Below are positions 1-64,000 of a stretch of DNA of 64,000 bases, one piece after another. The notes below the pieces were generated by a model. That model searched no databases and was not told the DNA's origin. It saw only the letters and a program-made list of their open reading frames with translations. Every line of letters starts with the position of its first letter. Position 1 is the stretch's first letter. Source of the stretch: Saccharopolyspora gregorii (lineage in GTDB: Bacteria; Actinomycetota; Actinomycetes; Mycobacteriales; Pseudonocardiaceae); contig NZ_CP059556.1 of assembly GCF_024734405.1 (NCBI RefSeq), forward strand, positions 2,604,001-2,668,000. The letters run 5' to 3'. A program made the translations under genes and the position numbers.

Positions 1-3000
1 GCGTGCTGCGCCAGCAGGAGGCGGTGCGCAACCGCGGCAAGCTGATCGACCTCGACCCGGGCCGCGCCGACTCCGCCGCGGACGCCGCGGATGTCCTGCG
101 CGCCGTCGCCGCACCCGACGAGGACGAGATCGCGGTGCGCGGCAACACGTTCCGCACCGCCCGGCTGCGCCCCGCGCAGGACCTGTCGACGCCGCTGCCA
201 CCCGTGCTGCGGCCGGACGGCACCTACCTGGTCACCGGCGCGTTCGGCGCCCTCGGCCGGTTGCTGTGCCGCACCCTAATCAAGCGGGGCGCGCGGCGGC
301 TGGTGCTGATCAGCCGCTCCGGGGTGCCGGAGCGCGTCGAGTGGGGGAACCAGCACCCGGACTCCCCGGTGGGCGGCCGCGTCCGCTTCGTCCGCGAACT
401 GGAAGCGCTCGGCGCGCACCCCGAGGTCGTCGGCCTCGACATCACCGACGAGACCGCGCTGACCACCTGGCTCGCCGAGCACCGGCGCGGTGCACCGCAG
501 CCGATCCGCGGGGTGTTCCACCTCGCCGGGAACCTGCGCGACGCGCTGGTGGCCGACCTGGACCGCGAGGCCTACCGCGCGGTGCACGACCCCAAGGTCG
601 TCGGCTCGCTGCTGCTGCACCGGCACCTGCGGGACGAGCCGCTGGAGCACTTCGTGCTGTTCGCCTCGATCGCGTCGCTGCTGACCACCGCGGGGCAGAC
701 GAACTACGCGGCGGGCAACGCCTTCCTCGACGCGCTCGCCCACCACCGGCGCGCGCTCGGGCTGCCCGCGCTCAGCATCGACTGGGGTCCGTGGGCCACC
801 GGCATGATCGAGGAGCAGGGCCTCGTCGAGCACTACCGGACCGCGCGCGGCATGAGCTCGCTGACGCCCGAGGGCGGCATGGCGGTGCTGGAGCGGATCC
901 TCGGGCAGCGCCACGCCCAGCTGGTGGTCGCCACCGTCGTCGACTGGCCCACCTTCCTGTCCTGGTACCCGGTCGCGCCGCCGCTGGTCGCCGAGCTCGC
1001 GTCCGCCGCCGACGCCGGGGACGCGGGCGAGACCGCGGGGTTCCTCGACGTCTTCCGCGCCGCCGACCCCGCGCTGCGCCGCGACCTGCTCACCGAGCGC
1101 TTCACAGCGCTGGTCGCCGGCGTGCTGCAGGTGCCGCCGGACTCGGTGGACGGGCAGGACGGGCTCAACGCGCTCGGCCTGGACTCGATGCTCGCGATGG
1201 AGCTGCGCGCGCAGATCCAGGCGGAGCTCGGCGTGGCGCTGCCGGTCGTCGCGCTGCTCGGCAACACCCCGGTGCGCGAACTGGTCCAGCAGGTCCACGA
1301 CGAGCTCGCGGAGTCCGCGGGCGCGGACGCGGGCGCGGTGGCGGCCGTGGAGGTCTTCCGCGACGAGCACCGCTTCCCGCTCACCCAGAACCAGAAGGCG
1401 CTGTGGTTCCTCAAGCAGCTGCACCCCGACGGCTTCGCCTACAACATCGGCGGCGCCGTCGAGGTCCGCACCGAACTGGACCCGCGGCTGCTGGCCGAGG
1501 CGTTCGGCACCCTGGTGGCCCGGCACCCGAGCCTGCGCGCCAACTTCCTGCTGCACCGCGGCGAACCGGTGCAGGTGATCGCGCCGGAGGCGGTGCCGGA
1601 CTTCGCGGTCGTCGACGTGCGCGGCCTGCCCTGGGAGGAGGTGCACCGGCGGATCGTCGCGGCCTACCGCGCGCCCTACGACCTCGAACGCGATCCGCTG
1701 ATCCGGTTCCGCCTGTTCCAGCGCGCGCCGGACCGCTGGGTGCTGGTGAAGGCCGTGCACCACATCATCTCGGACGCGATCTCGACGTTCACCTTCATCG
1801 AGGAACTGCTGGCCCTGTACGAAGGACTGCGGCGCGGTGCACCCGTCGAGCTGCCGCCGGTGGCCGCGAGCTACCTGGACTTCCTCAACCGGCAGAACGA
1901 GTTCCTGGCCGGGCCCGACGCGCGGCGGATGCTGGAGCACTGGCGCTCCCACCTGCCGGAGCGGATCGAGGTGCTGAACCTGCCGACGGACAAGCCGCGC
2001 CCGCTGGTGCAGACGCACAACGGGGCCTCGGAGTTCTTCGCGCTGGACACCGAGCTCAGCGCCCGGGTGCACGAACTGGCGCGGGAGCACAACGTCACCC
2101 CGTTCGTGGTGCTGCTCAGCGCCTACTACCTGCTGCTGCACCGGTACTCCGGCCAGGACGACCTCATCGTCGGCAGCCCGGTCACCGGCCGCACCGCGCC
2201 CGAGTTCGGCTCGGTGTACGGCTACTTCGTCAACCCGCTGCCGCTGCACGCGCACCTCGGCGGCGACCCGGCGGTGGCCGAACTGCTGGACCGGGTCCGC
2301 ACCGCAGTGCTGGGCGGGCTGGACAACCAGGAGTACCCGTTCGTGCTGCTGGTCGAGCAGCTCGGGTTGCAGCACGACCCGAGCCGCTCGGCGGTGTTCC
2401 AGGTGATGTTCATCCTGCTGCACCACAAGGTCTCCGCCGAGCAGTACGGCTACCGGCTCGACTACGTGGAGCTGCCCGAGGAGGAGGGCCAGTTCGACCT
2501 GACGCTGTCGGTGTACGAGGACGAAGCCGACCAGCGCTTCCACTGCGTGTTCAAGTACAACACCGACCTGTTCCTGCCCGCGACGATGCGGCGGCTGGCC
2601 GGGCACTACACGGCGCTGCTCGACGCGCTCACCGCGGCACCGCCCGCGCGGCGCATCGCGGAGCTGCCGATGCTCGACGCGGCCGAGCAGGACCGGATCC
2701 TCGGCGAGTGGAGCGGCGCGGGCCGCGAACCGGCCGTCGGCGCACCCGTGCACGAGCTGGTCGTCGCCGCCGCCCGCGAGCACCCGGACGCGATCGCGGT
2801 CTCGCACCCGGGGACCGACCGGCGGATGAGCTACGCCAAACTGGACGAGCTGTCCGCCCGGCTGGCGCGCGGGCTGCGGGCGCGCGGCGTCGGCGAGGGC
2901 TCGATCGTGGGGCTGTGCCAGGGGAAGAACCCGGAGCTGATCGCCTCGGTGCTGGCGGTGCTGCGCGCCGGCGCCGCCTACCTGCCGCTGGACCCGGGGC

Positions 3001-5216
3001 ACCCGCCGGATCGGCTCGCGGCGATGGTGCGGCGGGCCGGGGCGGGCGTGGTGCTCGCCGACGAGCCGGTGCGGGCGGTGCTCGGGACGGCGGCGGAGCT
3101 GCTGACCCCGGCGGAACTCGCGGCGGAGGGCGCCGGCGCGCCCGCGGGCGCGGAGGTCCGGGTCGCGCTCGACTCGCCCGCCTACGTCTGCTGCACCTCC
3201 GGTTCCACCGGCCTGCCGAAGGCGGTGCAGGTCAGCCACCGCAACCTCGCCTCCGCGCAGGCGTCCTGGCAGCGCGAGTACGGCCTCGGCGGGGACGTGC
3301 GGGTGCACCTGCAGCTCGCCAGCCCGGCCTTCGACGTGTTCACCGGCGACCTGGTGCGGGCGTTGAGCACCGGCGGGACCCTGGTGCTCGTCGACCGGGA
3401 CCTGCTGTTCAACACCGCGCTGCTGCACCGGACGATGGTCCGGGAACGGGTGGACTGCGCCGAGTTCGTGCCCGCGGTGGTGCGCGGACTGGTGGAGCAC
3501 TGCGAATCCCGCGGCGCGCGGCTGGACTTCCTGCGGGTGCTGGTCGTCGGCTCCGACGTGTGGAAGGTCGAGGAGCACCGGCGGCTGCGCGAGCTGTGCG
3601 GCCCGGACACCCGGCTGATCAGCTCCTACGGGGTCACCGAGGCCACGGTGGACAGCACCTGCTTCGAAGGGTCCACCGACGGGATGGAACCCGGGCAGCC
3701 GGTGCCGATCGGCACGCCGCTGCCGAACACCACCTGCTACGTGCTCGACGAGCACGAGCGGCCGGTGCCCGCGGGCGTCACCGGGGAGCTGTGGCTCGGC
3801 GGGGCCGCGGTCGCCACCGGCTACCGGGGCGACCCCGAGCAGACCGCCGAGCGGTTCCGCACCCTGTCCCCGGGCGGGGAGCCGGTGCGCTGCTACCGCA
3901 CCGGTGACCTGGCGCGCTGGGACGAGCGGGGCGTGCTGCACCTGCTGGGGCGGGCCGATTCGCAGATCAAGGTGCGCGGGCACCGGATCGAGCTCGGCGA
4001 GGTCGAAGCGCACCTGGCCGCCTGGCCGCAGCTCAAGCGGGTCGTGGTGGTGGCGCGCCCGGACTCCGGCGGGGAGACCGCGCTGTGCGCCTACTGCGTG
4101 CCGGTCGACGGCGCGGAGCTGGACCGGCGCGGCCTGCGCCGCCACCTGGCCGAGCACCTGCCCACGTTCATGATCCCGGCGCACCTGGTGGAACTGCCGG
4201 AACTGCCGCTGACGACGAGCGGCAAGGTCGACCTCGACGAGCTGCCCGCCCCGTCGGCCGCGCGGACCCACGACCACGAACCGACCACGACGCTGTTCGA
4301 GGAGCGGATGGCCGCGCACTGGCAGGCCCTGCTCGGTCTGGACCGGGTCGGGCTGCACGACGACTTCTTCGAGCTGGGCGGCAGTTCCATCAAGCTGATC
4401 GAGCTGATCCACCACGTGCAGGCCGAGTTCGACATCACCGTCGCGGTCGGCGAGCTGTTCAAGACCACGACGTTGCACGGGATGGCCAAGACCGTCGAGC
4501 ACGTGATCACCGGGCGGTTGCCGGGATCCCAGCCGTACGTGCGGTTCGGGGAGGGGCGCGGCGATCCGCTGTGCTGCTTCCCGCCGGTCGGCGGGCACGG
4601 GCTGGTGTACCGCCAGCTCGCCGGGCGGCTTCCCGAGCACGAGCTGATCGGGTTCAACTACCTCAGCGGGGACGACAAGATCGCCCGCTACGCGGACCTG
4701 GTCGAGGCGTTCCAGCCGGAGGGCGCCTGCCGGCTGCTGGGCTACTCGCTGGGCGGGAACCTGGCCTTCGAGGTCGCGGGCGAGCTGGAGCGGCGGGGCA
4801 GGCGAGTCGCCCGCGTGATCATCGTCGACTCCTACCGGATCTCGGCCCCGTTCGAGGTGGGCGACGAACAGCTCGCCGAGTTCGAGCGGGAGCTCGCCGA
4901 ACACCTGCGCAGGCACACCGGCACCGACGTGGTCGCCGAGGAGACCCGCGACCAGGCCCGGGAGTACCTGGAGTTCTGCGGCCGCACCCCGAACACCGCG
5001 GTGCTGGACGCGCCGATCACGGTGCTCAGCGACCCGCACAACCTCCCGATCCACCTCACCGGTGAGGAGGGCGGCTGGCAGGACCGCTCGCGGCGCGGAG
5101 CCGAGGTGCTGCGCGGATCCGGGGCGCACGCGGACATGCTCGACCGCGAGCACGTCGGCGCGAACGCGGACCTGGTGCGCGAGGTCCTCGCCGGGGGTGC
5201 GGCCGATGTCGCCTGA
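1..5216 (+). CDS. Hybrid PKS-NRPS, C-terminal part (KR-ACP-C-A-PCP-TE), tetramate macrolactam type
   Basis: Open at the 5' end, so only the last 1737 residues are visible. In order: ketoreductase (TGAFGALG near residue 78, active-site signature FASIASLL then NYAAGN), acyl carrier protein (GLDSML, Ser 395), condensation domain (HHIISDA, 586-592), adenylation domain (TSGSTGLPK near 1065, YRTGDL near 1298), peptidyl carrier protein (GGSS, Ser 1462) and a thioesterase-like end domain (GYSLGG, Ser 1582; late His in DREHVGA). Known of the family: the KR-ACP-C-A-PCP-TE order, followed by CrtI-like oxidoreductases and a P450, is the PTM synthase layout (HSAF, frontalamide, ikarugamycin), which joins two polyketide chains to ornithine as a tetramic acid. 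The ornithine specificity is inferred from the family, not read from the pocket. The stop overlaps the next start by 11 bases. Confidence 0.93.
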   Translation, partial: VLRQQEAVRNRGKLIDLDPGRADSAADAADVLRAVAAPDEDEIAVRGNTFRTARLRPAQDLSTPLPPVLRPDGTYLVTGAFGALGRLLCRTLIKRGARRLVLISRSGVPERVEWGNQHPDSPVGGRVRFVRELEALGAHPEVVGLDITDETALTTWLAEHRRGAPQPIRGVFHLAGNLRDALVADLDREAYRAVHDPKVVGSLLLHRHLRDEPLEHFVLFASIASLLTTAGQTNYAAGNAFLDALAHHRRALGLPALSIDWGPWATGMIEEQGLVEHYRTARGMSSLTPEGGMAVLERILGQRHAQLVVATVVDWPTFLSWYPVAPPLVAELASAADAGDAGETAGFLDVFRAADPALRRDLLTERFTALVAGVLQVPPDSVDGQDGLNALGLDSMLAMELRAQIQAELGVALPVVALLGNTPVRELVQQVHDELAESAGADAGAVAAVEVFRDEHRFPLTQNQKALWFLKQLHPDGFAYNIGGAVEVRTELDPRLLAEAFGTLVARHPSLRANFLLHRGEPVQVIAPEAVPDFAVVDVRGLPWEEVHRRIVAAYRAPYDLERDPLIRFRLFQRAPDRWVLVKAVHHIISDAISTFTFIEELLALYEGLRRGAPVELPPVAASYLDFLNRQNEFLAGPDARRMLEHWRSHLPERIEVLNLPTDKPRPLVQTHNGASEFFALDTELSARVHELAREHNVTPFVVLLSAYYLLLHRYSGQDDLIVGSPVTGRTAPEFGSVYGYFVNPLPLHAHLGGDPAVAELLDRVRTAVLGGLDNQEYPFVLLVEQLGLQHDPSRSAVFQVMFILLHHKVSAEQYGYRLDYVELPEEEGQFDLTLSVYEDEADQRFHCVFKYNTDLFLPATMRRLAGHYTALLDALTAAPPARRIAELPMLDAAEQDRILGEWSGAGREPAVGAPVHELVVAAAREHPDAIAVSHPGTDRRMSYAKLDELSARLARGLRARGVGEGSIVGLCQGKNPELIASVLAVLRAGAAYLPLDPGHPPDRLAAMVRRAGAGVVLADEPVRAVLGTAAELLTPAELAAEGAGAPAGAEVRVALDSPAYVCCTSGSTGLPKAVQVSHRNLASAQASWQREYGLGGDVRVHLQLASPAFDVFTGDLVRALSTGGTLVLVDRDLLFNTALLHRTMVRERVDCAEFVPAVVRGLVEHCESRGARLDFLRVLVVGSDVWKVEEHRRLRELCGPDTRLISSYGVTEATVDSTCFEGSTDGMEPGQPVPIGTPLPNTTCYVLDEHERPVPAGVTGELWLGGAAVATGYRGDPEQTAERFRTLSPGGEPVRCYRTGDLARWDERGVLHLLGRADSQIKVRGHRIELGEVEAHLAAWPQLKRVVVVARPDSGGETALCAYCVPVDGAELDRRGLRRHLAEHLPTFMIPAHLVELPELPLTTSGKVDLDELPAPSAARTHDHEPTTTLFEERMAAHWQALLGLDRVGLHDDFFELGGSSIKLIELIHHVQAEFDITVAVGELFKTTTLHGMAKTVEHVITGRLPGSQPYVRFGEGRGDPLCCFPPVGGHGLVYRQLAGRLPEHELIGFNYLSGDDKIARYADLVEAFQPEGACRLLGYSLGGNLAFEVAGELERRGRRVARVIIVDSYRISAPFEVGDEQLAEFERELAEHLRRHTGTDVVAEETRDQAREYLEFCGRTPNTAVLDAPITVLSDPHNLPIHLTGEEGGWQDRSRRGAEVLRGSGAHADMLDREHVGANADLVREVLAGGAADVA

Positions 5217-5646
5217 GACCGCCGACTTCGTCCGCTCCTCCCTGGAGCGCCGGTACCCGGGCATCGGCGACCGGGCGGAGGCCGGCGCCGTGGCCACCCC
5301 GGTGACCCGGCACCGCTGCACCGGCACCCTCGACGGCAGCATCCTCGCCTGGAAGTCCTTCGGCGAAGCTGGCGACCTGGTGGCGAGGCTGGTCGACCGG
5401 GGCCGGATGCGGTCGCCGGGATGGCGCGGGTTCTCGATGGCGGGTCAGCGGGTCGGCGGTGGCGGACTGATCCGCGCCGCCTCCTCCGGCCGGTTCGCCG
5501 CGCAGTTCCGGTGCGCGGAGCTCGGGGTGCCGTTCCGGGCGTGGGAGAGCGATCAGCGGCAGCGGCCCTGGGAGCCCGGGATGCTCGGGGAACTGCCGCT
5601 GCTGGACCGGAATCGGGTTCGGCACGACGGGAGGGGCCAGGGGTGA
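5206..5646 (+). pseudogene. Remnant of a CrtI-like FAD oxidoreductase (C-terminal quarter only)
   Basis: A 146-residue open frame that starts inside the PKS-NRPS gene (ATG overlaps its stop by 11 bases) and ends in a GTGA overlap with the next gene. It lacks the N-terminal FAD-binding motif. It aligns by eye with roughly the last 140 residues of the next protein: ATPVTRHRCTGTLDGSILAW against STPLTQVRYTGNYDGTVLGW, then GGLIRAASSGR against GGLIRAVGAGR. PTM clusters such as frontalamide carry two adjacent FAD oxidoreductases, so this looks like the first one with its N-terminal three quarters deleted. No oxidoreductase activity is expected. It may still couple translation of its neighbours. Confidence 0.75.
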
Positions 5647-7346
5647 ACCGCGAAACGATGATCATCATCGGTGGTGGGCTGGGCGGGTTGTCCACCGGCT
5701 GCTACGCCCAGATGAACGGCTACCGCTCGCGGATCTTCGAGATGCACGAGATCCCCGGCGGCTGTTGCACCGCGTGGGACAAGGGCGACTTCACCTTCGA
5801 CATCTGCGTGAGCTGGCTGCTCGGCAACGGGCCCGGCAACGAGATGCACCAGATCTGGCTGGAGCTCGGCGCCTTGCAGGGCAAGGAGATGCGGCACTTC
5901 GACGTGTTCAACGTGGTGCGTGCGCGGGACGGGCGGGCGGTGTACTTCTACTCCGACCCGGACCGGCTGCAGGCGCACCTCACCGAGCTGTCGCCCGCGG
6001 ACGCGCGGCTGATCCGGCACTTCTGCAACGGCCTGCGCAAGTTCCGGAAGGCGATCACGGTCTACCCGTTCCTCAAGCCGGTCGGGCTGATGGGCCGGTT
6101 CGAGCGCTGGCGGATGCTGGCCTCGTTCCTGCCGTACCTCAACGTCATCCGCACCTCCATCACCACCCTGATGACGGACTACTCGGCGAAGTTCCGGGAC
6201 CCGCTGCTGCGGGAGGCGTTCAACTTCATCCTCTACGAGAAGCACCCGGCGTTCCCGGTGCTGCCGTTCTACTTCCAGCTCGCCTCGCACGCGAACCGCT
6301 CGGCCGGGGTGCCTGAAGGCGGCTCGCAGGGGCTGTCGGACTCCATCGAGCAGCGCTACCACCGGCTCGGTGGCCGGATCACCTACAACGCCAAGGTCGT
6401 CGAGGTGCTGGTGGAGGACGACCGCGCGGTCGGGGTGCGGCTCAGCGACGGCAGCGAACACCGCGCCGACATCGTCGTGTCCGCCTGCGACGGGCGCACC
6501 ACCACGATGGAACTGCTCGGCGGCCGGTACCTCTCCGACGACCACCGGCGGCTCTACGAGAAGACCATCGACGAGCCCGGCATGATCTTCCCGGGGTACT
6601 TCGCGCTGTTCCTCGGCCTGGACCGGCCGTTCCCCGAAGTCGATCCCTGCACCACGCACCTGCTCGACGAGGACGTGGCGTCGAAGCTGATCGGGCTGCG
6701 CCACCCGAGCATCAACGTGCAGTTCCGCAGCGAGCACTACCCGGAGCTGGCCCCGCCGGGCGGCGCGGTCGTGTACGCCACCTACTTCTGCGACATCGAA
6801 CCGTGGCGGGCGCTGAGCACCGGGCCGGAACAACGGACCCGGGTCCGGCACGGCACCGAGGTGCACACCCTCCCGGTGCGCCGCGGCACCGCGTACTACG
6901 CGGCGAAGCGCCAGGTGAAGGACGCGCTGGTCGACCACCTCGACACCTGCCACCCCGGGCTGCGGGACGCCGTGGTCACCCGCGACATCTCCACCCCGCT
7001 CACCCAGGTCCGCTACACCGGCAACTACGACGGCACCGTCCTCGGCTGGCAGCCGTTCGTGGACGGGGGCGAGGACATGGAGGAGGCGATCAAGAAGCAC
7101 GGGCCGCGGCTGCCCGGGCTGGCGAACTTCTACCTGTCCGGGGTGTGGGCCACGACCGGCGGCCTCATCCGGGCCGTCGGCGCGGGCAGGCAGGTCATGC
7201 ACTTCGTGTGCCGCGACGACGCCAAGGAGTTCACCGCGCACATCGACGAATCCGCACCACCGCCCACCCACCGGGTCATCCCGGTAGGACCGGACGTCCC
7301 CCGGCAGGCCGCGGCGGCCGAGCCGGCCCCGAAGCGAGGAGCCTGA
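5643..7346 (+). CDS. CrtI/phytoene-desaturase-like FAD oxidoreductase of the PTM pathway
   Basis: 567 residues from a GTG that overlaps the previous stop (GTGA). The N-terminus holds the dinucleotide-binding motif IIIGGGLGGLSTGCYA, followed by the acidic end (IFEMHEIPGGCC) and the C-terminal GGLIRAVGAGR segment that closes the FAD site in this family. In tetramate macrolactam clusters, enzymes of this type close the carbocycles on the polyene tetramate by reductive cyclisation; ikarugamycin uses one and frontalamide two. It looks intact, and it is the only complete one here. The role in ring closure is inferred from the position after the synthase and from the family. Confidence 0.88.
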   Translation: MNRETMIIIGGGLGGLSTGCYAQMNGYRSRIFEMHEIPGGCCTAWDKGDFTFDICVSWLLGNGPGNEMHQIWLELGALQGKEMRHFDVFNVVRARDGRAVYFYSDPDRLQAHLTELSPADARLIRHFCNGLRKFRKAITVYPFLKPVGLMGRFERWRMLASFLPYLNVIRTSITTLMTDYSAKFRDPLLREAFNFILYEKHPAFPVLPFYFQLASHANRSAGVPEGGSQGLSDSIEQRYHRLGGRITYNAKVVEVLVEDDRAVGVRLSDGSEHRADIVVSACDGRTTTMELLGGRYLSDDHRRLYEKTIDEPGMIFPGYFALFLGLDRPFPEVDPCTTHLLDEDVASKLIGLRHPSINVQFRSEHYPELAPPGGAVVYATYFCDIEPWRALSTGPEQRTRVRHGTEVHTLPVRRGTAYYAAKRQVKDALVDHLDTCHPGLRDAVVTRDISTPLTQVRYTGNYDGTVLGWQPFVDGGEDMEEAIKKHGPRLPGLANFYLSGVWATTGGLIRAVGAGRQVMHFVCRDDAKEFTAHIDESAPPPTHRVIPVGPDVPRQAAAAEPAPKRGA

Positions 7347-7347
7347 G

Positions 7348-7509
7348 GTGAAGATCGAGAACTGGGTCGTCCGCGAGCACGCGGAGGGCGTGCCCGCGGT
7401 CGACCACGACCAGACCGCGTACCACGGGATCGACGCGATCCCGGACGCCTGCGACAGCCCGTACCGCGGAAGCGCGGCCAACCGGGGAAAGGTGCTGGTG
7501 GAACTGTGA
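7348..7509 (+). pseudogene. 53-codon internally deleted remnant of an MDR-type alcohol dehydrogenase
   Basis: An in-frame GTG-to-TGA frame of 53 codons, one base after the oxidoreductase stop, ending in a GTGA overlap with the P450. Residues 1-19 (MKIENWVVREHAEGVPAVD) look like the N-terminus of a medium-chain, NADP-dependent alcohol dehydrogenase. Residues 22-53 (TAYHGIDAIPDA, then NRGKVLVEL) look like its extreme C-terminus. About 280 central residues, including the Rossmann fold, are missing. PTM clusters carry an alcohol dehydrogenase at exactly this place, between the FAD oxidoreductase and the P450, where it closes the last ring. Seen: the frame and both ends. Inferred: a single in-frame deletion. 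Confidence 0.7.
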
Positions 7510-8750
7510 ACAGCGTGGAGGACGTCCCGCGACCGGGCTCGGCCGGGAACCCGCGGAGCTACCCGTTCGACCAACCGGACCGGCTGGGGGTCCACCCGTC
7601 CTACGCGGAGCTGCGGCGCGACGACCCGGTGTCGCGGGTGCAGCTCGCCTACGGCGAACCGGCCTGGCTGGCCACCCGCTACGCGGACGTGAAGTTCGTG
7701 CTCAGCGACCCGCGGTTCAGCCGGGCGCTCGCGTTCGACCGGGACGAGCCCAGCACCCGGCCGAAGGGCGCCATCGGCCGCCACATCCGCAGCCTGCAGT
7801 ACCTGGATCCACCGGAGCACACCCGCATCCGCAAGATCCTCAGCCACGCCTTCACGGTGCGCGGCATCGAGAAGCTGCGCCCCGGGGTGCAGCGGCTCGC
7901 CGACGAGCTCGTCGACGGCATGCTGGAACGCGGTCGCACCGCCGACCTCGCGGAGGACTTCGCGCGGCCGTTCCCGGCGGGCGTGATCTGCGAGCTGCTG
8001 GGCGTGCCGTACGCGGACCGGCACGACTTCCAGACCTGGTCGGACGCCTTCATGTCCGTCGGCAGGCTGTCCCCGGAACAGATCCGGTCCTACGCCACGC
8101 AGCTGCGCGAGTACATGGGCAGGCTCATCGTGCAGCGCCGCGAGGCGCCGAAGGACGACCTGATGAGCATCCTCGTCACCGCCCGCGACGTGGACGGCAG
8201 GCTCGACGACGACGAGCTGCTGTCGCTGGCGGTGGCGATCCTCGTCGGCGGGCACGAGACGACGGCCTCGCAGATCTCCAGCTTCACGTACGCCCTGCTC
8301 GCCCGGCCCGAGCTGCTGGCCCGGCTGGTCGCGGACCCGGAACTGGTGGCGCCGACCGTGGAGGAGCTGCTGCGCTACGTCCCGCTGTTCTCGATGGCGG
8401 CGTTCCCGCGCTACGCCACCGAGGACGTCGAGGTGGGCGGGGTGCTGGTGCGCGCGGGCGAACCGGTGCTGGTGAGCCTGGTCTCGGCGAACCGGGACGA
8501 GTCGGTGTACCACGACCCCGACGTGCTGGACGTGACGCGGAAGGAGTCCGCGCACGTCGGTTTCGGCTACGGCGCGCACTTCTGCGTCGGGGCGCAGCTG
8601 GCCCGGGTGGAGCTGCAGATCGCGTTGCGCACCTTGCTGCGGCGCCTGCCGGGATTGCGGTTCGCCACCTCCGAGCAGGACGTGGAGTGGAAGCGGGGGC
8701 TGTTCACCCGCGGCCCGCTGCGGCTGCCGATCGCCTGGGACGGGGCCTGA
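7506..8750 (+). CDS. Cytochrome P450, probable PTM tailoring enzyme
   Basis: 414 residues from a GTG overlapping the previous stop by four bases. Haem-ligand loop FGYGAHFCVGAQLA (Cys 360), I-helix oxygen-activation motif GGHETTA and the ExxR helix are all present, and the length is normal for a bacterial class I P450. It closes a run of translationally coupled genes with the synthase and FAD oxidoreductase, so a late oxidation (hydroxylation or epoxidation) of the macrolactam is the likely job, as for the P450s of ikarugamycin- and frontalamide-type clusters. No ferredoxin gene is visible nearby. Confidence 0.9.
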   Translation: MNSVEDVPRPGSAGNPRSYPFDQPDRLGVHPSYAELRRDDPVSRVQLAYGEPAWLATRYADVKFVLSDPRFSRALAFDRDEPSTRPKGAIGRHIRSLQYLDPPEHTRIRKILSHAFTVRGIEKLRPGVQRLADELVDGMLERGRTADLAEDFARPFPAGVICELLGVPYADRHDFQTWSDAFMSVGRLSPEQIRSYATQLREYMGRLIVQRREAPKDDLMSILVTARDVDGRLDDDELLSLAVAILVGGHETTASQISSFTYALLARPELLARLVADPELVAPTVEELLRYVPLFSMAAFPRYATEDVEVGGVLVRAGEPVLVSLVSANRDESVYHDPDVLDVTRKESAHVGFGYGAHFCVGAQLARVELQIALRTLLRRLPGLRFATSEQDVEWKRGLFTRGPLRLPIAWDGA

Positions 8751-8763
8751 CCGCCCACCGGAC

Positions 8764-8780
8764 GGGCGGGCGGCCCGCCC
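8764..8780. terminator. GC-rich palindrome between convergent P450 genes
   Basis: GGGCGGGC, one base, then GCCCGCCC: a perfect 8-base inverted repeat in the 34-base gap between two converging P450 genes. A symmetrical hairpin without a T-run is a plausible bidirectional terminator in a high-GC genome. Confidence 0.5.
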
Positions 8781-8784
8781 CTGA

Positions 8785-9963
8785 TCACCACGTCACCGGG
8801 AGGCGGTGCACGCCGTAGTTGACCGAGGCCTCGCGCAGCGGGACCTCGGCGGCGGGCACCGCCAACCGCAGTCCGGGGAACCGCCGCAGCAGCCCGGAGA
8901 ACCCGAGCCGCAGCTCCACCCGGGCGAGCTGCGCACCCAGGCAGTGGTGGATGCCGTGCCCGAACGCCAGGTGCCCGGTGGCCGGCCGGCCGAGGTCCAG
9001 CCGGTCGGGTTCCGGGAACCGCTCCGGGTCCCGGTTGGCCGCCGACAGCGAGACCGTGATCGGTTCGCCTTCGCGGATGGTGCTGCCGCGCAGGTCGACG
9101 TCCTCCAGCGCGGTGCGGGTGGCGCCGAACTGGTTGATCGTCAGGTACCGCAGCAGTTCCTCCACCGCGGTGTCGATCATCGCCGGGTCCGCGCGCAGCG
9201 CCGCGAGCTGCTCGGGGTGCGCGAGCAGGGCGTAGGTGCCGAGGCCGAGCATGTTCGCCGTCGTGTCGTCGCCGCCGGTGATGAGCATCGAGCACATCGT
9301 GGCGATCTCCTCGTCGGAGAGGTCTTCGTCGGCGAGCAGCGCGCTCACCAGGTCGTCACCGGGGGCGGCGCGCTTGGCGCGCACCTGCTCGTGCAGCTCG
9401 GTCCACAGCCGTCCCCACGCTCGCCCGGTGCTCTCCGCGTCGTTCTCCAGCGCCAGCATCGATTCGGTGGCGGCGCGCACCGAGGCCCGGTCCAGCCGCG
9501 CGCCGAGCAGCGTGCCGATCACCTCGAACGCGACGGGGCTCGCGAATACCCCGACCAGGTCGACGGGCCCGCCCGCGGCCTCCACCGCGTCGAGCCGCCG
9601 CTCGACGACGTCGGCGACCAGCGGTTCCAGCCGCTGCACCCGGCGCGGGGCGAACGCGGCGGCCAGCTTGCGCCGGTACCACGCGTGCTCGGCGGCAGGC
9701 AGCACGCTGAACAGGCCCGGCGGCACCTCGTCGAAGGTGTCCTCGCCGTCGGCGGGGCCGCGCATCACGTCGAGGCTGGAGCTGAAGCGGTGGTCGACGA
9801 GCACCTCGCGGGCCAGTTCGTGGCTGGTCACCAGCCAGCCGAGCCTGCCGTCGGAGTGGTGCAGCCGCACTAGCGGTTGCGCCGCGCGCAGTTCCCGCAG
9901 CCCGTCGTGCGGATCGAAGGGGCGGCTGCGGGTCGTGGGGTGGCGCACCGGCGTGCCGGTCAT
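8785..9963 (-). CDS. Cytochrome P450
   Basis: 392 residues from ATG 9961-9963. Haem loop FGHGIHHCLGAQLA (Cys 341), I-helix TGGDDTTAN and EELLRY are present; the acid in the oxygen-activation motif is Asp (GGDDT) rather than the usual Glu. It faces the PTM operon tail to tail and is not in its transcription unit. It could be an extra tailoring enzyme or an unrelated P450; the sequence alone does not decide. Confidence 0.9.
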   Translation of the reverse strand: MTGTPVRHPTTRSRPFDPHDGLRELRAAQPLVRLHHSDGRLGWLVTSHELAREVLVDHRFSSSLDVMRGPADGEDTFDEVPPGLFSVLPAAEHAWYRRKLAAAFAPRRVQRLEPLVADVVERRLDAVEAAGGPVDLVGVFASPVAFEVIGTLLGARLDRASVRAATESMLALENDAESTGRAWGRLWTELHEQVRAKRAAPGDDLVSALLADEDLSDEEIATMCSMLITGGDDTTANMLGLGTYALLAHPEQLAALRADPAMIDTAVEELLRYLTINQFGATRTALEDVDLRGSTIREGEPITVSLSAANRDPERFPEPDRLDLGRPATGHLAFGHGIHHCLGAQLARVELRLGFSGLLRRFPGLRLAVPAAEVPLREASVNYGVHRLPVTW

Positions 9964-10214
9964 GGCGGGCTCCTCGTCGGGGTCGGAGAGGGCAGACGAT
10001 CTCCATGCTTCCGGGACGGCGGTGCGAAGTCAGGGATCTCCACCCGTCCGTGCGGCGGACGAAACCCGTTCAGCGCAACGCTTTCCGCTCCCGAGTTCCG
10101 CGTGCCGGACCACCGCCGGGGCGCGCCAGGAGGGCGGGACGCGGTCGCCGAGCGGCGGGCGCGCCGACGCCACCCCGGGCGGGCGACCGGACCCGGCCAC
10201 GACGGGCTCCGCCC
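9964..10214. other. Intergenic, no supported gene
   Basis: Upstream region of the P450 at 8785-9963. I see no RNA gene, strong hairpin or coding frame with family features here. Confidence 0.5.
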
Positions 10215-10370
10215 CGGAACTTCGTGGTGGCCGCCGGGATCCCGGTCCTCGACGGTCTCGGCGCCGTCGGCGGCGGCGCGCACGCCCGCACCGAGCACGC
10301 CACGATCAGCGGCATGCTCGAACGCTCCGCCCTCACCGCCGCGCTGCTGGCCGAACTCGCCGTCCGCTGA
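10215..10370 (+). pseudogene. C-terminal relic of an M20-family metallopeptidase
   Basis: The last about 50 codons of an open frame read NFVVAAGIPVLDGLGAVGG, then GAHARTEHATI and ALTAALLAEL before the stop. This is the C-terminus typical of glutamate carboxypeptidase/acetylornithine-deacetylase-like M20 enzymes, where the GGGxH segment supplies a metal-site His. Nothing matching the rest of the enzyme is readable upstream in any frame, so this is a decayed 3' end. Confidence 0.6.
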
Positions 10371-10435
10371 CCAGGACCGCCCGGGTGGCCCGCGCCGCCG
10401 GTCGTGCGGCCGGTGACGCGGGCCCGCGCCGCGGC

Positions 10436-10849
10436 TCAGCTCTCGTCGAAGCGGGCCAGGGCTTGCGCGGTGGTGGGGAAGCACCGCATCGCGGTGTCGA
10501 GCCCGGCCACCTCCAGCGCGTGGGTGACCTCGCGGTGCGCGGTCACCAGCCGGAGCTCGACCCCGCGGGACCGCGCGTCCAGGTGGGCCTGCTTCAGCAG
10601 CTGCATCCCCGCCACGCTCAGGAAACCGACGCCGCTCAGGTCGACGACGATGGTCCGGACCTGGGCCGACAGGCGCGGCCACAGGACTTCTTCGAGGTGG
10701 TCGATGGTCTCGGCGTCGATCTCCCCGCCGGGTTCGACGACGATCGACTCGCGGTCGGGGTACGAGACCTGCACGCGGAACCGCGGTGGTGCCGATTCCG
10801 CTCGGTGGCCGGTCTCGGTCGGGTTCTCGGTCGGGTCCGGGGTGGTCAT
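10436..10849 (-). CDS. STAS-domain anti-sigma-factor antagonist
   Basis: 137 residues from ATG 10847-10849; the open frame continues upstream but that part has no domain. The core (IVVEPGGEIDAETI, then IVVDLSGVGFLSVAGMQLL) is a STAS fold with the Ser in the position phosphorylated in SpoIIAA/RsbV-type antagonists. Such proteins bind a partner anti-sigma kinase in its resting state. No kinase or sigma factor is next to it, so its partner is unknown. Confidence 0.85.
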   Translation of the reverse strand: MTTPDPTENPTETGHRAESAPPRFRVQVSYPDRESIVVEPGGEIDAETIDHLEEVLWPRLSAQVRTIVVDLSGVGFLSVAGMQLLKQAHLDARSRGVELRLVTAHREVTHALEVAGLDTAMRCFPTTAQALARFDES

Positions 10850-11161
10850 GTGCTGCGCGCTCCACTGTGGTCTCGCCCCGGTCAGCGCGCAGCTTCCGCC
10901 CCGCGACGGGACGGCCCGGGAACGGGCTCCGCATCGCGCACGGATCAGCGACGCCGGACCGGCACCGGTTCTGATCCTGGGTGGCTGACTGCTCAACCAC
11001 GGGCATCTTAACCACTGCATTCGCCCGCGTTCCGGCAGCACCCGGTGCGGCGGGCGCGGTCGGCTCCCGGGTGTCCTCGGCCCGGCCGTCGGCGTGCGTC
11101 CGGCGGGAGACGCGTTCCCCGCTCTCGCGCCGCCGCCCCCCGCGGCGGGTGCGCGGCCGCG

Positions 11162-12661
11162 TCAGGCCGGGCTGGGGGAGGGTTCCGCGGGCCGCGCCGT
11201 GCGGACCTCGCGGCGCAGGAGCTTGCCGGTCGGCCCCTTCGGCAGCTCCGCCGTGACCCAGACCTGGCGCGGGTACTTGTACGCGGCGACGCGGGCCTTC
11301 ACGAATTCGCGGATCTCGTCCGCGGTCGCCATCGCGCCCGGCTTCAGCGCGATCGCGGCGACCACCTCCTCGCCGAGCTCCGGGTGCGCCACGCCGACCA
11401 CCGCGGCCTCGGCCACGGCCGGGTGCTCGTAGATGACCTCCTCGATCTCCCGCGGGTAGACGTTGTAGCCACCACGGATAATCATGTCCTTCTTCCGGTC
11501 GACGATGGTGAAGTAGCCGTCCTCGTCGCAGACCGCGAGGTCCCCGGTGCGCAGCCAGCCGTCGACGATCGTGTCCGCGGTGACCTCGGGCAGCCCCCAG
11601 TAGCCCTTCATCACGTTCGGGCCCTTGATCACGATCTCGCCGACCTCGCCGGTCGGGACGCCGCGCCCGCCGTCGTCGATCACGCGCAGGGAGACGTCCC
11701 GCACGGGCACGCCGATCGAACCGGGTTTGCGTTCGAGGTGGGGGTGGTTGAAGCACGCCACCGGCGAGCTCTCGGACAGGCCGTAGCCTTCGAGGATCAC
11801 GCAGCCGAAGGTCTCCTCGAAGGCCCGCAGCAGCTCGACGGGCAGCGGTGCGCCACCGCAGATGCAGCACCGCACGGTGGTGAGGTCGGCGTCGCCCGCG
11901 GCGTGCAGCATCGCGGAGTACATCGTGGGCACGCCCTCGAACACCGTGACGCGATCGCGCTCGATCACCTCCAGCGCCTTGGCGCCCTCGAAGCGCGCGA
12001 TCAGCGTCAGGCAGGCCCCCGCCTGCACCGAGGCGATCAGCCCGCAGGTGAGCCCGAAGACGTGGAACAGCGGCAGGCATCCCATCACCACGTCGCCGGG
12101 CCCGATCTCGACGAGGGTCTCGCGGGTCACCGCGGCGTTGCCGTCGATGTTCGCGTGGGTCAGTTCGGCGCCCTTCGGGCGTCCCGTCGTCCCGGAGGTG
12201 TAGAGGATCACCGCGGTGTCGTCGTCGGCCCGGTCGACGATCTCCGGGACGTCGGCGGTGGCCGCGTCCGTCCCGCGCGGGTCGACGACGATCACGGTGG
12301 CGCCGGTGGCCGCGGCCCCGGCTCGTGCCTCGTCGGCCGCTTCGGGCGAGGCGAACAGGAACCGGGCCCCCGAGTCGGCCAGGTAGTGCTCGATCTCCCC
12401 GGACTTGAGCAGCGGGTTCATCGGTACGACGACGCCGCCGGCGAGGAGGCTGCCGAACAGGTGCACCGGGTAGGCGGGCACGTTCGGCAGGATCAGCCCC
12501 ACCCGGTCCCCGGGTTCGAGCCCGTTCGCGGTCAACCAGCGCGCCACCCCGGCGGCCACGGCCAGCAGCCGGTCGTAGGTCAGCACGGTGTCGTCGAGGC
12601 GGACGGCCGCGCGGTCGCCGTGCGCTTGCGCCGCGTCGAGCAGGCGGTTGGCGAGGTTCAT
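11162..12661 (-). CDS. Long-chain acyl-CoA synthetase-like AMP-binding ligase
   Basis: 499 residues. AMP-binding signature YTSGTTGRPKGAEL, GYGLSESSP in the acyl-adenylate core, and the hinge region DRKKDMIIRGGYNVYPREIEE; the C-terminal lysine lies in PKGPTGKLL. It activates a carboxylic acid as an acyl-AMP and transfers it to CoA. It diverges from the PucR-type regulator at 12790, and both share a promoter region of 128 bases with a palindrome. With the alcohol and aldehyde oxidases at 14052-17142 it could complete an alcohol to aldehyde to acid to acyl-CoA route (inference). Confidence 0.88.
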   Translation of the reverse strand: MNLANRLLDAAQAHGDRAAVRLDDTVLTYDRLLAVAAGVARWLTANGLEPGDRVGLILPNVPAYPVHLFGSLLAGGVVVPMNPLLKSGEIEHYLADSGARFLFASPEAADEARAGAAATGATVIVVDPRGTDAATADVPEIVDRADDDTAVILYTSGTTGRPKGAELTHANIDGNAAVTRETLVEIGPGDVVMGCLPLFHVFGLTCGLIASVQAGACLTLIARFEGAKALEVIERDRVTVFEGVPTMYSAMLHAAGDADLTTVRCCICGGAPLPVELLRAFEETFGCVILEGYGLSESSPVACFNHPHLERKPGSIGVPVRDVSLRVIDDGGRGVPTGEVGEIVIKGPNVMKGYWGLPEVTADTIVDGWLRTGDLAVCDEDGYFTIVDRKKDMIIRGGYNVYPREIEEVIYEHPAVAEAAVVGVAHPELGEEVVAAIALKPGAMATADEIREFVKARVAAYKYPRQVWVTAELPKGPTGKLLRREVRTARPAEPSPSPA

Positions 12662-12761
12662 GATGGCCCGCTTCCTGTGGTGGTGTCCGAGGTAGGCATC
12701 ACTATCTCGCCGCCCACCTGCGAAATCACCGGGACGGCCTACAGTCGCAGCAGCACGAGTT

Positions 12762-12776
12762 TGTGGTCGGACGACA
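12762..12776. promoter_or_regulatory. Near-perfect palindrome in the fadD-like/PucR divergent promoter
   Basis: TGTGGTC G GACGACA: 7-base arms with one mismatch around a single base, 13 bases before the regulator's GTG. It resembles the perfect palindrome at 17242-17256, suggesting one regulator acts at both. Confidence 0.45.
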
Positions 12777-12789
12777 GAGGGGCGGTACC

Positions 12790-14082
12790 GTGCCGGGAAT
12801 GGAAGCTGCCCCGCTGGTCGGTCGCATCGTCGATCGCGTGCTGGTGGACCTGGAGGCCACGGTCGAACGCTCGGTGGCGCGCACCTGGGAAGAAGTGCCC
12901 GCCTACTCGGCGAGCCGGGACGAGAGCCTGGGGCCGGACCTGCGCACCCACACCAGGTCGGTCTTCGACGCCGTCCTCGCCACCATGCGGGCCGGCCGCC
13001 GAGCCGATCGCGACGACTTCCGGAGCTCCGTCGAACAGGCCCGCCACCGGGTCCGGCAGGGCGTCGCGCTGGCCGACTTCATGCAGGGCTTCCGCATCGG
13101 GCAGGAGGCGCTGTGGGAGGCCATCGTCGCGGCGGCGAAGGAGGACCCCGACACCCGGATGGCGGCGCTCGACCTGGCGATCCACGTGATGAACGTGATC
13201 GAGGTGGGCAGCTCGGTGACGGCGGAGACCTACCTGGTCGCCCAGCAGATGGAGCTCGCCGACGACGACCTGCTCCGCCGCGACCTGGTGGAGGACCTGC
13301 TCGCCGCGCGCGACCTCGTCCCCGGCCCGAAGGCCGACCTGGCGGCGGAGTCCGGGCTGGCGGCCGCGTCGTCGATCGTGGTGGTCGTCGCGAAACCTGC
13401 CACCGAGCTCCGCACCGACCAGAGCCTGCGCGAAGTGGTCACCACGGTGCGCACGTCGCTCGGCACCGGGCAGCAGGGGGTCGCGGTGCTGCGGCAGGAC
13501 CACGTGGTCGGGATCGCGCCGGTGCACGCCGACGGCGCCGAACTCGTCCAGGGCCTCGAACGCGCGTACCGCAGCTTGCGCGGCCGGGGGATCCACCTCG
13601 GCGTCGGGGTGAGCACCGTCCACGACGGGCTGCGCGAGGTCCCCGCCGCGCGCCACGAGGCGGTCCTGGCGCGCAAGAGCCTGGCGGGGGAGCCGGGCGT
13701 GCGGCGGCTGGCCGAACTGTCCCCGCTGGACTACCTGGTGCTGCTCGACGACGCCACCGCGCGGCGGCTGATCACCGCACCCGTGCGGTCGTTCATCGAG
13801 GAGGACCTGGGCCAGGCGGGCACGATGATCGAGACGATCCGGCTGTACGCCGACTGCGACCTCAACGCGAAGGCCGCCGCCGAACGGCTGCACGTGCACG
13901 TGAACACGGTGTACTACCGCTTGGAGCGGATCTCCGAGCGCACCGGCTGCGACCTGCGCAGCTTCGCCGACTTCCAGAACCTGCTGGTGGCAGCGCGGCT
14001 GCTGGCCCCGGCCGAGCGGGCCGGGGCCGGCGACCGCGCTGGCGGAGGCGATCAGGCGGGCGGCGGCAGGACCAGCGCGTAA
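12790..14082 (+). CDS. PucR/CdaR-type transcriptional regulator
   Basis: 430 residues from GTG 12790, chosen for the AGAGGGG ribosome site seven bases upstream; ATG 12799 is possible. The C-terminal 60 residues are the HTH_30 type (CDLNAKAAAERLHVHVNTVYYRLERI); the middle looks like the GGDEF-like PucR domain. Such proteins are usually activators of nearby catabolic operons. Its 3' end overlaps the converging aldehyde dehydrogenase gene by 31 bases. Sites at 12762 and 17242 are candidate targets. Confidence 0.85.
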   Translation: MPGMEAAPLVGRIVDRVLVDLEATVERSVARTWEEVPAYSASRDESLGPDLRTHTRSVFDAVLATMRAGRRADRDDFRSSVEQARHRVRQGVALADFMQGFRIGQEALWEAIVAAAKEDPDTRMAALDLAIHVMNVIEVGSSVTAETYLVAQQMELADDDLLRRDLVEDLLAARDLVPGPKADLAAESGLAAASSIVVVVAKPATELRTDQSLREVVTTVRTSLGTGQQGVAVLRQDHVVGIAPVHADGAELVQGLERAYRSLRGRGIHLGVGVSTVHDGLREVPAARHEAVLARKSLAGEPGVRRLAELSPLDYLVLLDDATARRLITAPVRSFIEEDLGQAGTMIETIRLYADCDLNAKAAAERLHVHVNTVYYRLERISERTGCDLRSFADFQNLLVAARLLAPAERAGAGDRAGGGDQAGGGRTSA

Positions 14083-15560
14083 CCGCGCTTGGACCAGTCG
14101 CTGTCCTTGGCCTGCTGGATCGTCTTCACCTGCGTGTACTCGGCGAGGGCGTCCGGCCCGAGCTCGCGGCCGATGCCGCTCTGCTTGTAGCCGCCGAACG
14201 GGTTCATCGGGAACCCGGCGTGCCAGTCGTTGACCCACACCGTGCCCGCTTCGAGCTGGTCGGCGACCCGCAGGGCGCGCTCCGGTGAACCCCACACGCC
14301 CGCGGACAGGCCGTACTCGCTGTCGTTGGCGATGCGCACCGCGTCCGCATCGTCGGCGTAGCCGATCACCACCAGCACCGGCCCGAAGACCTCCTCGCGG
14401 GCGATCCGCATGTCGTTGGTGACGTCGGTGTAGATGATCGGCGGCACCCACGCCCCGCGGTCGAACGGCGCCGCGTCGGGCAGCTCGCCGCGGTAGGCGA
14501 CGGTGGCGCCCTCCTCGGCGGCGATCGCCACGTAGCGCTCGACGCGCTTCTTCTGGTCGTGCGAGGCGACCGGCCCCATGTCCGTGCTCGGGTCGAGCGG
14601 GTCACCGATCCGCACGTCCTGCACCCGGCGGACCAGCCGCTCGACGATCTCCGTCTTGCGGGACTCGGGCACCAGCAGCCGGGTGCCCGATTCGCAGACC
14701 TGCCCGGAGTACATCAGGAACGCGAACAGCGATCCGTCGATGGCGAGGTCCAGGTCGGCGTCGTCGAGCAGGATGTTCGGCCCCTTGCCGCCGAGCTCCA
14801 GCGTGACCTTCTTCAGGTTGTCCGCGGACTTCCGCTGCACGATCTTGCCGACCTCGGTGGAGCCGGTGAAGCCGATCTTGCGGACGTCCGGGTGCGCCGC
14901 GAGCCGGTCGCCGACGGTCTCGCCGGGCCCGGTGATCACGTTGAGCACGCCCCGCGGCAGCCCGGCCTCCTCGGCCGACTTCGCCAGCTCCAGCAGGGTC
15001 AGCGGGGTGTTTTCGTCGCACTTGAGCACGAAGGTGTTGCCCGCCGCCAGCGCCGGGCCGAGCTTCCACCCGGCGAGCACCAGCGGGAAGTTGAACGGCA
15101 CGATCCCGGCGCACACCCCGATCGGCTCGCGGCGGATCACCGAGCGGGAGTCCTCGGTCTCCGGGGACAGCGGGTTGGGCTGCTCCGGCTCGAACCCCCG
15201 CGCCATCGCGGCGAAGACCCGCAGGTTCGCGATGCCGAGTCCGATGTGGAACGCGCCCGCGGTGCGCGCGGTGACGCCGTTCTCGCCGGTGGCCAGCCTG
15301 CTGAGCAGATCGACCTTGGCCTCCATGCTGTCGGCGATGCGGTCGAGGACGTCGGCGCGCTGCTCCGGGGTCATCCGGCGCCAGGTGCCCTCGTCGTGGG
15401 CGGCCTTGGCGGCGGCGACGGCGGCGTCCGCGTGCTCCACCCCGCCGAAGGCGACGCGGGCGGTGATCTCGTCGGTGGCGGGCGAGGTGATCTCGTACGT
15501 CTCCGGCGCATCCACCCAGGCGCCGTCGATGAACATCCGGTAGGTCGGTGCTCCGGTCAT
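14052..15560 (-). CDS. NAD(P)-dependent aldehyde dehydrogenase
   Basis: 502 residues. All catalytic features are present: PFNFPL with Asn 157, LELGGKGP with Glu 255 and YSGQVCE with Cys 289. It oxidises an aldehyde to the acid through a thiohemiacetal on Cys 289. It lies 28 bases behind the GMC oxidoreductase on the same strand, so the pair is one operon that oxidises an alcohol in two steps. Betaine-aldehyde dehydrogenase is one option, but choline transport or bet regulator genes are absent, so the substrate is open. Confidence 0.9.
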   Translation of the reverse strand: MTGAPTYRMFIDGAWVDAPETYEITSPATDEITARVAFGGVEHADAAVAAAKAAHDEGTWRRMTPEQRADVLDRIADSMEAKVDLLSRLATGENGVTARTAGAFHIGLGIANLRVFAAMARGFEPEQPNPLSPETEDSRSVIRREPIGVCAGIVPFNFPLVLAGWKLGPALAAGNTFVLKCDENTPLTLLELAKSAEEAGLPRGVLNVITGPGETVGDRLAAHPDVRKIGFTGSTEVGKIVQRKSADNLKKVTLELGGKGPNILLDDADLDLAIDGSLFAFLMYSGQVCESGTRLLVPESRKTEIVERLVRRVQDVRIGDPLDPSTDMGPVASHDQKKRVERYVAIAAEEGATVAYRGELPDAAPFDRGAWVPPIIYTDVTNDMRIAREEVFGPVLVVIGYADDADAVRIANDSEYGLSAGVWGSPERALRVADQLEAGTVWVNDWHAGFPMNPFGGYKQSGIGRELGPDALAEYTQVKTIQQAKDSDWSKRGYALVLPPPA

Positions 15561-15588
15561 GCTGGTCTCCTGAGCTCGGTGCCGCGGA

Positions 15589-17142
15589 TCAGTCGCCTGC
15601 GGACTGCTTGACCAGGTCCGCGGCCTTCTCGGCGATCATGATCGTGGGGGCGTTGGTGTTGCCGCGGACGACGGTCGGCATCACCGAGGCGTCGGCGACC
15701 CGCAGCCCGTCGACGCCGAGGACCTTCAGCTCGTGGTCGACGACGTGGCCGATGCCGCAGGTCGAGGTGGGGTGGTAGAGCGTCTGGCCCACGCGGCGGG
15801 CGAAGTCGAGCAGTTCCTCGTCGGACGAACCCTCCGGGACCACGTGGTCGCCTGTGATGACCTCCTTCATCGGCGCCTGCTCCGCGATGCGCAGGGCGGT
15901 GCGCAGCCCGGCGACGATGGCGGCCCGGTCCTCCTCGGTGGACAGGTAGTTGTGCTGGATGCGCGGCGCCACCTCGGGGTCCGGCGAGCGGAGGGTGAGG
16001 CTGCCGGTGCTGGTCGGCTTCAGCACGCACGGGCCCGCCGCGAGGCCCTGCGCGGTCTGCGCGCCGAGCCCTTCCTCCGCGAAGAAGCACGGCGTGGAGT
16101 GGAACTGCACGTCCGGCCCCGGCAAGCCCTCGCGGGTCTCGAAGAAGCCACCGGCCTCGCCGATGTTGGAGGTGAGCGGGCCGCGGCCCTCGGACTGCAG
16201 CAGCGCGGCGTTCTCCGGGCTCGCCGCCGTCATCAGCGTCTCGCGGTCGGTGAGGTAGTTGAGCATCACCATGTAGTGGTCCTGCAACCGCTCCCCGACG
16301 GGGAGGTCCGCGAGCAGCGGGATGCCGAACGCCGCGAGCTGCGCGGCCGGGCCGACGCCGGAGAGCAGCAGCAGCTGCGCGGAACCGTAGGCGCCCGCGC
16401 TGAGGATCACCTCGCGCTCGGCGCGCAGCTCCTCGACCTGCCCGTCGCGGCTGATCTCCACGCCGACCGCCCGGTCGCCCTCGAAGAGCACCTTGCGGGT
16501 CAGCGCCCCGGTGATCACGGTCAGGTTGGGCCGCTTCAGCGCCGGGCGCAGGTAGGCGACCGCGGTGCTGCACCGCATGCCCTCGCGCTGGGTGACCTGG
16601 AAGCGGCCGACGCCGAGCTGGTCAGCGCCGTTGAAGTCCTCGTTGTGCGGGAAGCCGGCTTCGACGGCCGCGTCCACCCAGGCGTCGCAGAGCGGGTTCA
16701 TCGACCGGCTCTCGGACACGGTGAGCGGTCCGTCGGCGCCGTGGAAGTCGTCGGCGCCGCGCGCGTTGCCTTCGGCCTTCTTGAAGTAGGGGAGGACCTC
16801 GTCGTAGCTCCAGCCGGTGGCCCCGTCGGCCGCCCACTGGTCGTAGTCGGCGCGGTTGCCGCGGATGTAGATCATCGCGTTCATCGAGCTGGAGCCGCCG
16901 AGCATCTTGCCGCGCGGCAGGTACGCCCGGCGCCCGCCGAGCTCCGGTTCCGGCTCGGTGTCCAGGTCCCAGTCCCACCGGCTCTTGAACAGCGAGCTGA
17001 ACGCCGCGGGAATGTGGATCTCGTCGGCGGTGTCCGCCGCTCCGGCTTCGACCAGTGCCACGGTCACGTCGGGGTCTTCGGTCAGCCGGGCGGCCAACGC
17101 GCACCCCGCCGAACCCGCGCCGACAACGATGTGGTCGTACAT
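15589..17142 (-). CDS. GMC-family FAD alcohol oxidoreductase (choline dehydrogenase-like)
   Basis: 517 residues. N-terminal FAD motif IVVGAGSAGCALAARL, GMC signature 1 around PRGKMLGGSSSMNAM, and a C-terminal active site with YHPTSTCG and NTNAPT. It oxidises a primary alcohol to the aldehyde with electrons passed to FAD. First gene of the operon with the aldehyde dehydrogenase. A perfect 15-base palindrome lies 100 bases upstream. Confidence 0.9.
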   Translation of the reverse strand: MYDHIVVGAGSAGCALAARLTEDPDVTVALVEAGAADTADEIHIPAAFSSLFKSRWDWDLDTEPEPELGGRRAYLPRGKMLGGSSSMNAMIYIRGNRADYDQWAADGATGWSYDEVLPYFKKAEGNARGADDFHGADGPLTVSESRSMNPLCDAWVDAAVEAGFPHNEDFNGADQLGVGRFQVTQREGMRCSTAVAYLRPALKRPNLTVITGALTRKVLFEGDRAVGVEISRDGQVEELRAEREVILSAGAYGSAQLLLLSGVGPAAQLAAFGIPLLADLPVGERLQDHYMVMLNYLTDRETLMTAASPENAALLQSEGRGPLTSNIGEAGGFFETREGLPGPDVQFHSTPCFFAEEGLGAQTAQGLAAGPCVLKPTSTGSLTLRSPDPEVAPRIQHNYLSTEEDRAAIVAGLRTALRIAEQAPMKEVITGDHVVPEGSSDEELLDFARRVGQTLYHPTSTCGIGHVVDHELKVLGVDGLRVADASVMPTVVRGNTNAPTIMIAEKAADLVKQSAGD

Positions 17143-17241
17143 GGCTTCCTCGCTCCCCGTTGAGTCGATCTGCTCGGATGAGTGTGACTACGGGCACAGC
17201 GCAGGACTTTGGGTGCGCCTCCAGAGTTGCGCCGATCGACC

Positions 17242-17256
17242 TGTGGCCAGGCCACA
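17242..17256. promoter_or_regulatory. Perfect palindrome upstream of the GMC oxidoreductase
   Basis: TGTGGCC A GGCCACA, 7-base arms. It sits in the 278-base gap before the GMC gene, where I see no other gene. Similar to the site at 12762-12776 by the PucR gene. Confidence 0.5.
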
Positions 17257-17420
17257 AGCGGGGGTGGAGCGTCCGCGTCGCCACGACCGGTGCCCCCGGA
17301 TCCGCCGCGTTCCCGGCACCCCCGCCACCACCGGGCGGCGCTACCCGGCTCCTCGACCGGCGGGCCGCCCCGGAACGCGGTCCGATGTGGACGGTCCGCG
17401 CCCGCTCTCCCGGAGCGGGG

Positions 17421-18443
17421 TCACCGCGCCCCGCGGTCCCGGGGCGGGCGGCGGCGGAGCGCGGCGTCGTCGAGGGGCGCGGGCCGGTACCCGACGCCGG
17501 TGTCGGTCCCCGGCGTGGCGATCCCGTCGATGCGGTCCAGGACCTCGTCGTCGAGCACGACGTCGCGCCCGGCGAGCAGGTCGTCGAGCTGCGGCAGCGT
17601 GCGGGGCCCGATGATCACCGAGGTGACGTGCGGGTGGGTGGTGGCGAACGACATCGCCAGGTGCGTCAACGAGATCCCGGCTTCCTCGGCGAGGACGGCG
17701 AGCCGTTCGACCGCGGCGTGCTTGGCCTCGTCGGTCATGTGCCGCGGGCCCCACCGCGCGCGGCCGGGCGAGACGGGAGTGCCCGGCCGCCGGTACTTCC
17801 CGGTGAGCAGGCCCCAGGACAGCGGGCTCCAGGTGAGCACGCCCATCCCGTACCGGGCGCAGACGGGCAGCACCTCCCGCTCGATGCCGCGCGCCAGGAT
17901 CGAGTACGGGGGCTGCTCGGTGCGCAGGCGGGCCAGGCCCCGCAGCTCGGCGACCAGGTGGGCTTCGACGAGGTCCGCGGCGAGGAAGCCGGACGAGCCG
18001 ATGGCGCGGACCTTGCCGCTGGTGATCAGGCCGGTCAGCGCGGAGAGGGTCTCCTCCAGGTCCGTCGCCGGGTCGAAGTGGTGGATCTGGTACAGGTCGA
18101 TGTGGTCGACGTCGAGCCTGCGCAGCGATTCCTCCACGGCGGTGACGATCCACCGGCGGGAGGCACCGCGCCGGTTCGGGTCGTCGCCCATCGGCCCGCC
18201 GAACTTCGTCGCCAGCACGACCTCGTCGCGCCGCCCCTTGATGGCCGCTCCGACGATCGGCTCGGTGGCGCCGTACCCGTAGACGTCGGCGGTGTCGATG
18301 AAGTTGATCCCGGCGTCCAGCGCGCGGTGGACGATGCGGTGGCAGTCGGCGGGATCGGGGTTGCCCGCCGGGCCGAACATCATGGTGCCCAAGCAGTAGG
18401 GGCTCACGGCGATTCCGGTGCGACCGAGGGGGCGCGTCTTCAT
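17421..18443 (-). CDS. Aldo/keto reductase
   Basis: 340 residues with the AKR start (RPLGRTGIAVSPYCLGTMMFG), the catalytic Asp and Tyr in GINFIDTADVYGYG, the Lys in VVLATKFGG and the His in DLYQIHHFD. It is a soluble NADPH-dependent reductase of carbonyl compounds. It follows the VOC protein by 81 bases on the same strand and probably shares its promoter, which faces a WYL regulator. Confidence 0.9.
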   Translation of the reverse strand: MKTRPLGRTGIAVSPYCLGTMMFGPAGNPDPADCHRIVHRALDAGINFIDTADVYGYGATEPIVGAAIKGRRDEVVLATKFGGPMGDDPNRRGASRRWIVTAVEESLRRLDVDHIDLYQIHHFDPATDLEETLSALTGLITSGKVRAIGSSGFLAADLVEAHLVAELRGLARLRTEQPPYSILARGIEREVLPVCARYGMGVLTWSPLSWGLLTGKYRRPGTPVSPGRARWGPRHMTDEAKHAAVERLAVLAEEAGISLTHLAMSFATTHPHVTSVIIGPRTLPQLDDLLAGRDVVLDDEVLDRIDGIATPGTDTGVGYRPAPLDDAALRRRPPRDRGAR

Positions 18444-18524
18444 GGGTGCTGTCCGTTCGACGGGGCTGCGGAGGGTTCCGGGCGACGGGCGCCGGGGTTC
18501 CGCGGAACCCCGGCGCCCGCGCGA

Positions 18525-18992
18525 TCACGCGGCGTCGCGGGCGGCGGCCACGTCGATGCTCCAGGTCACCCCGAACCGGTCGGTGAGCATGCCGAAGCCC
18601 GGGCTCCACGCCGAAGCGGCGAGCGGCTCCACGATCGAGGCTCCCTCGGCGAGCTTCTCCCAGCAGGCGCGGACCTCGTCGAGCCCGTTGCCGCGCACGG
18701 AGACGAAGAACGGCTGGTCGGTGATCGTCGCGCCGTTCTCGCGGCGGGTGGAACCGGTGGTGGCCGCGGAACCGTTCCGGACGCCGGGGACGTCGTAGGC
18801 CATCACCCGGAAGCCGTTGTCGGCCTCGACCTGTCCGAAGACGACGTCGTCGGCACCGGGGGCGTCGCCGGGGGCGCCGACGTCGCGGTAGGTCGTGATC
18901 GTGAGCCGGCCGCCGAAGGCGGACCGGTAGAACTCCAGCGCAGCGCGGGCGTTGCCGCGGAAGTTGAGGTGGGTGGTCGTGGTCAGGGTCAT
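18525..18992 (-). CDS. VOC/PhnB-like protein
   Basis: 155 residues from ATG 18990-18992. Typical PhnB/3-dmu-9-type glyoxalase-fold sequence: HLNFRGNARAALEFYRSAFGG at the start, FFVSVRG in the middle and WSPGFGMLTDRFGVTWSI at the end. Members of this family are small dimeric proteins of varied or unknown activity. It diverges from the WYL regulator across a 29-base palindrome, so it is the likely main target of that regulator. Confidence 0.85.
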   Translation of the reverse strand: MTLTTTTHLNFRGNARAALEFYRSAFGGRLTITTYRDVGAPGDAPGADDVVFGQVEADNGFRVMAYDVPGVRNGSAATTGSTRRENGATITDQPFFVSVRGNGLDEVRACWEKLAEGASIVEPLAASAWSPGFGMLTDRFGVTWSIDVAAARDAA

Positions 18993-19050
18993 GTGCGTTC
19001 CCGAGTGTGGATCTCGCCGGGGCTCTCCCGGTCGAGACCCACCCTCGCCG

Positions 19051-19079
19051 CCGTGTAGGTCGGTTCTGGTCCTACACGG
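19051..19079. promoter_or_regulatory. Operator-like palindrome between VOC gene and WYL regulator
   Basis: CCGTGTAGG, 11 bases, CCTACACGG: perfect 9-base arms. It lies 18 bases before the regulator start and 59 bases before the VOC start, well placed for control of both. Confidence 0.7.
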
Positions 19080-19097
19080 AGAACTAGGGTCGATCCC

Positions 19098-20087
19098 ATG
19101 ACCACGACCACCTCGCGCCTGCTGCGCCTGCTGTCGCTGCTGCAGACCAGGCGCGACTGGCCGGGCTCCCTGCTGGCGGACCGGCTCGGCATCAGCCCGC
19201 GCACCGTGCGCCGCGACGTCGACCGGCTGCGGGAGAGGGGCTACCGCATCCGGGCCACGATGGGCCCGGAGGGCGGTTACCGCCTCGACGCCGGGGACGA
19301 GCTGCCGCCGCTGCTGTTCGACGACGAGCAGGTCATCGCGCTCGCCGTCGCCCTGCGGGCCGCCACCGCCACCGGGGCGGGCATCGAGGAGCCCGCCGTC
19401 CGCGCGCTGACCACGGTGCGGCAGGTGATGCCCTCCCGCCTGCGCCACCGCTTCGACGCGCTCACCTTCACCGCCCTCCCCGGCGGCGGGGGAGCGGGGG
19501 ACGCGCCGCCCGAGGTGCTGCTCGCGGTCTCGACCGCGATCCGGGCCCGCGAGGTGCTGCGCTTCGACTACGCGAGCCGCCCGGAAGCCGCCGCGGAACC
19601 GGGCCCGCGGCGGCGGGTGGAACCCCACCACCTCGTGACCTCGCACGGGCGCTGGTACCTGGTCGCCTGGGACCTCGACCACGAGGACTGGCGGCTGTTC
19701 CGGGCCGACCGGGTCACGCCGAGCACCCCCACCGGGCCGCGGTTCACCCCGCGCCCGATCCCGGGCGGGGACGTCGCCGAGTACGTCTCCGCCCGCTTCA
19801 AGGGTTCCGCCGAGCACAACCGCTGGCCCTGCACGGGCAAGGTCGTGCTCCACCGGCCGGCCCGGGAGGTCCTGCCGTTCGCGGGCGACGGGATCGTCGA
19901 AGACCTCGGGCCGGACCGGTGCGGCATCGAGGTCGGTTCCTGGTCCTGGGTAGCGCTGGCGGCCTCGCTGAACCGCTTCGACACCGAGGTCGACGTGCTC
20001 CACCCGCCCGAGCTCACCCGGGCGTTCGCGCTGCTCGCCGCGCGCAACACCGCCACCGCCCGCACCCCCGGGCACCGGCCCGGCTGA
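19098..20087 (+). CDS. YafY-type HTH-WYL transcriptional regulator
   Basis: 329 residues. N-terminal winged helix (LADRLGISPRTVRRDVDRLRERGY), then a WYL domain with HGRWYLVAWD and the arginine-rich segment LFRADRV, and a C-terminal WCX-like part. WYL domains sense small ligands or nucleic acid and control nearby genes. It diverges from the VOC/aldo-keto reductase pair; the 29-base palindrome between them is the likely operator. Confidence 0.9.
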   Translation: MTTTTSRLLRLLSLLQTRRDWPGSLLADRLGISPRTVRRDVDRLRERGYRIRATMGPEGGYRLDAGDELPPLLFDDEQVIALAVALRAATATGAGIEEPAVRALTTVRQVMPSRLRHRFDALTFTALPGGGGAGDAPPEVLLAVSTAIRAREVLRFDYASRPEAAAEPGPRRRVEPHHLVTSHGRWYLVAWDLDHEDWRLFRADRVTPSTPTGPRFTPRPIPGGDVAEYVSARFKGSAEHNRWPCTGKVVLHRPAREVLPFAGDGIVEDLGPDRCGIEVGSWSWVALAASLNRFDTEVDVLHPPELTRAFALLAARNTATARTPGHRPG

Positions 20088-20180
20088 CCCGCACCGCTCG
20101 GTCGCGAGCGCAAGCACCACCTCGCCGGGTGGAGTGCCGCGGGCAGGACGACCGCGGCGAGGGGCCCGCCGCGGTGGTGA

Positions 20181-21032
20181 TCACGGTTTGCGGGCGACCC
20201 CGGCGAGCACGATCTCGTCGACCGGTTCCGCCGGGGCGAGGTTCGGGCCGTCCGGCCACCAGTCCCGCAGCAGGGTCAGGCCGGGCTCGACGAATTCGAG
20301 CCCGTCGAACAGCCGCTCGATCTCGTCGCGGGAGCGGAAGTTGGCCGACCCCATCGAGCTGTTCCGGAACGTCTCGGAGATGTAGCGGGCGATGCCGCTG
20401 CCCGCACCGCCGTCCGCGGGATCGTGCCAGTGGGTCAGCGCGAGGTAGGAGCCCGAGGGCAGGGCGTCGACGTAACGCCGCACGATCTCGTGCGGGCGCT
20501 GCTCGTCGGTGACGTGGTGGATCGTCGAGCACTGGATCAGCGCCACGGGGCGGCTCAGGTCCAGCCGGTCGGTGATCCGCGGGTCGGCCAGCAACCGGTC
20601 CGGTTCGGTCAGGTCGCCGTCGACGAAGTGGGTGCGGGAGTTCTCCTCCAGCAGCGCGCGGCCGTGCGCGGCGACGATCGGGTCGTTGTCGACGTAGACG
20701 ACGGTGGATTCGGGGTTGAACCGCTGCGCGGCCTGGTGCGTGTTCTCCTGCGTCGGCAGGCCCGAACCGCAGTCCAGGAACTGGTCGATCCCCGCCTTCG
20801 CCAGGAAGCGCACCACCCGGATGAGCCACGCCCGGTGCTCCTGGGCGAACGACAGCGTCTGCGGGATCTGGTCGATCACCGCACCGGCGACCTCCCGGTC
20901 CACCGCGTAGTTGTCCTTGCCGCCGAGGAAGACGTCGTAGACCCGGGCGATGCTGGCCCTCGACTGGTCGATGCCCCGCTCCGGTGGCCCGTCTGCTCTC
21001 ACTGTCGCGCTCCACGTCCCGTTCGATGCCAC
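20181..21032 (-). CDS. SAM-dependent methyltransferase of the DUF574 (Methyltransf_19) family
   Basis: 283 residues. The start (SRASIARVYDVFLGGKDNYA) is the hallmark of this actinomycete family, followed by the SAM site (FLDCGSGLPTQENTH, VVYVDNDP). Such genes occur in many copies in actinomycete genomes; substrates are mostly unknown. It stands alone on its strand, upstream region 21033-21306. Confidence 0.9.
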   Translation of the reverse strand: MASNGTWSATVRADGPPERGIDQSRASIARVYDVFLGGKDNYAVDREVAGAVIDQIPQTLSFAQEHRAWLIRVVRFLAKAGIDQFLDCGSGLPTQENTHQAAQRFNPESTVVYVDNDPIVAAHGRALLEENSRTHFVDGDLTEPDRLLADPRITDRLDLSRPVALIQCSTIHHVTDEQRPHEIVRRYVDALPSGSYLALTHWHDPADGGAGSGIARYISETFRNSSMGSANFRSRDEIERLFDGLEFVEPGLTLLRDWWPDGPNLAPAEPVDEIVLAGVARKP

Positions 21033-21203
21033 GGGTGAAGATACCGGTTCCGGTACCTCGTGGCGATCATCCGGTCCCCGCCCGGGCGCGAGGTGAGCCA
21101 GGTCTCAGCCCGGTCCGCCGCGGCCCGGATCCGGCCGGGGAGCCGGTGCCCGAGCGCCGGGCGGTGGTCGCCGATGCCGAGGCACGCGCGCGGGCGCCGT
21201 GCC

Positions 21204-21262
21204 CGGCTCGCCGACGTCGGGCTTGGCTCGCGGACTCCGGGCCCGGCTCGCGGACTCCGGTG
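21204..21262. repeat. Short tandem repeat, about 20-base unit, three copies
   Basis: GGCTCGCGGACTCCGG occurs at 21226-21241 and 21246-21261, preceded by a degenerate copy at 21204-21221. It fills part of the 274-base gap upstream of the methyltransferase, where no gene is seen. Confidence 0.6.
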
Positions 21263-21306
21263 CCGCGTTCGGTGCTGCGCAGGCGATCAGGGCATCGACC
21301 TGGTCG

Positions 21307-22536
21307 CTAGCGTGCAGCGGGATGTGCGACCGGCAGCTCGTCGGGCAGGAAGTCGCTGCTCGTGGCACGCGGGTCGGCGGAGGCGCGGAGGACGGGGAAG
21401 ACCTCGGCGCGCAGGTTCGCCTCGTACTCGGCGATCGCCGCCGGCAGCGCGGATTCGCCCTCGGCGGCCCGCTGCAGCGCGTTCGCCAGCGCCGCGGCGT
21501 CGCGCAGGGCGCTGTTGGCGCCGGCGCCGAAGGTCGGCGGCATGGCGTGGATGGCGTCGCCGAGCAGCGTCACCCTGCTGGTCTCCCACGGTTCGGCCGG
21601 TTCCAGGTGGCGGATGGACTGCCGGAACAGCGTGTCCGGGTCGACGTGCTCGACGAGCTCGACGAGCGCCGGGTGCCAGCCGGTGACCGCGGCGCGCATC
21701 GCGGCGTGGAGCTGGTCCGGGGTCGCGCTCCACAGCTCCGGGATCCGCGCCGCCGAGGGGCCGCCGCGGGGCAGGCCGAAGTTGACCATCATGTACGGCT
21801 CGACCGGATCGATGTCGGCGCCGGGGGCGAGCTCGGCCACCGCTTCGGCGACCGGTCGGCGCGGCTGGTAGGCGCCGTAGGCGAACACCACCCCGTCCGG
21901 CCCGCTCGCGGTGACGAAGCCGTCGAACAGCTCCGCGGGCAGGGCGGCGGCCAGTTCGTCCGTGAGCGGGGCCCGCGACGCCACCCCGCGCAGGCCGGTG
22001 TCGACGGTCGCCACGTGCGGCAGCAGCTGCCCGCGGACCGCCGAGCGGATGCCGTCCGCGGCGACGAGGACGTCACCGGACGCGGCGGAGCCGTCGGTGA
22101 ACAGCAGCCGCACGCGCTGCCCGTCGTCCTCGAAACCGCAGGCGGTGCGTCCGAAGTGGAGGACGTCTTCCAGCCCGACGCTCATGATCTGGCGCAAGGT
22201 GCGCCGGTTGACCGCCGTGTGCGGACGCTCCGGGTCGTTGGCCGGGCCGATGTGCGGGCGGGTCCCCAGCTCGCGCGCCCGGTGGTCCAGCAGGACCAGG
22301 CACTCCCGGCGGGGCTTCTCGCGGGAGGTCTGCACGTAGAGCTCGTACAGGTCGTCCGGCAGGCACTGCCGCAGCGCGCCGCCACCCGCGGCGTTCATGT
22401 GCAGCCGGTACCCGGCCTGCACGATGCCCGGAGCGCTCTCGTACACCGCGCAGCTGATCCCGCGCCGACGCAGCCCCTGTGCCAGGCAGAGACCTCCTAT
22501 TCCGCCTCCGGCGATCAGGACGTGGAACGACGACAC
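21307..22536 (-). CDS. FAD-dependent monooxygenase (aromatic-hydroxylase-like)
   Basis: 409 residues from GTG 22534-22536, chosen because GGAGGAAG lies just upstream (22540-22547) and the FAD motif HVLIAGGGIGGLCLAQGL follows at once; the open frame upstream has no domain. DGIRS (ADGIRSAVRG) and the GDAIHAMPPTFGAGAN motif complete the p-hydroxybenzoate-hydroxylase type FAD fold. It probably hydroxylates or inactivates an aromatic compound. It diverges from a LysR regulator, its likely controller. Confidence 0.88.
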   Translation of the reverse strand: MSSFHVLIAGGGIGGLCLAQGLRRRGISCAVYESAPGIVQAGYRLHMNAAGGGALRQCLPDDLYELYVQTSREKPRRECLVLLDHRARELGTRPHIGPANDPERPHTAVNRRTLRQIMSVGLEDVLHFGRTACGFEDDGQRVRLLFTDGSAASGDVLVAADGIRSAVRGQLLPHVATVDTGLRGVASRAPLTDELAAALPAELFDGFVTASGPDGVVFAYGAYQPRRPVAEAVAELAPGADIDPVEPYMMVNFGLPRGGPSAARIPELWSATPDQLHAAMRAAVTGWHPALVELVEHVDPDTLFRQSIRHLEPAEPWETSRVTLLGDAIHAMPPTFGAGANSALRDAAALANALQRAAEGESALPAAIAEYEANLRAEVFPVLRASADPRATSSDFLPDELPVAHPAAR

Positions 22537-22677
22537 CGACTTCCTCCCCGAGGTTGGGCGCGATCCGGCCGCGGGCCGGTTCTGCCCGCCGGACGACGAC
22601 ATCCGCAGCCGATCCGGTCTGCTGCCCTCCACCCTGCGACCGCCGGACCCATCGGGGAAGCCGTGATCGCCTATGTT

Positions 22678-22700
22678 GGTCATCGGGAATGCCGATGACC
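22678..22700. promoter_or_regulatory. Palindrome in the monooxygenase/LysR divergent region
   Basis: GGTCATCGG, five bases, CCGATGACC: perfect 9-base arms, ending 12 bases before ATG 22713 of the LysR gene. It covers ATG 22695, which argues for 22713 as the real start. Confidence 0.6.
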
Positions 22701-22712
22701 GGGCGAGGTGCG

Positions 22713-23603
22713 ATGGGGCTGGATCTGAACCTGCTCGTGTCGCTGGACGCGCTGCTGCACGAGCGCAGCGTCACCAGAGCGGCGCAACGGCTCGGGCTGA
22801 GCCAGCCGACGTTGAGCACCGCGCTGGCCCGGTTGCGCAGGCACTTCGACGACGAACTGCTGGCCAGGACGGGCAACGCCTACGAGTTGACCGCGTTGGG
22901 AGAACGGCTCGCCGAGAACACGACGCAGGCGCTGATGTGGACCGACCGGGTCTTCCAGACCCGGTCGGAGTTCGACCCGGAGCGCTCCGACCACGAGTTC
23001 ACCCTGGTAGTCGCGGACTGCCACCTGCCGACGTTCGGCCGCGCCCTGACCGACCTCGTCCGCGGGCACGCGCCGCACGTGCGGCTGAAGTTCCAGCACA
23101 GCACCGCCCACGTCGTCGCGCGGGCGTCCGAGCACCTGCGCACGGTCGACGGCATCGTCCTGCCGCAGGGCGTGCTGGTGGACTTCCCGTCCCTGCACCT
23201 CTACCGGGACCGCTGGGTGTGCGTGGCATCGGCGGGCACCACCGCGGAAGCCGTCGAAGCCGATTTCGCCGAGCGGGCCTGGGTGGTGGCCTACCAGCCG
23301 CCGTTCTCCGCGCTCTCGCCGATGCCCAGCCCGCTCGCCGGTGGTGCGCGGCTCGACGTCGCGGTCATCACCGAGAACTTCCTGTCGGTCCCGCACCTGG
23401 TCGCGGGCACCGACCGCCTCGGCCTGATGCCGGAGCGCATCGCCCGCACGCACTCGGGCGCGGGCATCAGCATCGTCGAGCTGCCCGTCGAGCTCGGGTA
23501 CCTGGTCGAGTCCTTGTGGTGGCATCCGATGCACGAACGCGACCCCGCCCACGCCTGGTTGCGGCGCCTGGCGGCCGAGGCGGGACGGGCCGTCGACCGG
23601 TGA
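22713..23603 (+). CDS. LysR-family transcriptional regulator
   Basis: 296 residues from ATG 22713. N-terminal winged helix (LLHERSVTRAAQRLGLSQPTLSTALARLRRHF) and a NodD-like substrate domain. An in-frame ATG at 22695 exists but lies in the palindrome at 22678-22700, and GCGAGG stands close before ATG 22713. It faces the FAD monooxygenase and is probably its ligand-responsive activator (inference). Confidence 0.88.
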   Translation: MGLDLNLLVSLDALLHERSVTRAAQRLGLSQPTLSTALARLRRHFDDELLARTGNAYELTALGERLAENTTQALMWTDRVFQTRSEFDPERSDHEFTLVVADCHLPTFGRALTDLVRGHAPHVRLKFQHSTAHVVARASEHLRTVDGIVLPQGVLVDFPSLHLYRDRWVCVASAGTTAEAVEADFAERAWVVAYQPPFSALSPMPSPLAGGARLDVAVITENFLSVPHLVAGTDRLGLMPERIARTHSGAGISIVELPVELGYLVESLWWHPMHERDPAHAWLRRLAAEAGRAVDR

Positions 23604-23844
23604 GCCCGCAGCGGCGGGCCGCGCCGCGGTGACGACCGGCGAGGCTCCTCGCCAGGAAGCCGCAGACCGGTGCCGCTGCCGCGAATCACCGCACCGCGCG
23701 GCAGCGGCGTCCGGCCACGGTGGACACCGTGCGCACCACGTCGAGCGTCCGGAGCGACGGCTCGGGGCCGGTCCCGTCGTCACGTTCGACCGATCGCGAC
23801 CGTCCGGTCGGTCGTCACGGGGAACGCTCGTCGGGTCGGCGGAT

Positions 23845-24408
23845 TCAGGGCTGGGCACGGGTGATGACCAGCAGTCCGCGCACCGGTTGGTCCCCGACGC
23901 GTTGGTAGAGGTGCTCCCGGCCGGCGTCGAAGGTCGCGAAGTCGCCGGCACCGATCTCGACGGTGGCGCCGACGGGGCCGATGCGGATGCGGCCGGAGTG
24001 CAGGTGCAGGTGTTCGTGCGTCCCGCGCGGGTGCCCGGGGGAGTGCTGCGCTGCCGCGCCGTGCAGGCGGAAGTCGTAGATCTCCGTCGAAGCCGCCCGG
24101 TGGGCGGTGGTGTGCAGCAGCCAGGCTTCGACCGCCTCGCCGACCACGCGCGTCCCTTCGCCGCGGGGGACGACGCGTGGTGGCGCGACCGCGTCCGGCT
24201 CGGTGATCAGCTCGGCGAGACCTGCGTCGAGGGCCGTGGCCAACGCGTAGAGCGTGTCCAGAGTGGGGTTGCCGCCACCGGCCTCGATCTGGGTCAGCGT
24301 TGCCCTCGACGTCCCCGCGCGGCGCGCCAGCTCCACGACGGACAGGCCGTTCTGGCGGCGCAACCTGCGCAGGTTCCCCGCCAGCGGCACCTTCTGCACC
24401 TCGCTCAT
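23845..24408 (-). CDS. XRE-type regulator with C-terminal cupin domain
   Basis: 187 residues from ATG 24406-24408. HTH_3 domain at residues 10-65 (LSVVELARRAGTSRATLTQIEAG), then a cupin domain near 110-185 with metal-type residues in THEHLHLHSG. Such two-domain regulators often control transport or catabolism in response to small ligands. It diverges from the YbaK-type gene; a small palindrome (GTCAC G GTGAC, 24427-24437) lies in the 245-base gap between them. Confidence 0.85.
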   Translation of the reverse strand: MSEVQKVPLAGNLRRLRRQNGLSVVELARRAGTSRATLTQIEAGGGNPTLDTLYALATALDAGLAELITEPDAVAPPRVVPRGEGTRVVGEAVEAWLLHTTAHRAASTEIYDFRLHGAAAQHSPGHPRGTHEHLHLHSGRIRIGPVGATVEIGAGDFATFDAGREHLYQRVGDQPVRGLLVITRAQP

Positions 24409-24653
24409 GCTGGCCAGTATGGCAGTCACGGTGACCACTGTGATAGACACCTGGTGGCAGCGGGAGGACGGTGTCAGCAGGGTTCGGCACGTCCCCGGAT
24501 CGATCGTGCGGGCACGGCGGCGGATCCGTCGGGGCCGTGCGGCCACCCGAGGCGCGTTCATCCGCACCCGCGACGCGATCGGACGACGGTGGCCTGCGGG
24601 CACCACGGACCGCTGGGCACACCACCGCACCTGCGAACGAGGGAAGGCCCACC

Positions 24654-25142
24654 ATGACCGATGTCGAGCAACTGCCGGAGCGCAGCCGGATCGTGCAGCA
24701 GCACCTGGCCGACGCGGGCCTGACCGCTCGCGTGCGGGAGCTGCCCGATTCGACCCGCACCGCCGCCGAGGCCGCCGCGGCGCTCGGCTGCGAGGTCGGC
24801 GCGATCGCCGGCAGCCTGCTGTTCCTGGCCGACGAGGAGCCGTTGCTGGTGATGACCAGCGGACGTCACCGCGTGGACACCGGCGTCCTCGCCGAGCAGC
24901 TCGGCGCGACGACCATCGAGATGGCCACCGCGAAGCAGGTCCGAGCCGTCACCGGCCAGGCCATCGGCGGAGTGGCGCCGGTAGGACATCCGGCACCGGT
25001 GCGCACGGTGATCGACGAGGCCCTGGCCGACCACGACACCATCTGGGCCGCCGCGGGAACCCCGCACGCGGTCGTGCCGCTGACCGTCGACCAGCTCACC
25101 GCGCTCACCGGCGGCCGGACCGTGCGGGTCGCGACGAACTGA
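24654..25142 (+). CDS. YbaK/EbsC-type aminoacyl-tRNA deacylase
   Basis: 162 residues with the YbaK/ProX fold: TRTAAEAAAALGCEVGAIAGSLLF near the start, GQAIGGVAPVGH in the middle and WAAAGTPHAVVPLT at the end. Family members clear mischarged tRNA in trans, for example Cys-tRNA-Pro. Preceded by the ribosome site GAGGGAAGG. Confidence 0.88.
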   Translation: MTDVEQLPERSRIVQQHLADAGLTARVRELPDSTRTAAEAAAALGCEVGAIAGSLLFLADEEPLLVMTSGRHRVDTGVLAEQLGATTIEMATAKQVRAVTGQAIGGVAPVGHPAPVRTVIDEALADHDTIWAAAGTPHAVVPLTVDQLTALTGGRTVRVATN

Positions 25143-25202
25143 CCCTGCCGTCGGGGCGGCAGGCCACCGACCGCACCGCACCGGGTCGTGCGCGGGCGAC
25201 GT

Positions 25203-25298
25203 TCGGGCCCGCTCCTCGGCCGTCCGCTGCGGCAGCACCTCGTCCGGCTTGCCGACGTCGGCGAGCGGCAGGGCGTCGACGAAGTCGATGCGGGCGGC
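25203..25298 (-). pseudogene. Possible C-terminal relic of an AMP-binding ligase
   Basis: Read on the minus strand, one frame holds RIDFVDALPLADVGKPDE, close to the end of acyl-CoA ligases (family pattern VDALPLTxVGKPDKK), but the catalytic Lys region is altered and nothing else of the enzyme is present. The 422-base gap 25143-25564 holds nothing else I can support. Confidence 0.4.
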
Positions 25299-25564
25299 GG
25301 CACCGGAGCGCTCGTCCGTCGCCTCCGGACTCCCGCGGCCGCCGTCCTGGGCGCACGGACAGCACCGACCCGAGGACCGAGCGTTGGCGGACCGGCCCGC
25401 TCGTGGGCGAGATCCGTCCCGGGCGGAAGGGGGAGTGCGAGATGGTCCGCTATCGCGCTCCGCGGCCTGGAGGCCGTCGGCCCGCGTGAGGTAGCTTCGC
25501 CTCGCCACGCGGTATCGACCGTGGTATCGGCAGCGTGACCGGGGCTGCCCGGTGTGGAGGAACG

Positions 25565-26539
25565 ATGATCTCGCGCATAGGCGCATTCAGCCAGCTGGTC
25601 GGCCGCTGGTTCCCGCTGATCGTGTTGATCGCCGGGGCGATCGCGCTGTCCTTCCCGAGCACGTTCGCCGGGTTGACCTCGGTGGTTCCCTGGCTCCTCG
25701 CGGTGATCATGCTCGGGATGGGCATGACTCTCGAACCGCGGGATTTCGCCTACGTGGCGCGCCGTCCGGTGGCGTTCGCGATCGGGGTCGTCGCGCACTT
25801 CGTGATCATGCCGCTGCTCGCCTGGCTGCTGACCCTGGTCCTCCCGCTGAGCCCCGAGCTGGCCGTCGGCGTGATCCTGGTCGGCTGCGCACCCAGCGGC
25901 ACCTCGTCGAACGTGATGGTGTTCCTGGCCAAGGGGGACACCGCGCTGTCGGTGGCGATGAGCAGCGTGTCCACCCTCGTCGCCCCGGTCGTGACGCCGT
26001 TCCTGGTGCTCTGGCTGGCCGGGAGCTACCTGCCGGTGAACCCGGCCGACCTGATCGTCGAAATCCTGCAGATCGTGCTGGTCCCGGTGATCCTCGGCTT
26101 CACCTTGCGGCGGATCGCCGGAACCGTGGTGGCGAAGGCGCTGCCGGTGCTGCCGCTGATCTCGGTGATCGGGATCACCGGCGTCGTGGTCGCCGTGGTG
26201 TCGGGCAGCGCGGACAAGCTGCTCAGCGTGGGGCCGATCGTGGTGCTCGCGGTCGTGCTGCACAACCTGCTCGGCGTCGTGCTGGGCTACGTGGCCGCCC
26301 GGGTGGTCGGCATCGACGAGGCGGCCCGGCGCGCGATCGCGCTGGAGGTCGGCATGCAGAACTCCGGCCTCGCGGCCAGCCTGGCCTCGACCTACTTCTC
26401 CCCGGTCGCGGCGCTGCCCGGCGCGATCTTCTCGGTGTGGCACAACATCTCCGGCTCGCTGGTCGCCACCTTCTGGGCCCGGCGCCCCGCCGCGGTCACC
26501 GGGACCGAACCGAGCCGGCAGGCGAGCAACGAGATATGA
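25565..26539 (+). CDS. Bile acid:sodium symporter family carrier
   Basis: 324 residues from ATG 25565 with GGAGG four bases upstream. About nine to ten hydrophobic segments in an inner-membrane SBF fold, with the conserved GCAPSGTSSNVMVFLAKGD stretch that forms the broken helix of the transport site and LEVGMQNSGLA near the end. Family members move organic anions such as pantoate or keto acids with sodium; the substrate here is not known. It stands alone, followed by 275 bases (26540-26814) in which I see nothing. Confidence 0.88.
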   Translation: MISRIGAFSQLVGRWFPLIVLIAGAIALSFPSTFAGLTSVVPWLLAVIMLGMGMTLEPRDFAYVARRPVAFAIGVVAHFVIMPLLAWLLTLVLPLSPELAVGVILVGCAPSGTSSNVMVFLAKGDTALSVAMSSVSTLVAPVVTPFLVLWLAGSYLPVNPADLIVEILQIVLVPVILGFTLRRIAGTVVAKALPVLPLISVIGITGVVVAVVSGSADKLLSVGPIVVLAVVLHNLLGVVLGYVAARVVGIDEAARRAIALEVGMQNSGLAASLASTYFSPVAALPGAIFSVWHNISGSLVATFWARRPAAVTGTEPSRQASNEI

Positions 26540-26814
26540 CCTCGGCGGCTCAGCGCACCGGCCGGGCACCGCACCGCAGACCCTGAGCCGCGGGCCAGCA
26601 CCTCGGGACGCTCCCCGGCGTCATCCGGTCCGCCACCGCCCGTTCCCTCGGGCTCGGTGAACGTCGATCCGGATTCGACGCAGCCGGGTCGTGGATGGTG
26701 CGGCGCCGGGACATGCAGTCGTTGCGCCCGCGGCGTGTCCTCCGAGCAGGGCCGGAGCCGGAGGGGAACGGCGGAGGGACAGTCGCGCATCCAGGTGCAG
26801 CGTTCGAGCACCCG

Positions 26815-27762
26815 TCAGGCCTCGTGGCCGAAGCGCATCAGGATGTGCGGGAATCCGTCGAGCTCCAGTTCTTCGGCGAGCGCCGTGCGCACTTCGCGCA
26901 ACCGGAGCGGTTGGGTCATCACCGACGCGGCGATCCCGCGCGAGGTCGCCTCCAGCCACACGAGCTCCAGCGCTCGACCGATCCGCTCGTGATCGTCCGC
27001 GGTGTCACCGGTGCTGCAGAGGACGAGTACGGAGTCGTGCTCGAAGCGTGCCGCCAGCAGCGTCTCGTCGGGAAGTCTGGTGCGGTCGGTCACCAGGCCG
27101 ACGGCGGGAAGACCGCGCCGGCCCAAGGAGCTCTCCGCGATGCCGGATTCCGGCTCCTGGCCGCCGGGTTCGTCCTCGTGCACGATCCAGTGGGCGAGTT
27201 CGCGCTGGTACGCGTCGTCGTCCTGCATCACGCGCGCCGCGTAGCCGAGCGAGCGCGCCACCGCGTGCGCCTCGGCCGTGTCCGTGATCCAGTGCGTCTC
27301 GCCGCGAGCGAGCCCGGCGGCGGCCCCCAGCGAGGTGCGTTCGGCCGGAGACAGCTGCCGTCCCGGGAAGGTGCCCCGGTAGCTGCGCCGGTGCTCGATG
27401 GCGGCGAAGCGACGTTCGGTCTCCTGCCCCGGGTGCGTCCGGTGGACCGCGGTGACCGTCCTGATGGTTCGGTCGCACCCGGGTTCCGCCACCTCGTGCA
27501 CGTCCGGGACCAGGCCGAGGTGTTCCACCGCCAGCAGGAGGTTGGTCAGTGCGGTGCCCATCGAGAGCTCGCGGTCGCGTCCCAGCGGATCGTGCTCGTC
27601 GAGCAGGTCGACCGGGTGCCTGCGCAGTTCGGCCACGTCCTCGCGGACCGCGAACGTCCAAGGCCGTGCGTTGTGCACGGACGGGGCCGCCTCGACCGCG
27701 GCGTTCAGCACCGCGCGCTCCGCGGCGCTCCACACGTGCGCGCGGGGATTCCGCTCCGCCAT
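26815..27762 (-). CDS. Acg-like nitroreductase-family protein
   Basis: 315 residues from ATG 27760-27762. SVHNARPWTFAV at the start and the two-domain nitroreductase pattern match the mycobacterial Acg/Rv3131/Rv3127 group, members of the DosR dormancy regulon with an altered flavin site. It diverges from a universal stress protein over a 282-base promoter region that holds a DosR-like box. Likely an FMN-binding protein made in hypoxia or stationary phase (inference). Confidence 0.85.
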   Translation of the reverse strand: MAERNPRAHVWSAAERAVLNAAVEAAPSVHNARPWTFAVREDVAELRRHPVDLLDEHDPLGRDRELSMGTALTNLLLAVEHLGLVPDVHEVAEPGCDRTIRTVTAVHRTHPGQETERRFAAIEHRRSYRGTFPGRQLSPAERTSLGAAAGLARGETHWITDTAEAHAVARSLGYAARVMQDDDAYQRELAHWIVHEDEPGGQEPESGIAESSLGRRGLPAVGLVTDRTRLPDETLLAARFEHDSVLVLCSTGDTADDHERIGRALELVWLEATSRGIAASVMTQPLRLREVRTALAEELELDGFPHILMRFGHEA

Positions 27763-27943
27763 CACCTGGACCGTTCCTCGTTCCGGGCGCTGGGGCTCGC
27801 CATCGCCCACCGCTGCTGGCCGACCTCGGGCTCGTGTTCTCGCATACCGCACCACCTGCGTTCCGTCCTTCCGGGCGCAGCGACCAGGATGTGCCAGGTC
27901 CCGGGGGCACGGCAGGGTCGTTGGGCCCCGGACCGACCTCTCC

Positions 27944-27958
27944 GGGACTCTCGACCCT
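27944..27958. promoter_or_regulatory. DosR/DevR-like box between nitroreductase and USP
   Basis: GGGACTCTCGACCCT, close to the DevR-type pattern GGGACTTTCGGCCC known from actinomycetes. It lies 86 bases before the USP start and 182 before the nitroreductase start. Confidence 0.5.
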
Positions 27959-28044
27959 GTCCCCCCGGGCATGCGGTGGGTGCACTCTGATGCCGTGCCG
28001 GAGGGTGTTCGCCGGGGCCGGCGATCGACGCGGGGGAGTGCACC

Positions 28045-28920
28045 GTGGTGGAACGGACGGTGGTGACCGGGATCGACGGGTCGTCCTCGGCCCTCCGCGC
28101 CGCTCGCTGGGCGGCCGGGGAAGCGCGCCGGAGGTCGGCGCGACTGCACCTGCTGCACTGCGACGTGAAGTCGCTCGTCGTCGTGCCCGACGCGCCGGTC
28201 GTGCCACCGCGGCAGATGTTCCTGGACAGCGTTCGGGAGGAAGCCGAGGAGTCCCTGCGCCTGGCGGGGGAGCAGGTGCGCGAGGTCGCGCCCGACGTCG
28301 TCGTGGAGACCGAGTTCCGCATGGAGGCTCCTTCGAGCGGTCTCGTCGAGCAATCCCGGCGAGCGGAGCTGGTGGTGCTGGGCAGCCGCGGGCTGGGCGG
28401 ATTCACCGGGCTGCTGATCGGTTCCGTGGCCATCGCGGTGGCGGCGCACGCGCAGTGCCCCGTCGCGGTCGTCCGCGGCGAGCACGAACCGGACGGGACC
28501 GAACCGGTCGTGGTCGGAGTGAGCGGGTCCCGGCACGACGTCGCCGCCCTCGGTTGCGCTTTCGGGTTCGCGGCAGCGCGGGAGGTGCCCCTGCGCGCGG
28601 TCCACGCCTGGCACTCCCTGGCCGGCGACGAGGCGCGACTGCGACACCGGGTCGACGACGGATGGGCGGTGACCCGATCCGACGAGGAGCGCTTGCTGAC
28701 CGAGGCGCTGGCGGGCTGGTCCGAGGAGCATCCCGATGTCGTGGTGCAGCGCTTCGCGCCGCTGGACAAACCGGTGCGGGCCTTGCTCTCGCACGCGGCG
28801 CAGGCGCAGCTCGTCGTGGTCGGAGCTCGTGGACGGGGAGGTTTCACCGGGTTGGTGCTGGGGTCCACGAGCCAACAGCTGGTGCAGCACTCGCCGTGCC
28901 CCGTGGTGATCGCGCGGTGA
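28045..28920 (+). CDS. Tandem universal stress protein
   Basis: 291 residues, two UspA domains (about 1-145 and 152-291). Both keep the ATP-loop pattern: VLGSRGLGGFTGLLIGS and VVGARGRGGFTGLVLGS. Start GTG 28045 follows GGGGGAG. Actinomycete UspA tandem proteins bind ATP and are induced in hypoxia or stationary phase. First of two USP genes on this strand, 29 bases before the next. Confidence 0.9.
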   Translation: MVERTVVTGIDGSSSALRAARWAAGEARRRSARLHLLHCDVKSLVVVPDAPVVPPRQMFLDSVREEAEESLRLAGEQVREVAPDVVVETEFRMEAPSSGLVEQSRRAELVVLGSRGLGGFTGLLIGSVAIAVAAHAQCPVAVVRGEHEPDGTEPVVVGVSGSRHDVAALGCAFGFAAAREVPLRAVHAWHSLAGDEARLRHRVDDGWAVTRSDEERLLTEALAGWSEEHPDVVVQRFAPLDKPVRALLSHAAQAQLVVVGARGRGGFTGLVLGSTSQQLVQHSPCPVVIAR

Positions 28921-28949
28921 GGAACGTGCCGGGCGGGGAGGAGGCGACG

Positions 28950-29387
28950 ATGACCGAGGCCGACCGGATTCTGGTGGGTGTCGATGGTTCCCGCGGCTCG
29001 CGGGCCGCGCTCCGGTGGGCGTTGCGCTACGCGGACCGCGCCGGAGGCGAGATCACGGCGCTGATCGCGTCCGGGATACCCGCGATGATCGACATCGCGA
29101 TGCCGATGCCCGGTGAGGGAGCGGCCGAGCACGCGGCCGCGGTGTTGCGGCAGGCCGTGGCCGAGACGCGCGCCTCGGCCGATGACGGCCGCCACGTGCG
29201 TCGCCTCGTCGTCGAGGACCACGGCGCCCCCGCGCTGCTCGCCGAGGCGGCGAGCGCCGACCTGCTGGTGGTCGGGCACCGCGGTCGCGGAGGATTCGCC
29301 GGCGCGCTGCTGGGTTCCGTCGCGCAGCACTGCGTCCGCCACGCGCCGTGCCCGGTGGTCGTGGTCCGCGACGCGCTGAGCTCGTGA
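28950..29387 (+). CDS. Single-domain universal stress protein
   Basis: 145 residues from ATG 28950, with GGGGAGGAGG just upstream. One UspA domain with ILVGVDGSRGSRAALRWAL and the ATP loop VVGHRGRGGFAGALLGS. Likely cotranscribed with the tandem USP before it. Confidence 0.9.
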   Translation: MTEADRILVGVDGSRGSRAALRWALRYADRAGGEITALIASGIPAMIDIAMPMPGEGAAEHAAAVLRQAVAETRASADDGRHVRRLVVEDHGAPALLAEAASADLLVVGHRGRGGFAGALLGSVAQHCVRHAPCPVVVVRDALSS

Positions 29388-29509
29388 GGCCCTCTGCCCG
29401 TGACGCGTCACCGAGGTGCGGCGGGATCGGGCGACCGCTCCCCGGACGCGAGGTCGCGGGCGCACACCGCGCAAGTTCGCCGCCGCGCGCGGGAGTTCGT
29501 CGGCCGGAG

Positions 29510-30325
29510 TCACCGAACGACGGCCACCGGGCATCGCGCGTGGTGCAGCACCCCTGAGGCGACCGATCCCAGGAACAGGCCGCTGAAGCCACCGCTGCCG
29601 CGATGCCCGACGACCAGCAGCGGGGAGGTCGCGGCCGCGTCGACGAGAGCGGGTACGGGATGCGCGAGCACGGCGACGGCGCGTGCGCGGAGTCCCGGGT
29701 ACCGGTTCGTCCACTCGGCGAGCTGCTGGTGCGCGTGCTGCTCGATCCGCAGCTGCGTCTCGTCGCGCTCGGCCGGAGGAAGCGAGGGCGCGAGCAACCC
29801 GGCCTCGTGCCAGGCCTGCACCGCCAGCAGTTCGCATCCCCGAGCCGCCGCGGCGTCGAGGGCGAAGCGCAGCGCGTTGTCGATGCCGGGGGAGTCGTCC
29901 AGACCCACCACGACCGGTCCGCCGGAGTGCACGACATCGCCGCGCACCACTACCACGGCGCCGGAAGCCCGGGTGGCCACCTCGGAACTCACCGAACCCA
30001 GCAAGGCATCGGCGAATCCGCCGAGCCCGCGGGAGCCCAGCACCAGCAGCCGGGCGGCTTCCTCGGCGCGCAGCAGCCCCTCGACGGGATGACCGGCACG
30101 GACCTCTGCACTGACCGGCACGTCCGGCGCCGCCTCCCGGCAAGCGGCCGCGGCCTCGCGCACGGCTTCGCCCGCGGAACCATCTCGGGCGGAATCGTCG
30201 TTGATCAGCAACACGTGCAGTCGCGTGCTGTGGCGCCGTGCTTCCCCAGCCGCCCACTGCGCTGCCTCGATGGAGCGGACCGAACCGTCGACGCCTGCCA
30301 CGATCGCGTTCTCGGGCTGCGACAT
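29510..30325 (-). CDS. Tandem universal stress protein
   Basis: 271 residues from ATG 30323-30325. Two UspA domains; ATP loops VLGSRGLGGFADALLGS and VVGHRGSGGFSGLFLGS. A DosR-like box lies 100 bases upstream. A broken copy of the same C-terminus survives at 38938-39036. Confidence 0.9.
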   Translation of the reverse strand: MSQPENAIVAGVDGSVRSIEAAQWAAGEARRHSTRLHVLLINDDSARDGSAGEAVREAAAACREAAPDVPVSAEVRAGHPVEGLLRAEEAARLLVLGSRGLGGFADALLGSVSSEVATRASGAVVVVRGDVVHSGGPVVVGLDDSPGIDNALRFALDAAAARGCELLAVQAWHEAGLLAPSLPPAERDETQLRIEQHAHQQLAEWTNRYPGLRARAVAVLAHPVPALVDAAATSPLLVVGHRGSGGFSGLFLGSVASGVLHHARCPVAVVR

Positions 30326-30424
30326 GGCGATGCCTCCTCGCCTCGACGTGCCTTCGCGGGTGGTCGGCCCAGCCGGGCCCCTCGCACGACGTCGCCAGGA
30401 TGGCGCAACGGCCACCACCCGCGC

Positions 30425-30440
30425 AGGGACCGAAAGTCCT
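30425..30440 (-). promoter_or_regulatory. DosR/DevR-like box upstream of USP
   Basis: On the minus strand AGGACTTTCGGTCCCT, the best match in the window to the GGACTTTCGGTCC dormancy box. It is 100 bases before the start at 30325, directly against the truncated end of the upstream USP gene. Confidence 0.65.
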
Positions 30441-30444
30441 CGCG

Positions 30445-31247
30445 GGACGCGTCCATTCCTCGGCGAAGTCGCGCAGGAGGTCGGCGCGGGCGAGCAGCTC
30501 GGCCGCGGCCGAGCCTCGTTCGACGAAGCGGTCCACCACGACGTCCGGGTACCGCTCGCACCAGCCCGCGAGCAGCTCCGCCAGCAGCAGCTGCTCGCGG
30601 TGGCGCACCTCGTCCTCGGCCAGGCCCACCCGCAGCCACGTGGCGTCGACACCGACGACGTCCCAGGTGTGCACGACGTGCAGCGGGGCTTCCCAGGCCT
30701 CGGCCGCCTCGAACGCGTGCGCCAGCAGGAGTTCCGCCTCCCGCGAACCGTCCAGGCCCACGACCACGGGGCCGTCGACCAGCCCCTGCCCGCGGTCGCT
30801 CCTGCCCCGCACCACCGCCGTCGTGCTGTGGCCGTGCGCGGCGACGGCCAGCGCGACCGAACCGGCCAGCAGGCCGGTGAAACCTCCCAGACCTCGATCA
30901 CCGACCACCACGAGCTCGGCGCCGCGCGATTCGTCGATCATCACCGATGGCGGGGTGCCGGGGCACGACTCGGTTTCCACCGGCACGCCGGGGCTTTCCG
31001 AACGCGCGGAGTCGGCGGCCGGGGCCAGCCACTTCTCCACCTCGACGCGCACCGGCGCGTGGTGCTCGCGAGGCCACGGCAGCCCGGGGATCTCCGGGAG
31101 CACGGGCAACGCGAACACGTCGGCGTAGACGATCCGCAAGGTGGTGCCCCGCCGAGCGGCCGCTCGGGCCGCCCACCGCACGGCACCGCGCGCGGTCCCC
31201 GAACCGTCGATGCCCACGACGACCGGATCTCGGGCGTCTCCGCTCAT
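30445..31247 (-). pseudogene. Universal stress protein lacking its C-terminus
   Basis: Starts at ATG 31245-31247 with an intact first UspA domain (VVVGIDGS, VVGDRGLGGFTGLLAGS) and most of the second (VVVGLDGSREAELLLAHAF). After ELLARADLL the sequence no longer matches a USP: the second ATP loop and about 45 residues are missing, and the frame runs without a stop through the next promoter and out of frame through the next gene. The end given is where similarity stops. A deletion joining this gene to the following promoter explains it. Confidence 0.7.
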
Positions 31248-31413
31248 GTCGTCCCCCTGTTCCGGCTCGACACCCCGCAGCGAAGGGACGAGCGCTCCCG
31301 GCGCCTGCGGCGAACCGCTCGACCCGGCCACGTCCGACCGCGCGCGATTCCTGCGCCGCCCGCATCTCAGCAGGAGATCGGGCGCGCGCCTCGCATCGGC
31401 ACCACGTCGGCGC

Positions 31414-32274
31414 TCACGCGGGAGGACGGACGACCAGCAGCGGACAGGGCGCGCAGTGGGCGAGCGCCCGGCTGGTCGACCCCAGCAGCATCCCGGTGAA
31501 ACCGGCATGGCCACGGCTGCCGATCACGAGCAGTTCGGCGCGCGCCGCGTGGGCGAGCAGCGCCCGGACGGGGCGGTCGTGCTCGACCGAACGGTGCAGC
31601 TCCACGTCGGGGAAGCGCTCGGCGGCTCCGGCGAGGCGTTCGGCGAGCAGGCGGTGGGCATCCCGTTCCCGGTCGGAGTCCGAGATGCCGGAGGTGAGGT
31701 CGGTCCAGTCCTCAGCGGCGACCTCGCGCCAGGTGTGCACGGCCAGCAGCGGGACTCCGCGCAGGCCGGCCTCGTGCAGAGCCCAGTCGAGGGCGTGATC
31801 GGCGACCCCGGCGGAGTCCACGCCGACGACGATGCCGCCCTCCCGGCCGGGCCCGCGCGACTCGCGCACGACCGCCACCGGGCAGCCGGCGAGCGCGATC
31901 GCCGCCTCCGCCGTCGAGCCGAATTCGAGCCGCGCTCCTGACTCGTCGAGCCCGTGGCTCCCGACGACGAGCAGGTGCGCCGCGGTCGACTCCGCGACCA
32001 GCCGCTCGGCCGCGTCGCCGCGCTGGACGTCCCCGCGGACGTCCACGGCCGGCGCACGTCCGCGCGCGGCCCGCTCGGCGGTGTCGAGCACGTCGCGGGC
32101 TCGGAGGCGGGCTCCTTCGTCGTCCCGCGGGGTGACCTCGCCCGGCAGCACCGCGAGCAGCCGCACCGGAAGCCCCCGCAGCTCGGCTTCCCGGGCGGCC
32201 CACTCCACTGCGCCGAAGGCGGGGGCGGATCCGTCCACACCGACCACGATTCCTGCCTTCCGCTGTCCGGTCAC
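31414..32274 (-). CDS. Tandem universal stress protein
   Basis: 286 residues, two UspA domains. The first has a degenerate ATP loop (VVGSHGLDESGARLEFGS), the second a good one (VIGSRGHAGFTGMLLGS). It follows the GH65 gene by 77 bases on the same strand and could be in its transcription unit. Confidence 0.9.
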   Translation of the reverse strand: MTGQRKAGIVVGVDGSAPAFGAVEWAAREAELRGLPVRLLAVLPGEVTPRDDEGARLRARDVLDTAERAARGRAPAVDVRGDVQRGDAAERLVAESTAAHLLVVGSHGLDESGARLEFGSTAEAAIALAGCPVAVVRESRGPGREGGIVVGVDSAGVADHALDWALHEAGLRGVPLLAVHTWREVAAEDWTDLTSGISDSDRERDAHRLLAERLAGAAERFPDVELHRSVEHDRPVRALLAHAARAELLVIGSRGHAGFTGMLLGSTSRALAHCAPCPLLVVRPPA

Positions 32275-32351
32275 GATCGCGCACCTCCCGGCATCGGCCT
32301 CGCAGCGAAGGTACGACCGGGCCGCGCGGGACGCGATGCGGCGGCGGTCGT

Positions 32352-34838
32352 TCAGCCCGCGGAGCGGTTCCGCCGATCCGCCGTGGCGGTGCCCGGCCCC
32401 GTCCTGTCGCGGCGGACCCGCACCCGAGCGGCCTCCCCCCGCTCCCAGCGGAACGTCGCGCCGTCACCGGGGGCCAGCTCCACCTCGCAGTCCCCGCAGG
32501 CGCACCTGATCGAGCCGCCGGTGGGGCCGCCTCGGCCGACCCGCACCACCGCGGTGCGGCCGGTGACCGACAGGGACACCGGGTGCTCCCGGTAGCGCAG
32601 GTCGAGCTCCAGCTCGCCCAGCTCCGGTGGCCAGCACGGGTTGAGCCGCAGCGCCTCCTGCCTGGCCTCGACCCCGGCGAAGCAGCGCTGGAGCAGGTCG
32701 ATGCTCCCGGCCATCGCGGCGAGGTGGACACCTTCGCGGGTGCTGCCGCCGCGGGTGTCGTGCACGTCGGCCTCCAGCACCCGGTGGAAGTGCTCCCACG
32801 CCCGCTGCCGGTCGGACCTGGCCAGCACCCAGGCGTGCACCACGGAGCTGAGGGTCGAGCCGTGACTGGTGCGCCGCAGGTAGTGCTCGATCGTCTCCGG
32901 GATCCGGTGGGCCGGGAACGGATAGCCCAGTCCCGCGAGGACGTCGCGCAGCTCTTCCGCGGACAGCAGGTAGAACAGCATGAGCACATCGGCCTGCTTG
33001 GAGGCCTGGTAGCGGTTCGGGTCGTCGCCCTCGGCCTCCAGGATGCGGTCCAGGCGACGGATGTCGCCGTAGCGCCGCCGGTAGCCGTGCCAGTCGAGCT
33101 CGGCCAGCTCGTGGTAGCCCTCGAACTGGCTCGGGATGCCGTCGTGGAAGGGCACGAACAGCTTGCGGGACAACCGCTTCCAACGAGCGAGCTCGGCTTC
33201 GCGCAGTCCCAGCTCGGCCATGAGCTCCCGTCGGCGCTCCGGCGCGAGAACGGTGAGCACCCGGACGGCCGTCCGGCACAGCCACGCGAGCATGACGTTG
33301 GTGTAGGCGTTGTTGTCGATCCCGGCGGTGGCGGCGCCCGGGTAGGCGGTGTGGTATTCGTCCGGGCCGACCACTCCTTCGACGACGTAGCGGTCCCGGC
33401 TCGGGTCGTAGCGGGCGAGGCCGGCGGCGAACCGGGTGATGTCCAGGATCAGCTCCGCGCCGAAGTCGCGGAGGAACGCCGTGTCCGCGGTCGACTGGTA
33501 GTAGTGCCCCGTGTTGTACGCGATCGCGATGCCGATGTGCCGCTGCAAGTGGGTGTCGTCGGTCAGCCACCGCCGCGATCGCGGGTTGAGGTGCAGGCGT
33601 TGGCTCTCCTCCCGGCCGTTGCTGCCGCTCTGCCACGGGAACATCGCGCCGGCCCGCCCGGCGCGGCGTGCGGCGCTGCGCGCCTGGTGCAGCCGCCGGT
33701 ACCGGTACAGCAGCAACGCGCGAGCCTCGTCGGCGGCGCGCAACGCCAGAACCGGCAGCACGAACAGCTCGTCCCAGAACACGTGGCCCCGGTACGCCTC
33801 GCCGTGCAGACCCCGAGCGGGGACGCCCACGTCCAGGTCGGCGCTGTTCGGCGAGATCGTCTGGAGGAGGTGGAACAGGTGCAGGCGCACCGCGCGGCGG
33901 ATGTCCCCGGCGCCGCGGATCCCGCAGCGGAAGGCCCGCCACGACTTGAGCCAGGCCGCTTGGTGCGTCTCCAGCAGCGATTCGAACCCGCCGGCCTCGG
34001 CGACCAGCTCCGCGGACTCCGCCGCCGGCTCCGAGATCGCACGGTCGCGCGAGGTGTGCAGTGCCACGACCTTCTCGATCACGACGCGCTCGCCGGGCCG
34101 CGCGGCCACCACGAGCTCGTGCGCGATGCGGTCGGCTTCCACCACGGTCGTTCGCGGAACGTTCGGCTCCCGGCCGTCGGTCCTGACGCGGGTGCGTGCC
34201 GCTTCGGCGACTTCGATGCGCGACCAGGCGGTGCGAGCCCGCAGGCCGAGGGTTTCGGGCGAGTGCTCGTGCACCTCGAATCCGGTGAGGTGAGCACCCT
34301 CCAGCGCTTCGTACCGGGCGACTCCGGTGTTGCGCACCCGGCCGTCGAGGCCGCTGCGGAAGGTGATGGTGCTGCTGTGGTCCTCGGGAACGAGCGTGGT
34401 CTCCAGCGCCGCCAGGTGCGGGAGTCCCATGTGGACGATGCGGCGCTGCGTCAAGGTCGTGGTGCGCCCGGCCCGGTCGCGGAACCGGCACCGCCTGCTC
34501 AGCAGCCCCCGTTCGAGGTCCAGTGCGATCTCGTGCTCCAGCAGCGTGCACCGGCTCAGGTCGAACCAGTCGCCGTCGTCGAAGCGGAACGTCAGCGGCA
34601 ACCAGTTCGGCAGGTTCACCATCGACTCCGTGGTGATCTCCTGCCCGGCGACCTCGGCGGTCCGGCGGTCGTAGCACCCCGCCGCGTACGTGCCGGGGTA
34701 GTGCACCCCGTCGTCCTCCGCCTCCGGAGCCGCCCCGCGGGTGGCGAAGTAGCCGTTGCCCAGCACGCACAGCGCCTCCCGCCGCCCCTCGTCGGCGGGG
34801 TCGAAGCCGCTGAACGTCCACGCGCGATCATCGGTCAT
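32352..34838 (-). CDS. GH65 family disaccharide phosphorylase
   Basis: 828 residues from ATG 34836-34838. Family GH65 layout: N-terminal beta-sandwich, (alpha/alpha)6 catalytic barrel, small C-terminal sheet. The general acid is Glu 494 in GPDEYHT. SKQADVLMLFYLL near 600 is the usual phosphate-side segment. GH65 enzymes split maltose, trehalose or kojibiose with phosphate to beta-glucose 1-phosphate and glucose, or hydrolyse trehalose; which one is not clear. A beta-phosphoglucomutase-like gene at 38175 would use the product. It sits 16 bases after a USP gene. Confidence 0.88.
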   Translation of the reverse strand: MTDDRAWTFSGFDPADEGRREALCVLGNGYFATRGAAPEAEDDGVHYPGTYAAGCYDRRTAEVAGQEITTESMVNLPNWLPLTFRFDDGDWFDLSRCTLLEHEIALDLERGLLSRRCRFRDRAGRTTTLTQRRIVHMGLPHLAALETTLVPEDHSSTITFRSGLDGRVRNTGVARYEALEGAHLTGFEVHEHSPETLGLRARTAWSRIEVAEAARTRVRTDGREPNVPRTTVVEADRIAHELVVAARPGERVVIEKVVALHTSRDRAISEPAAESAELVAEAGGFESLLETHQAAWLKSWRAFRCGIRGAGDIRRAVRLHLFHLLQTISPNSADLDVGVPARGLHGEAYRGHVFWDELFVLPVLALRAADEARALLLYRYRRLHQARSAARRAGRAGAMFPWQSGSNGREESQRLHLNPRSRRWLTDDTHLQRHIGIAIAYNTGHYYQSTADTAFLRDFGAELILDITRFAAGLARYDPSRDRYVVEGVVGPDEYHTAYPGAATAGIDNNAYTNVMLAWLCRTAVRVLTVLAPERRRELMAELGLREAELARWKRLSRKLFVPFHDGIPSQFEGYHELAELDWHGYRRRYGDIRRLDRILEAEGDDPNRYQASKQADVLMLFYLLSAEELRDVLAGLGYPFPAHRIPETIEHYLRRTSHGSTLSSVVHAWVLARSDRQRAWEHFHRVLEADVHDTRGGSTREGVHLAAMAGSIDLLQRCFAGVEARQEALRLNPCWPPELGELELDLRYREHPVSLSVTGRTAVVRVGRGGPTGGSIRCACGDCEVELAPGDGATFRWERGEAARVRVRRDRTGPGTATADRRNRSAG

Positions 34839-34854
34839 CAGGACCGGCCTCCGC

Positions 34855-35693
34855 TCAGCCGCTCCGGCCGGGGCGCGCACCTTCCGGTGGCACCACGGCG
34901 ACCGGGCAGGCAGCCCGGTGCAGCACGCCGCGCGAGACCGATCCCAGCAGCGCCTCGGAGAACCCACCGGATCCGCGACGCCCCACGACCAGCAGGCGGG
35001 CACCGCTCGCGGCCTCGGTCAAGGCGGAGATCGGGTCCATCGAGCTGGTGAGGCGGCGCACGGTGACGTCGGGGTGGTCCGGGGCGAACCCGGCCACCGC
35101 TTCAGCGAGTGCGCGCTCCGCGCGCTCGACCAGTTCCTCGCGGTCCGGGTGCTCGAACGGGCCGGGGATGAACGCCGAATCCGGCGCCGCCTGCACCGCG
35201 ACCACGTCGCAGCGCAGCGCTTCCGCCGCCTCGCAGGCGAATTCCAGGGCGCGGTCCCCCTGGACCGACCCGTCGACACCGGCCACGACGGTTTCGCGCC
35301 GCACCTGCTCGGCCGCCCCGCGCACCACCACCGCCGGGCACGGGGAGCGCGTCGCGACTTCCAGGGCCACCGAGCCGAGCACGGCGTCGTGCAGCGCCCG
35401 GTGTCCACGCGATCCGAGCACCAGCAGCGATGCGTGGCGCGCCACTTTCAGGAGCCGGGGAACGGCCCGGCCGGTCCGCGCCTCGACGCGCACTCGTCGA
35501 GGCGGGCGTTGCGTTCACGGATCTGCGCGGCGAGGTCGGTCAGCCAGCCGGGACGGGTCCCGCCCGGATGCGGCCCGGTGCCGATGGTGATCAACAGCAG
35601 CTCGTCGCCGCAGAGCGCCGCGTTCGCGCAGGCCCACTCGACCGCGCGCTCGGATTCGGGTGTGCCGTCCACCGCGATCGCGCACCCCGGCAT
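34855..35693 (-). pseudogene. Tandem universal stress protein split by a frameshift
   Basis: The N-terminal frame runs from ATG 35691-35693 (MPGCAIAVDGTPESERAVEW) to a stop at 35448. The rest is in another frame, from about 35493 (VRVEARTGRAVPRLLKVARH, then VLGSRGHRALHDAVLGS) to 34855 and includes a full second domain (VVGRRGSGGFSEALLGS). Reading LDE then V-R-V-E across 35490-35496 restores one 278-residue tandem USP, so a single base is missing there. No slippery heptamer is seen; this is a mutation or sequencing error. Confidence 0.75.
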
Positions 35694-35874
35694 CGCATCC
35701 CCCTTTCCTCGTTCCCAGGCTGGCAAAGGCACCTGCCCGGGGCATCTCGGCGTCCGGTCTCCTTCGGCGGTGGCGAGCGGGCGCGGGTGGAACCGCTCGG
35801 CGCGCCGCTCCGCGATCGCGGCGGGAGCGGGCGGCGGCCATCGCGGGACCCCGGCACGTGCGGCGGTGCGCAGG

Positions 35875-35886
35875 CATGGACGAAAG
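35875..35886 (-). promoter_or_regulatory. Partial DosR-like box between divergent USP genes
   Basis: GGGCTTTCGTCC on the minus strand, 60 bases before the USP start at 35947. Core CTTTCG matches the box at 30425-30440. Weaker than that site. Confidence 0.35.
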
Positions 35887-35946
35887 CCCGTTCCGGGCGC
35901 CCTTCGGCGGTGCGACCGTGAGGTGGTTCCTCGTGGAGGAGGTGGC

Positions 35947-36825
35947 ATGAGCAGTGCCCGGCCCGGTCCGGTCGTCGCGGGGTTCAGCGGAACGCCCGGA
36001 TCCCGGCAAGCGCTGCGGTGGGCGTGCCGCGAAGCCGCGGTGCGGCGGCGAGAACTGCACCTCGTGCGCGCGTTCTCCACGCCGCTGGAGGAGCTGACGC
36101 GGATCCACTTCCCCGCCGAGCCCGTCGACTTCGGACTGCTGCACGCGGACGTGGAGCACGAGGTGAGCGGGACGGTCGCGGAGTGCGCGCGGGACTGGCC
36201 GGAGTTGACCATCACGGGCGAGAGCCGGCTCGGGCACCCCGCGCTGGTGTTGCGGGAAGCCGCGGAGGACGGCGACCTGCTCGTGCTCGGACCCGCACAG
36301 CACGGGCGGCTGCACCACTGCCTGCTCGGATCCACGTCCGACGAGCTGCTGCGGGGCTCCGCGGTGCCCGTCGTCTTCGCCCGCGGGACGGAGTGGGCGG
36401 AACGCCACCGAGTCGTGGTCGGCGTCGACGGCTCCCGGATCAGCGCCCGGGCCGTGGGATTCGCCTTCGACCACGCGGCGCGGCACGGTGCCGAACTCGT
36501 CGCGGCTCTCGCCTGGGACGAGTTGCCGCGGGACGCGATCGCCCCGGCCAGGTGGAGCCTCGATTGGACCGACGTCACCCGCGGCTGCGAACGGCAGCTC
36601 GCCGAGTCCCTCGCCGGGTGGCAGGAGCAGTACCCCGACGTCCCGGTGCGGCACGAGGTCACGACGACGGAACTCCCGGCGGAGCTGCTGCTGCGCCACG
36701 CACGGGAAGCGGGGCTCGTGGTCGTGGGACGGCACGGCCGGTTCCTGATGCACGCGGCGATGGTGGGCTCCACCGGCCGTGCGGTCGCCCACCGGGCGCC
36801 GTGCCCCGTCGCCGTCGTGCCCTGA
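35947..36825 (+). CDS. Tandem universal stress protein
   Basis: 292 residues from ATG 35947 after GGAGGAGG. Both UspA domains are readable; the first ATP loop is degenerate (VLGPAQHGRLHHCLLGS), as is the second (VVGRHGRFLMHAAMVGS), each lacking the usual GG pair, so nucleotide binding may be weak. It diverges from the frameshifted USP. Confidence 0.88.
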   Translation: MSSARPGPVVAGFSGTPGSRQALRWACREAAVRRRELHLVRAFSTPLEELTRIHFPAEPVDFGLLHADVEHEVSGTVAECARDWPELTITGESRLGHPALVLREAAEDGDLLVLGPAQHGRLHHCLLGSTSDELLRGSAVPVVFARGTEWAERHRVVVGVDGSRISARAVGFAFDHAARHGAELVAALAWDELPRDAIAPARWSLDWTDVTRGCERQLAESLAGWQEQYPDVPVRHEVTTTELPAELLLRHAREAGLVVVGRHGRFLMHAAMVGSTGRAVAHRAPCPVAVVP

Positions 36826-36844
36826 CGCACGCGGCCCGGTCCCG

Positions 36845-36904
36845 GTGCCCGGCGGCTCGCCGGTTCGGACTCAGGTGCCCAGGGGCTCGCCGGTTCGGAC
36901 TCAG
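36845..36904. repeat. 30-base tandem duplication overlapping the ADH stop codon
   Basis: Two adjacent 30-base units (36845-36874 and 36875-36904), 28 of 30 bases alike, each with GGCTCGCCGGTTCGGACTCA. The second contains the stop of the alcohol dehydrogenase gene, so the duplication arose at its 3' end. Confidence 0.75.
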
Positions 36905-37926
36905 CCGCCTGGCAGCAGGACGGCGGCCCCGTGCACGCGATCGTCGGCCAGGTCCCGCAGCGCCGCGTCGGCCCGGTCCAGCCGGTACGGCGTGGTCGTC
37001 ACCCGCAGGCGGTGCTGGTCGGCGAAGCGCAGGAAGTCCACCCCGTCGCCCCGGGTGTTCGCGGTGACGCTGCACAGCGCGCGTTCGTGGAACAGGTGCC
37101 GCTGGTAGTCGAGCTCCGGGATCGTCGTCAGGTGGATGCCGGCGATCGCCAGCGTCCCGCCGCGCCGCAAGGCGGCCAGCGCCACGGGAACCAGCTCGCC
37201 GACGGGGGCGAACAGCACCGCCGAGTCCAGCGGTTCCGGTGGTTCGTCCGCCAAGCCACCGGCGGTGGCCGCCCCCAAGTCGAGCGCGAGCGCCCGTGCG
37301 CGCGCGGACCGGGTGAGCACGTGCACGCGTGCGCCGCCGGCCACGGCGACTTGGGCGGTCAGGTGGGCACTCGCGCCGAACCCGTACAGGCCCAGCACTC
37401 CGCCCGCGGGGACCTGAGCTCGGCGCCACGCCCGGTAGCCGATCACCCCGGCGCACAGCAGCGGTGCGACCTCGGCGTCGGTGTACCCGGCAGGCAACCG
37501 GTAGGCGTAGGCGGCGGGCACCGTGGTGAACTCGGCATAGCCCCCGTCGGCGTCCCAGCCGGTGAAGCGCGAGCGGGGGCAGAGGTTCTCCCTTCCCCGC
37601 AAGCAGAACCCGCATCGCCCGCACGTGCCCCGCAACCACGGGATGCCGACCCGTTCGCCCAAGTCGAAACCGGTGGCGGCCGGGTCGCAGGCCACTACTT
37701 CTCCGACGACTTCGTGGCCCGGCACGACGGGCCGGCGGTGGGCGGGCAGGTCGCCCTCGGCGAGGTGCAGGTCGGTGCGGCACACCCCGCAGGCCAGCAC
37801 CCGCACCAGCAGCTCGCCGGAGTCCCGGGACGGGACGGGGCGCAGCACCCAGCGCAACGGCTGCTCCGCGAGCGGACCGGGCTCGCGCACGATCCACGCG
37901 TTCATGGTGTCGGCGATGGATGCCAT
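36901..37926 (-). CDS. Zinc-dependent alcohol dehydrogenase (AdhA-like)
   Basis: 341 residues. Catalytic zinc site CGVCRTDLH and GHEVVGEV; structural zinc cysteines in [17 protein letters not shown]; cofactor loop [12 protein letters not shown]. Matches the mycobacterial AdhA group. It diverges from the HAD gene at 38175; the gap holds paired GGTACC palindromes (37990-38029). As part of the stress island it may help redox balance in low oxygen (inference). Confidence 0.9.
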
Positions 37927-38174
37927 CCCGTCCTCCCGGGGCGGCCCGCCGGGTCCGTCCGGGCCGCCGGCCTCGACCGATGTCCTGCGGGTACCAACCT
38001 GGCACGCGCCGAACCGCTGGTACCAGAGAACATCGGCCCCGCTCCCCGCGGCGGATTCCGATCGGCGGGAGCGTCGTTTCCCGGAACGCGGGCGGCGGGC
38101 ATCCCGGAGCGGCAGTCGATGCGGCGGCCGGGTGCCGGCGGCGATCGACCCGACGCGACGGGGGAGCGGTGGTA

Positions 38175-38924
38175 GTGGTCCGCATCGATCCGCACGAGCA
38201 CGGCGCGGCGTTGTTCGACCTCGACGGGGTGCTGACCGACACGGCCTCGGTGCACCGCGCGGCGTGGAAGCGGCTGTTCGACCAGTACCTGGCGGGTCGA
38301 GCGGAGCGTCCCGGCCCGTTCACCGAGGAGGACTACCTGTGCCACGTCGACGGCAGACCTCGGGACGACGGTGTGCGCGCATTCCTGGGATCCAGGGGGA
38401 TCGACCTCCCGGCCGGTTCCCCATCCGACCTTCCGGGGCGCGAAACGCTGGTAGGGCTGGGAAAGCTCAAGGACCGGTACTTCCGCGACGCGGTCGGCGC
38501 CCACGGCGCGCGTGTGCTGGACGGTGCGGTGGAGCTGGTCACGTCGTTGCGCGCGCGGCGCGTGCGGACGGCGGTCGTGTCGGCCAGCCGCAACTGCGCG
38601 CTGGTGCTGGACGGTGCGGGCATCACCGGGTTGTTCGACGTCTCGGTCGACGGCGTCGTGGCGGCGGAGCTGGGCCTGCGCGGCAAACCGGATCCGGCGA
38701 CGTACCTGGAAGCCGCCCGCAGGCTCGGGTGCGCTCCCCGGCGATCAGCGGTCCTCGAGGACGCGGCGGTGGGTGTCCGGGCCGGTCGTGCCGGCGGGTT
38801 CGGCCTCGTCATCGGCGTGGCCACCGCCGCGGACCCCGGATCCCTGCGAGATTCCGGCGCGGACGTGGTGGTGCGTTCGCTGCGCGAGGTAGCGGTGGTC
38901 GGCGCATCGCCTTGCGAGGGCTGA
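38175..38924 (+). CDS. Beta-phosphoglucomutase-like HAD hydrolase
   Basis: 249 residues from GTG 38175 (GGGGAG eight bases upstream; GTG 38169 is possible). HAD motifs: [10 protein letters not shown] (Asp 15, Asp 17), VVSASRN, and the late acidic pair in LEDAAVGV. The helical cap and the [10 protein letters not shown] stretch fit beta-phosphoglucomutase, which turns beta-glucose 1-phosphate into glucose 6-phosphate. That makes it the expected partner of the GH65 phosphorylase, here 3.3 kb away on the other strand with USP and ADH genes between. Confidence 0.82.
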
Positions 38925-38937
38925 GGATGCCGCCGTC

Positions 38938-39036
38938 CTCACCGGACCAGGGCGACCGGGCCACGTCGCGTGGTGCAGCATTCCGATGCCCACCGAGCCC
39001 ACCAGGGGCCGCTGAAGCCGCCGTTGCCGCGATGGC
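38938..39036 (-). pseudogene. Relic of a universal stress protein C-terminus
   Basis: On the minus strand, GHRGNGGFSGP, LVGSVGIGMLHHA and VALVR follow each other in shifting frames, matching the end of the USP at 29510-30325 (GHRGSGGFSGLFLGSV then LHHARCPVAVVR). At least two frameshifts and no upstream part: a decayed copy. Confidence 0.65.
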
Positions 39037-39051
39037 CCCGTCGCCCGCCTC

Positions 39052-39414
39052 CTCCCCGTCACCCGCGCCTGGGGTGAGGAAGCCCTGACCGCCCACCGGG
39101 CGTTCCACCGCGCCCTCTACGCCGCCTCGCACAACGACGTGCTGATCCGGATGCTCGACGACGTCTGGGACAAGTCCGACCGCTACCGGCGGATCGGGCT
39201 GGAACTCCCGCCCGGCGACGAACCCCGCACCCGCGACCACCGCGAACACCACGAGCTGTGCGACCTCATCGCCGCCGCCGATGCGCCTGGAGCGCGCGAG
39301 CTCATGCGCGCGCACATCGAGCGCAGCCTCACCGGCTCCGCCATCGACGCCCTCGAACGCCGGGAACGCCGGGAACGCCGCAGCTTCCCGGAAGCGGGCT
39401 CCGAAGCCAGCTGA
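39052..39414 (+). pseudogene. GntR-family regulator relic (FCD ligand domain only)
   Basis: An open frame with no proper start reads LTAHRAFHRALYAASHNDVL, WDKSDRYRRIGL and REHHELCDLIAAADAPGARE, the FCD effector domain of GntR regulators. The His and Asp of the metal site are there, but the winged-helix half is absent and USP debris lies directly upstream. A short downstream ATG frame (39139) covers part of it and would lack DNA binding. Confidence 0.6.
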
Positions 39415-39537
39415 TACCGGCGCCGAATCCCGGTATCACGCGCCTTCTTCGTTGCAGGTCAACGACCTCGGTGGCCTGATCACGGCCGGATGCGTGCGCA
39501 TGTGGCCTTCGGACGTGCTGGAATCAGGCTTGTCCCC

Positions 39538-40641
39538 TCACCGCGTGCTCCGGCCGAATTGCGTTGCCAGGAAGGCGGTCTGGTCGCGCACCGCGTGCTC
39601 GAACAGGTCGCCCACGTAGATGTCGAAGTGGTCGCCCTCGTAGCGGCCGACCTGCACGTGGTCCTGTCCGGCGGCGAGCCGGGCTGTGGTGTCGGCGGGT
39701 GCGGCCCGGTCGTCCTCGCACACGCACAGCAGGGTGGGCGCGGTGATCTTCGGCAGGTCCTTTCCCGGCCGGTACAGCGGTAGCCGCAGCGCCAACCGGG
39801 CCGCGACCCCGTTGGCGCTGTCGGCCCCGCCGTCGGGTCCTTTGAGGACGCCCCAGAGGGTGTCGCGGCCGACCCCCGTGTCAGCGGGCCGGAAGGGATC
39901 GCCACCGGTCTCGACGTTCTTCGACAGCTCCCTCCCCAGCGACGACATCTTGGTCACGGCCGCGGAGGTCCGGGGGGAGAGCCGGGTTCCCGGGGGCAGC
40001 AGCCGCGAGGCTTCGGCGATCGTGGTCGGCGACACGAGGTAGGCGGGCATCCACCACACGCCCACCACCGGAGCGAGCACCGGCTTCGCGCCGAACAAGG
40101 ACCCCACGGTGTCGAGCACCCCGGCGGCGATGAGCCACAGCATGCTCAACGGTGAGCTGCGGAGACGTGAGAACAGCGAAGCCGGGCCGTCGGTGAACGG
40201 GCACTGGGCCACCACAGCGGCCAGCTGGTGGTCCTCACTCGCGATCCGCAGCGCATGGCCTCCGCCGAACGAGGTTCCCCACACCGCGATCCGATCGGTG
40301 TCGACGCCTGGCAGCGACCGGCCGAAGGCCAGTGCGGCTCGCCAATCGTCGAGCTGATCATCGATGTCGAGCAGCTGTCGCGGCGAGCCCTCGCTGGCCC
40401 CCAGGTACCGGTAGTCGAACACCAGCACCATCCAGCCCTGCTCGGCGAACCGCTCCGCGAACGCGTCCAGCCGCCACTCCCGCACCGCGCCGAGTCCGTG
40501 CGCCATGACCACCAGAGGTCGCGGTCCGCCCGCTTCGGCAGGGGTGTACAGCCACGCCGCGCACTGCCGGCCACCGGACTCGAACCGGACATCGCGCCGC
40601 GTGGTGGCAGCGCCCGGGTGCTGGCCTGGTGTCGTCTCCAT
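39538..40641 (-). CDS. Alpha/beta hydrolase
   Basis: 367 residues from ATG 40639-40641, preceded by GAGGGGC; an upstream ATG at 40680 has no such site and lies inside an operator. Nucleophile elbow GTSFGGGH, oxyanion region VMAHGLGAVREW and the late acid/His pair (CEDDRAAP, GDHFDIY) are present. Resembles the acetylxylan-esterase/DUF1100-like group of actinomycete hydrolases. It diverges from a TetR regulator whose three operator-like sites fill the gap. Confidence 0.85.
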   Translation of the reverse strand: METTPGQHPGAATTRRDVRFESGGRQCAAWLYTPAEAGGPRPLVVMAHGLGAVREWRLDAFAERFAEQGWMVLVFDYRYLGASEGSPRQLLDIDDQLDDWRAALAFGRSLPGVDTDRIAVWGTSFGGGHALRIASEDHQLAAVVAQCPFTDGPASLFSRLRSSPLSMLWLIAAGVLDTVGSLFGAKPVLAPVVGVWWMPAYLVSPTTIAEASRLLPPGTRLSPRTSAAVTKMSSLGRELSKNVETGGDPFRPADTGVGRDTLWGVLKGPDGGADSANGVAARLALRLPLYRPGKDLPKITAPTLLCVCEDDRAAPADTTARLAAGQDHVQVGRYEGDHFDIYVGDLFEHAVRDQTAFLATQFGRSTR

Positions 40642-40668
40642 CGCCCCTCCTCGGAGGTCCTCACCTAT

Positions 40669-40685
40669 CTTGATCGCCATTCAAG
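40669..40685. promoter_or_regulatory. TetR operator-like site 1
   Basis: CTTGA, seven bases, TCAAG: perfect 5-base arms. 28 bases before the hydrolase start. Same layout as the next two sites. Confidence 0.7.
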
Positions 40686-40708
40686 AACGGAGGCGAGGCT
40701 ACGATCCT

Positions 40709-40725
40709 CTTGAACGGGAGTCAAG
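40709..40725. promoter_or_regulatory. TetR operator-like site 2
   Basis: CTTGA, seven bases, TCAAG, exactly 40 bases after site 1 (about four helical turns, same face of the DNA). Confidence 0.7.
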
Positions 40726-40837
40726 AAGTGGTGCGCTCGGAACCTGCGCCCGGTGTGGGCGGCAGCGGGTGGCGTGACGGAAGCCGGCGGGGCGCCTCCT
40801 GCTGCTCAGCGAAGCGGCGAGGCAAGGTTGGCGGGTT

Positions 40838-40854
40838 CTTGAACACCTGCCAAG
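40838..40854. promoter_or_regulatory. TetR operator-like site 3
   Basis: CTTGA, seven bases, CCAAG, one mismatch from sites 1 and 2, ending eight bases before the TetR start codon. Fits autoregulation. Confidence 0.55.
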
Positions 40855-40862
40855 ATGCCCGG

Positions 40863-41429
40863 ATGGCTCGTAACCGCCGCCCGGTCCCCAAGGAGCAGAA
40901 ACGCGACGAGCTGCTGGCCGCTGCAGCGCGACTGCTCGTGATCGACGGCTACGAGGCCACCTCGATGAGCCGGCTCGCCCAGCACGCCGGTGTCGCCCCG
41001 AACACGCTCTACTGGTACTTCCGCGACAAGGACGAACTGCTCGTGGCCGTCGCCGACCGCTACTTCCAAGCGCTGCTGCACGAGCACGCCTCGCTGGCGG
41101 ACCGTCCGCTCGCCGAGCAGTTCCGCTGGTTGATCGAGAGGCTGCGGCCGGTCAAGCACCTGGTCGCCACGGTGCACAACCGGGTCGCCGTCTCGGAGTC
41201 GGTCCGCGAGTGGCACACCGGCTTCCACCGGCGCTTCGAGGACCTCTTCGAGCGACAGCTCGCCGACTCCCTGACCGCCGAGCACCGCACCGCGCAAATC
41301 GCTGCCGCGACCTTCGTCCTCGAAGGCGCGATCACCCACAGCATCGACGAGGCCACCACGGAACAACTCTGCGAGATCACCGCCGATCGCCTGCACCGGG
41401 CGGCCGAGGCGGAGCGATCTAGGAAGTGA
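40863..41429 (+). CDS. TetR-family transcriptional repressor
   Basis: 188 residues from ATG 40863. N-terminal HTH (MSRLAQHAGVAPNTLYWYFRDKDELL) and an all-helical ligand domain. It faces the alpha/beta hydrolase gene across three CTTGA-N7-TCAAG type sites and probably represses both. Confidence 0.9.
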   Translation: MARNRRPVPKEQKRDELLAAAARLLVIDGYEATSMSRLAQHAGVAPNTLYWYFRDKDELLVAVADRYFQALLHEHASLADRPLAEQFRWLIERLRPVKHLVATVHNRVAVSESVREWHTGFHRRFEDLFERQLADSLTAEHRTAQIAAATFVLEGAITHSIDEATTEQLCEITADRLHRAAEAERSRK

Positions 41430-41526
41430 CGCGGCAGGGGTCTGCTGCTGGGAGCTGGAGCGGTATCGGGGCCGCGCCGAGCATTCGCTGCCATGCGGGT
41501 CGGAATGTCGGCTCCCTGCCGGCTGT

Positions 41527-42375
41527 TCAGGTGACGATGTCGGCGAGCCGGGTGATCTCGTCGGGGTCGTCGGTGGCGGGAACGAAAATGATCTCGTCGA
41601 CACCGAGGCCGGTGTAGACGGTGATGGTCTGCTCGATCGTCTCCCTGGTGGTGCAGAGCACCGCGTTGGTGGCGATCTCCTTCGGGGCCAGCCGGTAGAA
41701 GTCCTGGATGTTCGCCCGTCCGGCCTCGGTGTCGCCCAGTGCGAAGTAGGCGAGCACGACGAGTTTCGGGGCGCCCTGGCGGCCTGCCTCCTGCCAGGCC
41801 CGCTTCGCCGCCTCGAAGCGCGGCGCCGTCATGGCCGGCGGCAGCGAACCGCCGATGTAGCCCTCGCCCCAGCGCACCATGCGGTCCAGCGCGCGAGCGG
41901 TGTACCCGCCGAACAACATGGGGACCCGCCGGGTACCCGATGGCACGGCTGGGTTCGGTCCGTTGCCGACCGGGGCGCCGGCCCAGACCTCGCGGTAGGT
42001 CGCCAGGTCGGATTCCAACCGCGCGCCGCGACCGTGCAGCTGGTGCCCGGGCACGGTGAACTCGTCTTCGCGCGAGCCGACGCCGACGCCGAGCGTGAGA
42101 CGGCCGCCGGAAACACCGTCGATGCCCGCGATCTCCTTGGCCAGCAAGGCACCAGGCCACGTCGGGGCCAGCAGGACCGCGCTGAGCAGTCCGATCGTGG
42201 TGGTCGCCCCCGCCGCGGCCGCGAGCGCGACGGTGTCACTCACGCCCGGGTACGCGTAGCGCCCGGTCGTGGCGAGGGTGGAGAACTCCGCTTCCTCAGC
42301 CCGCGCGGCCCAGCGCGGAATGGTCGATGCGGTGACATCACGCACCTGATTCGGAAGTCCGATGCCGATCTGCAC
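41527..42375 (-). CDS. LLM-class (F420-dependent-type) oxidoreductase
   Basis: 282 residues from GTG 42373-42375, preceded by AGAGAGG. Luciferase-like barrel: IGIGLPNQ at the start, GRLTLGVGVGSREDEF in the middle and FGGYTARALDRM further on. Actinomycete members mostly use F420, some FMN. Third gene of a minus-strand run with the epoxide hydrolase (35-base gap) and the SRPBCC protein. Confidence 0.88.
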   Translation of the reverse strand: MQIGIGLPNQVRDVTASTIPRWAARAEEAEFSTLATTGRYAYPGVSDTVALAAAAGATTTIGLLSAVLLAPTWPGALLAKEIAGIDGVSGGRLTLGVGVGSREDEFTVPGHQLHGRGARLESDLATYREVWAGAPVGNGPNPAVPSGTRRVPMLFGGYTARALDRMVRWGEGYIGGSLPPAMTAPRFEAAKRAWQEAGRQGAPKLVVLAYFALGDTEAGRANIQDFYRLAPKEIATNAVLCTTRETIEQTITVYTGLGVDEIIFVPATDDPDEITRLADIVT

Positions 42376-42410
42376 AGCGATTCCTCTCTGCGGTTGGGGC
42401 GATCCGCCGG

Positions 42411-43565
42411 TCAGGGCGTGCCAGGAAGGGAGCGGAAGAATTCCCGGACGTCGGCGATGAGCACCTCCGGTGCTTGCAGGGCGGGGAAGTGCCCGCCCTG
42501 GTCGTGCTCCCGCCAGCGTGTGACCACATTGGACAGTCGTGCCAGGTCCTGGATGGCGTTGTCCCCGGGGAAGTTCGCCACCGCCGTCGCAGCGCCCGAT
42601 GGCGACGGCCTCCCCGCCAGCAGCTCGGCTCCGGCCTCGAAGTAGAGGCGTGCCGCCGAGCCCGCGGTCCTGGTCAGCCAGAAGATGGTGACGTTGGTCA
42701 GGATCGCGTCCCGGTCGACGGGGGTCTGCTCGGTCTGCTCGGGGTCGTAGTCGACGAACCACTCCAGGTTCCAGGCCAGCTGCCCGACCGGCGAGTCGTT
42801 GAGCGCGTAGGCGATCGTCTGCGGGCGGGTGCTCATCTCGTGCAGGTAGCCCGAGCGCCCGTACCACCACCGCTCGTGGGCGAGCGCCCGTTCGCGATCG
42901 GCTTCGCCGAGCAGTTCACGTTCGTCGGGGGACATGGGCCAGGCGGCGAAGGCCAACGCGTTGACGTGGACCCCGATCACCCGTTCACCGGCCACCCGAC
43001 CCAGCTCGGGTGCGATGAGGCTGCCGAAATCCCCGCCCTGGACCGCGTAGCGCTCATACCCCAGCCTGCTCATCAGCTCGGCCCAAGCGCGGGCGGTGCG
43101 GTGGACACCCCAGCCGCGCTCGTGGGTCGGACCGGAGAAGGCGTACCCGGGCAGCGAGGGCGCGACTACGTGAAAGGCCGCGGCAGGGTCGCCGCCGTGT
43201 GCGCGGGGATCGGTCAGCGGTCCGAGGATGGCGTGGAAGTCGGCGACCGTGCTGGGCCACCCGTGCGTGATGATCAGGGGCGTCGCGTCCGGCTCGGGCG
43301 AGCGGACGTGCAGGAAGTGGATGTTCTGCCCGTCGAGCTCGACGGTGAACTGCGGGTGCGCGTTCAGCGCGGCCTCGTGAGCTCGCCAGTCGTAGCCCTC
43401 GCGCCAGTGATCGGCCAGATCCCTCAGCCATGCCTTGTTGACGCCGTAGGACCAACCGGCGCCGGGCAGCTCATCGGGCCAGCGGGTGCGGTCCAGCCGC
43501 TCTGCCAGGTCCACGAGGTCTTCGTCAGGGATGTTGATCCGGAATGGGCGAGGTTCGGATGCCAT
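42411..43565 (-). CDS. Epoxide hydrolase (EHN-type)
   Basis: 384 residues. N-terminal EHN domain (FRINIPDEDLVDLAERLDRTRWP), then an alpha/beta-hydrolase domain with HGWPST, nucleophile Asp in QGGDFGS and the terminal His in DQGGHFPAL. It opens epoxides to diols by an alkyl-enzyme ester. In the MarR-controlled run with an LLM oxidoreductase and SRPBCC protein, it suggests a detoxification role (inference). Confidence 0.92.
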   Translation of the reverse strand: MASEPRPFRINIPDEDLVDLAERLDRTRWPDELPGAGWSYGVNKAWLRDLADHWREGYDWRAHEAALNAHPQFTVELDGQNIHFLHVRSPEPDATPLIITHGWPSTVADFHAILGPLTDPRAHGGDPAAAFHVVAPSLPGYAFSGPTHERGWGVHRTARAWAELMSRLGYERYAVQGGDFGSLIAPELGRVAGERVIGVHVNALAFAAWPMSPDERELLGEADRERALAHERWWYGRSGYLHEMSTRPQTIAYALNDSPVGQLAWNLEWFVDYDPEQTEQTPVDRDAILTNVTIFWLTRTAGSAARLYFEAGAELLAGRPSPSGAATAVANFPGDNAIQDLARLSNVVTRWREHDQGGHFPALQAPEVLIADVREFFRSLPGTP

Positions 43566-43817
43566 TCGACTCTCCTGGGTTGTGAAGTCCGCACTGCGGC
43601 GGCAAACCGCGGACGGTGGTGTTGGGCGCGCGGCGAAGGTGCGACCCTGCGCGTGGAGAATTCAGCGACATGTGAACAGCGGGGAGAACATGTCGCAGTG
43701 GTGAGATGCCGCGGCAATGCGAGTGCCCGGGTGATCGTGCGGCGATGTGGCCGGCCGTCGGCCGCAGGTCGAGCTGCTGGTCGGCGAGTCGGGTGGGGTC
43801 GGCCCGGCTAGCGGGGT

Positions 43818-44270
43818 TCAGGCGCCGTTCTCGACCAGTGCCTTGAGCCGCGGCAGGGTCTTCTCGATGCCCTCGGCGTTCCAGCGGGGCCACGGTGTGC
43901 GCACGAGTAGTCCGCGGACCGGCGAGGTGGTGAGGTCGCAGGTCTCGGTCACCCGCGTGTCGCCGTCGACCTCGTCGAGTTCGTAGCGCCAGCGGTGCTT
44001 GCCGGGGTGGCACCACGCGATGCGCCGATCCGCCTCGAACTCGACGACCGTGTTGACGATCCGGTAGTGCACGCCGAACAGCTTCATGGCTGTCTTGAAC
44101 GTGTCGCCCAGGTTCAGCCGGACCGGGCCCGAGACCGTGTTCCGCACGGTGCCCGAACCGTCGAAATCGGCGTGGCGGTGCGGATTGGCGAGTGCGGAGA
44201 ACACCGCCGAGGGTGGTGCGGCGATGATGATGTCGCGCGAGATCAGAAGTGGGCGGGGTGCGGAGGGCAT
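43818..44270 (-). CDS. SRPBCC (START-like) family protein
   Basis: 150 residues from ATG 44268-44270 with GGAGAA upstream. Pattern IIIAAPPSAVFSALANPHRHADFDGSG then RWRYELDEVDGDTRVTETCDL is the polyketide-cyclase/AHSA1-like helix-grip fold, which binds a hydrophobic ligand. First gene after the MarR palindromes on the minus strand; 252 bases without a gene (43566-43817) separate it from the epoxide hydrolase. Confidence 0.85.
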   Translation of the reverse strand: MPSAPRPLLISRDIIIAAPPSAVFSALANPHRHADFDGSGTVRNTVSGPVRLNLGDTFKTAMKLFGVHYRIVNTVVEFEADRRIAWCHPGKHRWRYELDEVDGDTRVTETCDLTTSPVRGLLVRTPWPRWNAEGIEKTLPRLKALVENGA

Positions 44271-44310
44271 TCGGTTCTCCTGGTTCACCTGTTGCGAGCC
44301 GAAGCGCTCA

Positions 44311-44330
44311 CATGACAACATATTGTCATG
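44311..44330. promoter_or_regulatory. MarR operator-like palindrome over the start codon
   Basis: CATGACAA CATA TTGTCATG: perfect 8-base arms. Its last three bases are the ATG of the MarR gene, so binding would block both promoters and the start. Confidence 0.75.
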
Positions 44331-44810
44331 TCCGACAAGCTAGCGAGACGACAACATGTTGTCAAGAGCGGTGATCAAGCATGCGATGCCTACGCCGCAC
44401 TGGTCGACCAGGTCGGCAGGCTCGCCGACGTCGTCGAGGCGGTCGGCAACGGCATCGCCCGGCCCACCGGTCAGAGCTTGGCGCGTTGGCAGGTCCTGGC
44501 CGAGGTCGAGCACGAAGCCGCCCCGGTGGGGGCCATCGCCTGCCGGCTCGGCCACACGCGCCAGGGCGTGCAGCGCGTCGCGGACCTGCTCGTCGAGGAC
44601 GGCCTCGCGTGCTATCGGCCCAACCCCGCGCACCAGCGGGCCAAGCTGCTCGAAGTCACCCCGACCGGCCGCGCCGCCCTGCACAGGATGCAGGCGGCCT
44701 ACACCCACCTGGCCCTGCGCACCACCGAAGGCCTCGACCCGGAACGGCTCGACCTCGCACGCGAGACCCTCGGCGAACTACAGCGCCGCCTCGAATCCGA
44801 GCTGCCCTGA
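44328..44810 (+). CDS. MarR-family transcriptional regulator
   Basis: 160 residues. Winged helix in the middle (VGAIACRLGHTRQGVQRVADLLVEDGL, then NPAHQRAKLLEVTPTG). Start ATG 44328 lies inside one palindrome and a second one (44350-44363) falls in codons 8-12, so tight self-repression is likely. It diverges from the SRPBCC/epoxide hydrolase/LLM run. A slightly later start cannot be excluded. Confidence 0.88.
   Translation: MSDKLARRQHVVKSGDQACDAYAALVDQVGRLADVVEAVGNGIARPTGQSLARWQVLAEVEHEAAPVGAIACRLGHTRQGVQRVADLLVEDGLACYRPNPAHQRAKLLEVTPTGRAALHRMQAAYTHLALRTTEGLDPERLDLARETLGELQRRLESELP
44350..44363. promoter_or_regulatory. Second MarR operator-like palindrome, inside the coding region
   Basis: GACAACATGTTGTC, perfect 14-base palindrome sharing GACAACAT with the site at 44311-44330; centres are 36 bases apart. 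Confidence 0.7.
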
Positions 44811-44867
44811 CCTGTCGGCGCCCCGGGCGCGCATGCCGGAGACCGGCGGTTGCGCCGCGTGTACTTC

Positions 44868-45492
44868 TCAGCCGCCGAATACCACCTCGATGTCCGCCGC
44901 CGCGTAGTTGGCGGCGTAGGAGCGCTGCGGGCGGGGCCGGGTGTGGTGCTCCTGGAGCTTGTCGAACATGTCCTTCTCCCGAACGGTCAGGTAGCGGCCC
45001 GCTGGCGTGCCGCAGGATGGCCTGGACGTCGGGAAGGGCATCTCCGCGTCGGCCATCCGGGTCGACGCCGTGTGCCGCACGTCGTGCAGAGGTTCGTGCC
45101 CGGCTTTTCGTTGGCCCGCTGGAGAATTCGTCGCATCGGCCGATGCGACACCGGCCGCGCCTCGTCCGCCACAACGGCTCGTCAGGACCGGGTATCCCAT
45201 CCGCCGTCCAGGTGTAGCGCGGCAGGTTCCGGATCGCCTCCGGCGATACCGGAACCGCTTGGCGCAGTCGGGTGCCCTTGGGTACCCCGTACACCCGAGC
45301 CCCGGCCCGGTCCACGTCGCCGATGGTCACGCCCAGCAGCTCACTGGCCCTGACTCCACTGGACGCACAACAGCGCCCGGTCCCGGTCGCAGGTCATCGC
45401 CGGATCGCAGCGCGCGGTCCCAGTCGCGCAGGTATCCGGACCACGTCGGGGACAGTTCCCCGGTGAGCCGACCAAGATCGAGAACGGGCATC
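44868..45492 (-). pseudogene. Degenerate tyrosine-recombinase (integrase) gene
   Basis: Starts well at ATG 45490-45492 (LDLGRLTGELSPTWSGYLRDW) and ends in a typical actinomycete integrase C-terminus (RSYAANYAAADIEVVFGG). Between, pieces jump frames: ASELLGVTIGDVDRAGARV, then LHDVRHTASTRMADAEMPFP and ILRHAS and RYLTVREKDMFDKLQEH. Part of the core-binding domain is missing, and at least three frameshifts occur. It lies beside a tRNA-Pro fragment, as integrases of integrative elements do. Confidence 0.8.
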
Positions 45493-45562
45493 GGAAACCT
45501 CCGAAGTCAAGTGGTCCAGCAACGGCGTGCTCGACTTCGAAGAACCGACCAAGATCATGAAA

Positions 45563-45600
45563 AGAGGGCCTTCGCAGTGTCTGACCTGCGAAGGCCCTCT
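45563..45600. terminator. Strong hairpin next to the tRNA fragment
   Basis: AGAGGGCCTTCGCAG, eight bases, CTGCGAAGGCCCTCT: perfect 15-base stem, 6 bases past the 3' end of the tRNA-Pro fragment on the minus strand. It looks like the terminator of the former tRNA gene. Confidence 0.75.
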
Positions 45601-45606
45601 AGACCG

Positions 45607-45648
45607 TCGGGACGGCGGGATTCGAACCCACGACCCCTTGACCCCCAG
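45607..45648 (-). other. 3' half of tRNA-Pro(GGG), probable attachment site of an integrated element
   Basis: Read on the minus strand: anticodon loop CTGGGGG (anticodon GGG), one side of the anticodon stem TCAAG, variable loop GGGTC, T arm GTGGG-TTCGAAT-CCCGC and acceptor half CGTCCCGA. The other half is missing: the bases before the loop do not pair with TCAAG, and no D arm is present. Such 3' tRNA halves are what tyrosine integrases leave at one border of an element. An intact copy should sit at the other border, outside this window. Confidence 0.7.
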
Positions 45649-45666
45649 GGGCGCCCGTGAATTGGC

Positions 45667-45903
45667 GTGACCTGCGGAAATGGAGAATCTGCTGGTGTAG
45701 CGGTGTCGTTGGGCGTTGTTCGGTGTGCTTGTGGTCGGTTCGGTTGTGCCGGTTCCTCCCGTTTTCCTCCCGATGTTGTGGTCAAAACCGGTTGTGGGAA
45801 GGCAGATCTGGTTGTCGAGTGTTCGGTTCACCAGGCGGTGGGGTGGGCGCGTAGGCGGCGTGCGAAGGCTGCGGCGGGGGTGTCGTGGTTGAGGATGAAG
45901 TCG
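45667..45903. repeat. About 240-base direct repeat, copy 1
   Basis: Imperfect copy of 48799-49055. It contains the last codons (minus strand) of the 85-residue protein found whole at 48980-49237, cut off where a transposase fragment begins. The two copies flank the STAND gene. Confidence 0.8.
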
Positions 45904-45917
45904 TCGCGGAACAGACC

Positions 45918-46149
45918 GTAACGGGGCTACGACCACGACAAGTACCGCAACCTGTTGCGACAACGGGGAATCCAGCCCTTGATCAGCCGCCGAGGCACCC
46001 GCAACAACAACCAACCCGTCCGCTGGGCCGTTGAGCAAACCCTCGCGCTACTGCACCAGTGCCGCCGCCTGGCCGAACGCTGGGAACGCCGCACCGACAT
46101 CTACCACGGCTTCCTCACCCTCGCCTGCGCGCTCATCACTTGGCTCTGA
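45918..46149 (+). mobile_element. IS5-type transposase, C-terminal fragment
   Basis: About 75 codons: YDHDKYRNLLRQRGIQPLI, RWAVEQTLALLHQCRRLAERW and DIYHGFLTLACALITWL. This is the end of the DDE domain with its final Glu (VEQT) in IS5-family transposases. No N-terminal part or inverted repeat is seen. Confidence 0.75.
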
Positions 46150-46261
46150 CACCCACCCCAATTACGTTAGGAGCTCGAAGGCCGTGCCGTCAGGTGGCCA
46201 GATGGTCCTCGTTGTTGATCTGACACATGCCGGGGAGCCGGCGAAGGCATACTGTCGTGTG

Positions 46262-48685
46262 ATGGGCTTGCACAACGAAATTTCGGATGGCTTGTTCCTG
46301 GGGCCGGTGGTTCAGGCTGGCACGGTAGGAGCGGTTCATCTTCCGGTTCCTGCTCTCGAAGCGATGGATGGCCTGCCTGCCGGTCAGGACCTTGTCGGAC
46401 GGAACGTCGAGACCGAGCAGGTGCTGGCCGCGCTAAATCCTGCCTCCGGAGGTCCCCCAGTGGTGATGGCATCGGGCCCGCCAGGGGTCGGTAAGACCGC
46501 GTTCGTGGTCCGGGCTGCGTACCAGGCCGTGAAGACCTTGGGCTGGTTTCCCGGCGGAGCGCTGTTTCTGGAGATGCGTGCCCACGCGGAGGACGAGGGT
46601 ATGCGACCGGACATGGCGCTTGGCGAGGCGTTGAAACGGTTGGGAGTGTCGGACAACCAGGTGCCCAGTGGCCTCGAGGCTCGCAAGGTGCTGTATCGGA
46701 CGGTCCTAGAAAAGCGCGGGCGTGGCCCGGTGCTGGTGGTGCTCGATGATCCGGCGAGTGGACGGGATGTCGAGGCACTGCTTCCCGGACCGGGGGCTCA
46801 CCGAGTCCTGGTCGCTAGTCGGTCCGCCTTGGCAGTCAGTCCTCCACCGCGGCGTATCGACCTTGACGTGTTAGGGCTGACATACGCGGTTGACGTGATC
46901 GAGTCTACGTTGAAGGCGGCGGACTCGAATGATGACCGTGTGGCCGCTGATCCCGTAAGTTCCGAGCGTCTGGCCAGACTATGCGGGCAGTTTCCGCTTT
47001 CTCTCCAAATCGTCGCGGAAATGCTGAGTGCTGACCCCGGGCAACCAATCGAGGAACTGGCGGACCGCTTTGAATCGCGCGCTACTCGTTTGGGTAACCT
47101 GGAGTACCGTGATGGTGCGGTCACGCGGAGCCTTCGTGTTTCCTTTGATCTGTCGTATCAGCGCTTGCACGCAGATCAGCAGCGCATGTTCCGACTGCTA
47201 GCGGTGAATCCAGGGCCCCACGTGCACACGGAAGTCGCAGCCGCTCTTGCCGATTGCACACTCGAGCAAGCCCGACGGTTACTTGAAGAGTTGCACCGAG
47301 CTCGCCTCCTGCGTACCGCGAGCGCGCGTGGCTGGTACCGCTTTCACGACCTGCTTCGCCTATACGCACGGCAGCAACTCGTCGAAGCAGACGACGCGGA
47401 AGCTGAGCGAGGCTCGGCCGAGGAGCGCATGCTGAACCGCTACAAGGACAGCTTGCAAGCTGCTCACCATCAACACCGGCACGGCGGGTTACCAGGCGCG
47501 GACACGACTCGCTTCGTCGGTCGACGTGACTCCTTGGAATGGTTTGTGTTGGAACATCCCAACCTCGCCGCCGCTGCCTCCAGTGCCGAACGATTTGGCG
47601 ATCCCCTCACGGCATATGAACTTGCCTGGCGCGCTAGCTCGCTGTTCGAAACCCTGGGCGGCAACTTTGACGCGTGGATAGAAGCTGCGCAGCGCGCAGT
47701 CCGGCTTGCTGAGGAACACGCCCCCGATGTGGTCCAGGCCGGAGCTTTTAGTCATTTGGGGGCGGCGTACTTTCGTGCCCGCCGGTATTTGGAGGCGAGC
47801 GAGTGCTATACGAAATGGTTGCGACGAGCGCAACGGGCTGGCAATAGTCGGGCGGTAGCCGAAGCGTTGCTGCAGTTGGGGCGGCTAAGCACTGCCCGCG
47901 GTGACGTGTCGAGTGGCTTGGAGTACCTGGAACGGAGCCGCGAGATGATGAAAGCGGCGGATAACCGGCCGGGCGAGGCGGAAGTGCTCACTGGTCTAGC
48001 TCAACTTTACATGACTCTTGAAGAACCTGATGAAGCAGTCGCTGTCTATCGTAGTGCACAAGAGATCTTCGACGAGATCGGTGACCTGGCCAGGATCGAG
48101 CGGAACCTAACGAATCTAGGTGCAGCCGTGCTCGAAACGGGTGATCCGGAACAGGCGTTAAGTCACCTGCAGCGAGCGCTAAAAAAAGCGAAGGATTCCG
48201 GGAGTCGAAATTCCGAAGCTGTGATCTTATCTCACCTCGGTCGTGCATATGCCGCAAGCGGGCAGTTTGAGGATGCAGTTAAGTATCATTGGCGTGGAAT
48301 TGAGATCGACAGACAAGTCGGGGACCGGCACGGGGAAGGTGCGGCATTGCACAAGTTGGGGACCACTTACCAGAAGATGGGCCGGTTCGCTGACGCGGTC
48401 GACTGTTACCTCCAAGACCTTCATATCTGTCGCGAGTTCGAAGATATCTATGGAGAGGCTGTGGCTGCCGAAGCTTTAGCTGAAGCCTATTATGAATCCG
48501 GACGGGCCGCCGACGCGCTCGCCTGTTACCGGCAGGCATATACGTACTTTCAAAGCCAGCGAAACCTCGAACCCATTCTACGAATCATGGGGCGGCTGGC
48601 GCAGGTCAGCGACGAACTTGGCGAGTCGAGTAGTGCTGATGAATGGCGGCAGAGTCGTCTCGATTTATATGAACGCGCTAAGTAA
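46262..48685 (+). CDS. STAND NTPase (NB-ARC-like) with C-terminal TPR repeats
   Basis: 807 residues from ATG 46262; a longer start at 46202 is possible. N-terminus HNEISDGLFLGPVVQAG resembles the short start seen in many actinomycete NB-ARC/TPR proteins. P-loop GPPGVGKT (Lys 78), Walker B VLVVLDD, then RVLVASRS, a winged-helix region and at least six TPRs from about 490 to the end. STAND proteins switch on when the sensor repeats meet a trigger. No catalytic effector domain is visible. Codon use is clearly more AT-rich towards the 3' end than in neighbours. Between CRISPR and integrase relics it may be an antiphage protein or a regulator (inference). Confidence 0.85.
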   Translation: MGLHNEISDGLFLGPVVQAGTVGAVHLPVPALEAMDGLPAGQDLVGRNVETEQVLAALNPASGGPPVVMASGPPGVGKTAFVVRAAYQAVKTLGWFPGGALFLEMRAHAEDEGMRPDMALGEALKRLGVSDNQVPSGLEARKVLYRTVLEKRGRGPVLVVLDDPASGRDVEALLPGPGAHRVLVASRSALAVSPPPRRIDLDVLGLTYAVDVIESTLKAADSNDDRVAADPVSSERLARLCGQFPLSLQIVAEMLSADPGQPIEELADRFESRATRLGNLEYRDGAVTRSLRVSFDLSYQRLHADQQRMFRLLAVNPGPHVHTEVAAALADCTLEQARRLLEELHRARLLRTASARGWYRFHDLLRLYARQQLVEADDAEAERGSAEERMLNRYKDSLQAAHHQHRHGGLPGADTTRFVGRRDSLEWFVLEHPNLAAAASSAERFGDPLTAYELAWRASSLFETLGGNFDAWIEAAQRAVRLAEEHAPDVVQAGAFSHLGAAYFRARRYLEASECYTKWLRRAQRAGNSRAVAEALLQLGRLSTARGDVSSGLEYLERSREMMKAADNRPGEAEVLTGLAQLYMTLEEPDEAVAVYRSAQEIFDEIGDLARIERNLTNLGAAVLETGDPEQALSHLQRALKKAKDSGSRNSEAVILSHLGRAYAASGQFEDAVKYHWRGIEIDRQVGDRHGEGAALHKLGTTYQKMGRFADAVDCYLQDLHICREFEDIYGEAVAAEALAEAYYESGRAADALACYRQAYTYFQSQRNLEPILRIMGRLAQVSDELGESSSADEWRQSRLDLYERAK

Positions 48686-48707
48686 GGTTTTCCGGAGAAA
48701 ATAGTCA

Positions 48708-48800
48708 CTATTTCCTGTCGGTGGAGAAATTGTGATCGTGCTCGTCTGGTGTTTTCAGTAGGACGGTATCCGTTCTGTGACGGGTCGGTCCTGGCTGCAT
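48708..48800 (-). CDS. Possible 30-residue small protein
   Basis: ATG 48798-48800 has a very good ribosome site (GAGGAGG, 6 bases upstream), and the frame runs to a stop at 48708. The peptide MQPGPTRHRTDTVLLKT... matches no family I know. It may be the start of a lost gene. Confidence 0.3.
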   Translation of the reverse strand: MQPGPTRHRTDTVLLKTPDEHDHNFSTDRK

Positions 48801-49055
48801 CCGAACCTCCTCATTGGGTGACCTGCGAAAAACGAGAATTCGCTGGTGTGGTTGGTGTCGTTGAGGGGCGTTCGGTGTGGTTGTGGTCGGTTCGGTTGTG
48901 CCGGTTCCTCCCGTTTTCCTCCCGGTGTCGTGGTCGAAACCGGTTGTGGGGAGGCTGATCTGGTTGTCGGGTGTTCGGTTCACCAGGCGGTGGGGTGGGC
49001 GCGTAGGCGGCGTGCGAAGGCTGCGGCGGGGGTGTCGTGGTTGAGGATGAAGTCG
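48799..49055. repeat. About 240-base direct repeat, copy 2
   Basis: Matches 45667-45903 with small indels. This copy runs on into the whole 85-residue gene, so it is the older arrangement. Confidence 0.8.
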
Positions 49056-49237
49056 TGGTCGTTGTCGAGTAGAGCGTCGGCGGTTTCGGCGAGGGCGTAG
49101 GTGATGTCGTCGGGGTCGTCGCCGATGCGCGTGCAGGCTTCGAGGAGTTCGTCGGGGTGGGTGCAGTCGAGGATGGCGTCGGCGAGTTCGGGGTCGGTCG
49201 TGGCGCGTACGAGGGTGGCGAGTGCGGTTGCGTCCAT
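48980..49237 (-). CDS. Small protein of unknown function
   Basis: 85 residues from ATG 49235-49237, acidic at the start and middle (TDPELADAILDCTHPDELLEA, DDPDDITYALAETADALLDN) with a basic tail (FARRLRAHPTAW). I do not recognise it. It lies beyond the leader-distal end of CRISPR array 1 and its 3' part is duplicated next to the transposase fragment. Confidence 0.5.
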   Translation of the reverse strand: MDATALATLVRATTDPELADAILDCTHPDELLEACTRIGDDPDDITYALAETADALLDNDHDFILNHDTPAAAFARRLRAHPTAW

Positions 49238-49407
49238 GTGGTGATGGTGCGGGGTGGGGCAGTGGTGTGTGGAGCTTGTGCGGGTGGATGTGCCCGGTTG
49301 GACGAGTCTTCCTGAGTCCGGAACGTTGCCGCGTCTCGTGTCTCTTGACCGGCTCGGTTTTCGATTTGTGCGGCCGTGCGGCGATGCACGGCTGGTCCTG
49401 CTCGACG

Positions 49408-50471
49408 CGTTTGAGTGCGCATGCGCGGGGCCGACCGCAATCCGGACCTGCCCGGGGACGTGGACCACGGAACACCCCCGCATGCGCGGGGCCGACGCGG
49501 TGTACGCGCTGCCGCACGTGATGGACCTGGGAACACCCCCGCATGCGCGGGGCCGACCAGGCCGCCGCCGTCGGGCTCGTTCGGGGGAGGGGAACACCCC
49601 CGCATGCGCGGGGCCGACGTCGGTGTTGAACCCGTTTTCCCTGAGTACAGCGGAACACCCCCGCATGCGCGGGGCCGACCCGCCGGAGCGGGGGGCCGTT
49701 GGGGGTCAGCCGGAACACCCCCGCATGCGCGGGGCCGACATCGCAGCTGCGGCGGACTGGGCGCGGTGGGTGGGAACACCCCCGCATGCGCGGGGCCGAC
49801 CCGGCTGCGGTAGCCGCCATCGCCGCGGCACGAGGAACACCCCCGCATGCGCGGGGCCGACGGTGTACACGGGGCGCCGCGCGCTCGACCACCCGGAACA
49901 CCCCCGCATGCGCGGGGCCGACGACATGAGGCGCCCGTGCTTGTCGCCGACGGCGGGAACACCCCCGCATGCGCGGGGCCGACCGCAAGCTCGGCCTGGA
50001 GCTGGCCACAGAGGGAGGAACACCCCCGCATGCGCGGGGCCGACCGAACCCGCCACCGACGACGAGCGCCCCGGCAAGGAACACCCCCGCATGCGCGGGG
50101 CCGACTCCGACGTCGGCGCGGACGACGTGTTCACCCGCGGAACACCCCCGCATGCGCGGGGCCGACTCCCTGGGGTGCGGTACGAGCACGCGGAGCAGTG
50201 GAACACCCCCGCATGCGCGGGGCCGACACCACGGCGGCGTGCAGGCCCTGGCCGACCGGAGGAACACCCCCGCATGCGCGGGGCCGACGTCGAGATGAAC
50301 CAGCTCATCCCCGGACGGGTGGGAACACCCCCGCATGCGCGGGGCCGACGGCACGATTCCCGCGCCGTGCCACCGGCCGGACGGAACACCCCCGCATGCG
50401 CGGGGCCGACTTGGTGGTCCGGTAGAGCTTCATCTCGATCATGGGAACACCCCCGCATGCGCGGGGCCGAC
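49408..50471 (-). CRISPR. CRISPR array 1 (type I-E), 18 repeats
   Basis: 17 identical 28-base repeats and one degenerate terminal repeat (49408-49435), with 17 spacers of 32-34 bases, period about 61. Read on the minus strand the repeat begins GTCGGCCCCGCGC and ends GGGGGTGTTCC, with the CCCCGC/GCGGGG stem of I-E repeats. The leader is at the high-coordinate end (50472-50514), beside cas3; the decayed repeat at the far end supports this direction. The repeat differs from that of array 2 at a few positions (C/T in the loop and the 3' end). Confidence 0.97.
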
Positions 50472-50609
50472 ACTTCTTGACCTGCTGGTTTATCTCGTGG
50501 GGGCCTGGTTTTCATTCACTCCGTTTCGGGTGTGGCGTCAAATCGGGTGGTGGGTTCATGAGGTTTCGGCCTGGTTTGTCGGTGGGCTTCGCTACGGTGC
50601 GTGCGTTCG
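50472..50609. promoter_or_regulatory. Leader of CRISPR array 1 and cas3 promoter region
   Basis: 138 bases between array 1 and cas3. On the minus strand 50472-50514 aligns without gaps to the array 2 leader (32 of 43 bases), including TGAAAA, TAAACC and GCAGGTCAA then AAGT against the repeat. The same stretch must hold the plus-strand cas3 promoter. Confidence 0.75.
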
Positions 50610-53459
50610 ATGTTACTGCGGGGATCAGAGGTGGAGTCGCGCGTGGTGGTGGAAATCGAGGCCGGCTTGCGGCGGTGGTTGGGGGCATTGTGGGGGAAAT
50701 CCGCGTCGCGGGGCGGTGGGCGTCGGAACTTGTTGTTGTCGCACATGCTGGATACGGCTGCGGTGGCGGAGTGCTTGTGGGATGGGTATCTGCCTGCGGT
50801 GACTCGGGAGCTTCTTGATCGTGTAGCGGGCGGCCCGGGTCGGGGTCGGCGGTTTTTCGCGTGGTTGTGCGGGATTCATGATTGTGGGAAGGCCACTCCG
50901 GCGTTCCAGTGCATGGACGCCGACTGCGCGGCGGCGGTGTGGCACGCGGGGCTGCGGTGGGATGAGTTCAAGGTCGGGCGGGTTCGGTGGCGGCACGACA
51001 AGGCTGGGGCGGTGTTGCTGCGCAGGGTTTTGCCTGACGAGGGTTGGGCGGCGGAGCAGGTGGCGTGGGTGTGGCCGTTGGTCGCCGGGCATCACGGCCG
51101 ATTTCCCGACTTGGGCGAGTTGGTGCTGCGTGGGGCCCGTTTGCGGGCGGTCCAGGTGCCGGATGCCGATTGGGCTGCGGCGCAGGCCGGGTTGGTGCGG
51201 GTGTTCACCGAAGAGGTCGGATTCGGTGCTGTGGCGGCGGTCCAGCCGTCTTCGGCGCCGTCGCGCGCGGAGCAGTTGCAGTTGAGCGGCCTGATCGTGA
51301 TGGCCGACTGGATCGCATCCCGCCTCGACGGCATCGACGAGCTGGAAGCGGTGAGCATGGACGGTTCCCGGGACCGGGCGCGTGGAGTGTGGGCGGAGTT
51401 GGGGTTGCGTGGCGGCTGGGGGAAGTTGCCGGTACCGGGCCCGGAGGTGTTCCAGGACCGGTTCGGCGGGGGGCCTCGCGCGTCGCAGTCGCTGGTGCTG
51501 GAGGTGGCGCGGAAGATGCCGGCGCCTGGGCTGATGGTGGTCGAGGCGCCGATGGGGGAGGGCAAGACCAAGGGTGCGTTGGGGGCGGCCGAAGTGTTCG
51601 CGGCACGGTTCGGTGCGGACGGGGTGTTCTTCGGTATGCCGACGCAGGCGACGTGCGATCCGATGTTCGGGCAGGTGCGGGAGTGGGTGGAGCGCATCGA
51701 GCCCGGTTTGGGCAGCCAGGTCGCGTTGTTGCACGGCAAGCGGGCGCTCAACGCGCAGTGGCGTGCTCTGCTCGACGCGGTGGCCGAGGATCCGGACGAC
51801 GACTTCGGCACGATCGAGGAGGACGCGGCTTACGGCTTACCGCAGTCGGCGGGGGCAGAGGGTGAGCGGCTCGTTCCCGCGGAGTGGTTCCTGGGCCGGT
51901 TGCGGGGATTGCTGTGTCCGTTCGTGGTCGGCACGATCGACCAGCTGCTGTTCGCGGCGACGCGGACCAAACACGTGATGCTGCGGATGGCCGGTCTGGT
52001 CGGCAAGGTCGTCGTGCTCGACGAAGTCCACGCGGCCGACGTGTACATGTCGCAGTTCTTGAAGGAAGGACTGCGCTGGCTCGGCCAAGCCGGGGTCCCG
52101 GTGGTGTTGCTGTCGGCGACCCTGCCTCCGGCGCAGCGCGACGAGCTGCTGGCCGCGTACCTCTCGGGCGCCACCGGTGAGGAGCACGAAGCGATCGATG
52201 TACCGCGGGCCGCGGGCTATCCGAGCGTGACGGCCGTGTGGGCCGATGAGCACGGGAAACCCGCTCATGTGGTGGAGCACTGCGGGGCGTGGCGCGATGA
52301 TCTGCGGGTGCGGGTGAGCGTCGCTGATGAATCTCCGACGGCCTCTCGGGGCAGCGGCGACTCCGTTGCCGACCTGGTGCAGGAACGCCTCACCGACGGC
52401 GGGACCGCGTTGGTCATCCACAACACCGTCGATCGGGTGCAGGAGACCTACGAGGTGTTGCGGGCCCGGTTCGGTGCCGAGGTCGGCCTGCTGCACGGGC
52501 GTTTGTCCGCCGCCGATCGGGCCACTCGCACCGCGGACAACCTTGCACTGCTCGGCCCGGAGGAGAACCGGCGCCCGGCTCCCGGACAGCGGTGGATTCT
52601 CGTGGCTTCACAGCTTGCGGAGCAGTCGTTCGACGTCTCGGCGGACTTGCTTATCACTGATCTCGCGCCGATCGACTTGGTGTTGCAGCGCATCGGCCGG
52701 CTGCACCGCCACGCCACCTCGCGACCGGAGGCGCTGCGCGAACCCGAAGTGATCATCACCGGATTTCAGGATCGCGGGAACGAGCCACCGTGGCTGCTTC
52801 CCGCCAGCGAAGGCATCTACGGCCGGATGTTGCTGCTGCGCACCGCCGCGACCGCCTTGGCGGCACGAGGTGGCACGTGGGCGATCCCTTCCGACGTCCC
52901 GTCCTTGGTCGGCGAGGTCTACGAGGGGACCGAGCCCGTACCCGAAGGGTGGAGCGATGCGGAACGAGCCGCCTCGGATCGAGATCTGCGCGACCGGCGG
53001 GACCGCATCGCGAAAGCGGAGCGGTTCCTGCTCACCCGCGTTGGCCACCACCGTGAACCGACCTTGGCGGGACTGCACCGCGGTGGCGCGGACGAGCTCG
53101 GCGAACATCGGGCCCGAGCCTTGGTCCGAGACGGTGACCCCAGCATCGAGGTCCAGCTGCTCACCCGCGACGAACGCGGCTACCGCACTATCAACGGCCG
53201 TTCCCTGGGGCTGAACGGAGATGCCAGCGCCGAAGTCCTCGACGACATCCTCGGCAGCACCGTACGGCTCCCGGCCAAGCTCACCGCAGCCGCCGAAGAG
53301 GAACTTGCTCCGCTGCCTGCCTGGCGCACCCACCCGTGGCTACGCCATAGCCGCGCACTCATCGTCGAACACAGTACAGCCGCCAGTCTTGGTGACTTCG
53401 CTGTGCATTACGACGGCAGTCTCGGGCTGATCGTTTCGAGTAAACGAGCCAGGCGATGA
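50610..53459 (+). CDS. cas3: Cas3 nuclease-helicase (type I-E)
   Basis: 949 residues from ATG 50610; GTG 50643, with GAGGTGGAG upstream, is a good alternative and loses no domain. HD nuclease: His 45 (LLSHMLD), HD pair 90-91 (GIHDCGK), GHH later. SF2 helicase: Walker A APMGEGKT (Lys 319), DEVH box 471-474, SAT in LLSATLP and motif VI QRIGRLHRH. Recruited by Cascade to the target, it nicks and degrades the displaced strand. It looks intact. Confidence 0.95.
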   Translation: MLLRGSEVESRVVVEIEAGLRRWLGALWGKSASRGGGRRNLLLSHMLDTAAVAECLWDGYLPAVTRELLDRVAGGPGRGRRFFAWLCGIHDCGKATPAFQCMDADCAAAVWHAGLRWDEFKVGRVRWRHDKAGAVLLRRVLPDEGWAAEQVAWVWPLVAGHHGRFPDLGELVLRGARLRAVQVPDADWAAAQAGLVRVFTEEVGFGAVAAVQPSSAPSRAEQLQLSGLIVMADWIASRLDGIDELEAVSMDGSRDRARGVWAELGLRGGWGKLPVPGPEVFQDRFGGGPRASQSLVLEVARKMPAPGLMVVEAPMGEGKTKGALGAAEVFAARFGADGVFFGMPTQATCDPMFGQVREWVERIEPGLGSQVALLHGKRALNAQWRALLDAVAEDPDDDFGTIEEDAAYGLPQSAGAEGERLVPAEWFLGRLRGLLCPFVVGTIDQLLFAATRTKHVMLRMAGLVGKVVVLDEVHAADVYMSQFLKEGLRWLGQAGVPVVLLSATLPPAQRDELLAAYLSGATGEEHEAIDVPRAAGYPSVTAVWADEHGKPAHVVEHCGAWRDDLRVRVSVADESPTASRGSGDSVADLVQERLTDGGTALVIHNTVDRVQETYEVLRARFGAEVGLLHGRLSAADRATRTADNLALLGPEENRRPAPGQRWILVASQLAEQSFDVSADLLITDLAPIDLVLQRIGRLHRHATSRPEALREPEVIITGFQDRGNEPPWLLPASEGIYGRMLLLRTAATALAARGGTWAIPSDVPSLVGEVYEGTEPVPEGWSDAERAASDRDLRDRRDRIAKAERFLLTRVGHHREPTLAGLHRGGADELGEHRARALVRDGDPSIEVQLLTRDERGYRTINGRSLGLNGDASAEVLDDILGSTVRLPAKLTAAAEEELAPLPAWRTHPWLRHSRALIVEHSTAASLGDFAVHYDGSLGLIVSSKRARR

Positions 53460-53471
53460 CAAGGCCGAGGT

Positions 53472-53495
53472 GGCCGCGGGCGTATGCCCGCGGCC
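53472..53495. terminator. Hairpin after cas3
   Basis: GGCCGCGGGC GTAT GCCCGCGGCC: perfect 10-base stem with a 4-base loop, 13 bases after the cas3 stop. Probably ends or attenuates the cas3 transcript. Confidence 0.65.
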
Positions 53496-53567
53496 CCCCG
53501 CGCTGCGGGGCCGACCTCGCAATCAGGGCATCCCATGGGGCATCCCCGCGTCGCACGGGGCCTGAAC
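53496..53567 (-). repeat. Two CRISPR-repeat-like relics between cas3 and cas8e
   Basis: On the minus strand GTCGGCCCCGCAGCGCGGGG (53496-53515) and, upstream on that strand, CAGGCCCCGTGCGACGCGGG then GATGC (53541-53564) resemble the array repeats with small changes. They are about 52 bases apart end to end. Could be the remains of a mini-array or hairpins of similar base make-up. Confidence 0.45.
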
Positions 53568-53691
53568 CTATTGAACCACGTCGTTCAGGTACTCATCGAA
53601 GAGCGGTTCACCGTATTGGACCTGTAGGGCCTCCCAATTTGCCGATATCTTTATCGCTGTTCAGGGATGCTGCGTGATCCAGGGAGGGGCG

Positions 53692-54000
53692 GTGGCCCAC
53701 GTGCGGAGGCAGTACTCGCCCGGGTTCCGGGAGTTCGCGGTGGCGGTAGCGACGCAGTCGGCGTCACCACTCGTCCGGGTGGCAGATGAGTTGGGCGTCA
53801 AGCGGACGACGTTGTCCAGCTGGATCGCCGCTGCTCGTCGTCATCGGGTTCAGACGCCGAGATTGCGTGCACCGGAGGTGGCCGCGTTGCAGAAGAAGAT
53901 CGAGCGCATCAGCGCTCAGCGGGATGCTCTCGCTCACGTGCTGGTGCTGTGCGTGCAAGAGAAAGGGAGTGGTGGTGGTCAGGTTCAACTTGATCGATGA
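53692..54000 (+). CDS. Transposase-OrfA-like HTH protein inside the cas operon
   Basis: 102 residues from GTG 53692 (AGGGAGGGG upstream; GTG 53674 possible). The N-terminal half is an IS3-OrfA-type helix-turn-helix (YSPGFREFAVAVA, VADELGVKRTTLSSWIAAARR), followed by a helix (EVAALQKKIERISAQRDALAH) of coiled-coil type. No DDE partner or inverted repeat is nearby. Its 3' end overlaps the start of cas8e by 26 bases, so both are probably translated together. Either a domesticated regulator or IS debris. Confidence 0.65.
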   Translation: MAHVRRQYSPGFREFAVAVATQSASPLVRVADELGVKRTTLSSWIAAARRHRVQTPRLRAPEVAALQKKIERISAQRDALAHVLVLCVQEKGSGGGQVQLDR

Positions 54001-55649
54001 GCCGTGGATTCCGGTCCGGGCGCGGGCGGATGGTCGGCTGGTGAAGGTCGGGATCGAGGAGGCGTTGCTGCGGGCCGAGGAGTTCTCGGATCTGGTGGGT
54101 GATGTGCCGACGCAGGTTCCGGCGCTGTTGCGGCAGGTATTGCTGCCGGTCGTCGCTGACGCGCTGGGGTTACCGGCGACGTTCGAGGAGTGGGGGCGCC
54201 GGTTCGCCGCGCATGCGTTCACCTCGGCCGAGCAGGAGGTGTTGCGCGAGTACTTCACCGCGTATCGGGACCGGTTCGAGGTCTTCGACCAGGAGCGACC
54301 GTTCGGCCAGGTGGCCGGGTTGCGCACGGCGAAGGACGAGACGAAGTCGACGGCGCTGCTGGTGGCGACGGCGGCCTCGGGCAACAACGTGCCGTTGTTC
54401 TCCTCCCGCACCGATGCCGATGTCTACCCGCTGGCGGTGGATGAGGCGGTGCGGTGGCTGCTGCACGTGCAGTGCTGGGACACCGCCGCGATCAAGAGCG
54501 GTGCGGTCGGGGATTCCAAGGTGAAGGCGGGGAAGACGACGGGGAATCCGACGGGGCCGCTTGGGCAGCTCGGTGTGCTGGTGCCGATGGGGACCTCGCT
54601 CTACGACACCTTGCTGCTGAACAGCCCGATCTTGCCCGGACCGCAGGTCGGGATGCCCCAGTGGCGCGCGAAGAAAGCGGCCTCGCCGGAGTGGGACACG
54701 CGTCCGGCGGAGGGCTTGCTGGACCTGTGGACGTGGCAGCCCCGCCGAGTCCGGTTGATCCCGGAGGAGACCGGGGACGGGGTGCGGGTGACACGGATCG
54801 TGCTGTCGGCAGGGGATCGGCTACGGGAGCTGCCGGACTACGAACCGCACACCGCGTGGAAGACCGTGACCGACAAGAAGGCCGCGGCCGGGACGCGGCG
54901 CCCGCGGCGGCTCGCGTCGGGCCGGGCGATCTGGCGGGGCATGCAGGCCCTGCTGGATGTCGAGCACGCGGACCGCGAGCACACCAGCGACCTGCTGATG
55001 CAGCTGTCCGGGTTGCGGGGTGAGGGCGAGATCGACGAGGACTATCCGCTGCGCCTGGAGGCTTTCGGCGCGGTGTACGGGACGCAGTCCGCGGTCGTGG
55101 AAGACCTGCTGCACGACGCGATCCCGTTGCCGATCAGCGCTCTCGACCGGGACGGGGACGTGTTCGAGCTCGTGGTCGAAGCGACCGAGCAGGCCGAGCA
55201 GCTGGAGAAGGCGATCAACGGGCTCTCGCAGGACCTGCGTCGGGCGCTGCGGGCGGAACCGATCCCGTGGGACAAGGGCAACCGGCCCGGTGCGCTGGTG
55301 CTGCACGCTCTGGATCCGCTGGTCCGCCGGATGCTCGCCGGGGTCCAGGAGTCCGGAGGTGATCAGGACGTGGTGCGGCGCGGTCAGCTGGCGTGGGAGC
55401 TCAAGGCATGGGAAGCGACCCGGCACATCGCCGATCAAGTCGTTTTTTGCGGCTGGGCCGGGCACGTTCGGCGGGCGGGTCATCGAGGTCGGACAGAACA
55501 AGGTGGAAACGTTGTTCTCGCTGGGAACTGCGGAGGGCCGGTTCCGCAAGCGCCTCGCGGAGGCGTTGCCCCGGGCTGCCGAGCATCGCCGTCGGGTCGC
55601 AGCCGAACGCAGAGCCGTCGATGACGAGCGGGGAGAGGAAACGGCATGA
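53975..55649 (+). pseudogene. cas8e: Cas8e (Cse1), large Cascade subunit, with a frameshift near the C-terminus
   Basis: Start near GTG 53975 (AAGGGAG upstream; GTG 53969/53972 possible). Typical beginning RFNLIDEPWIPV, PFGQV and the loop LLVATAASGNNVPLFSSRTD. The frame reads a normal protein to RHIADQVVF at about 55447, then turns to CGWAGHVRRAG and a wrong end at 55624. A shift of one base in the six-T run 55443-55448 restores AAGPGTFGGRVIEV... to a stop at 55649, overlapping cse2 by four bases as expected. Cas8e reads the PAM and recruits Cas3. About the last 65 residues would be lost if the frameshift is real. Confidence 0.85.
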
Positions 55650-56242
55650 CTTCTGCACGACCCCAGCGCTACTGGCACCGGTTCATCGCCGATGACGGAA
55701 CTTGGAGGAAGGACTCCTCCGAGCGCGAGTACCGACCTGTCCCGCAGGACCTCGCGGTCTTCCGTTCCGGCTTGGGCCGGGAGGCGGGTGCGGTGCCGAA
55801 GTTCTGGCCGTACTACACCACCGCGGTGACCGACGACGATGCGTACCGCGATCGGCTTCCCGATGAGCTGCACGCCGAGCACGCGGCGCTGGCGCTGTTC
55901 GGTCGGCATCAGCAGAGCAAGGACACCCCGATGCACCGGCGCGGTGTCGGTCTCGGCGCGGCCTGGTTGGTGTTGCGGCGCCGCACCGACAAGTTCAGTG
56001 CGGACGCTCTGGACCGGAAACTCACGGTCGCGGCGGCGTCGACGAGCGTGCCGGTACTGCGCACCCGGTTGCGCGGCCTGATCGATCAGCTGCGCACCGT
56101 CGATCAGCCGCTGGACTACGACCGGCTGTTGTGCGACCTGCGGGACTGGTCGGACCCGTCCCGTCGCGATGCGGTTCGGCAGCGCTGGGCGCTGGGCTAC
56201 CGCATCTGGTCCACCGACCCGGCCGCCGAACCCGAGAACTGA
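55646..56242 (+). CDS. cse2: Cse2 (CasB), small Cascade subunit
   Basis: 198 residues, start overlapping the cas8e stop (ATGA). All-helical Cse2 pattern: PKFWPYY, HAALALFGRHQQ and DYDRLLCDLRDW near the end. Two copies line the belly of Cascade and hold the target strands. Confidence 0.9.
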   Translation: MTSARPQRYWHRFIADDGTWRKDSSEREYRPVPQDLAVFRSGLGREAGAVPKFWPYYTTAVTDDDAYRDRLPDELHAEHAALALFGRHQQSKDTPMHRRGVGLGAAWLVLRRRTDKFSADALDRKLTVAAASTSVPVLRTRLRGLIDQLRTVDQPLDYDRLLCDLRDWSDPSRRDAVRQRWALGYRIWSTDPAAEPEN

Positions 56243-56274
56243 TCTTCCCCTTCCTCGTTTGATCAGGAGTGATC

Positions 56275-57408
56275 GTGACCTCTGCACGGACCTACATCGA
56301 CCTGCACGTCCTGCACACCGTGCCCCCGGCAAACCTCAACCGGGACGACAACGGTGACCCCAAGGAGGCATTCTTCGGCGGGGTCCGCCGATCACGGGTG
56401 TCTTCGCAGGCGTGGAAGCGGGCGACCCGCGCGTTCTTCGCCGAGCGCAACCCGGACGGTGACCGGGCGACGCGGACCAAGAAGATCGCCGAACAGCTCA
56501 CCCGGCGGTTGGCCGAGCGCGCCTCGCTCGACGCGGAGACCGCCGCACGGATCGCGACCTCCGCGTTGCAGCCGCTGAACATCAAGCCGGGCAAGAAGGC
56601 CGGGGAGACCGCGTACCTGCTGTTCTTCGGCCACGCCCAGCTGGACGCGGTCATCGATCTGTTCCTCGACGACGTCGCCGAGCTGTGTGAGCTCGGTGAT
56701 GAGGACCTGGCCGCACGACTCAAGGACCTGCCGGTGCAGGAGACCCTGAACCAGGGGCACCCGCTGGATGTCGGCCTGTTCGGCCGGATGGTCGCTGACA
56801 TTCCTGCCCTCAACGTCGATGCTGCGACCCAGGTCGCCCACGCACTCTCGACCCATGCTGTCGAGCTGGAGATGGACTACTACACCGCCGTCGACGACGA
56901 GGGGGACAGCACGGGCGCAGGCATGATCGGCACCGTCGGGTTCAACTCCGCGACCCTCTACCGCTACGCCACCGTCGGTCTGCACCAGCTCGAAACCAAC
57001 CTCGCCGACCCGGCCGCGGCGCGCGACGGAATCCGGCTGTTCACCGAGGCGTTCGCCCGCTCGATGCCCACCGGCAAGGAGAATTCCTTCGCCCACCACA
57101 CCCACCCCACTCTCGTGGCCGTGGTGATCCGCCGGGACCAGCCGGTCAATCTGGTCTCCGCGTTCGAGAGCCCCGTGGCGAGTACCAGCGGCATCGCGGC
57201 GGCCTCTGCCCGCCGCCTCGCCGAGGAGCATTCCCGCTCGGTGGCCCAGTGGGGCGACACACCCCTGTTCACTGGGGTCTGCCACACCCTGGACCCGGAC
57301 TCGCCCGAGGCCGGCGTGGTCGGAAAGGCGTTCGGGGACAACCACACCTTCGCCGAGCTGCTCGACGCCATGCACACCCACCTGCCCGCCGTGCAGGAGG
57401 TGGCATGA
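56275..57408 (+). CDS. cas7e: Cas7e (CasC), Cascade backbone
   Basis: 377 residues from GTG 56275, with AGGAG five bases before. Family start TYIDLHVLHTVPPANLNRDDNG and SSQAWKRATR, the crRNA-binding hallmark; LNQGHPLDVGLFGRM later. Six copies coat the crRNA. Stop overlaps the cas5e start (ATGA). Confidence 0.95.
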   Translation: MTSARTYIDLHVLHTVPPANLNRDDNGDPKEAFFGGVRRSRVSSQAWKRATRAFFAERNPDGDRATRTKKIAEQLTRRLAERASLDAETAARIATSALQPLNIKPGKKAGETAYLLFFGHAQLDAVIDLFLDDVAELCELGDEDLAARLKDLPVQETLNQGHPLDVGLFGRMVADIPALNVDAATQVAHALSTHAVELEMDYYTAVDDEGDSTGAGMIGTVGFNSATLYRYATVGLHQLETNLADPAAARDGIRLFTEAFARSMPTGKENSFAHHTHPTLVAVVIRRDQPVNLVSAFESPVASTSGIAAASARRLAEEHSRSVAQWGDTPLFTGVCHTLDPDSPEAGVVGKAFGDNHTFAELLDAMHTHLPAVQEVA

Positions 57409-58208
57409 GTCCCGAGCCTTCCTCGGAGTCGTCGGTGCTGCTGCTGCGGCTGGCGGGACCGATGCAGTCGTGGGGCGACCGCAGCTCGTTCAACCGGCGC
57501 GAAACTCGGCCCGAACCCACCAAGTCCGGACTCGTCGGCCTGCTCGCCGCGGCGCTGGGGCGACCACGCGGGGCCGACCTCACGGACCTGGCGGGGTTGC
57601 GGTGCGGAGTGCGGGTGGACCAGCCCGGCACCGTGTTGCGGGACTACCACACCGTCAGCGACTTCCGCGGCTTACCGCTGCTGCAAGCCGGAGTTTCAGC
57701 CAAGGGCGTGCAGAAACCGACGTCCCCGGCGAAACCAACCCACGTCACCCACCGCTTCTACCTTCAGGACGCGGTGTTCGTGGCCGCGCTGGCCGGGGAT
57801 TCCGAGCTCGTGGGGGCACTGGCCGATGCGGTACGCCGCCCGGCGTTCCCGCTCGCGCTGGGACGCCGCAGCTGCACGCCGACGCAACCGCTCGCGCTCG
57901 ATGTACGTCCCGGCGGGCTCGAAGCCGTACTGGCCAGCGAGCCCTGGCACGCCGCACGGCACGCACGTCAGGCGTACCGGCGCAGGCAGGGCGGAGCCGT
58001 CCCGGAAGTGGATCTTCCGGCGACGTTCGATGACGAAGACGGCACCGATGTCGTCAACGACCTGCCGCTGTCCTTCAACGCCCGCGACCGCCGCTACAGC
58101 ACCCGCCGCGTCCGCCACGCCTGGCTGACCGTGCCCACCGGCGAGACCGCCGTCGGCGGTGCGGCGGCCGCGTCCTCCCACGACCCCTTCGCCCTGCTGG
58201 GTTGGTGA
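57405..58208 (+). CDS. cas5e: Cas5e (CasD), Cascade subunit
   Basis: 267 residues. RAMP start VLLLRLAGPMQSWGDRSSFNRRET and PTKSGLVGLLAAALG, then LSFNARDRRYSTRRV. It caps the 5' handle of the crRNA. Coupled to cas7e by a four-base overlap, six bases before cas6e. Confidence 0.95.
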   Translation: MSPEPSSESSVLLLRLAGPMQSWGDRSSFNRRETRPEPTKSGLVGLLAAALGRPRGADLTDLAGLRCGVRVDQPGTVLRDYHTVSDFRGLPLLQAGVSAKGVQKPTSPAKPTHVTHRFYLQDAVFVAALAGDSELVGALADAVRRPAFPLALGRRSCTPTQPLALDVRPGGLEAVLASEPWHAARHARQAYRRRQGGAVPEVDLPATFDDEDGTDVVNDLPLSFNARDRRYSTRRVRHAWLTVPTGETAVGGAAAASSHDPFALLGW

Positions 58209-58214
58209 CCTGAC

Positions 58215-58952
58215 ATGCCCTACCTCTCCCGCATCCGCATCAACCACTTGCGCCCGGCCAGTCGACGGCTGCTGGCCAACCCGCACGTCACCCACGGTGC
58301 CGTCGTCGGGGGGCTCGCTGAGATCACCGGTACGGAACGGCCGTTGTGGCGGTGGGACACCGACCGAGCACAACGTCCCCACCTGACCGTGTGCACACCG
58401 TCCAAACCGGACTGGTCCCACATCACCGAGCAGTACGGCTGGCCCGATGCCGACGGAGACCAGGTTCTCGTCCGCGACTACAGCCCGCTTCTCGAACGCC
58501 TGGCGACCGGCCAGGAGTACGCCTTCCGCATCACCGCCAACCCCGTCCAGAACATCCCACCGTCGCAAAAGGACATCGACGAGCACCACGGGGAGAAGAA
58601 GATCCGTTCCCGCAGGGCCGGACACCGCACTGCCGCGCACCAGTGGAGCTGGTTCCTGTCCCGGTCCGAAGGGTGGGGATTCGAAGTCCCACCCGCGCCG
58701 TTGCCGCCCACCGAGCAGGACGGAGACGATCCGGCCGCGGCGGTCGATCTGCGCATCACCCACCGGCAGCGCCTCGCGTTCGACAAGAAGGGCAAGTCGG
58801 TCGTGCTGACGACTGCTTCCTTCCACGGCCGCCTGCGCATCACCGACCTCGACCGGTTCACCTACCACCTGACCACCGGGTTCGGCCCGGCCAAGGCCTA
58901 CGGCTGCGGGTTGCTGACCGTCGCCCCGCTCACATTCGGAAACGGGTGTTGA
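58215..58952 (+). CDS. cas6e: Cas6e (CasE), crRNA-processing endonuclease
   Basis: 245 residues. Two ferredoxin-like folds with the catalytic-type His in NPHVTHGAVVGG and the glycine-rich loop GFGPAKAYGCGLL near the end. It cuts the repeat hairpin of both arrays, which share the CCCCGC/GCGGGG stem. Confidence 0.95.
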   Translation: MPYLSRIRINHLRPASRRLLANPHVTHGAVVGGLAEITGTERPLWRWDTDRAQRPHLTVCTPSKPDWSHITEQYGWPDADGDQVLVRDYSPLLERLATGQEYAFRITANPVQNIPPSQKDIDEHHGEKKIRSRRAGHRTAAHQWSWFLSRSEGWGFEVPPAPLPPTEQDGDDPAAAVDLRITHRQRLAFDKKGKSVVLTTASFHGRLRITDLDRFTYHLTTGFGPAKAYGCGLLTVAPLTFGNGC

Positions 58953-58953
58953 C

Positions 58954-59985
58954 GTGGCGGACATCTGGTGGAAAGCCCATCCGCAAGACCTGCACCGACT
59001 CACCGACCGGGTCTCCAGCGTCTACATCGAACGCAGCCACCTCGACCGCGACGAGAACGCCATCGCGATCATCAACAAGCGCGAGACCGTGCGCCTACCT
59101 GCCGCGCTCGTCGCCGTGGTGCTGCTGGGGCCGGGAACCCGCGTCACGCACGGTGCCATGCAGCTGCTCGCCGACTCAGGCACCGCGGTGTGCTGGGTCG
59201 GCGAGCAAGGAGTGCGCCTCTACGCGGCAGGGCTCGGCCCCAGCCGCGGCGCCGCCCTGCTACAGCGCCAGGCTTGGCTGGTGAGCAGGCCACCGGAGCG
59301 GTTGCGCGTCGCCCGAGCCATGTACGGTATGCGCTTCCCAGGCGAGGACGTCTCCGAACTGACCATGCAGCAACTCCGCGGCCGCGAAGGCACCCGCGTC
59401 CGCAAGCTCTACAAGCAGCACGCCGATCAACATGATCTGGCCTGGCACGGCCGCGTCTACAAGCCCGGCGACGCATTCGCCGCGGGCGACGACCTCAACC
59501 GGATGCTCTCCGCGGCGAACACCGCGCTCTACGGGATCTGCCACACGGTCATCGTCGGCCTGGGCGCCAGCCCCGGACTCGGCTTCGTCCACACCGGAGC
59601 AGCGACATCGTTCGTCATGGACATCGCCGACCTCTACAAGGCCGACTACACCATCCCGCTGGCATTCGAGCTCACCGCGGCCGGACTCGTGGAAGAACGC
59701 GATGCCCGGACCGCACTGCGGGACCGGATCGCCGAGACGAAACTACTGACCACGATCGTCCGGGACATCAAGATTTTACTGCTGCCCGAAGGAGAGGAAC
59801 CGCCGGACTCCGATGCCAACCACCTCTGGGACGAACACGCCGGAACGGTGGCGGGCGGGGTGAACTGGGGAGTGTTCGACGAAGACTACGAAACCGACCT
59901 GACCGAACCCGACCTCGGAGACCAACACATCGCCGTCATCGGACCCGAGCTCGACGCACCCACCCAGGGCACAGGTCGACCATGA
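58954..59985 (+). CDS. cas1: Cas1 integrase (type I-E)
   Basis: 343 residues from GTG 58954, one base after the cas6e stop. Metal residues by family position: Glu in REGTRVRKLY, His in GFVHTGAATSF and Asp in VMDIADLYK. Longer C-terminal tail than E. coli Cas1. With Cas2 it inserts new spacers at the leader end. Confidence 0.96.
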   Translation: MADIWWKAHPQDLHRLTDRVSSVYIERSHLDRDENAIAIINKRETVRLPAALVAVVLLGPGTRVTHGAMQLLADSGTAVCWVGEQGVRLYAAGLGPSRGAALLQRQAWLVSRPPERLRVARAMYGMRFPGEDVSELTMQQLRGREGTRVRKLYKQHADQHDLAWHGRVYKPGDAFAAGDDLNRMLSAANTALYGICHTVIVGLGASPGLGFVHTGAATSFVMDIADLYKADYTIPLAFELTAAGLVEERDARTALRDRIAETKLLTTIVRDIKILLLPEGEEPPDSDANHLWDEHAGTVAGGVNWGVFDEDYETDLTEPDLGDQHIAVIGPELDAPTQGTGRP

Positions 59986-60269
59986 CCGTCATCATCCTCA
60001 TCGCCGCACCCGAAGGGCTCCGCGGACACCTGACTCGGTGGATGGTCGAAGTCCACGCCGGCGTCTTCGTCGGCAACCCCAGCCGCCGCATCCGCGACCG
60101 TCTCTGGGAACTCCTCGCTGACCGCATCCGCGACGGCCAAGCCATCCTCGTCGAACAAGCACCCAACGAACAAGGCTGGGCCGTCCGCACCGCCGGAACA
60201 GACCGATGGCGCCCCATCGACTTCGACGGCCTCATCCTCTCCGCCCGCAACCGTCACACCACCTCATGA
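59982..60269 (+). CDS. cas2: Cas2 (type I-E)
   Basis: 95 residues, ATGA overlap with cas1. Cas2e pattern: VIILIAAPEGLRGHLTRWM, VEVHAGVFVGNPS and QGWAVRTAG. It forms the core of the Cas1-Cas2 integrase. Last cas gene; array 2 follows 67 bases later. Confidence 0.96.
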   Translation: MTVIILIAAPEGLRGHLTRWMVEVHAGVFVGNPSRRIRDRLWELLADRIRDGQAILVEQAPNEQGWAVRTAGTDRWRPIDFDGLILSARNRHTTS

Positions 60270-60336
60270 TCAACCTCAGGAACGCCCTAAATGAAAAACA
60301 CCCCGCCCGCCGCTAAACCCGCAGGTCAACAAGTGT
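60270..60336 (+). promoter_or_regulatory. Leader of CRISPR array 2
   Basis: 67 bases between cas2 and array 2. Bases 60292-60334 match the array 1 leader without gaps (32 of 43), with GCAGGTCAA and AAGT next to the first repeat; two extra bases (GT) separate them here. Confidence 0.75.
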
Positions 60337-62132
60337 GTCGGCCCCGCGCACGCGGGGATGCTTCGTGCACGACGTCTATGGAGTCCTGGTCCCAGAGGTC
60401 GGCCCCGCGCACGCGGGGATGCTTCCTGCCGCTGCGCGCTGGCGGTGTTGGACCGCGAGTCGGCCCCGCGCACGCGGGGATGCTTCTCCGCAACGGCGCG
60501 TCACATCTGCCGGTGCCACGTCGGCCCCGCGCACGCGGGGATGCTTCCCACCTCGGCGCGGTCCTGCGGCAGGCGCGGTCGTCGGCCCCGCGCACGCGGG
60601 GATGCTTCCCCCCGAGCGCGTGGACGCCCGCCGCGATCCGGTCGGCCCCGCGCACGCGGGGATGCTTCCCCCCGAAGCACCACCCAAGATCGCACCCGGC
60701 AGTCGGCCCCGCGCACGCGGGGATGCTTCCAGCGAGAACGCATCGAGCGACGCATCCACGCCGTCGGCCCCGCGCACGCGGGGATGCTTCGCAGGCGGGC
60801 AGCGGGTGGTTCTCGCGCCTGCGGTCGGCCCCGCGCACGCGGGGATGCTTCCCACTGGGGACAGCAAAAGTACTTTCACGATCAGTCGGCCCCGCGCACG
60901 CGGGGATGCTTCTCTGCACGACCACCTGCACCACCGGAGCCTGGAGTCGGCCCCGCGCACGCGGGGATGCTTCGCACGGCCCCCGCAGGCGCAGAGCCCG
61001 CACCTGGTCGGCCCCGCGCACGCGGGGATGCTTCGCGGTCTACGCCGGGCACTACACCTTCAGCGAGGTCGGCCCCGCGCACGCGGGGATGCTTCGCCGG
61101 GTCCCCGAGTAGGCCCTGCGCGCCATCCGTCGGCCCCGCGCACGCGGGGATGCTTCGAGCGTAAGTCCGGCCAGCCTTCGAGGTGGCCGGTCGGCCCCGC
61201 GCACGCGGGGATGCTTCTGGACGTTCGCGGGAATGTCGCGAACAAGATCGGTCGGCCCCGCGCACGCGGGGATGCTTCCCGGCGCAGAGCCTCGGCGACG
61301 ACCTCCTTGCTGTCGGCCCCGCGCACGCGGGGATGCTTCTCGAGAGCGCAGCGGCAACGTCGCGATCAGCTCGTCGGCCCCGCGCACGCGGGGATGCTTC
61401 CGTCATCCGGTTCTCGTGCACGGAGCCGGGGTGGTCGGCCCCGCGCACGCGGGGATGCTTCCCAGGCCCGGGGCGCTGAGCCGCCAAACTCCAAGTCGGC
61501 CCCGCGCACGCGGGGATGCTTCCTCGACGACGACGAACGCCTGGAGGAGATCGAGGTCGGCCCCGCGCACGCGGGGATGCTTCGCCGGCGGCGGAGGCCC
61601 TGGAATCCGCCGCCGAGTCGGCCCCGCGCACGCGGGGATGCTTCGCCGAGCTCGGCGCGCACCGGCGCTACGAGCTCGTCGGCCCCGCGCACGCGGGGAT
61701 GCTTCCCGGGAGGTATTCGCCGCCCGCGCCACCCAGCGGTCGGCCCCGCGCACGCGGGGATGCTTCTCACCGGCGGATTCTCGCCAGCGCACGCCTGCGG
61801 TCGGCCCCGCGCACGCGGGGATGCTTCCGCTACGACGGTGCCGCGCCAGCGAGCGGGCGAGTCGGCCCCGCGCACGCGGGGATGCTTCCGGACACCGGAC
61901 CGACCACTACGTGCACCACGAGTCGGCCCCGCGCACGCGGGGATGCTTCCCACGGCAAACCGGCGCCGGTGTCGGTGCCGCTGTCGGCCCCGCGCACGCG
62001 GGGATGCTCCGCTCCGAGAGGTGCGAGTGCAGCCGTCCGCCGGGTCGGCCCCGCGCAGCGGGGATGCTCCTGAGGACTCCGTACTCGGGGTGACGTTCGG
62101 CGGGTCGACCCCGCGCACGCGAGGACGTTTTC
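60337..62132 (+). CRISPR. CRISPR array 2 (type I-E), 30 repeats
   Basis: 28-base repeats that begin GTCGGCCCCGCGCACGC and end GGGGATGCTTC, period 61, with 29 spacers of 32-33 bases. Repeats 1-27 are identical; repeat 28 (61983) has one change, 29 (62044) lacks a base, 30 (62104) has several changes, and a faint remnant follows at about 62164. Decay at this end and the leader at 60292 fix the direction away from cas2. Confidence 0.97.
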
Positions 62133-62213
62133 CAGAGCGTGGGAGGCCGGTGATTTCGACCATTGCACCCGCGCATGCGGTGGCGTTCCCCGTGTTTGGG
62201 CTAGGCATTTGTA

Positions 62214-62257
62214 CAGGCAGGGGCAGGGGCCGTATCGCAGGCCCTGCCCCTGCCCTG
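62214..62257. terminator. Long hairpin between array 2 and integrase
   Basis: CAGGCAGGGGCAGGGGCC, eight bases, then GGCCCTGCCCCTGCCCTG: about 17 paired bases with single-base bulges. It lies past the array end and 13 bases beyond the integrase stop, so it can end both transcripts. Confidence 0.75.
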
Positions 62258-62269
62258 TGGCGGAGTGGG

Positions 62270-63475
62270 TTAGCTGACTACTCGTAGGGTGAATGGGCCG
62301 CGGGCGCGCCAGGTTTCAGGGATATGGGTGGTCGGCGTGTTGGTGATGGTGGCGGACCAGCGGTCTTGGAGAGCATCGATGAGTCGGCGTTCGAGGACGG
62401 GGCCGGAGTGGGAGTAGGCCTGGCGGATGTCGTCGTCGAGGACGTGGCCGAGGCGGCGGGATTGGGTGATTTCGGGGATGTTGTCTTCGATGAGCCAGGT
62501 TTTGTGGCTGTGGCGGAAGCCGTGGAAGGTCAGGCCGGGCTTGACCGGGTGGGTGCGGATGGCTGGGTCGGTGAGGTGGTGGTTGCCGTCGGCGGCGGGG
62601 CGCATGGCGCGGCGGGAGAAGTTGGACCTGCGGGGGTGTTCGTTCTCGGCGGTGACGAAGACGAACGGCGAGTCGTGGCTGGCGAGGTGGTGGCCGAGTA
62701 GTTCGACCAGGAAGGGAGGCAGGGTGATGGTGCGGGCGGACTCGGCGGTTTTGGGAGGCCCGAGGCTGAAGTGCCCGTTGACTTCGTGCAGTGCTCCGAT
62801 GCCCGGGTCGATGATGAGAAGGGCATCGTCGAGGTGGGTGTTGTGGCGTTGCAGTCCGCAGAGTTCTCCCCAGCGTGCGCCTGTCCAGGCTGCGGTGATT
62901 TGTAGGGCGGCAGCCCAGGGGCCGACCAGGGCTGCGGTGTGGTCGGCGATGCGCACGACTTGGTCGGGGGTAGCCCAGACGCGCTCGGTGCGTTTGGTGC
63001 GGCGGCGTTGTCCGCGTCGTCGGGTGCGGACGGGGTTGGCGGGGATGAGGCGGTCGTCGGTGGCGTCGGCGAGCATCATCGACAACACCTTGGTCATGGT
63101 GGACACGGTGGCGTCGGCGTAGCCGCGGGCGCGGACTTTCTTGGCCCAGGTGGCGACGCCGCTGGTGGTGATATCGGACAGGGCAGTATGGCCCCAGCGG
63201 GGCAGGATGTGGTGTTTGAGCAGGCTGCGGTATTGGGATTCGGTGTTGGCGGCGACATCGAGGGCGCCGAGCCAGTCCACACTCCACTCTTCGAGGGTGA
63301 GTTTCCCGGCTGACGGGTCGATCCAGATTCCTTTGCGCTTGTCGGTTTTGATCGAGTCGGCGTAGTCGTCGGCTGCTTTCTTCTTCGGGAACCCGTTGAC
63401 GGATCCCAGGGTTCCGTCATCTTTCTCGTAGCGAACCCGCCATGAATTCGGTCCGCGTTGTTCGCTCCAGGCCAT
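62270..63475 (-). CDS. Tyrosine recombinase (phage-type integrase)
   Basis: 401 residues. N-terminal arm-binding and SAM-like core-binding domains (about 1-150), then the catalytic domain with Arg 201 (TGARWGEL), His 318 and Arg 321 (HGFRH), His 344 (LGH) and Tyr 354 (AYSHSG). Complete. The excisionase-like gene lies 101 bases upstream, the usual int-xis pair of an integrative element. Confidence 0.93.
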   Translation of the reverse strand: MAWSEQRGPNSWRVRYEKDDGTLGSVNGFPKKKAADDYADSIKTDKRKGIWIDPSAGKLTLEEWSVDWLGALDVAANTESQYRSLLKHHILPRWGHTALSDITTSGVATWAKKVRARGYADATVSTMTKVLSMMLADATDDRLIPANPVRTRRRGQRRRTKRTERVWATPDQVVRIADHTAALVGPWAAALQITAAWTGARWGELCGLQRHNTHLDDALLIIDPGIGALHEVNGHFSLGPPKTAESARTITLPPFLVELLGHHLASHDSPFVFVTAENEHPRRSNFSRRAMRPAADGNHHLTDPAIRTHPVKPGLTFHGFRHSHKTWLIEDNIPEITQSRRLGHVLDDDIRQAYSHSGPVLERRLIDALQDRWSATITNTPTTHIPETWRARGPFTLRVVS

Positions 63476-63576
63476 GTTTTGCTCCGGGATGTTTAGGGAT
63501 TGTGACGAGCCGATGGACGCTCGTTGTGCCGCGAAGCGCCAGTGTGTATGACTGGATTAACCCGAATGGATAATCG

Positions 63577-63825
63577 TCAAGTGTGTGAGCGTCGGGGCCT
63601 TCCGCGGCGTGTCGGCGGAGTGGTCTCGCCTTGGTTGATGATCGAGCGAAGGTCGTGTTCGGAGAAGCGCAGGTGTTTTCCTAGGAATGTGCACGGGATC
63701 GTGCGGTTTCCGGCTTTCCGGCGCAGCCATGACTCTTTGATCGTCAAGAGATCTGCGGCTTCCTTCGGCGTGTAGAGATGCGTTGAGATCGGGGTGTCGG
63801 AATGGGTGTCCTTGTTATCGGACAT
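63577..63825 (-). CDS. Excisionase-like helix-turn-helix protein
   Basis: 82 residues. MerR/Xis-like HTH: LYTPKEAADLLTIKESWLRRKAG then IPCTFLGKHLRFSEHDLRSII. Such proteins bind near att sites and steer the neighbouring integrase to excision. Confidence 0.82.
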   Translation of the reverse strand: MSDNKDTHSDTPISTHLYTPKEAADLLTIKESWLRRKAGNRTIPCTFLGKHLRFSEHDLRSIINQGETTPPTRRGRPRRSHT

Positions 63826-63891
63826 AGGTTCGTCCTTTGGGATCTGCTGGATCGGAGATTCGGTTGTGGCGCATCGTTTGGTGCTGTCGAT

Positions 63892-64000
63892 TCAGTTGGC
63901 GTGCTGTTGTTCTGGTTGCTTGGTGGGATGGTCGGGTGTGCGGAAGATGAGGACGTCTTCGTGTGCGATGAGGTGCAGTGGGAGTCCGGCGTCGCGTTGT
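63892..64000 (-). CDS. 3' end of a gene cut by the window edge
   Basis: Minus-strand frame ending at 63892 reads RDAGLPLHLIAHEDVLIFR and TPDHPTKQPEQQHAN. Only 35 codons are visible; the product is not recognised. Reasonable because it precedes the excisionase gene on the same strand. Confidence 0.4.
   Translation of the reverse strand, partial: QRDAGLPLHLIAHEDVLIFRTPDHPTKQPEQQHAN

Follow-up and report, generated by a model that had tools for sequence, protein, structure and literature searches.

A tetramate macrolactam operon of Saccharopolyspora gregorii with one complete cyclase gene and in-frame stubs of two others

The DNA analyzed here (the window, 64,000 nucleotides) covers bases 2604001-2668000 of the one-contig, 6.34-Mb genome of Saccharopolyspora gregorii (G000). 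The window opens inside an operon that consists of a complete PKS-NRPS synthase gene, two stubs of cyclase genes, one complete cyclase gene and a P450 gene; this layout is certain. A second P450 gene lies tail-to-tail with the operon. An Rfam search of window positions 1-14000 gave no match. The features are as follows, in window coordinates.

1..5216, plus strand: 3' part of the PKS-NRPS gene (KS-AT-DH upstream of the window; domains assigned by Pfam)
219-797, plus strand: KR domain of the PKS-NRPS
~1098-1289, plus strand: ACP domain of the PKS-NRPS
1368-2699, plus strand: C domain of the PKS-NRPS
2766-3824 plus its C-terminal subdomain, plus strand: A domain of the PKS-NRPS
~4296-4475, plus strand: PCP domain of the PKS-NRPS (range estimated from the LGGSS motif)
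4566-5153, plus strand: TE domain of the PKS-NRPS
5206..5646, plus strand: stub of an FAD oxidoreductase gene (FAD1, probably PtmB1 type), 146 aa, in frame; intact counterpart L016:11320-12981
5643..7346, plus strand: complete FAD oxidoreductase gene (FAD2, probably PtmB2/OX3/IkaB type), 567 aa, with a GTG start that overlaps the TGA of the FAD1 stub
7348..7509, plus strand: stub of an alcohol dehydrogenase gene (ADH, PtmC/IkaC type), 53 aa, in frame; intact counterpart L016:14678-15733
7506..8750, plus strand: P450 gene, 414 aa, open, with a GTG start that overlaps the TGA of the ADH stub
8785..9963, minus strand: second P450 gene; found in the same place in two congeners, with 67 and 70% identity

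The synthase is encoded in a single frame of 3,081 aa; its start codon lies 4,030 bases upstream of the window, and it ends at 5216. The original prediction held that the order KR-ACP-C-A-PCP-TE fits a PTM cluster, and it expected KS-AT-DH upstream of base 1 and best relatives among PTM synthases. Pfam was run on two stretches that overlap in KR-ACP: the upstream one contains KS, AT, DH, KR and ACP, the window KR, ACP, C, A, PCP and TE. This analysis confirmed KS-AT-DH in the same frame and gives the full order KS-AT-DH-KR-ACP-C-A-PCP-TE, which in one PKS-NRPS is the hallmark of PTM (PoTeM) synthases. The motifs of all of these domains were found, including the active-site motifs of the PKS. 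We presume, from what is known of the family, that the enzyme is iterative. It shares 62-65% sequence identity with synthases from 17 other loci in the same taxonomic family, and the relatives of both the FAD and the PKS genes are PTM loci. As a PTM synthase it would be expected to have an A domain that accepts L-ornithine and to yield a tetramate macrolactam.

The FAD1 stub consists of the first three codons (M-S-P) followed by the C-terminal ~140 residues; the FAD-binding (nucleotide-binding) N-terminal part is deleted. In the ADH stub ~20 N-terminal residues are joined to 33 C-terminal residues. Both deletions preserve the reading frame, the start and stop codons and the overlap with the next gene, namely the GTGA stop/start overlaps at 5643-5646 (FAD1 stub/FAD2) and 7506-7509 (ADH stub/P450). 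A GTGA overlap also joins the intact FAD1 and FAD2 genes of Saccharopolyspora sp. NFXS83 (G005, also L016/L083). We read the stubs as deletions because this strain of the same genus retains all three cyclases: its PKS, FAD1 (~552 aa), FAD2 and ADH (351 aa) genes are intact and are followed by the minus-strand P450 gene. The two clusters have a common gene order, and PKS, FAD2 and minus-strand P450 are 77%, 86-87% and 67% identical, respectively; the NFXS83 cluster differs in its intact FAD1 and ADH, in the absence of the plus-strand P450 and in its other flanking genes. It has been described, as BGC3, as highly similar to the PTM cluster of S. griseus (PMC10145562). Since a congener has the plan intact, the S. 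gregorii locus is described here as a reduced derivative of the standard PTM cluster. The original prediction of one complete FAD oxidoreductase and no ADH, with the second FAD oxidoreductase and the ADH reduced to fragments, is borne out by these intact counterparts. For a second ring-forming enzyme, be it an FAD oxidoreductase or an ADH, the locus has stubs only. The 5/5/6 plan of pactamide and HSAF comprises a PKS, two FAD oxidoreductases and an ADH, with intact PtmB1-, PtmB2- and PtmC-type enzymes; S. gregorii lacks two of these three cyclases, its PtmB1 and PtmC types being stubs.

The collection contains six genomes of the genus, in which the intact, pared, ruined and absent states of the cluster are all represented. 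Congener G004 lacks FAD2 and has a PKS in three frames (sequencing error is a possible cause) and a FAD1 N-terminal part that runs out of frame into the ADH C-terminal part; its deletions differ from those in S. gregorii. The other three congeners, G001-G003, gave no FAD match at E<=0.001. Both this absence in three of six genomes and the different ruin in G004 are what would be expected if the S. gregorii cluster were decaying as well, with FAD1 and ADH lost first, the PKS-NRPS and FAD2 just still unbroken and no useful product made. We consider decay a serious alternative, albeit one that we lean against. The 9.2-kb PKS-NRPS, FAD2 and the P450 are all open, both losses are in frame with the gene overlaps preserved, and a P450 gene stands directly behind the ADH stub; these features argue against decay.

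The missing enzymes could also be supplied from elsewhere. Inspection of the ORFs upstream of the synthase (as distinct from a family search) revealed no complete copy of the missing cyclase genes. A search of the whole genome with the complete FAD protein (E<=0.001) found no further FAD gene of the FAD2 kind beyond FAD2 and the stub. The corresponding search for ADH (E<=1e-20) returned four ADH-like proteins with 35-40% identity, the best having 39% identity over residues 33-350. None of them looks like an ortholog, because the NFXS83 ADH shares 54-66% identity with cluster ADHs from other genera of the same taxonomic family. The original prediction would have been undermined by complete copies just upstream, and none turned up there or elsewhere in the genome. 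These four proteins and the two P450s at the operon end are nevertheless the candidates if a distant dehydrogenase or oxidoreductase, or a P450, takes over from the missing cyclases, so that a conventional polycycle is still formed. With no orthologous ADH and no further FAD2-like gene found in the genome, we regard such a substitution as very improbable.

It had also been claimed that known PTM operons have at least one more ring-forming enzyme than is found here. A FAD2 search of 390 genomes of the same taxonomic family, in which three candidates were scored per genome, gave a match (E<=1e-60) in 22: 19 have two matches, S. gregorii has FAD2 alone, G004 has the FAD1 piece, and G272 has one match on a short contig. 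For the scan of named genomes the best 80 of 201 relatives of the PCP-TE region were used. Together with 18 family regions and the loci of S. gregorii, G004 and NFXS83 they form a census of 101 loci, or 92 distinct records; if loci with a sampled 200-mer in common were merged, 86 would remain. Eight records were set aside: one has no PKS, and in seven a contig ends no more than 5 kb from the PKS. In one record set aside, L092, FAD2 is cut by the contig end. The 84 classifiable loci comprise 47 with FAD1, FAD2 and ADH, 20 with FAD1 and FAD2, 13 with FAD2 and ADH, two with no cyclase, the broken cluster of G004 and the S. gregorii locus. Hence clusters without ADH are common (20/84), and two or more cyclases are present in 80 of the 84. 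The claim stands for 80 of the 82 other unbroken classifiable loci; it does not stand for L144 and L146, which have no cyclase nearby. Among the 84 loci with enough downstream sequence (from the best 80 of 201 relatives and the family loci), no locus other than that of S. gregorii has FAD2 as its sole cyclase. Searching 397 genomes of the same order gave a match in eight; G682, the one addition among them, carries FAD2 and ADH without FAD1.

The single-cyclase layout was seen in one genome only. The literature searched, a coverage that did not extend to the main survey (Harper 2024), yielded no prior description of such a layout.

FAD2 is a phytoene-dehydrogenase-like enzyme that groups with PTM cyclases. 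In a cleaned tree, which was computed with a quick method with SH-aLRT as its only support value and from which the badly aligned rows L130 and L062 had been dropped, it falls inside a Saccharopolyspora clade of 8 rows (SH-aLRT 100). The other seven members of this clade are all paired with a FAD1, and the ika-type FAD2s, 15 in number, lie apart in a group of their own (support 94). In the first tree, which included L130 and L062, the ika rows were split into two groups, one of which, with five rows, adjoined the Saccharopolyspora clade. An ikarugamycin-type cluster has one FAD oxidoreductase of the ika group and an ADH; in S. gregorii the ADH is a stub and FAD2 lies outside the ika group, less clearly so in the first tree. 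The ikarugamycin-type clusters L086, L094, L103 and L137, typed by their gene content, resemble the S. gregorii locus in having a PKS-NRPS with a single FAD oxidoreductase and a P450 nearby; they differ in that they have kept the ADH and that their FAD2s belong to the separate group. Closer relatives are the clusters of S. spinosa (L089), S. hirsuta (L088), S. kobensis (L097) and S. indica (L087), whose FAD2s are 83-84% identical to that of S. gregorii. Like S. gregorii they have no ADH and have the minus-strand P450 after FAD2; however, their FAD1 is intact, whereas S. gregorii has a stub and an added second P450 of another group.

In pactamide biosynthesis three enzymes are reported to close one ring each, PtmB2 acting on the first, five-membered ring, PtmB1 on the second and PtmC on the third; Lysobacter uses the PtmB2 homolog OX3 for the first ring and the pair OX1/OX2 for the second (PMC6950151). 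For ikarugamycin, the outer pair of rings is attributed to IkaB and the inner ring to IkaC (PMC11724479). From the gene content of the loci compared here we infer that FAD1 is of the PtmB1 type and FAD2 of the PtmB2 type, because the ika-like loci retain the FAD2 type and because the FAD1 type occurs twice and the FAD2 type once in the Lysobacter loci L099 and L117, which also have an ADH. The gene content of these two loci fits a role of FAD1 in the second ring and of FAD2 in the first. The loci with FAD2 and ADH without FAD1, in turn, match the ikarugamycin plan. FAD2 of S. gregorii is thus expected, with some doubt, to close one ring. If it worked like IkaB it would close two rings alone and the product would be an oxidised bicyclic tetramate. 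The 13 of 84 classifiable loci that manage with FAD2 and ADH, the two rings attributed to IkaB (PMC11724479), which imply that the number of rings closed varies among family members, and the five ika rows beside the Saccharopolyspora clade in the first tree all point in this direction. In the cleaned tree, however, the enzyme sits outside the ika group, in a clade whose other seven members have a FAD1, and we consider an IkaB-like activity unlikely.

The two P450s appear to differ in their history. The plus-strand P450 has no counterpart in the PTM clusters of NFXS83 or G004. Its best relatives are P450s elsewhere in other genomes, with 60-62% identity; ~60% identical relatives are also encoded elsewhere in the genomes of G004, NFXS83 and S. 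gregorii itself (59% in the latter). A search with this protein, in which three or four candidates were scored per genome, gave matches in 257 of the 390 genomes of the family at E<=1e-95. In a P450 tree it groups with 19 P450s unlinked to PTM clusters (100/99), and the group of 18 P450s from PTM clusters is only its neighbour, with weak support (88/47). Among solved structures CftA matches it with 358 bits, behind 20 others. It does not group with the cluster P450s of the IkaD/CftA/FtdF type, and the tree does not support the idea that it is an ortholog of PTM-cluster P450s. Nor does it qualify as the ancestral cluster P450; both congeners with the cluster have only the minus-strand P450 there. 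As judged from the tree, the plus-strand P450 has evidently been added to the operon from outside, from a non-PTM group. The minus-strand P450 is in all likelihood the older, conserved partner of the cluster. The unit should be taken to reach 9963, because this gene occupies the same place in all three congeneric genomes in which the cluster was found.

Next to gene content, we analyzed constraint on the individual genes. On the S. gregorii branch dN/dS is 0.053 for FAD2 (background 0.052; approximate 95% range 0.033-0.084) and 0.088 for the PKS (background 0.090; 0.073-0.107). The value of 0.205 for the FAD1 stub (background 0.109; 0.09-0.57) is not significantly raised (2dlnL 1.70), and the same holds for the minus-strand P450. 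In all of these ranges only the length of the tested branch was re-fitted. As a control, a segment of the PKS in G004, whose cluster is broken, gave 0.089. Branch dN/dS was therefore discarded as proof of function: the broken cluster shows no relaxation either, and with an equally low value in this segment the measure cannot tell a live cluster from a recently dead one. This failure of the selection tests leaves room for decay.

We also examined sites that show no variation among the 17 other family loci. FAD2 has changes unique to S. gregorii at 3 of 287 such sites and the PKS at 36 of 1137; the FAD1 stub has them at 6 of 42 and the ADH stub, for which 8 loci were compared, at 3 of 21. Changes unique to NFXS83 at the same sites number 2 in FAD1, 1 in ADH, 3 in FAD2 and 15 in the PKS. 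The rate in the FAD1 stub exceeds those in FAD2 and the PKS (Fisher p=0.0002 and 0.003), and the stub alters conserved C-terminal motifs, e.g. MAGQW to MAGQR. The comparison with the intact NFXS83 gene (6/42 vs 2/42) is not significant (p=0.26), and the two stubs together (9/63 vs 3/63) give p=0.13. These counts fit a FAD1 that is dead and a FAD2 under constraint, and a stub with more changes at conserved sites than FAD2 argues against decay of the whole cluster. The PKS, on the other hand, has an excess of changes at invariant sites over NFXS83 (36 vs 15, p=0.005), a hint of loosened constraint that would fit decay.

On balance we expect, albeit by a narrow judgement, that an operon of the PKS-PtmB1-PtmB2-PtmC plan has been pared down and still yields an oxidised monocyclic macrolactam. 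A working lean operon is favoured because the PKS, FAD2 and P450 are open, the deletions keep the frame and a P450 has been taken into the operon. Two in-frame deletions would have removed FAD1 and ADH while sparing their start and stop codons as well as the GTGA overlaps, and the gene placed directly behind the ADH stub would be a P450 from outside the PTM groups. The PKS-NRPS would still supply the usual polyene tetramate (lysobacterene type). FAD2 would close only the first five-membered ring, the other two rings would have no enzyme, and the monocyclic macrolactam may then be oxidised by either P450 or by both. The prediction of a monocyclic product follows from the first-ring closure reported for PtmB2. 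The fuller proposal is tentative, and we hold it to be quite possible: a living, naturally minimised PTM pathway in which a synthase, one PtmB2-type cyclase and a newly recruited P450 would make a one-ring oxidised macrolactam, and in which the stub frames would serve to pass ribosomes to the next gene via the GTGA overlaps.

The original prediction went further and expected fewer carbocycles than in known PTMs. This part fails because oxidised PTMs with so few rings have already been published, namely the sahamides from S. hirsuta, which PMC11724479 cites under a title that states one or two rings; their origin from the ADH-less cluster of S. hirsuta (L088) is our inference. The S. gregorii product would be a natural example of known chemistry, made by a new gene layout.

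PTM types are told apart by their ring pattern, and oxidised one- or two-ring compounds have been reported from reassembled pathways. If the operon is functional, a natural single-cyclase cluster would mean that evolution has repeated a step made in such pathways; the operon would also be a possible source of the monocyclic intermediate and of a P450 whose substrate may be less rigid. Should the cluster instead be decaying, the intact, pared and ruined clusters of congeners, side by side, would provide a compact example of how such a cluster is lost.

The tetramate macrolactam (PTM) block, which extends from -4589 (upstream of the window) to 9963, occupies a chromosomal site in S. gregorii that differs from the sites in Saccharopolyspora sp. 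NFXS83 and the congener G004; this comparison used loci L016 and L017 and regions L175-L179. The gene upstream of the S. gregorii block was found in all five congeners, and the block was absent from the 19 kb around each of these counterparts. Since the upstream gene occurs there without an adjoining PTM block, the block was either relocated or separately gained.

G004 carries the same cluster as S. gregorii, ruined in a different manner. Its PKS is split over three frames, in which sequencing error is possible, FAD1 runs on into the alcohol dehydrogenase (ADH) and FAD2 is gone. A dispersed repeat of ca. 160 bases, predicted to fold as DNA into an extended hairpin (z -5.7), gave 30 to 44 matches per genome among the matches listed in all six genus genomes (40 candidates scored per genome). 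In both congeners one copy separates the PTM operon from the minus-strand P450.

Broken cluster and repeat copies
G004:C1:3231000-3250500, ruined PTM cluster (L017)
G000:C1:2596970-2597134 (L009:10971-11135), repeat in S. gregorii, ca. 3 kb upstream of the PKS
L016:15826-15981, repeat in NFXS83
L017:15034-15191, repeat in G004

Among the 84 classifiable clusters, 20 contain both FAD oxidoreductases and are missing the ADH (L045-L050, L056, L059, L061, L084, L085, L090, L095, L096, L100, L102, L112, L122, L143, L162). They are scattered over the FAD2 tree, with 11 changes. The FAD2 gene of L061 is reported to have one in-frame TGA within the matched stretch and is directly followed 3' by a P450 on the same strand; a search of this cluster region found no ADH.

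G191:C1:7384816-7386492, FAD2 of L061

Amycolatopsis arida (L144) and Streptomyces sp. ISL-100 (L146) each carry a full-length PTM-type PKS-NRPS gene (62% identity); no FAD oxidoreductase or ADH match occurs within 10 kb downstream and ca. 1.4 kb upstream of these genes. The product of these synthases is possibly an uncyclised tetramate. Titles cited by PMC11724479 name 5-5 bicyclic PTMs, and such compounds may be the products of the 20 ADH-less clusters with two FAD oxidoreductases.
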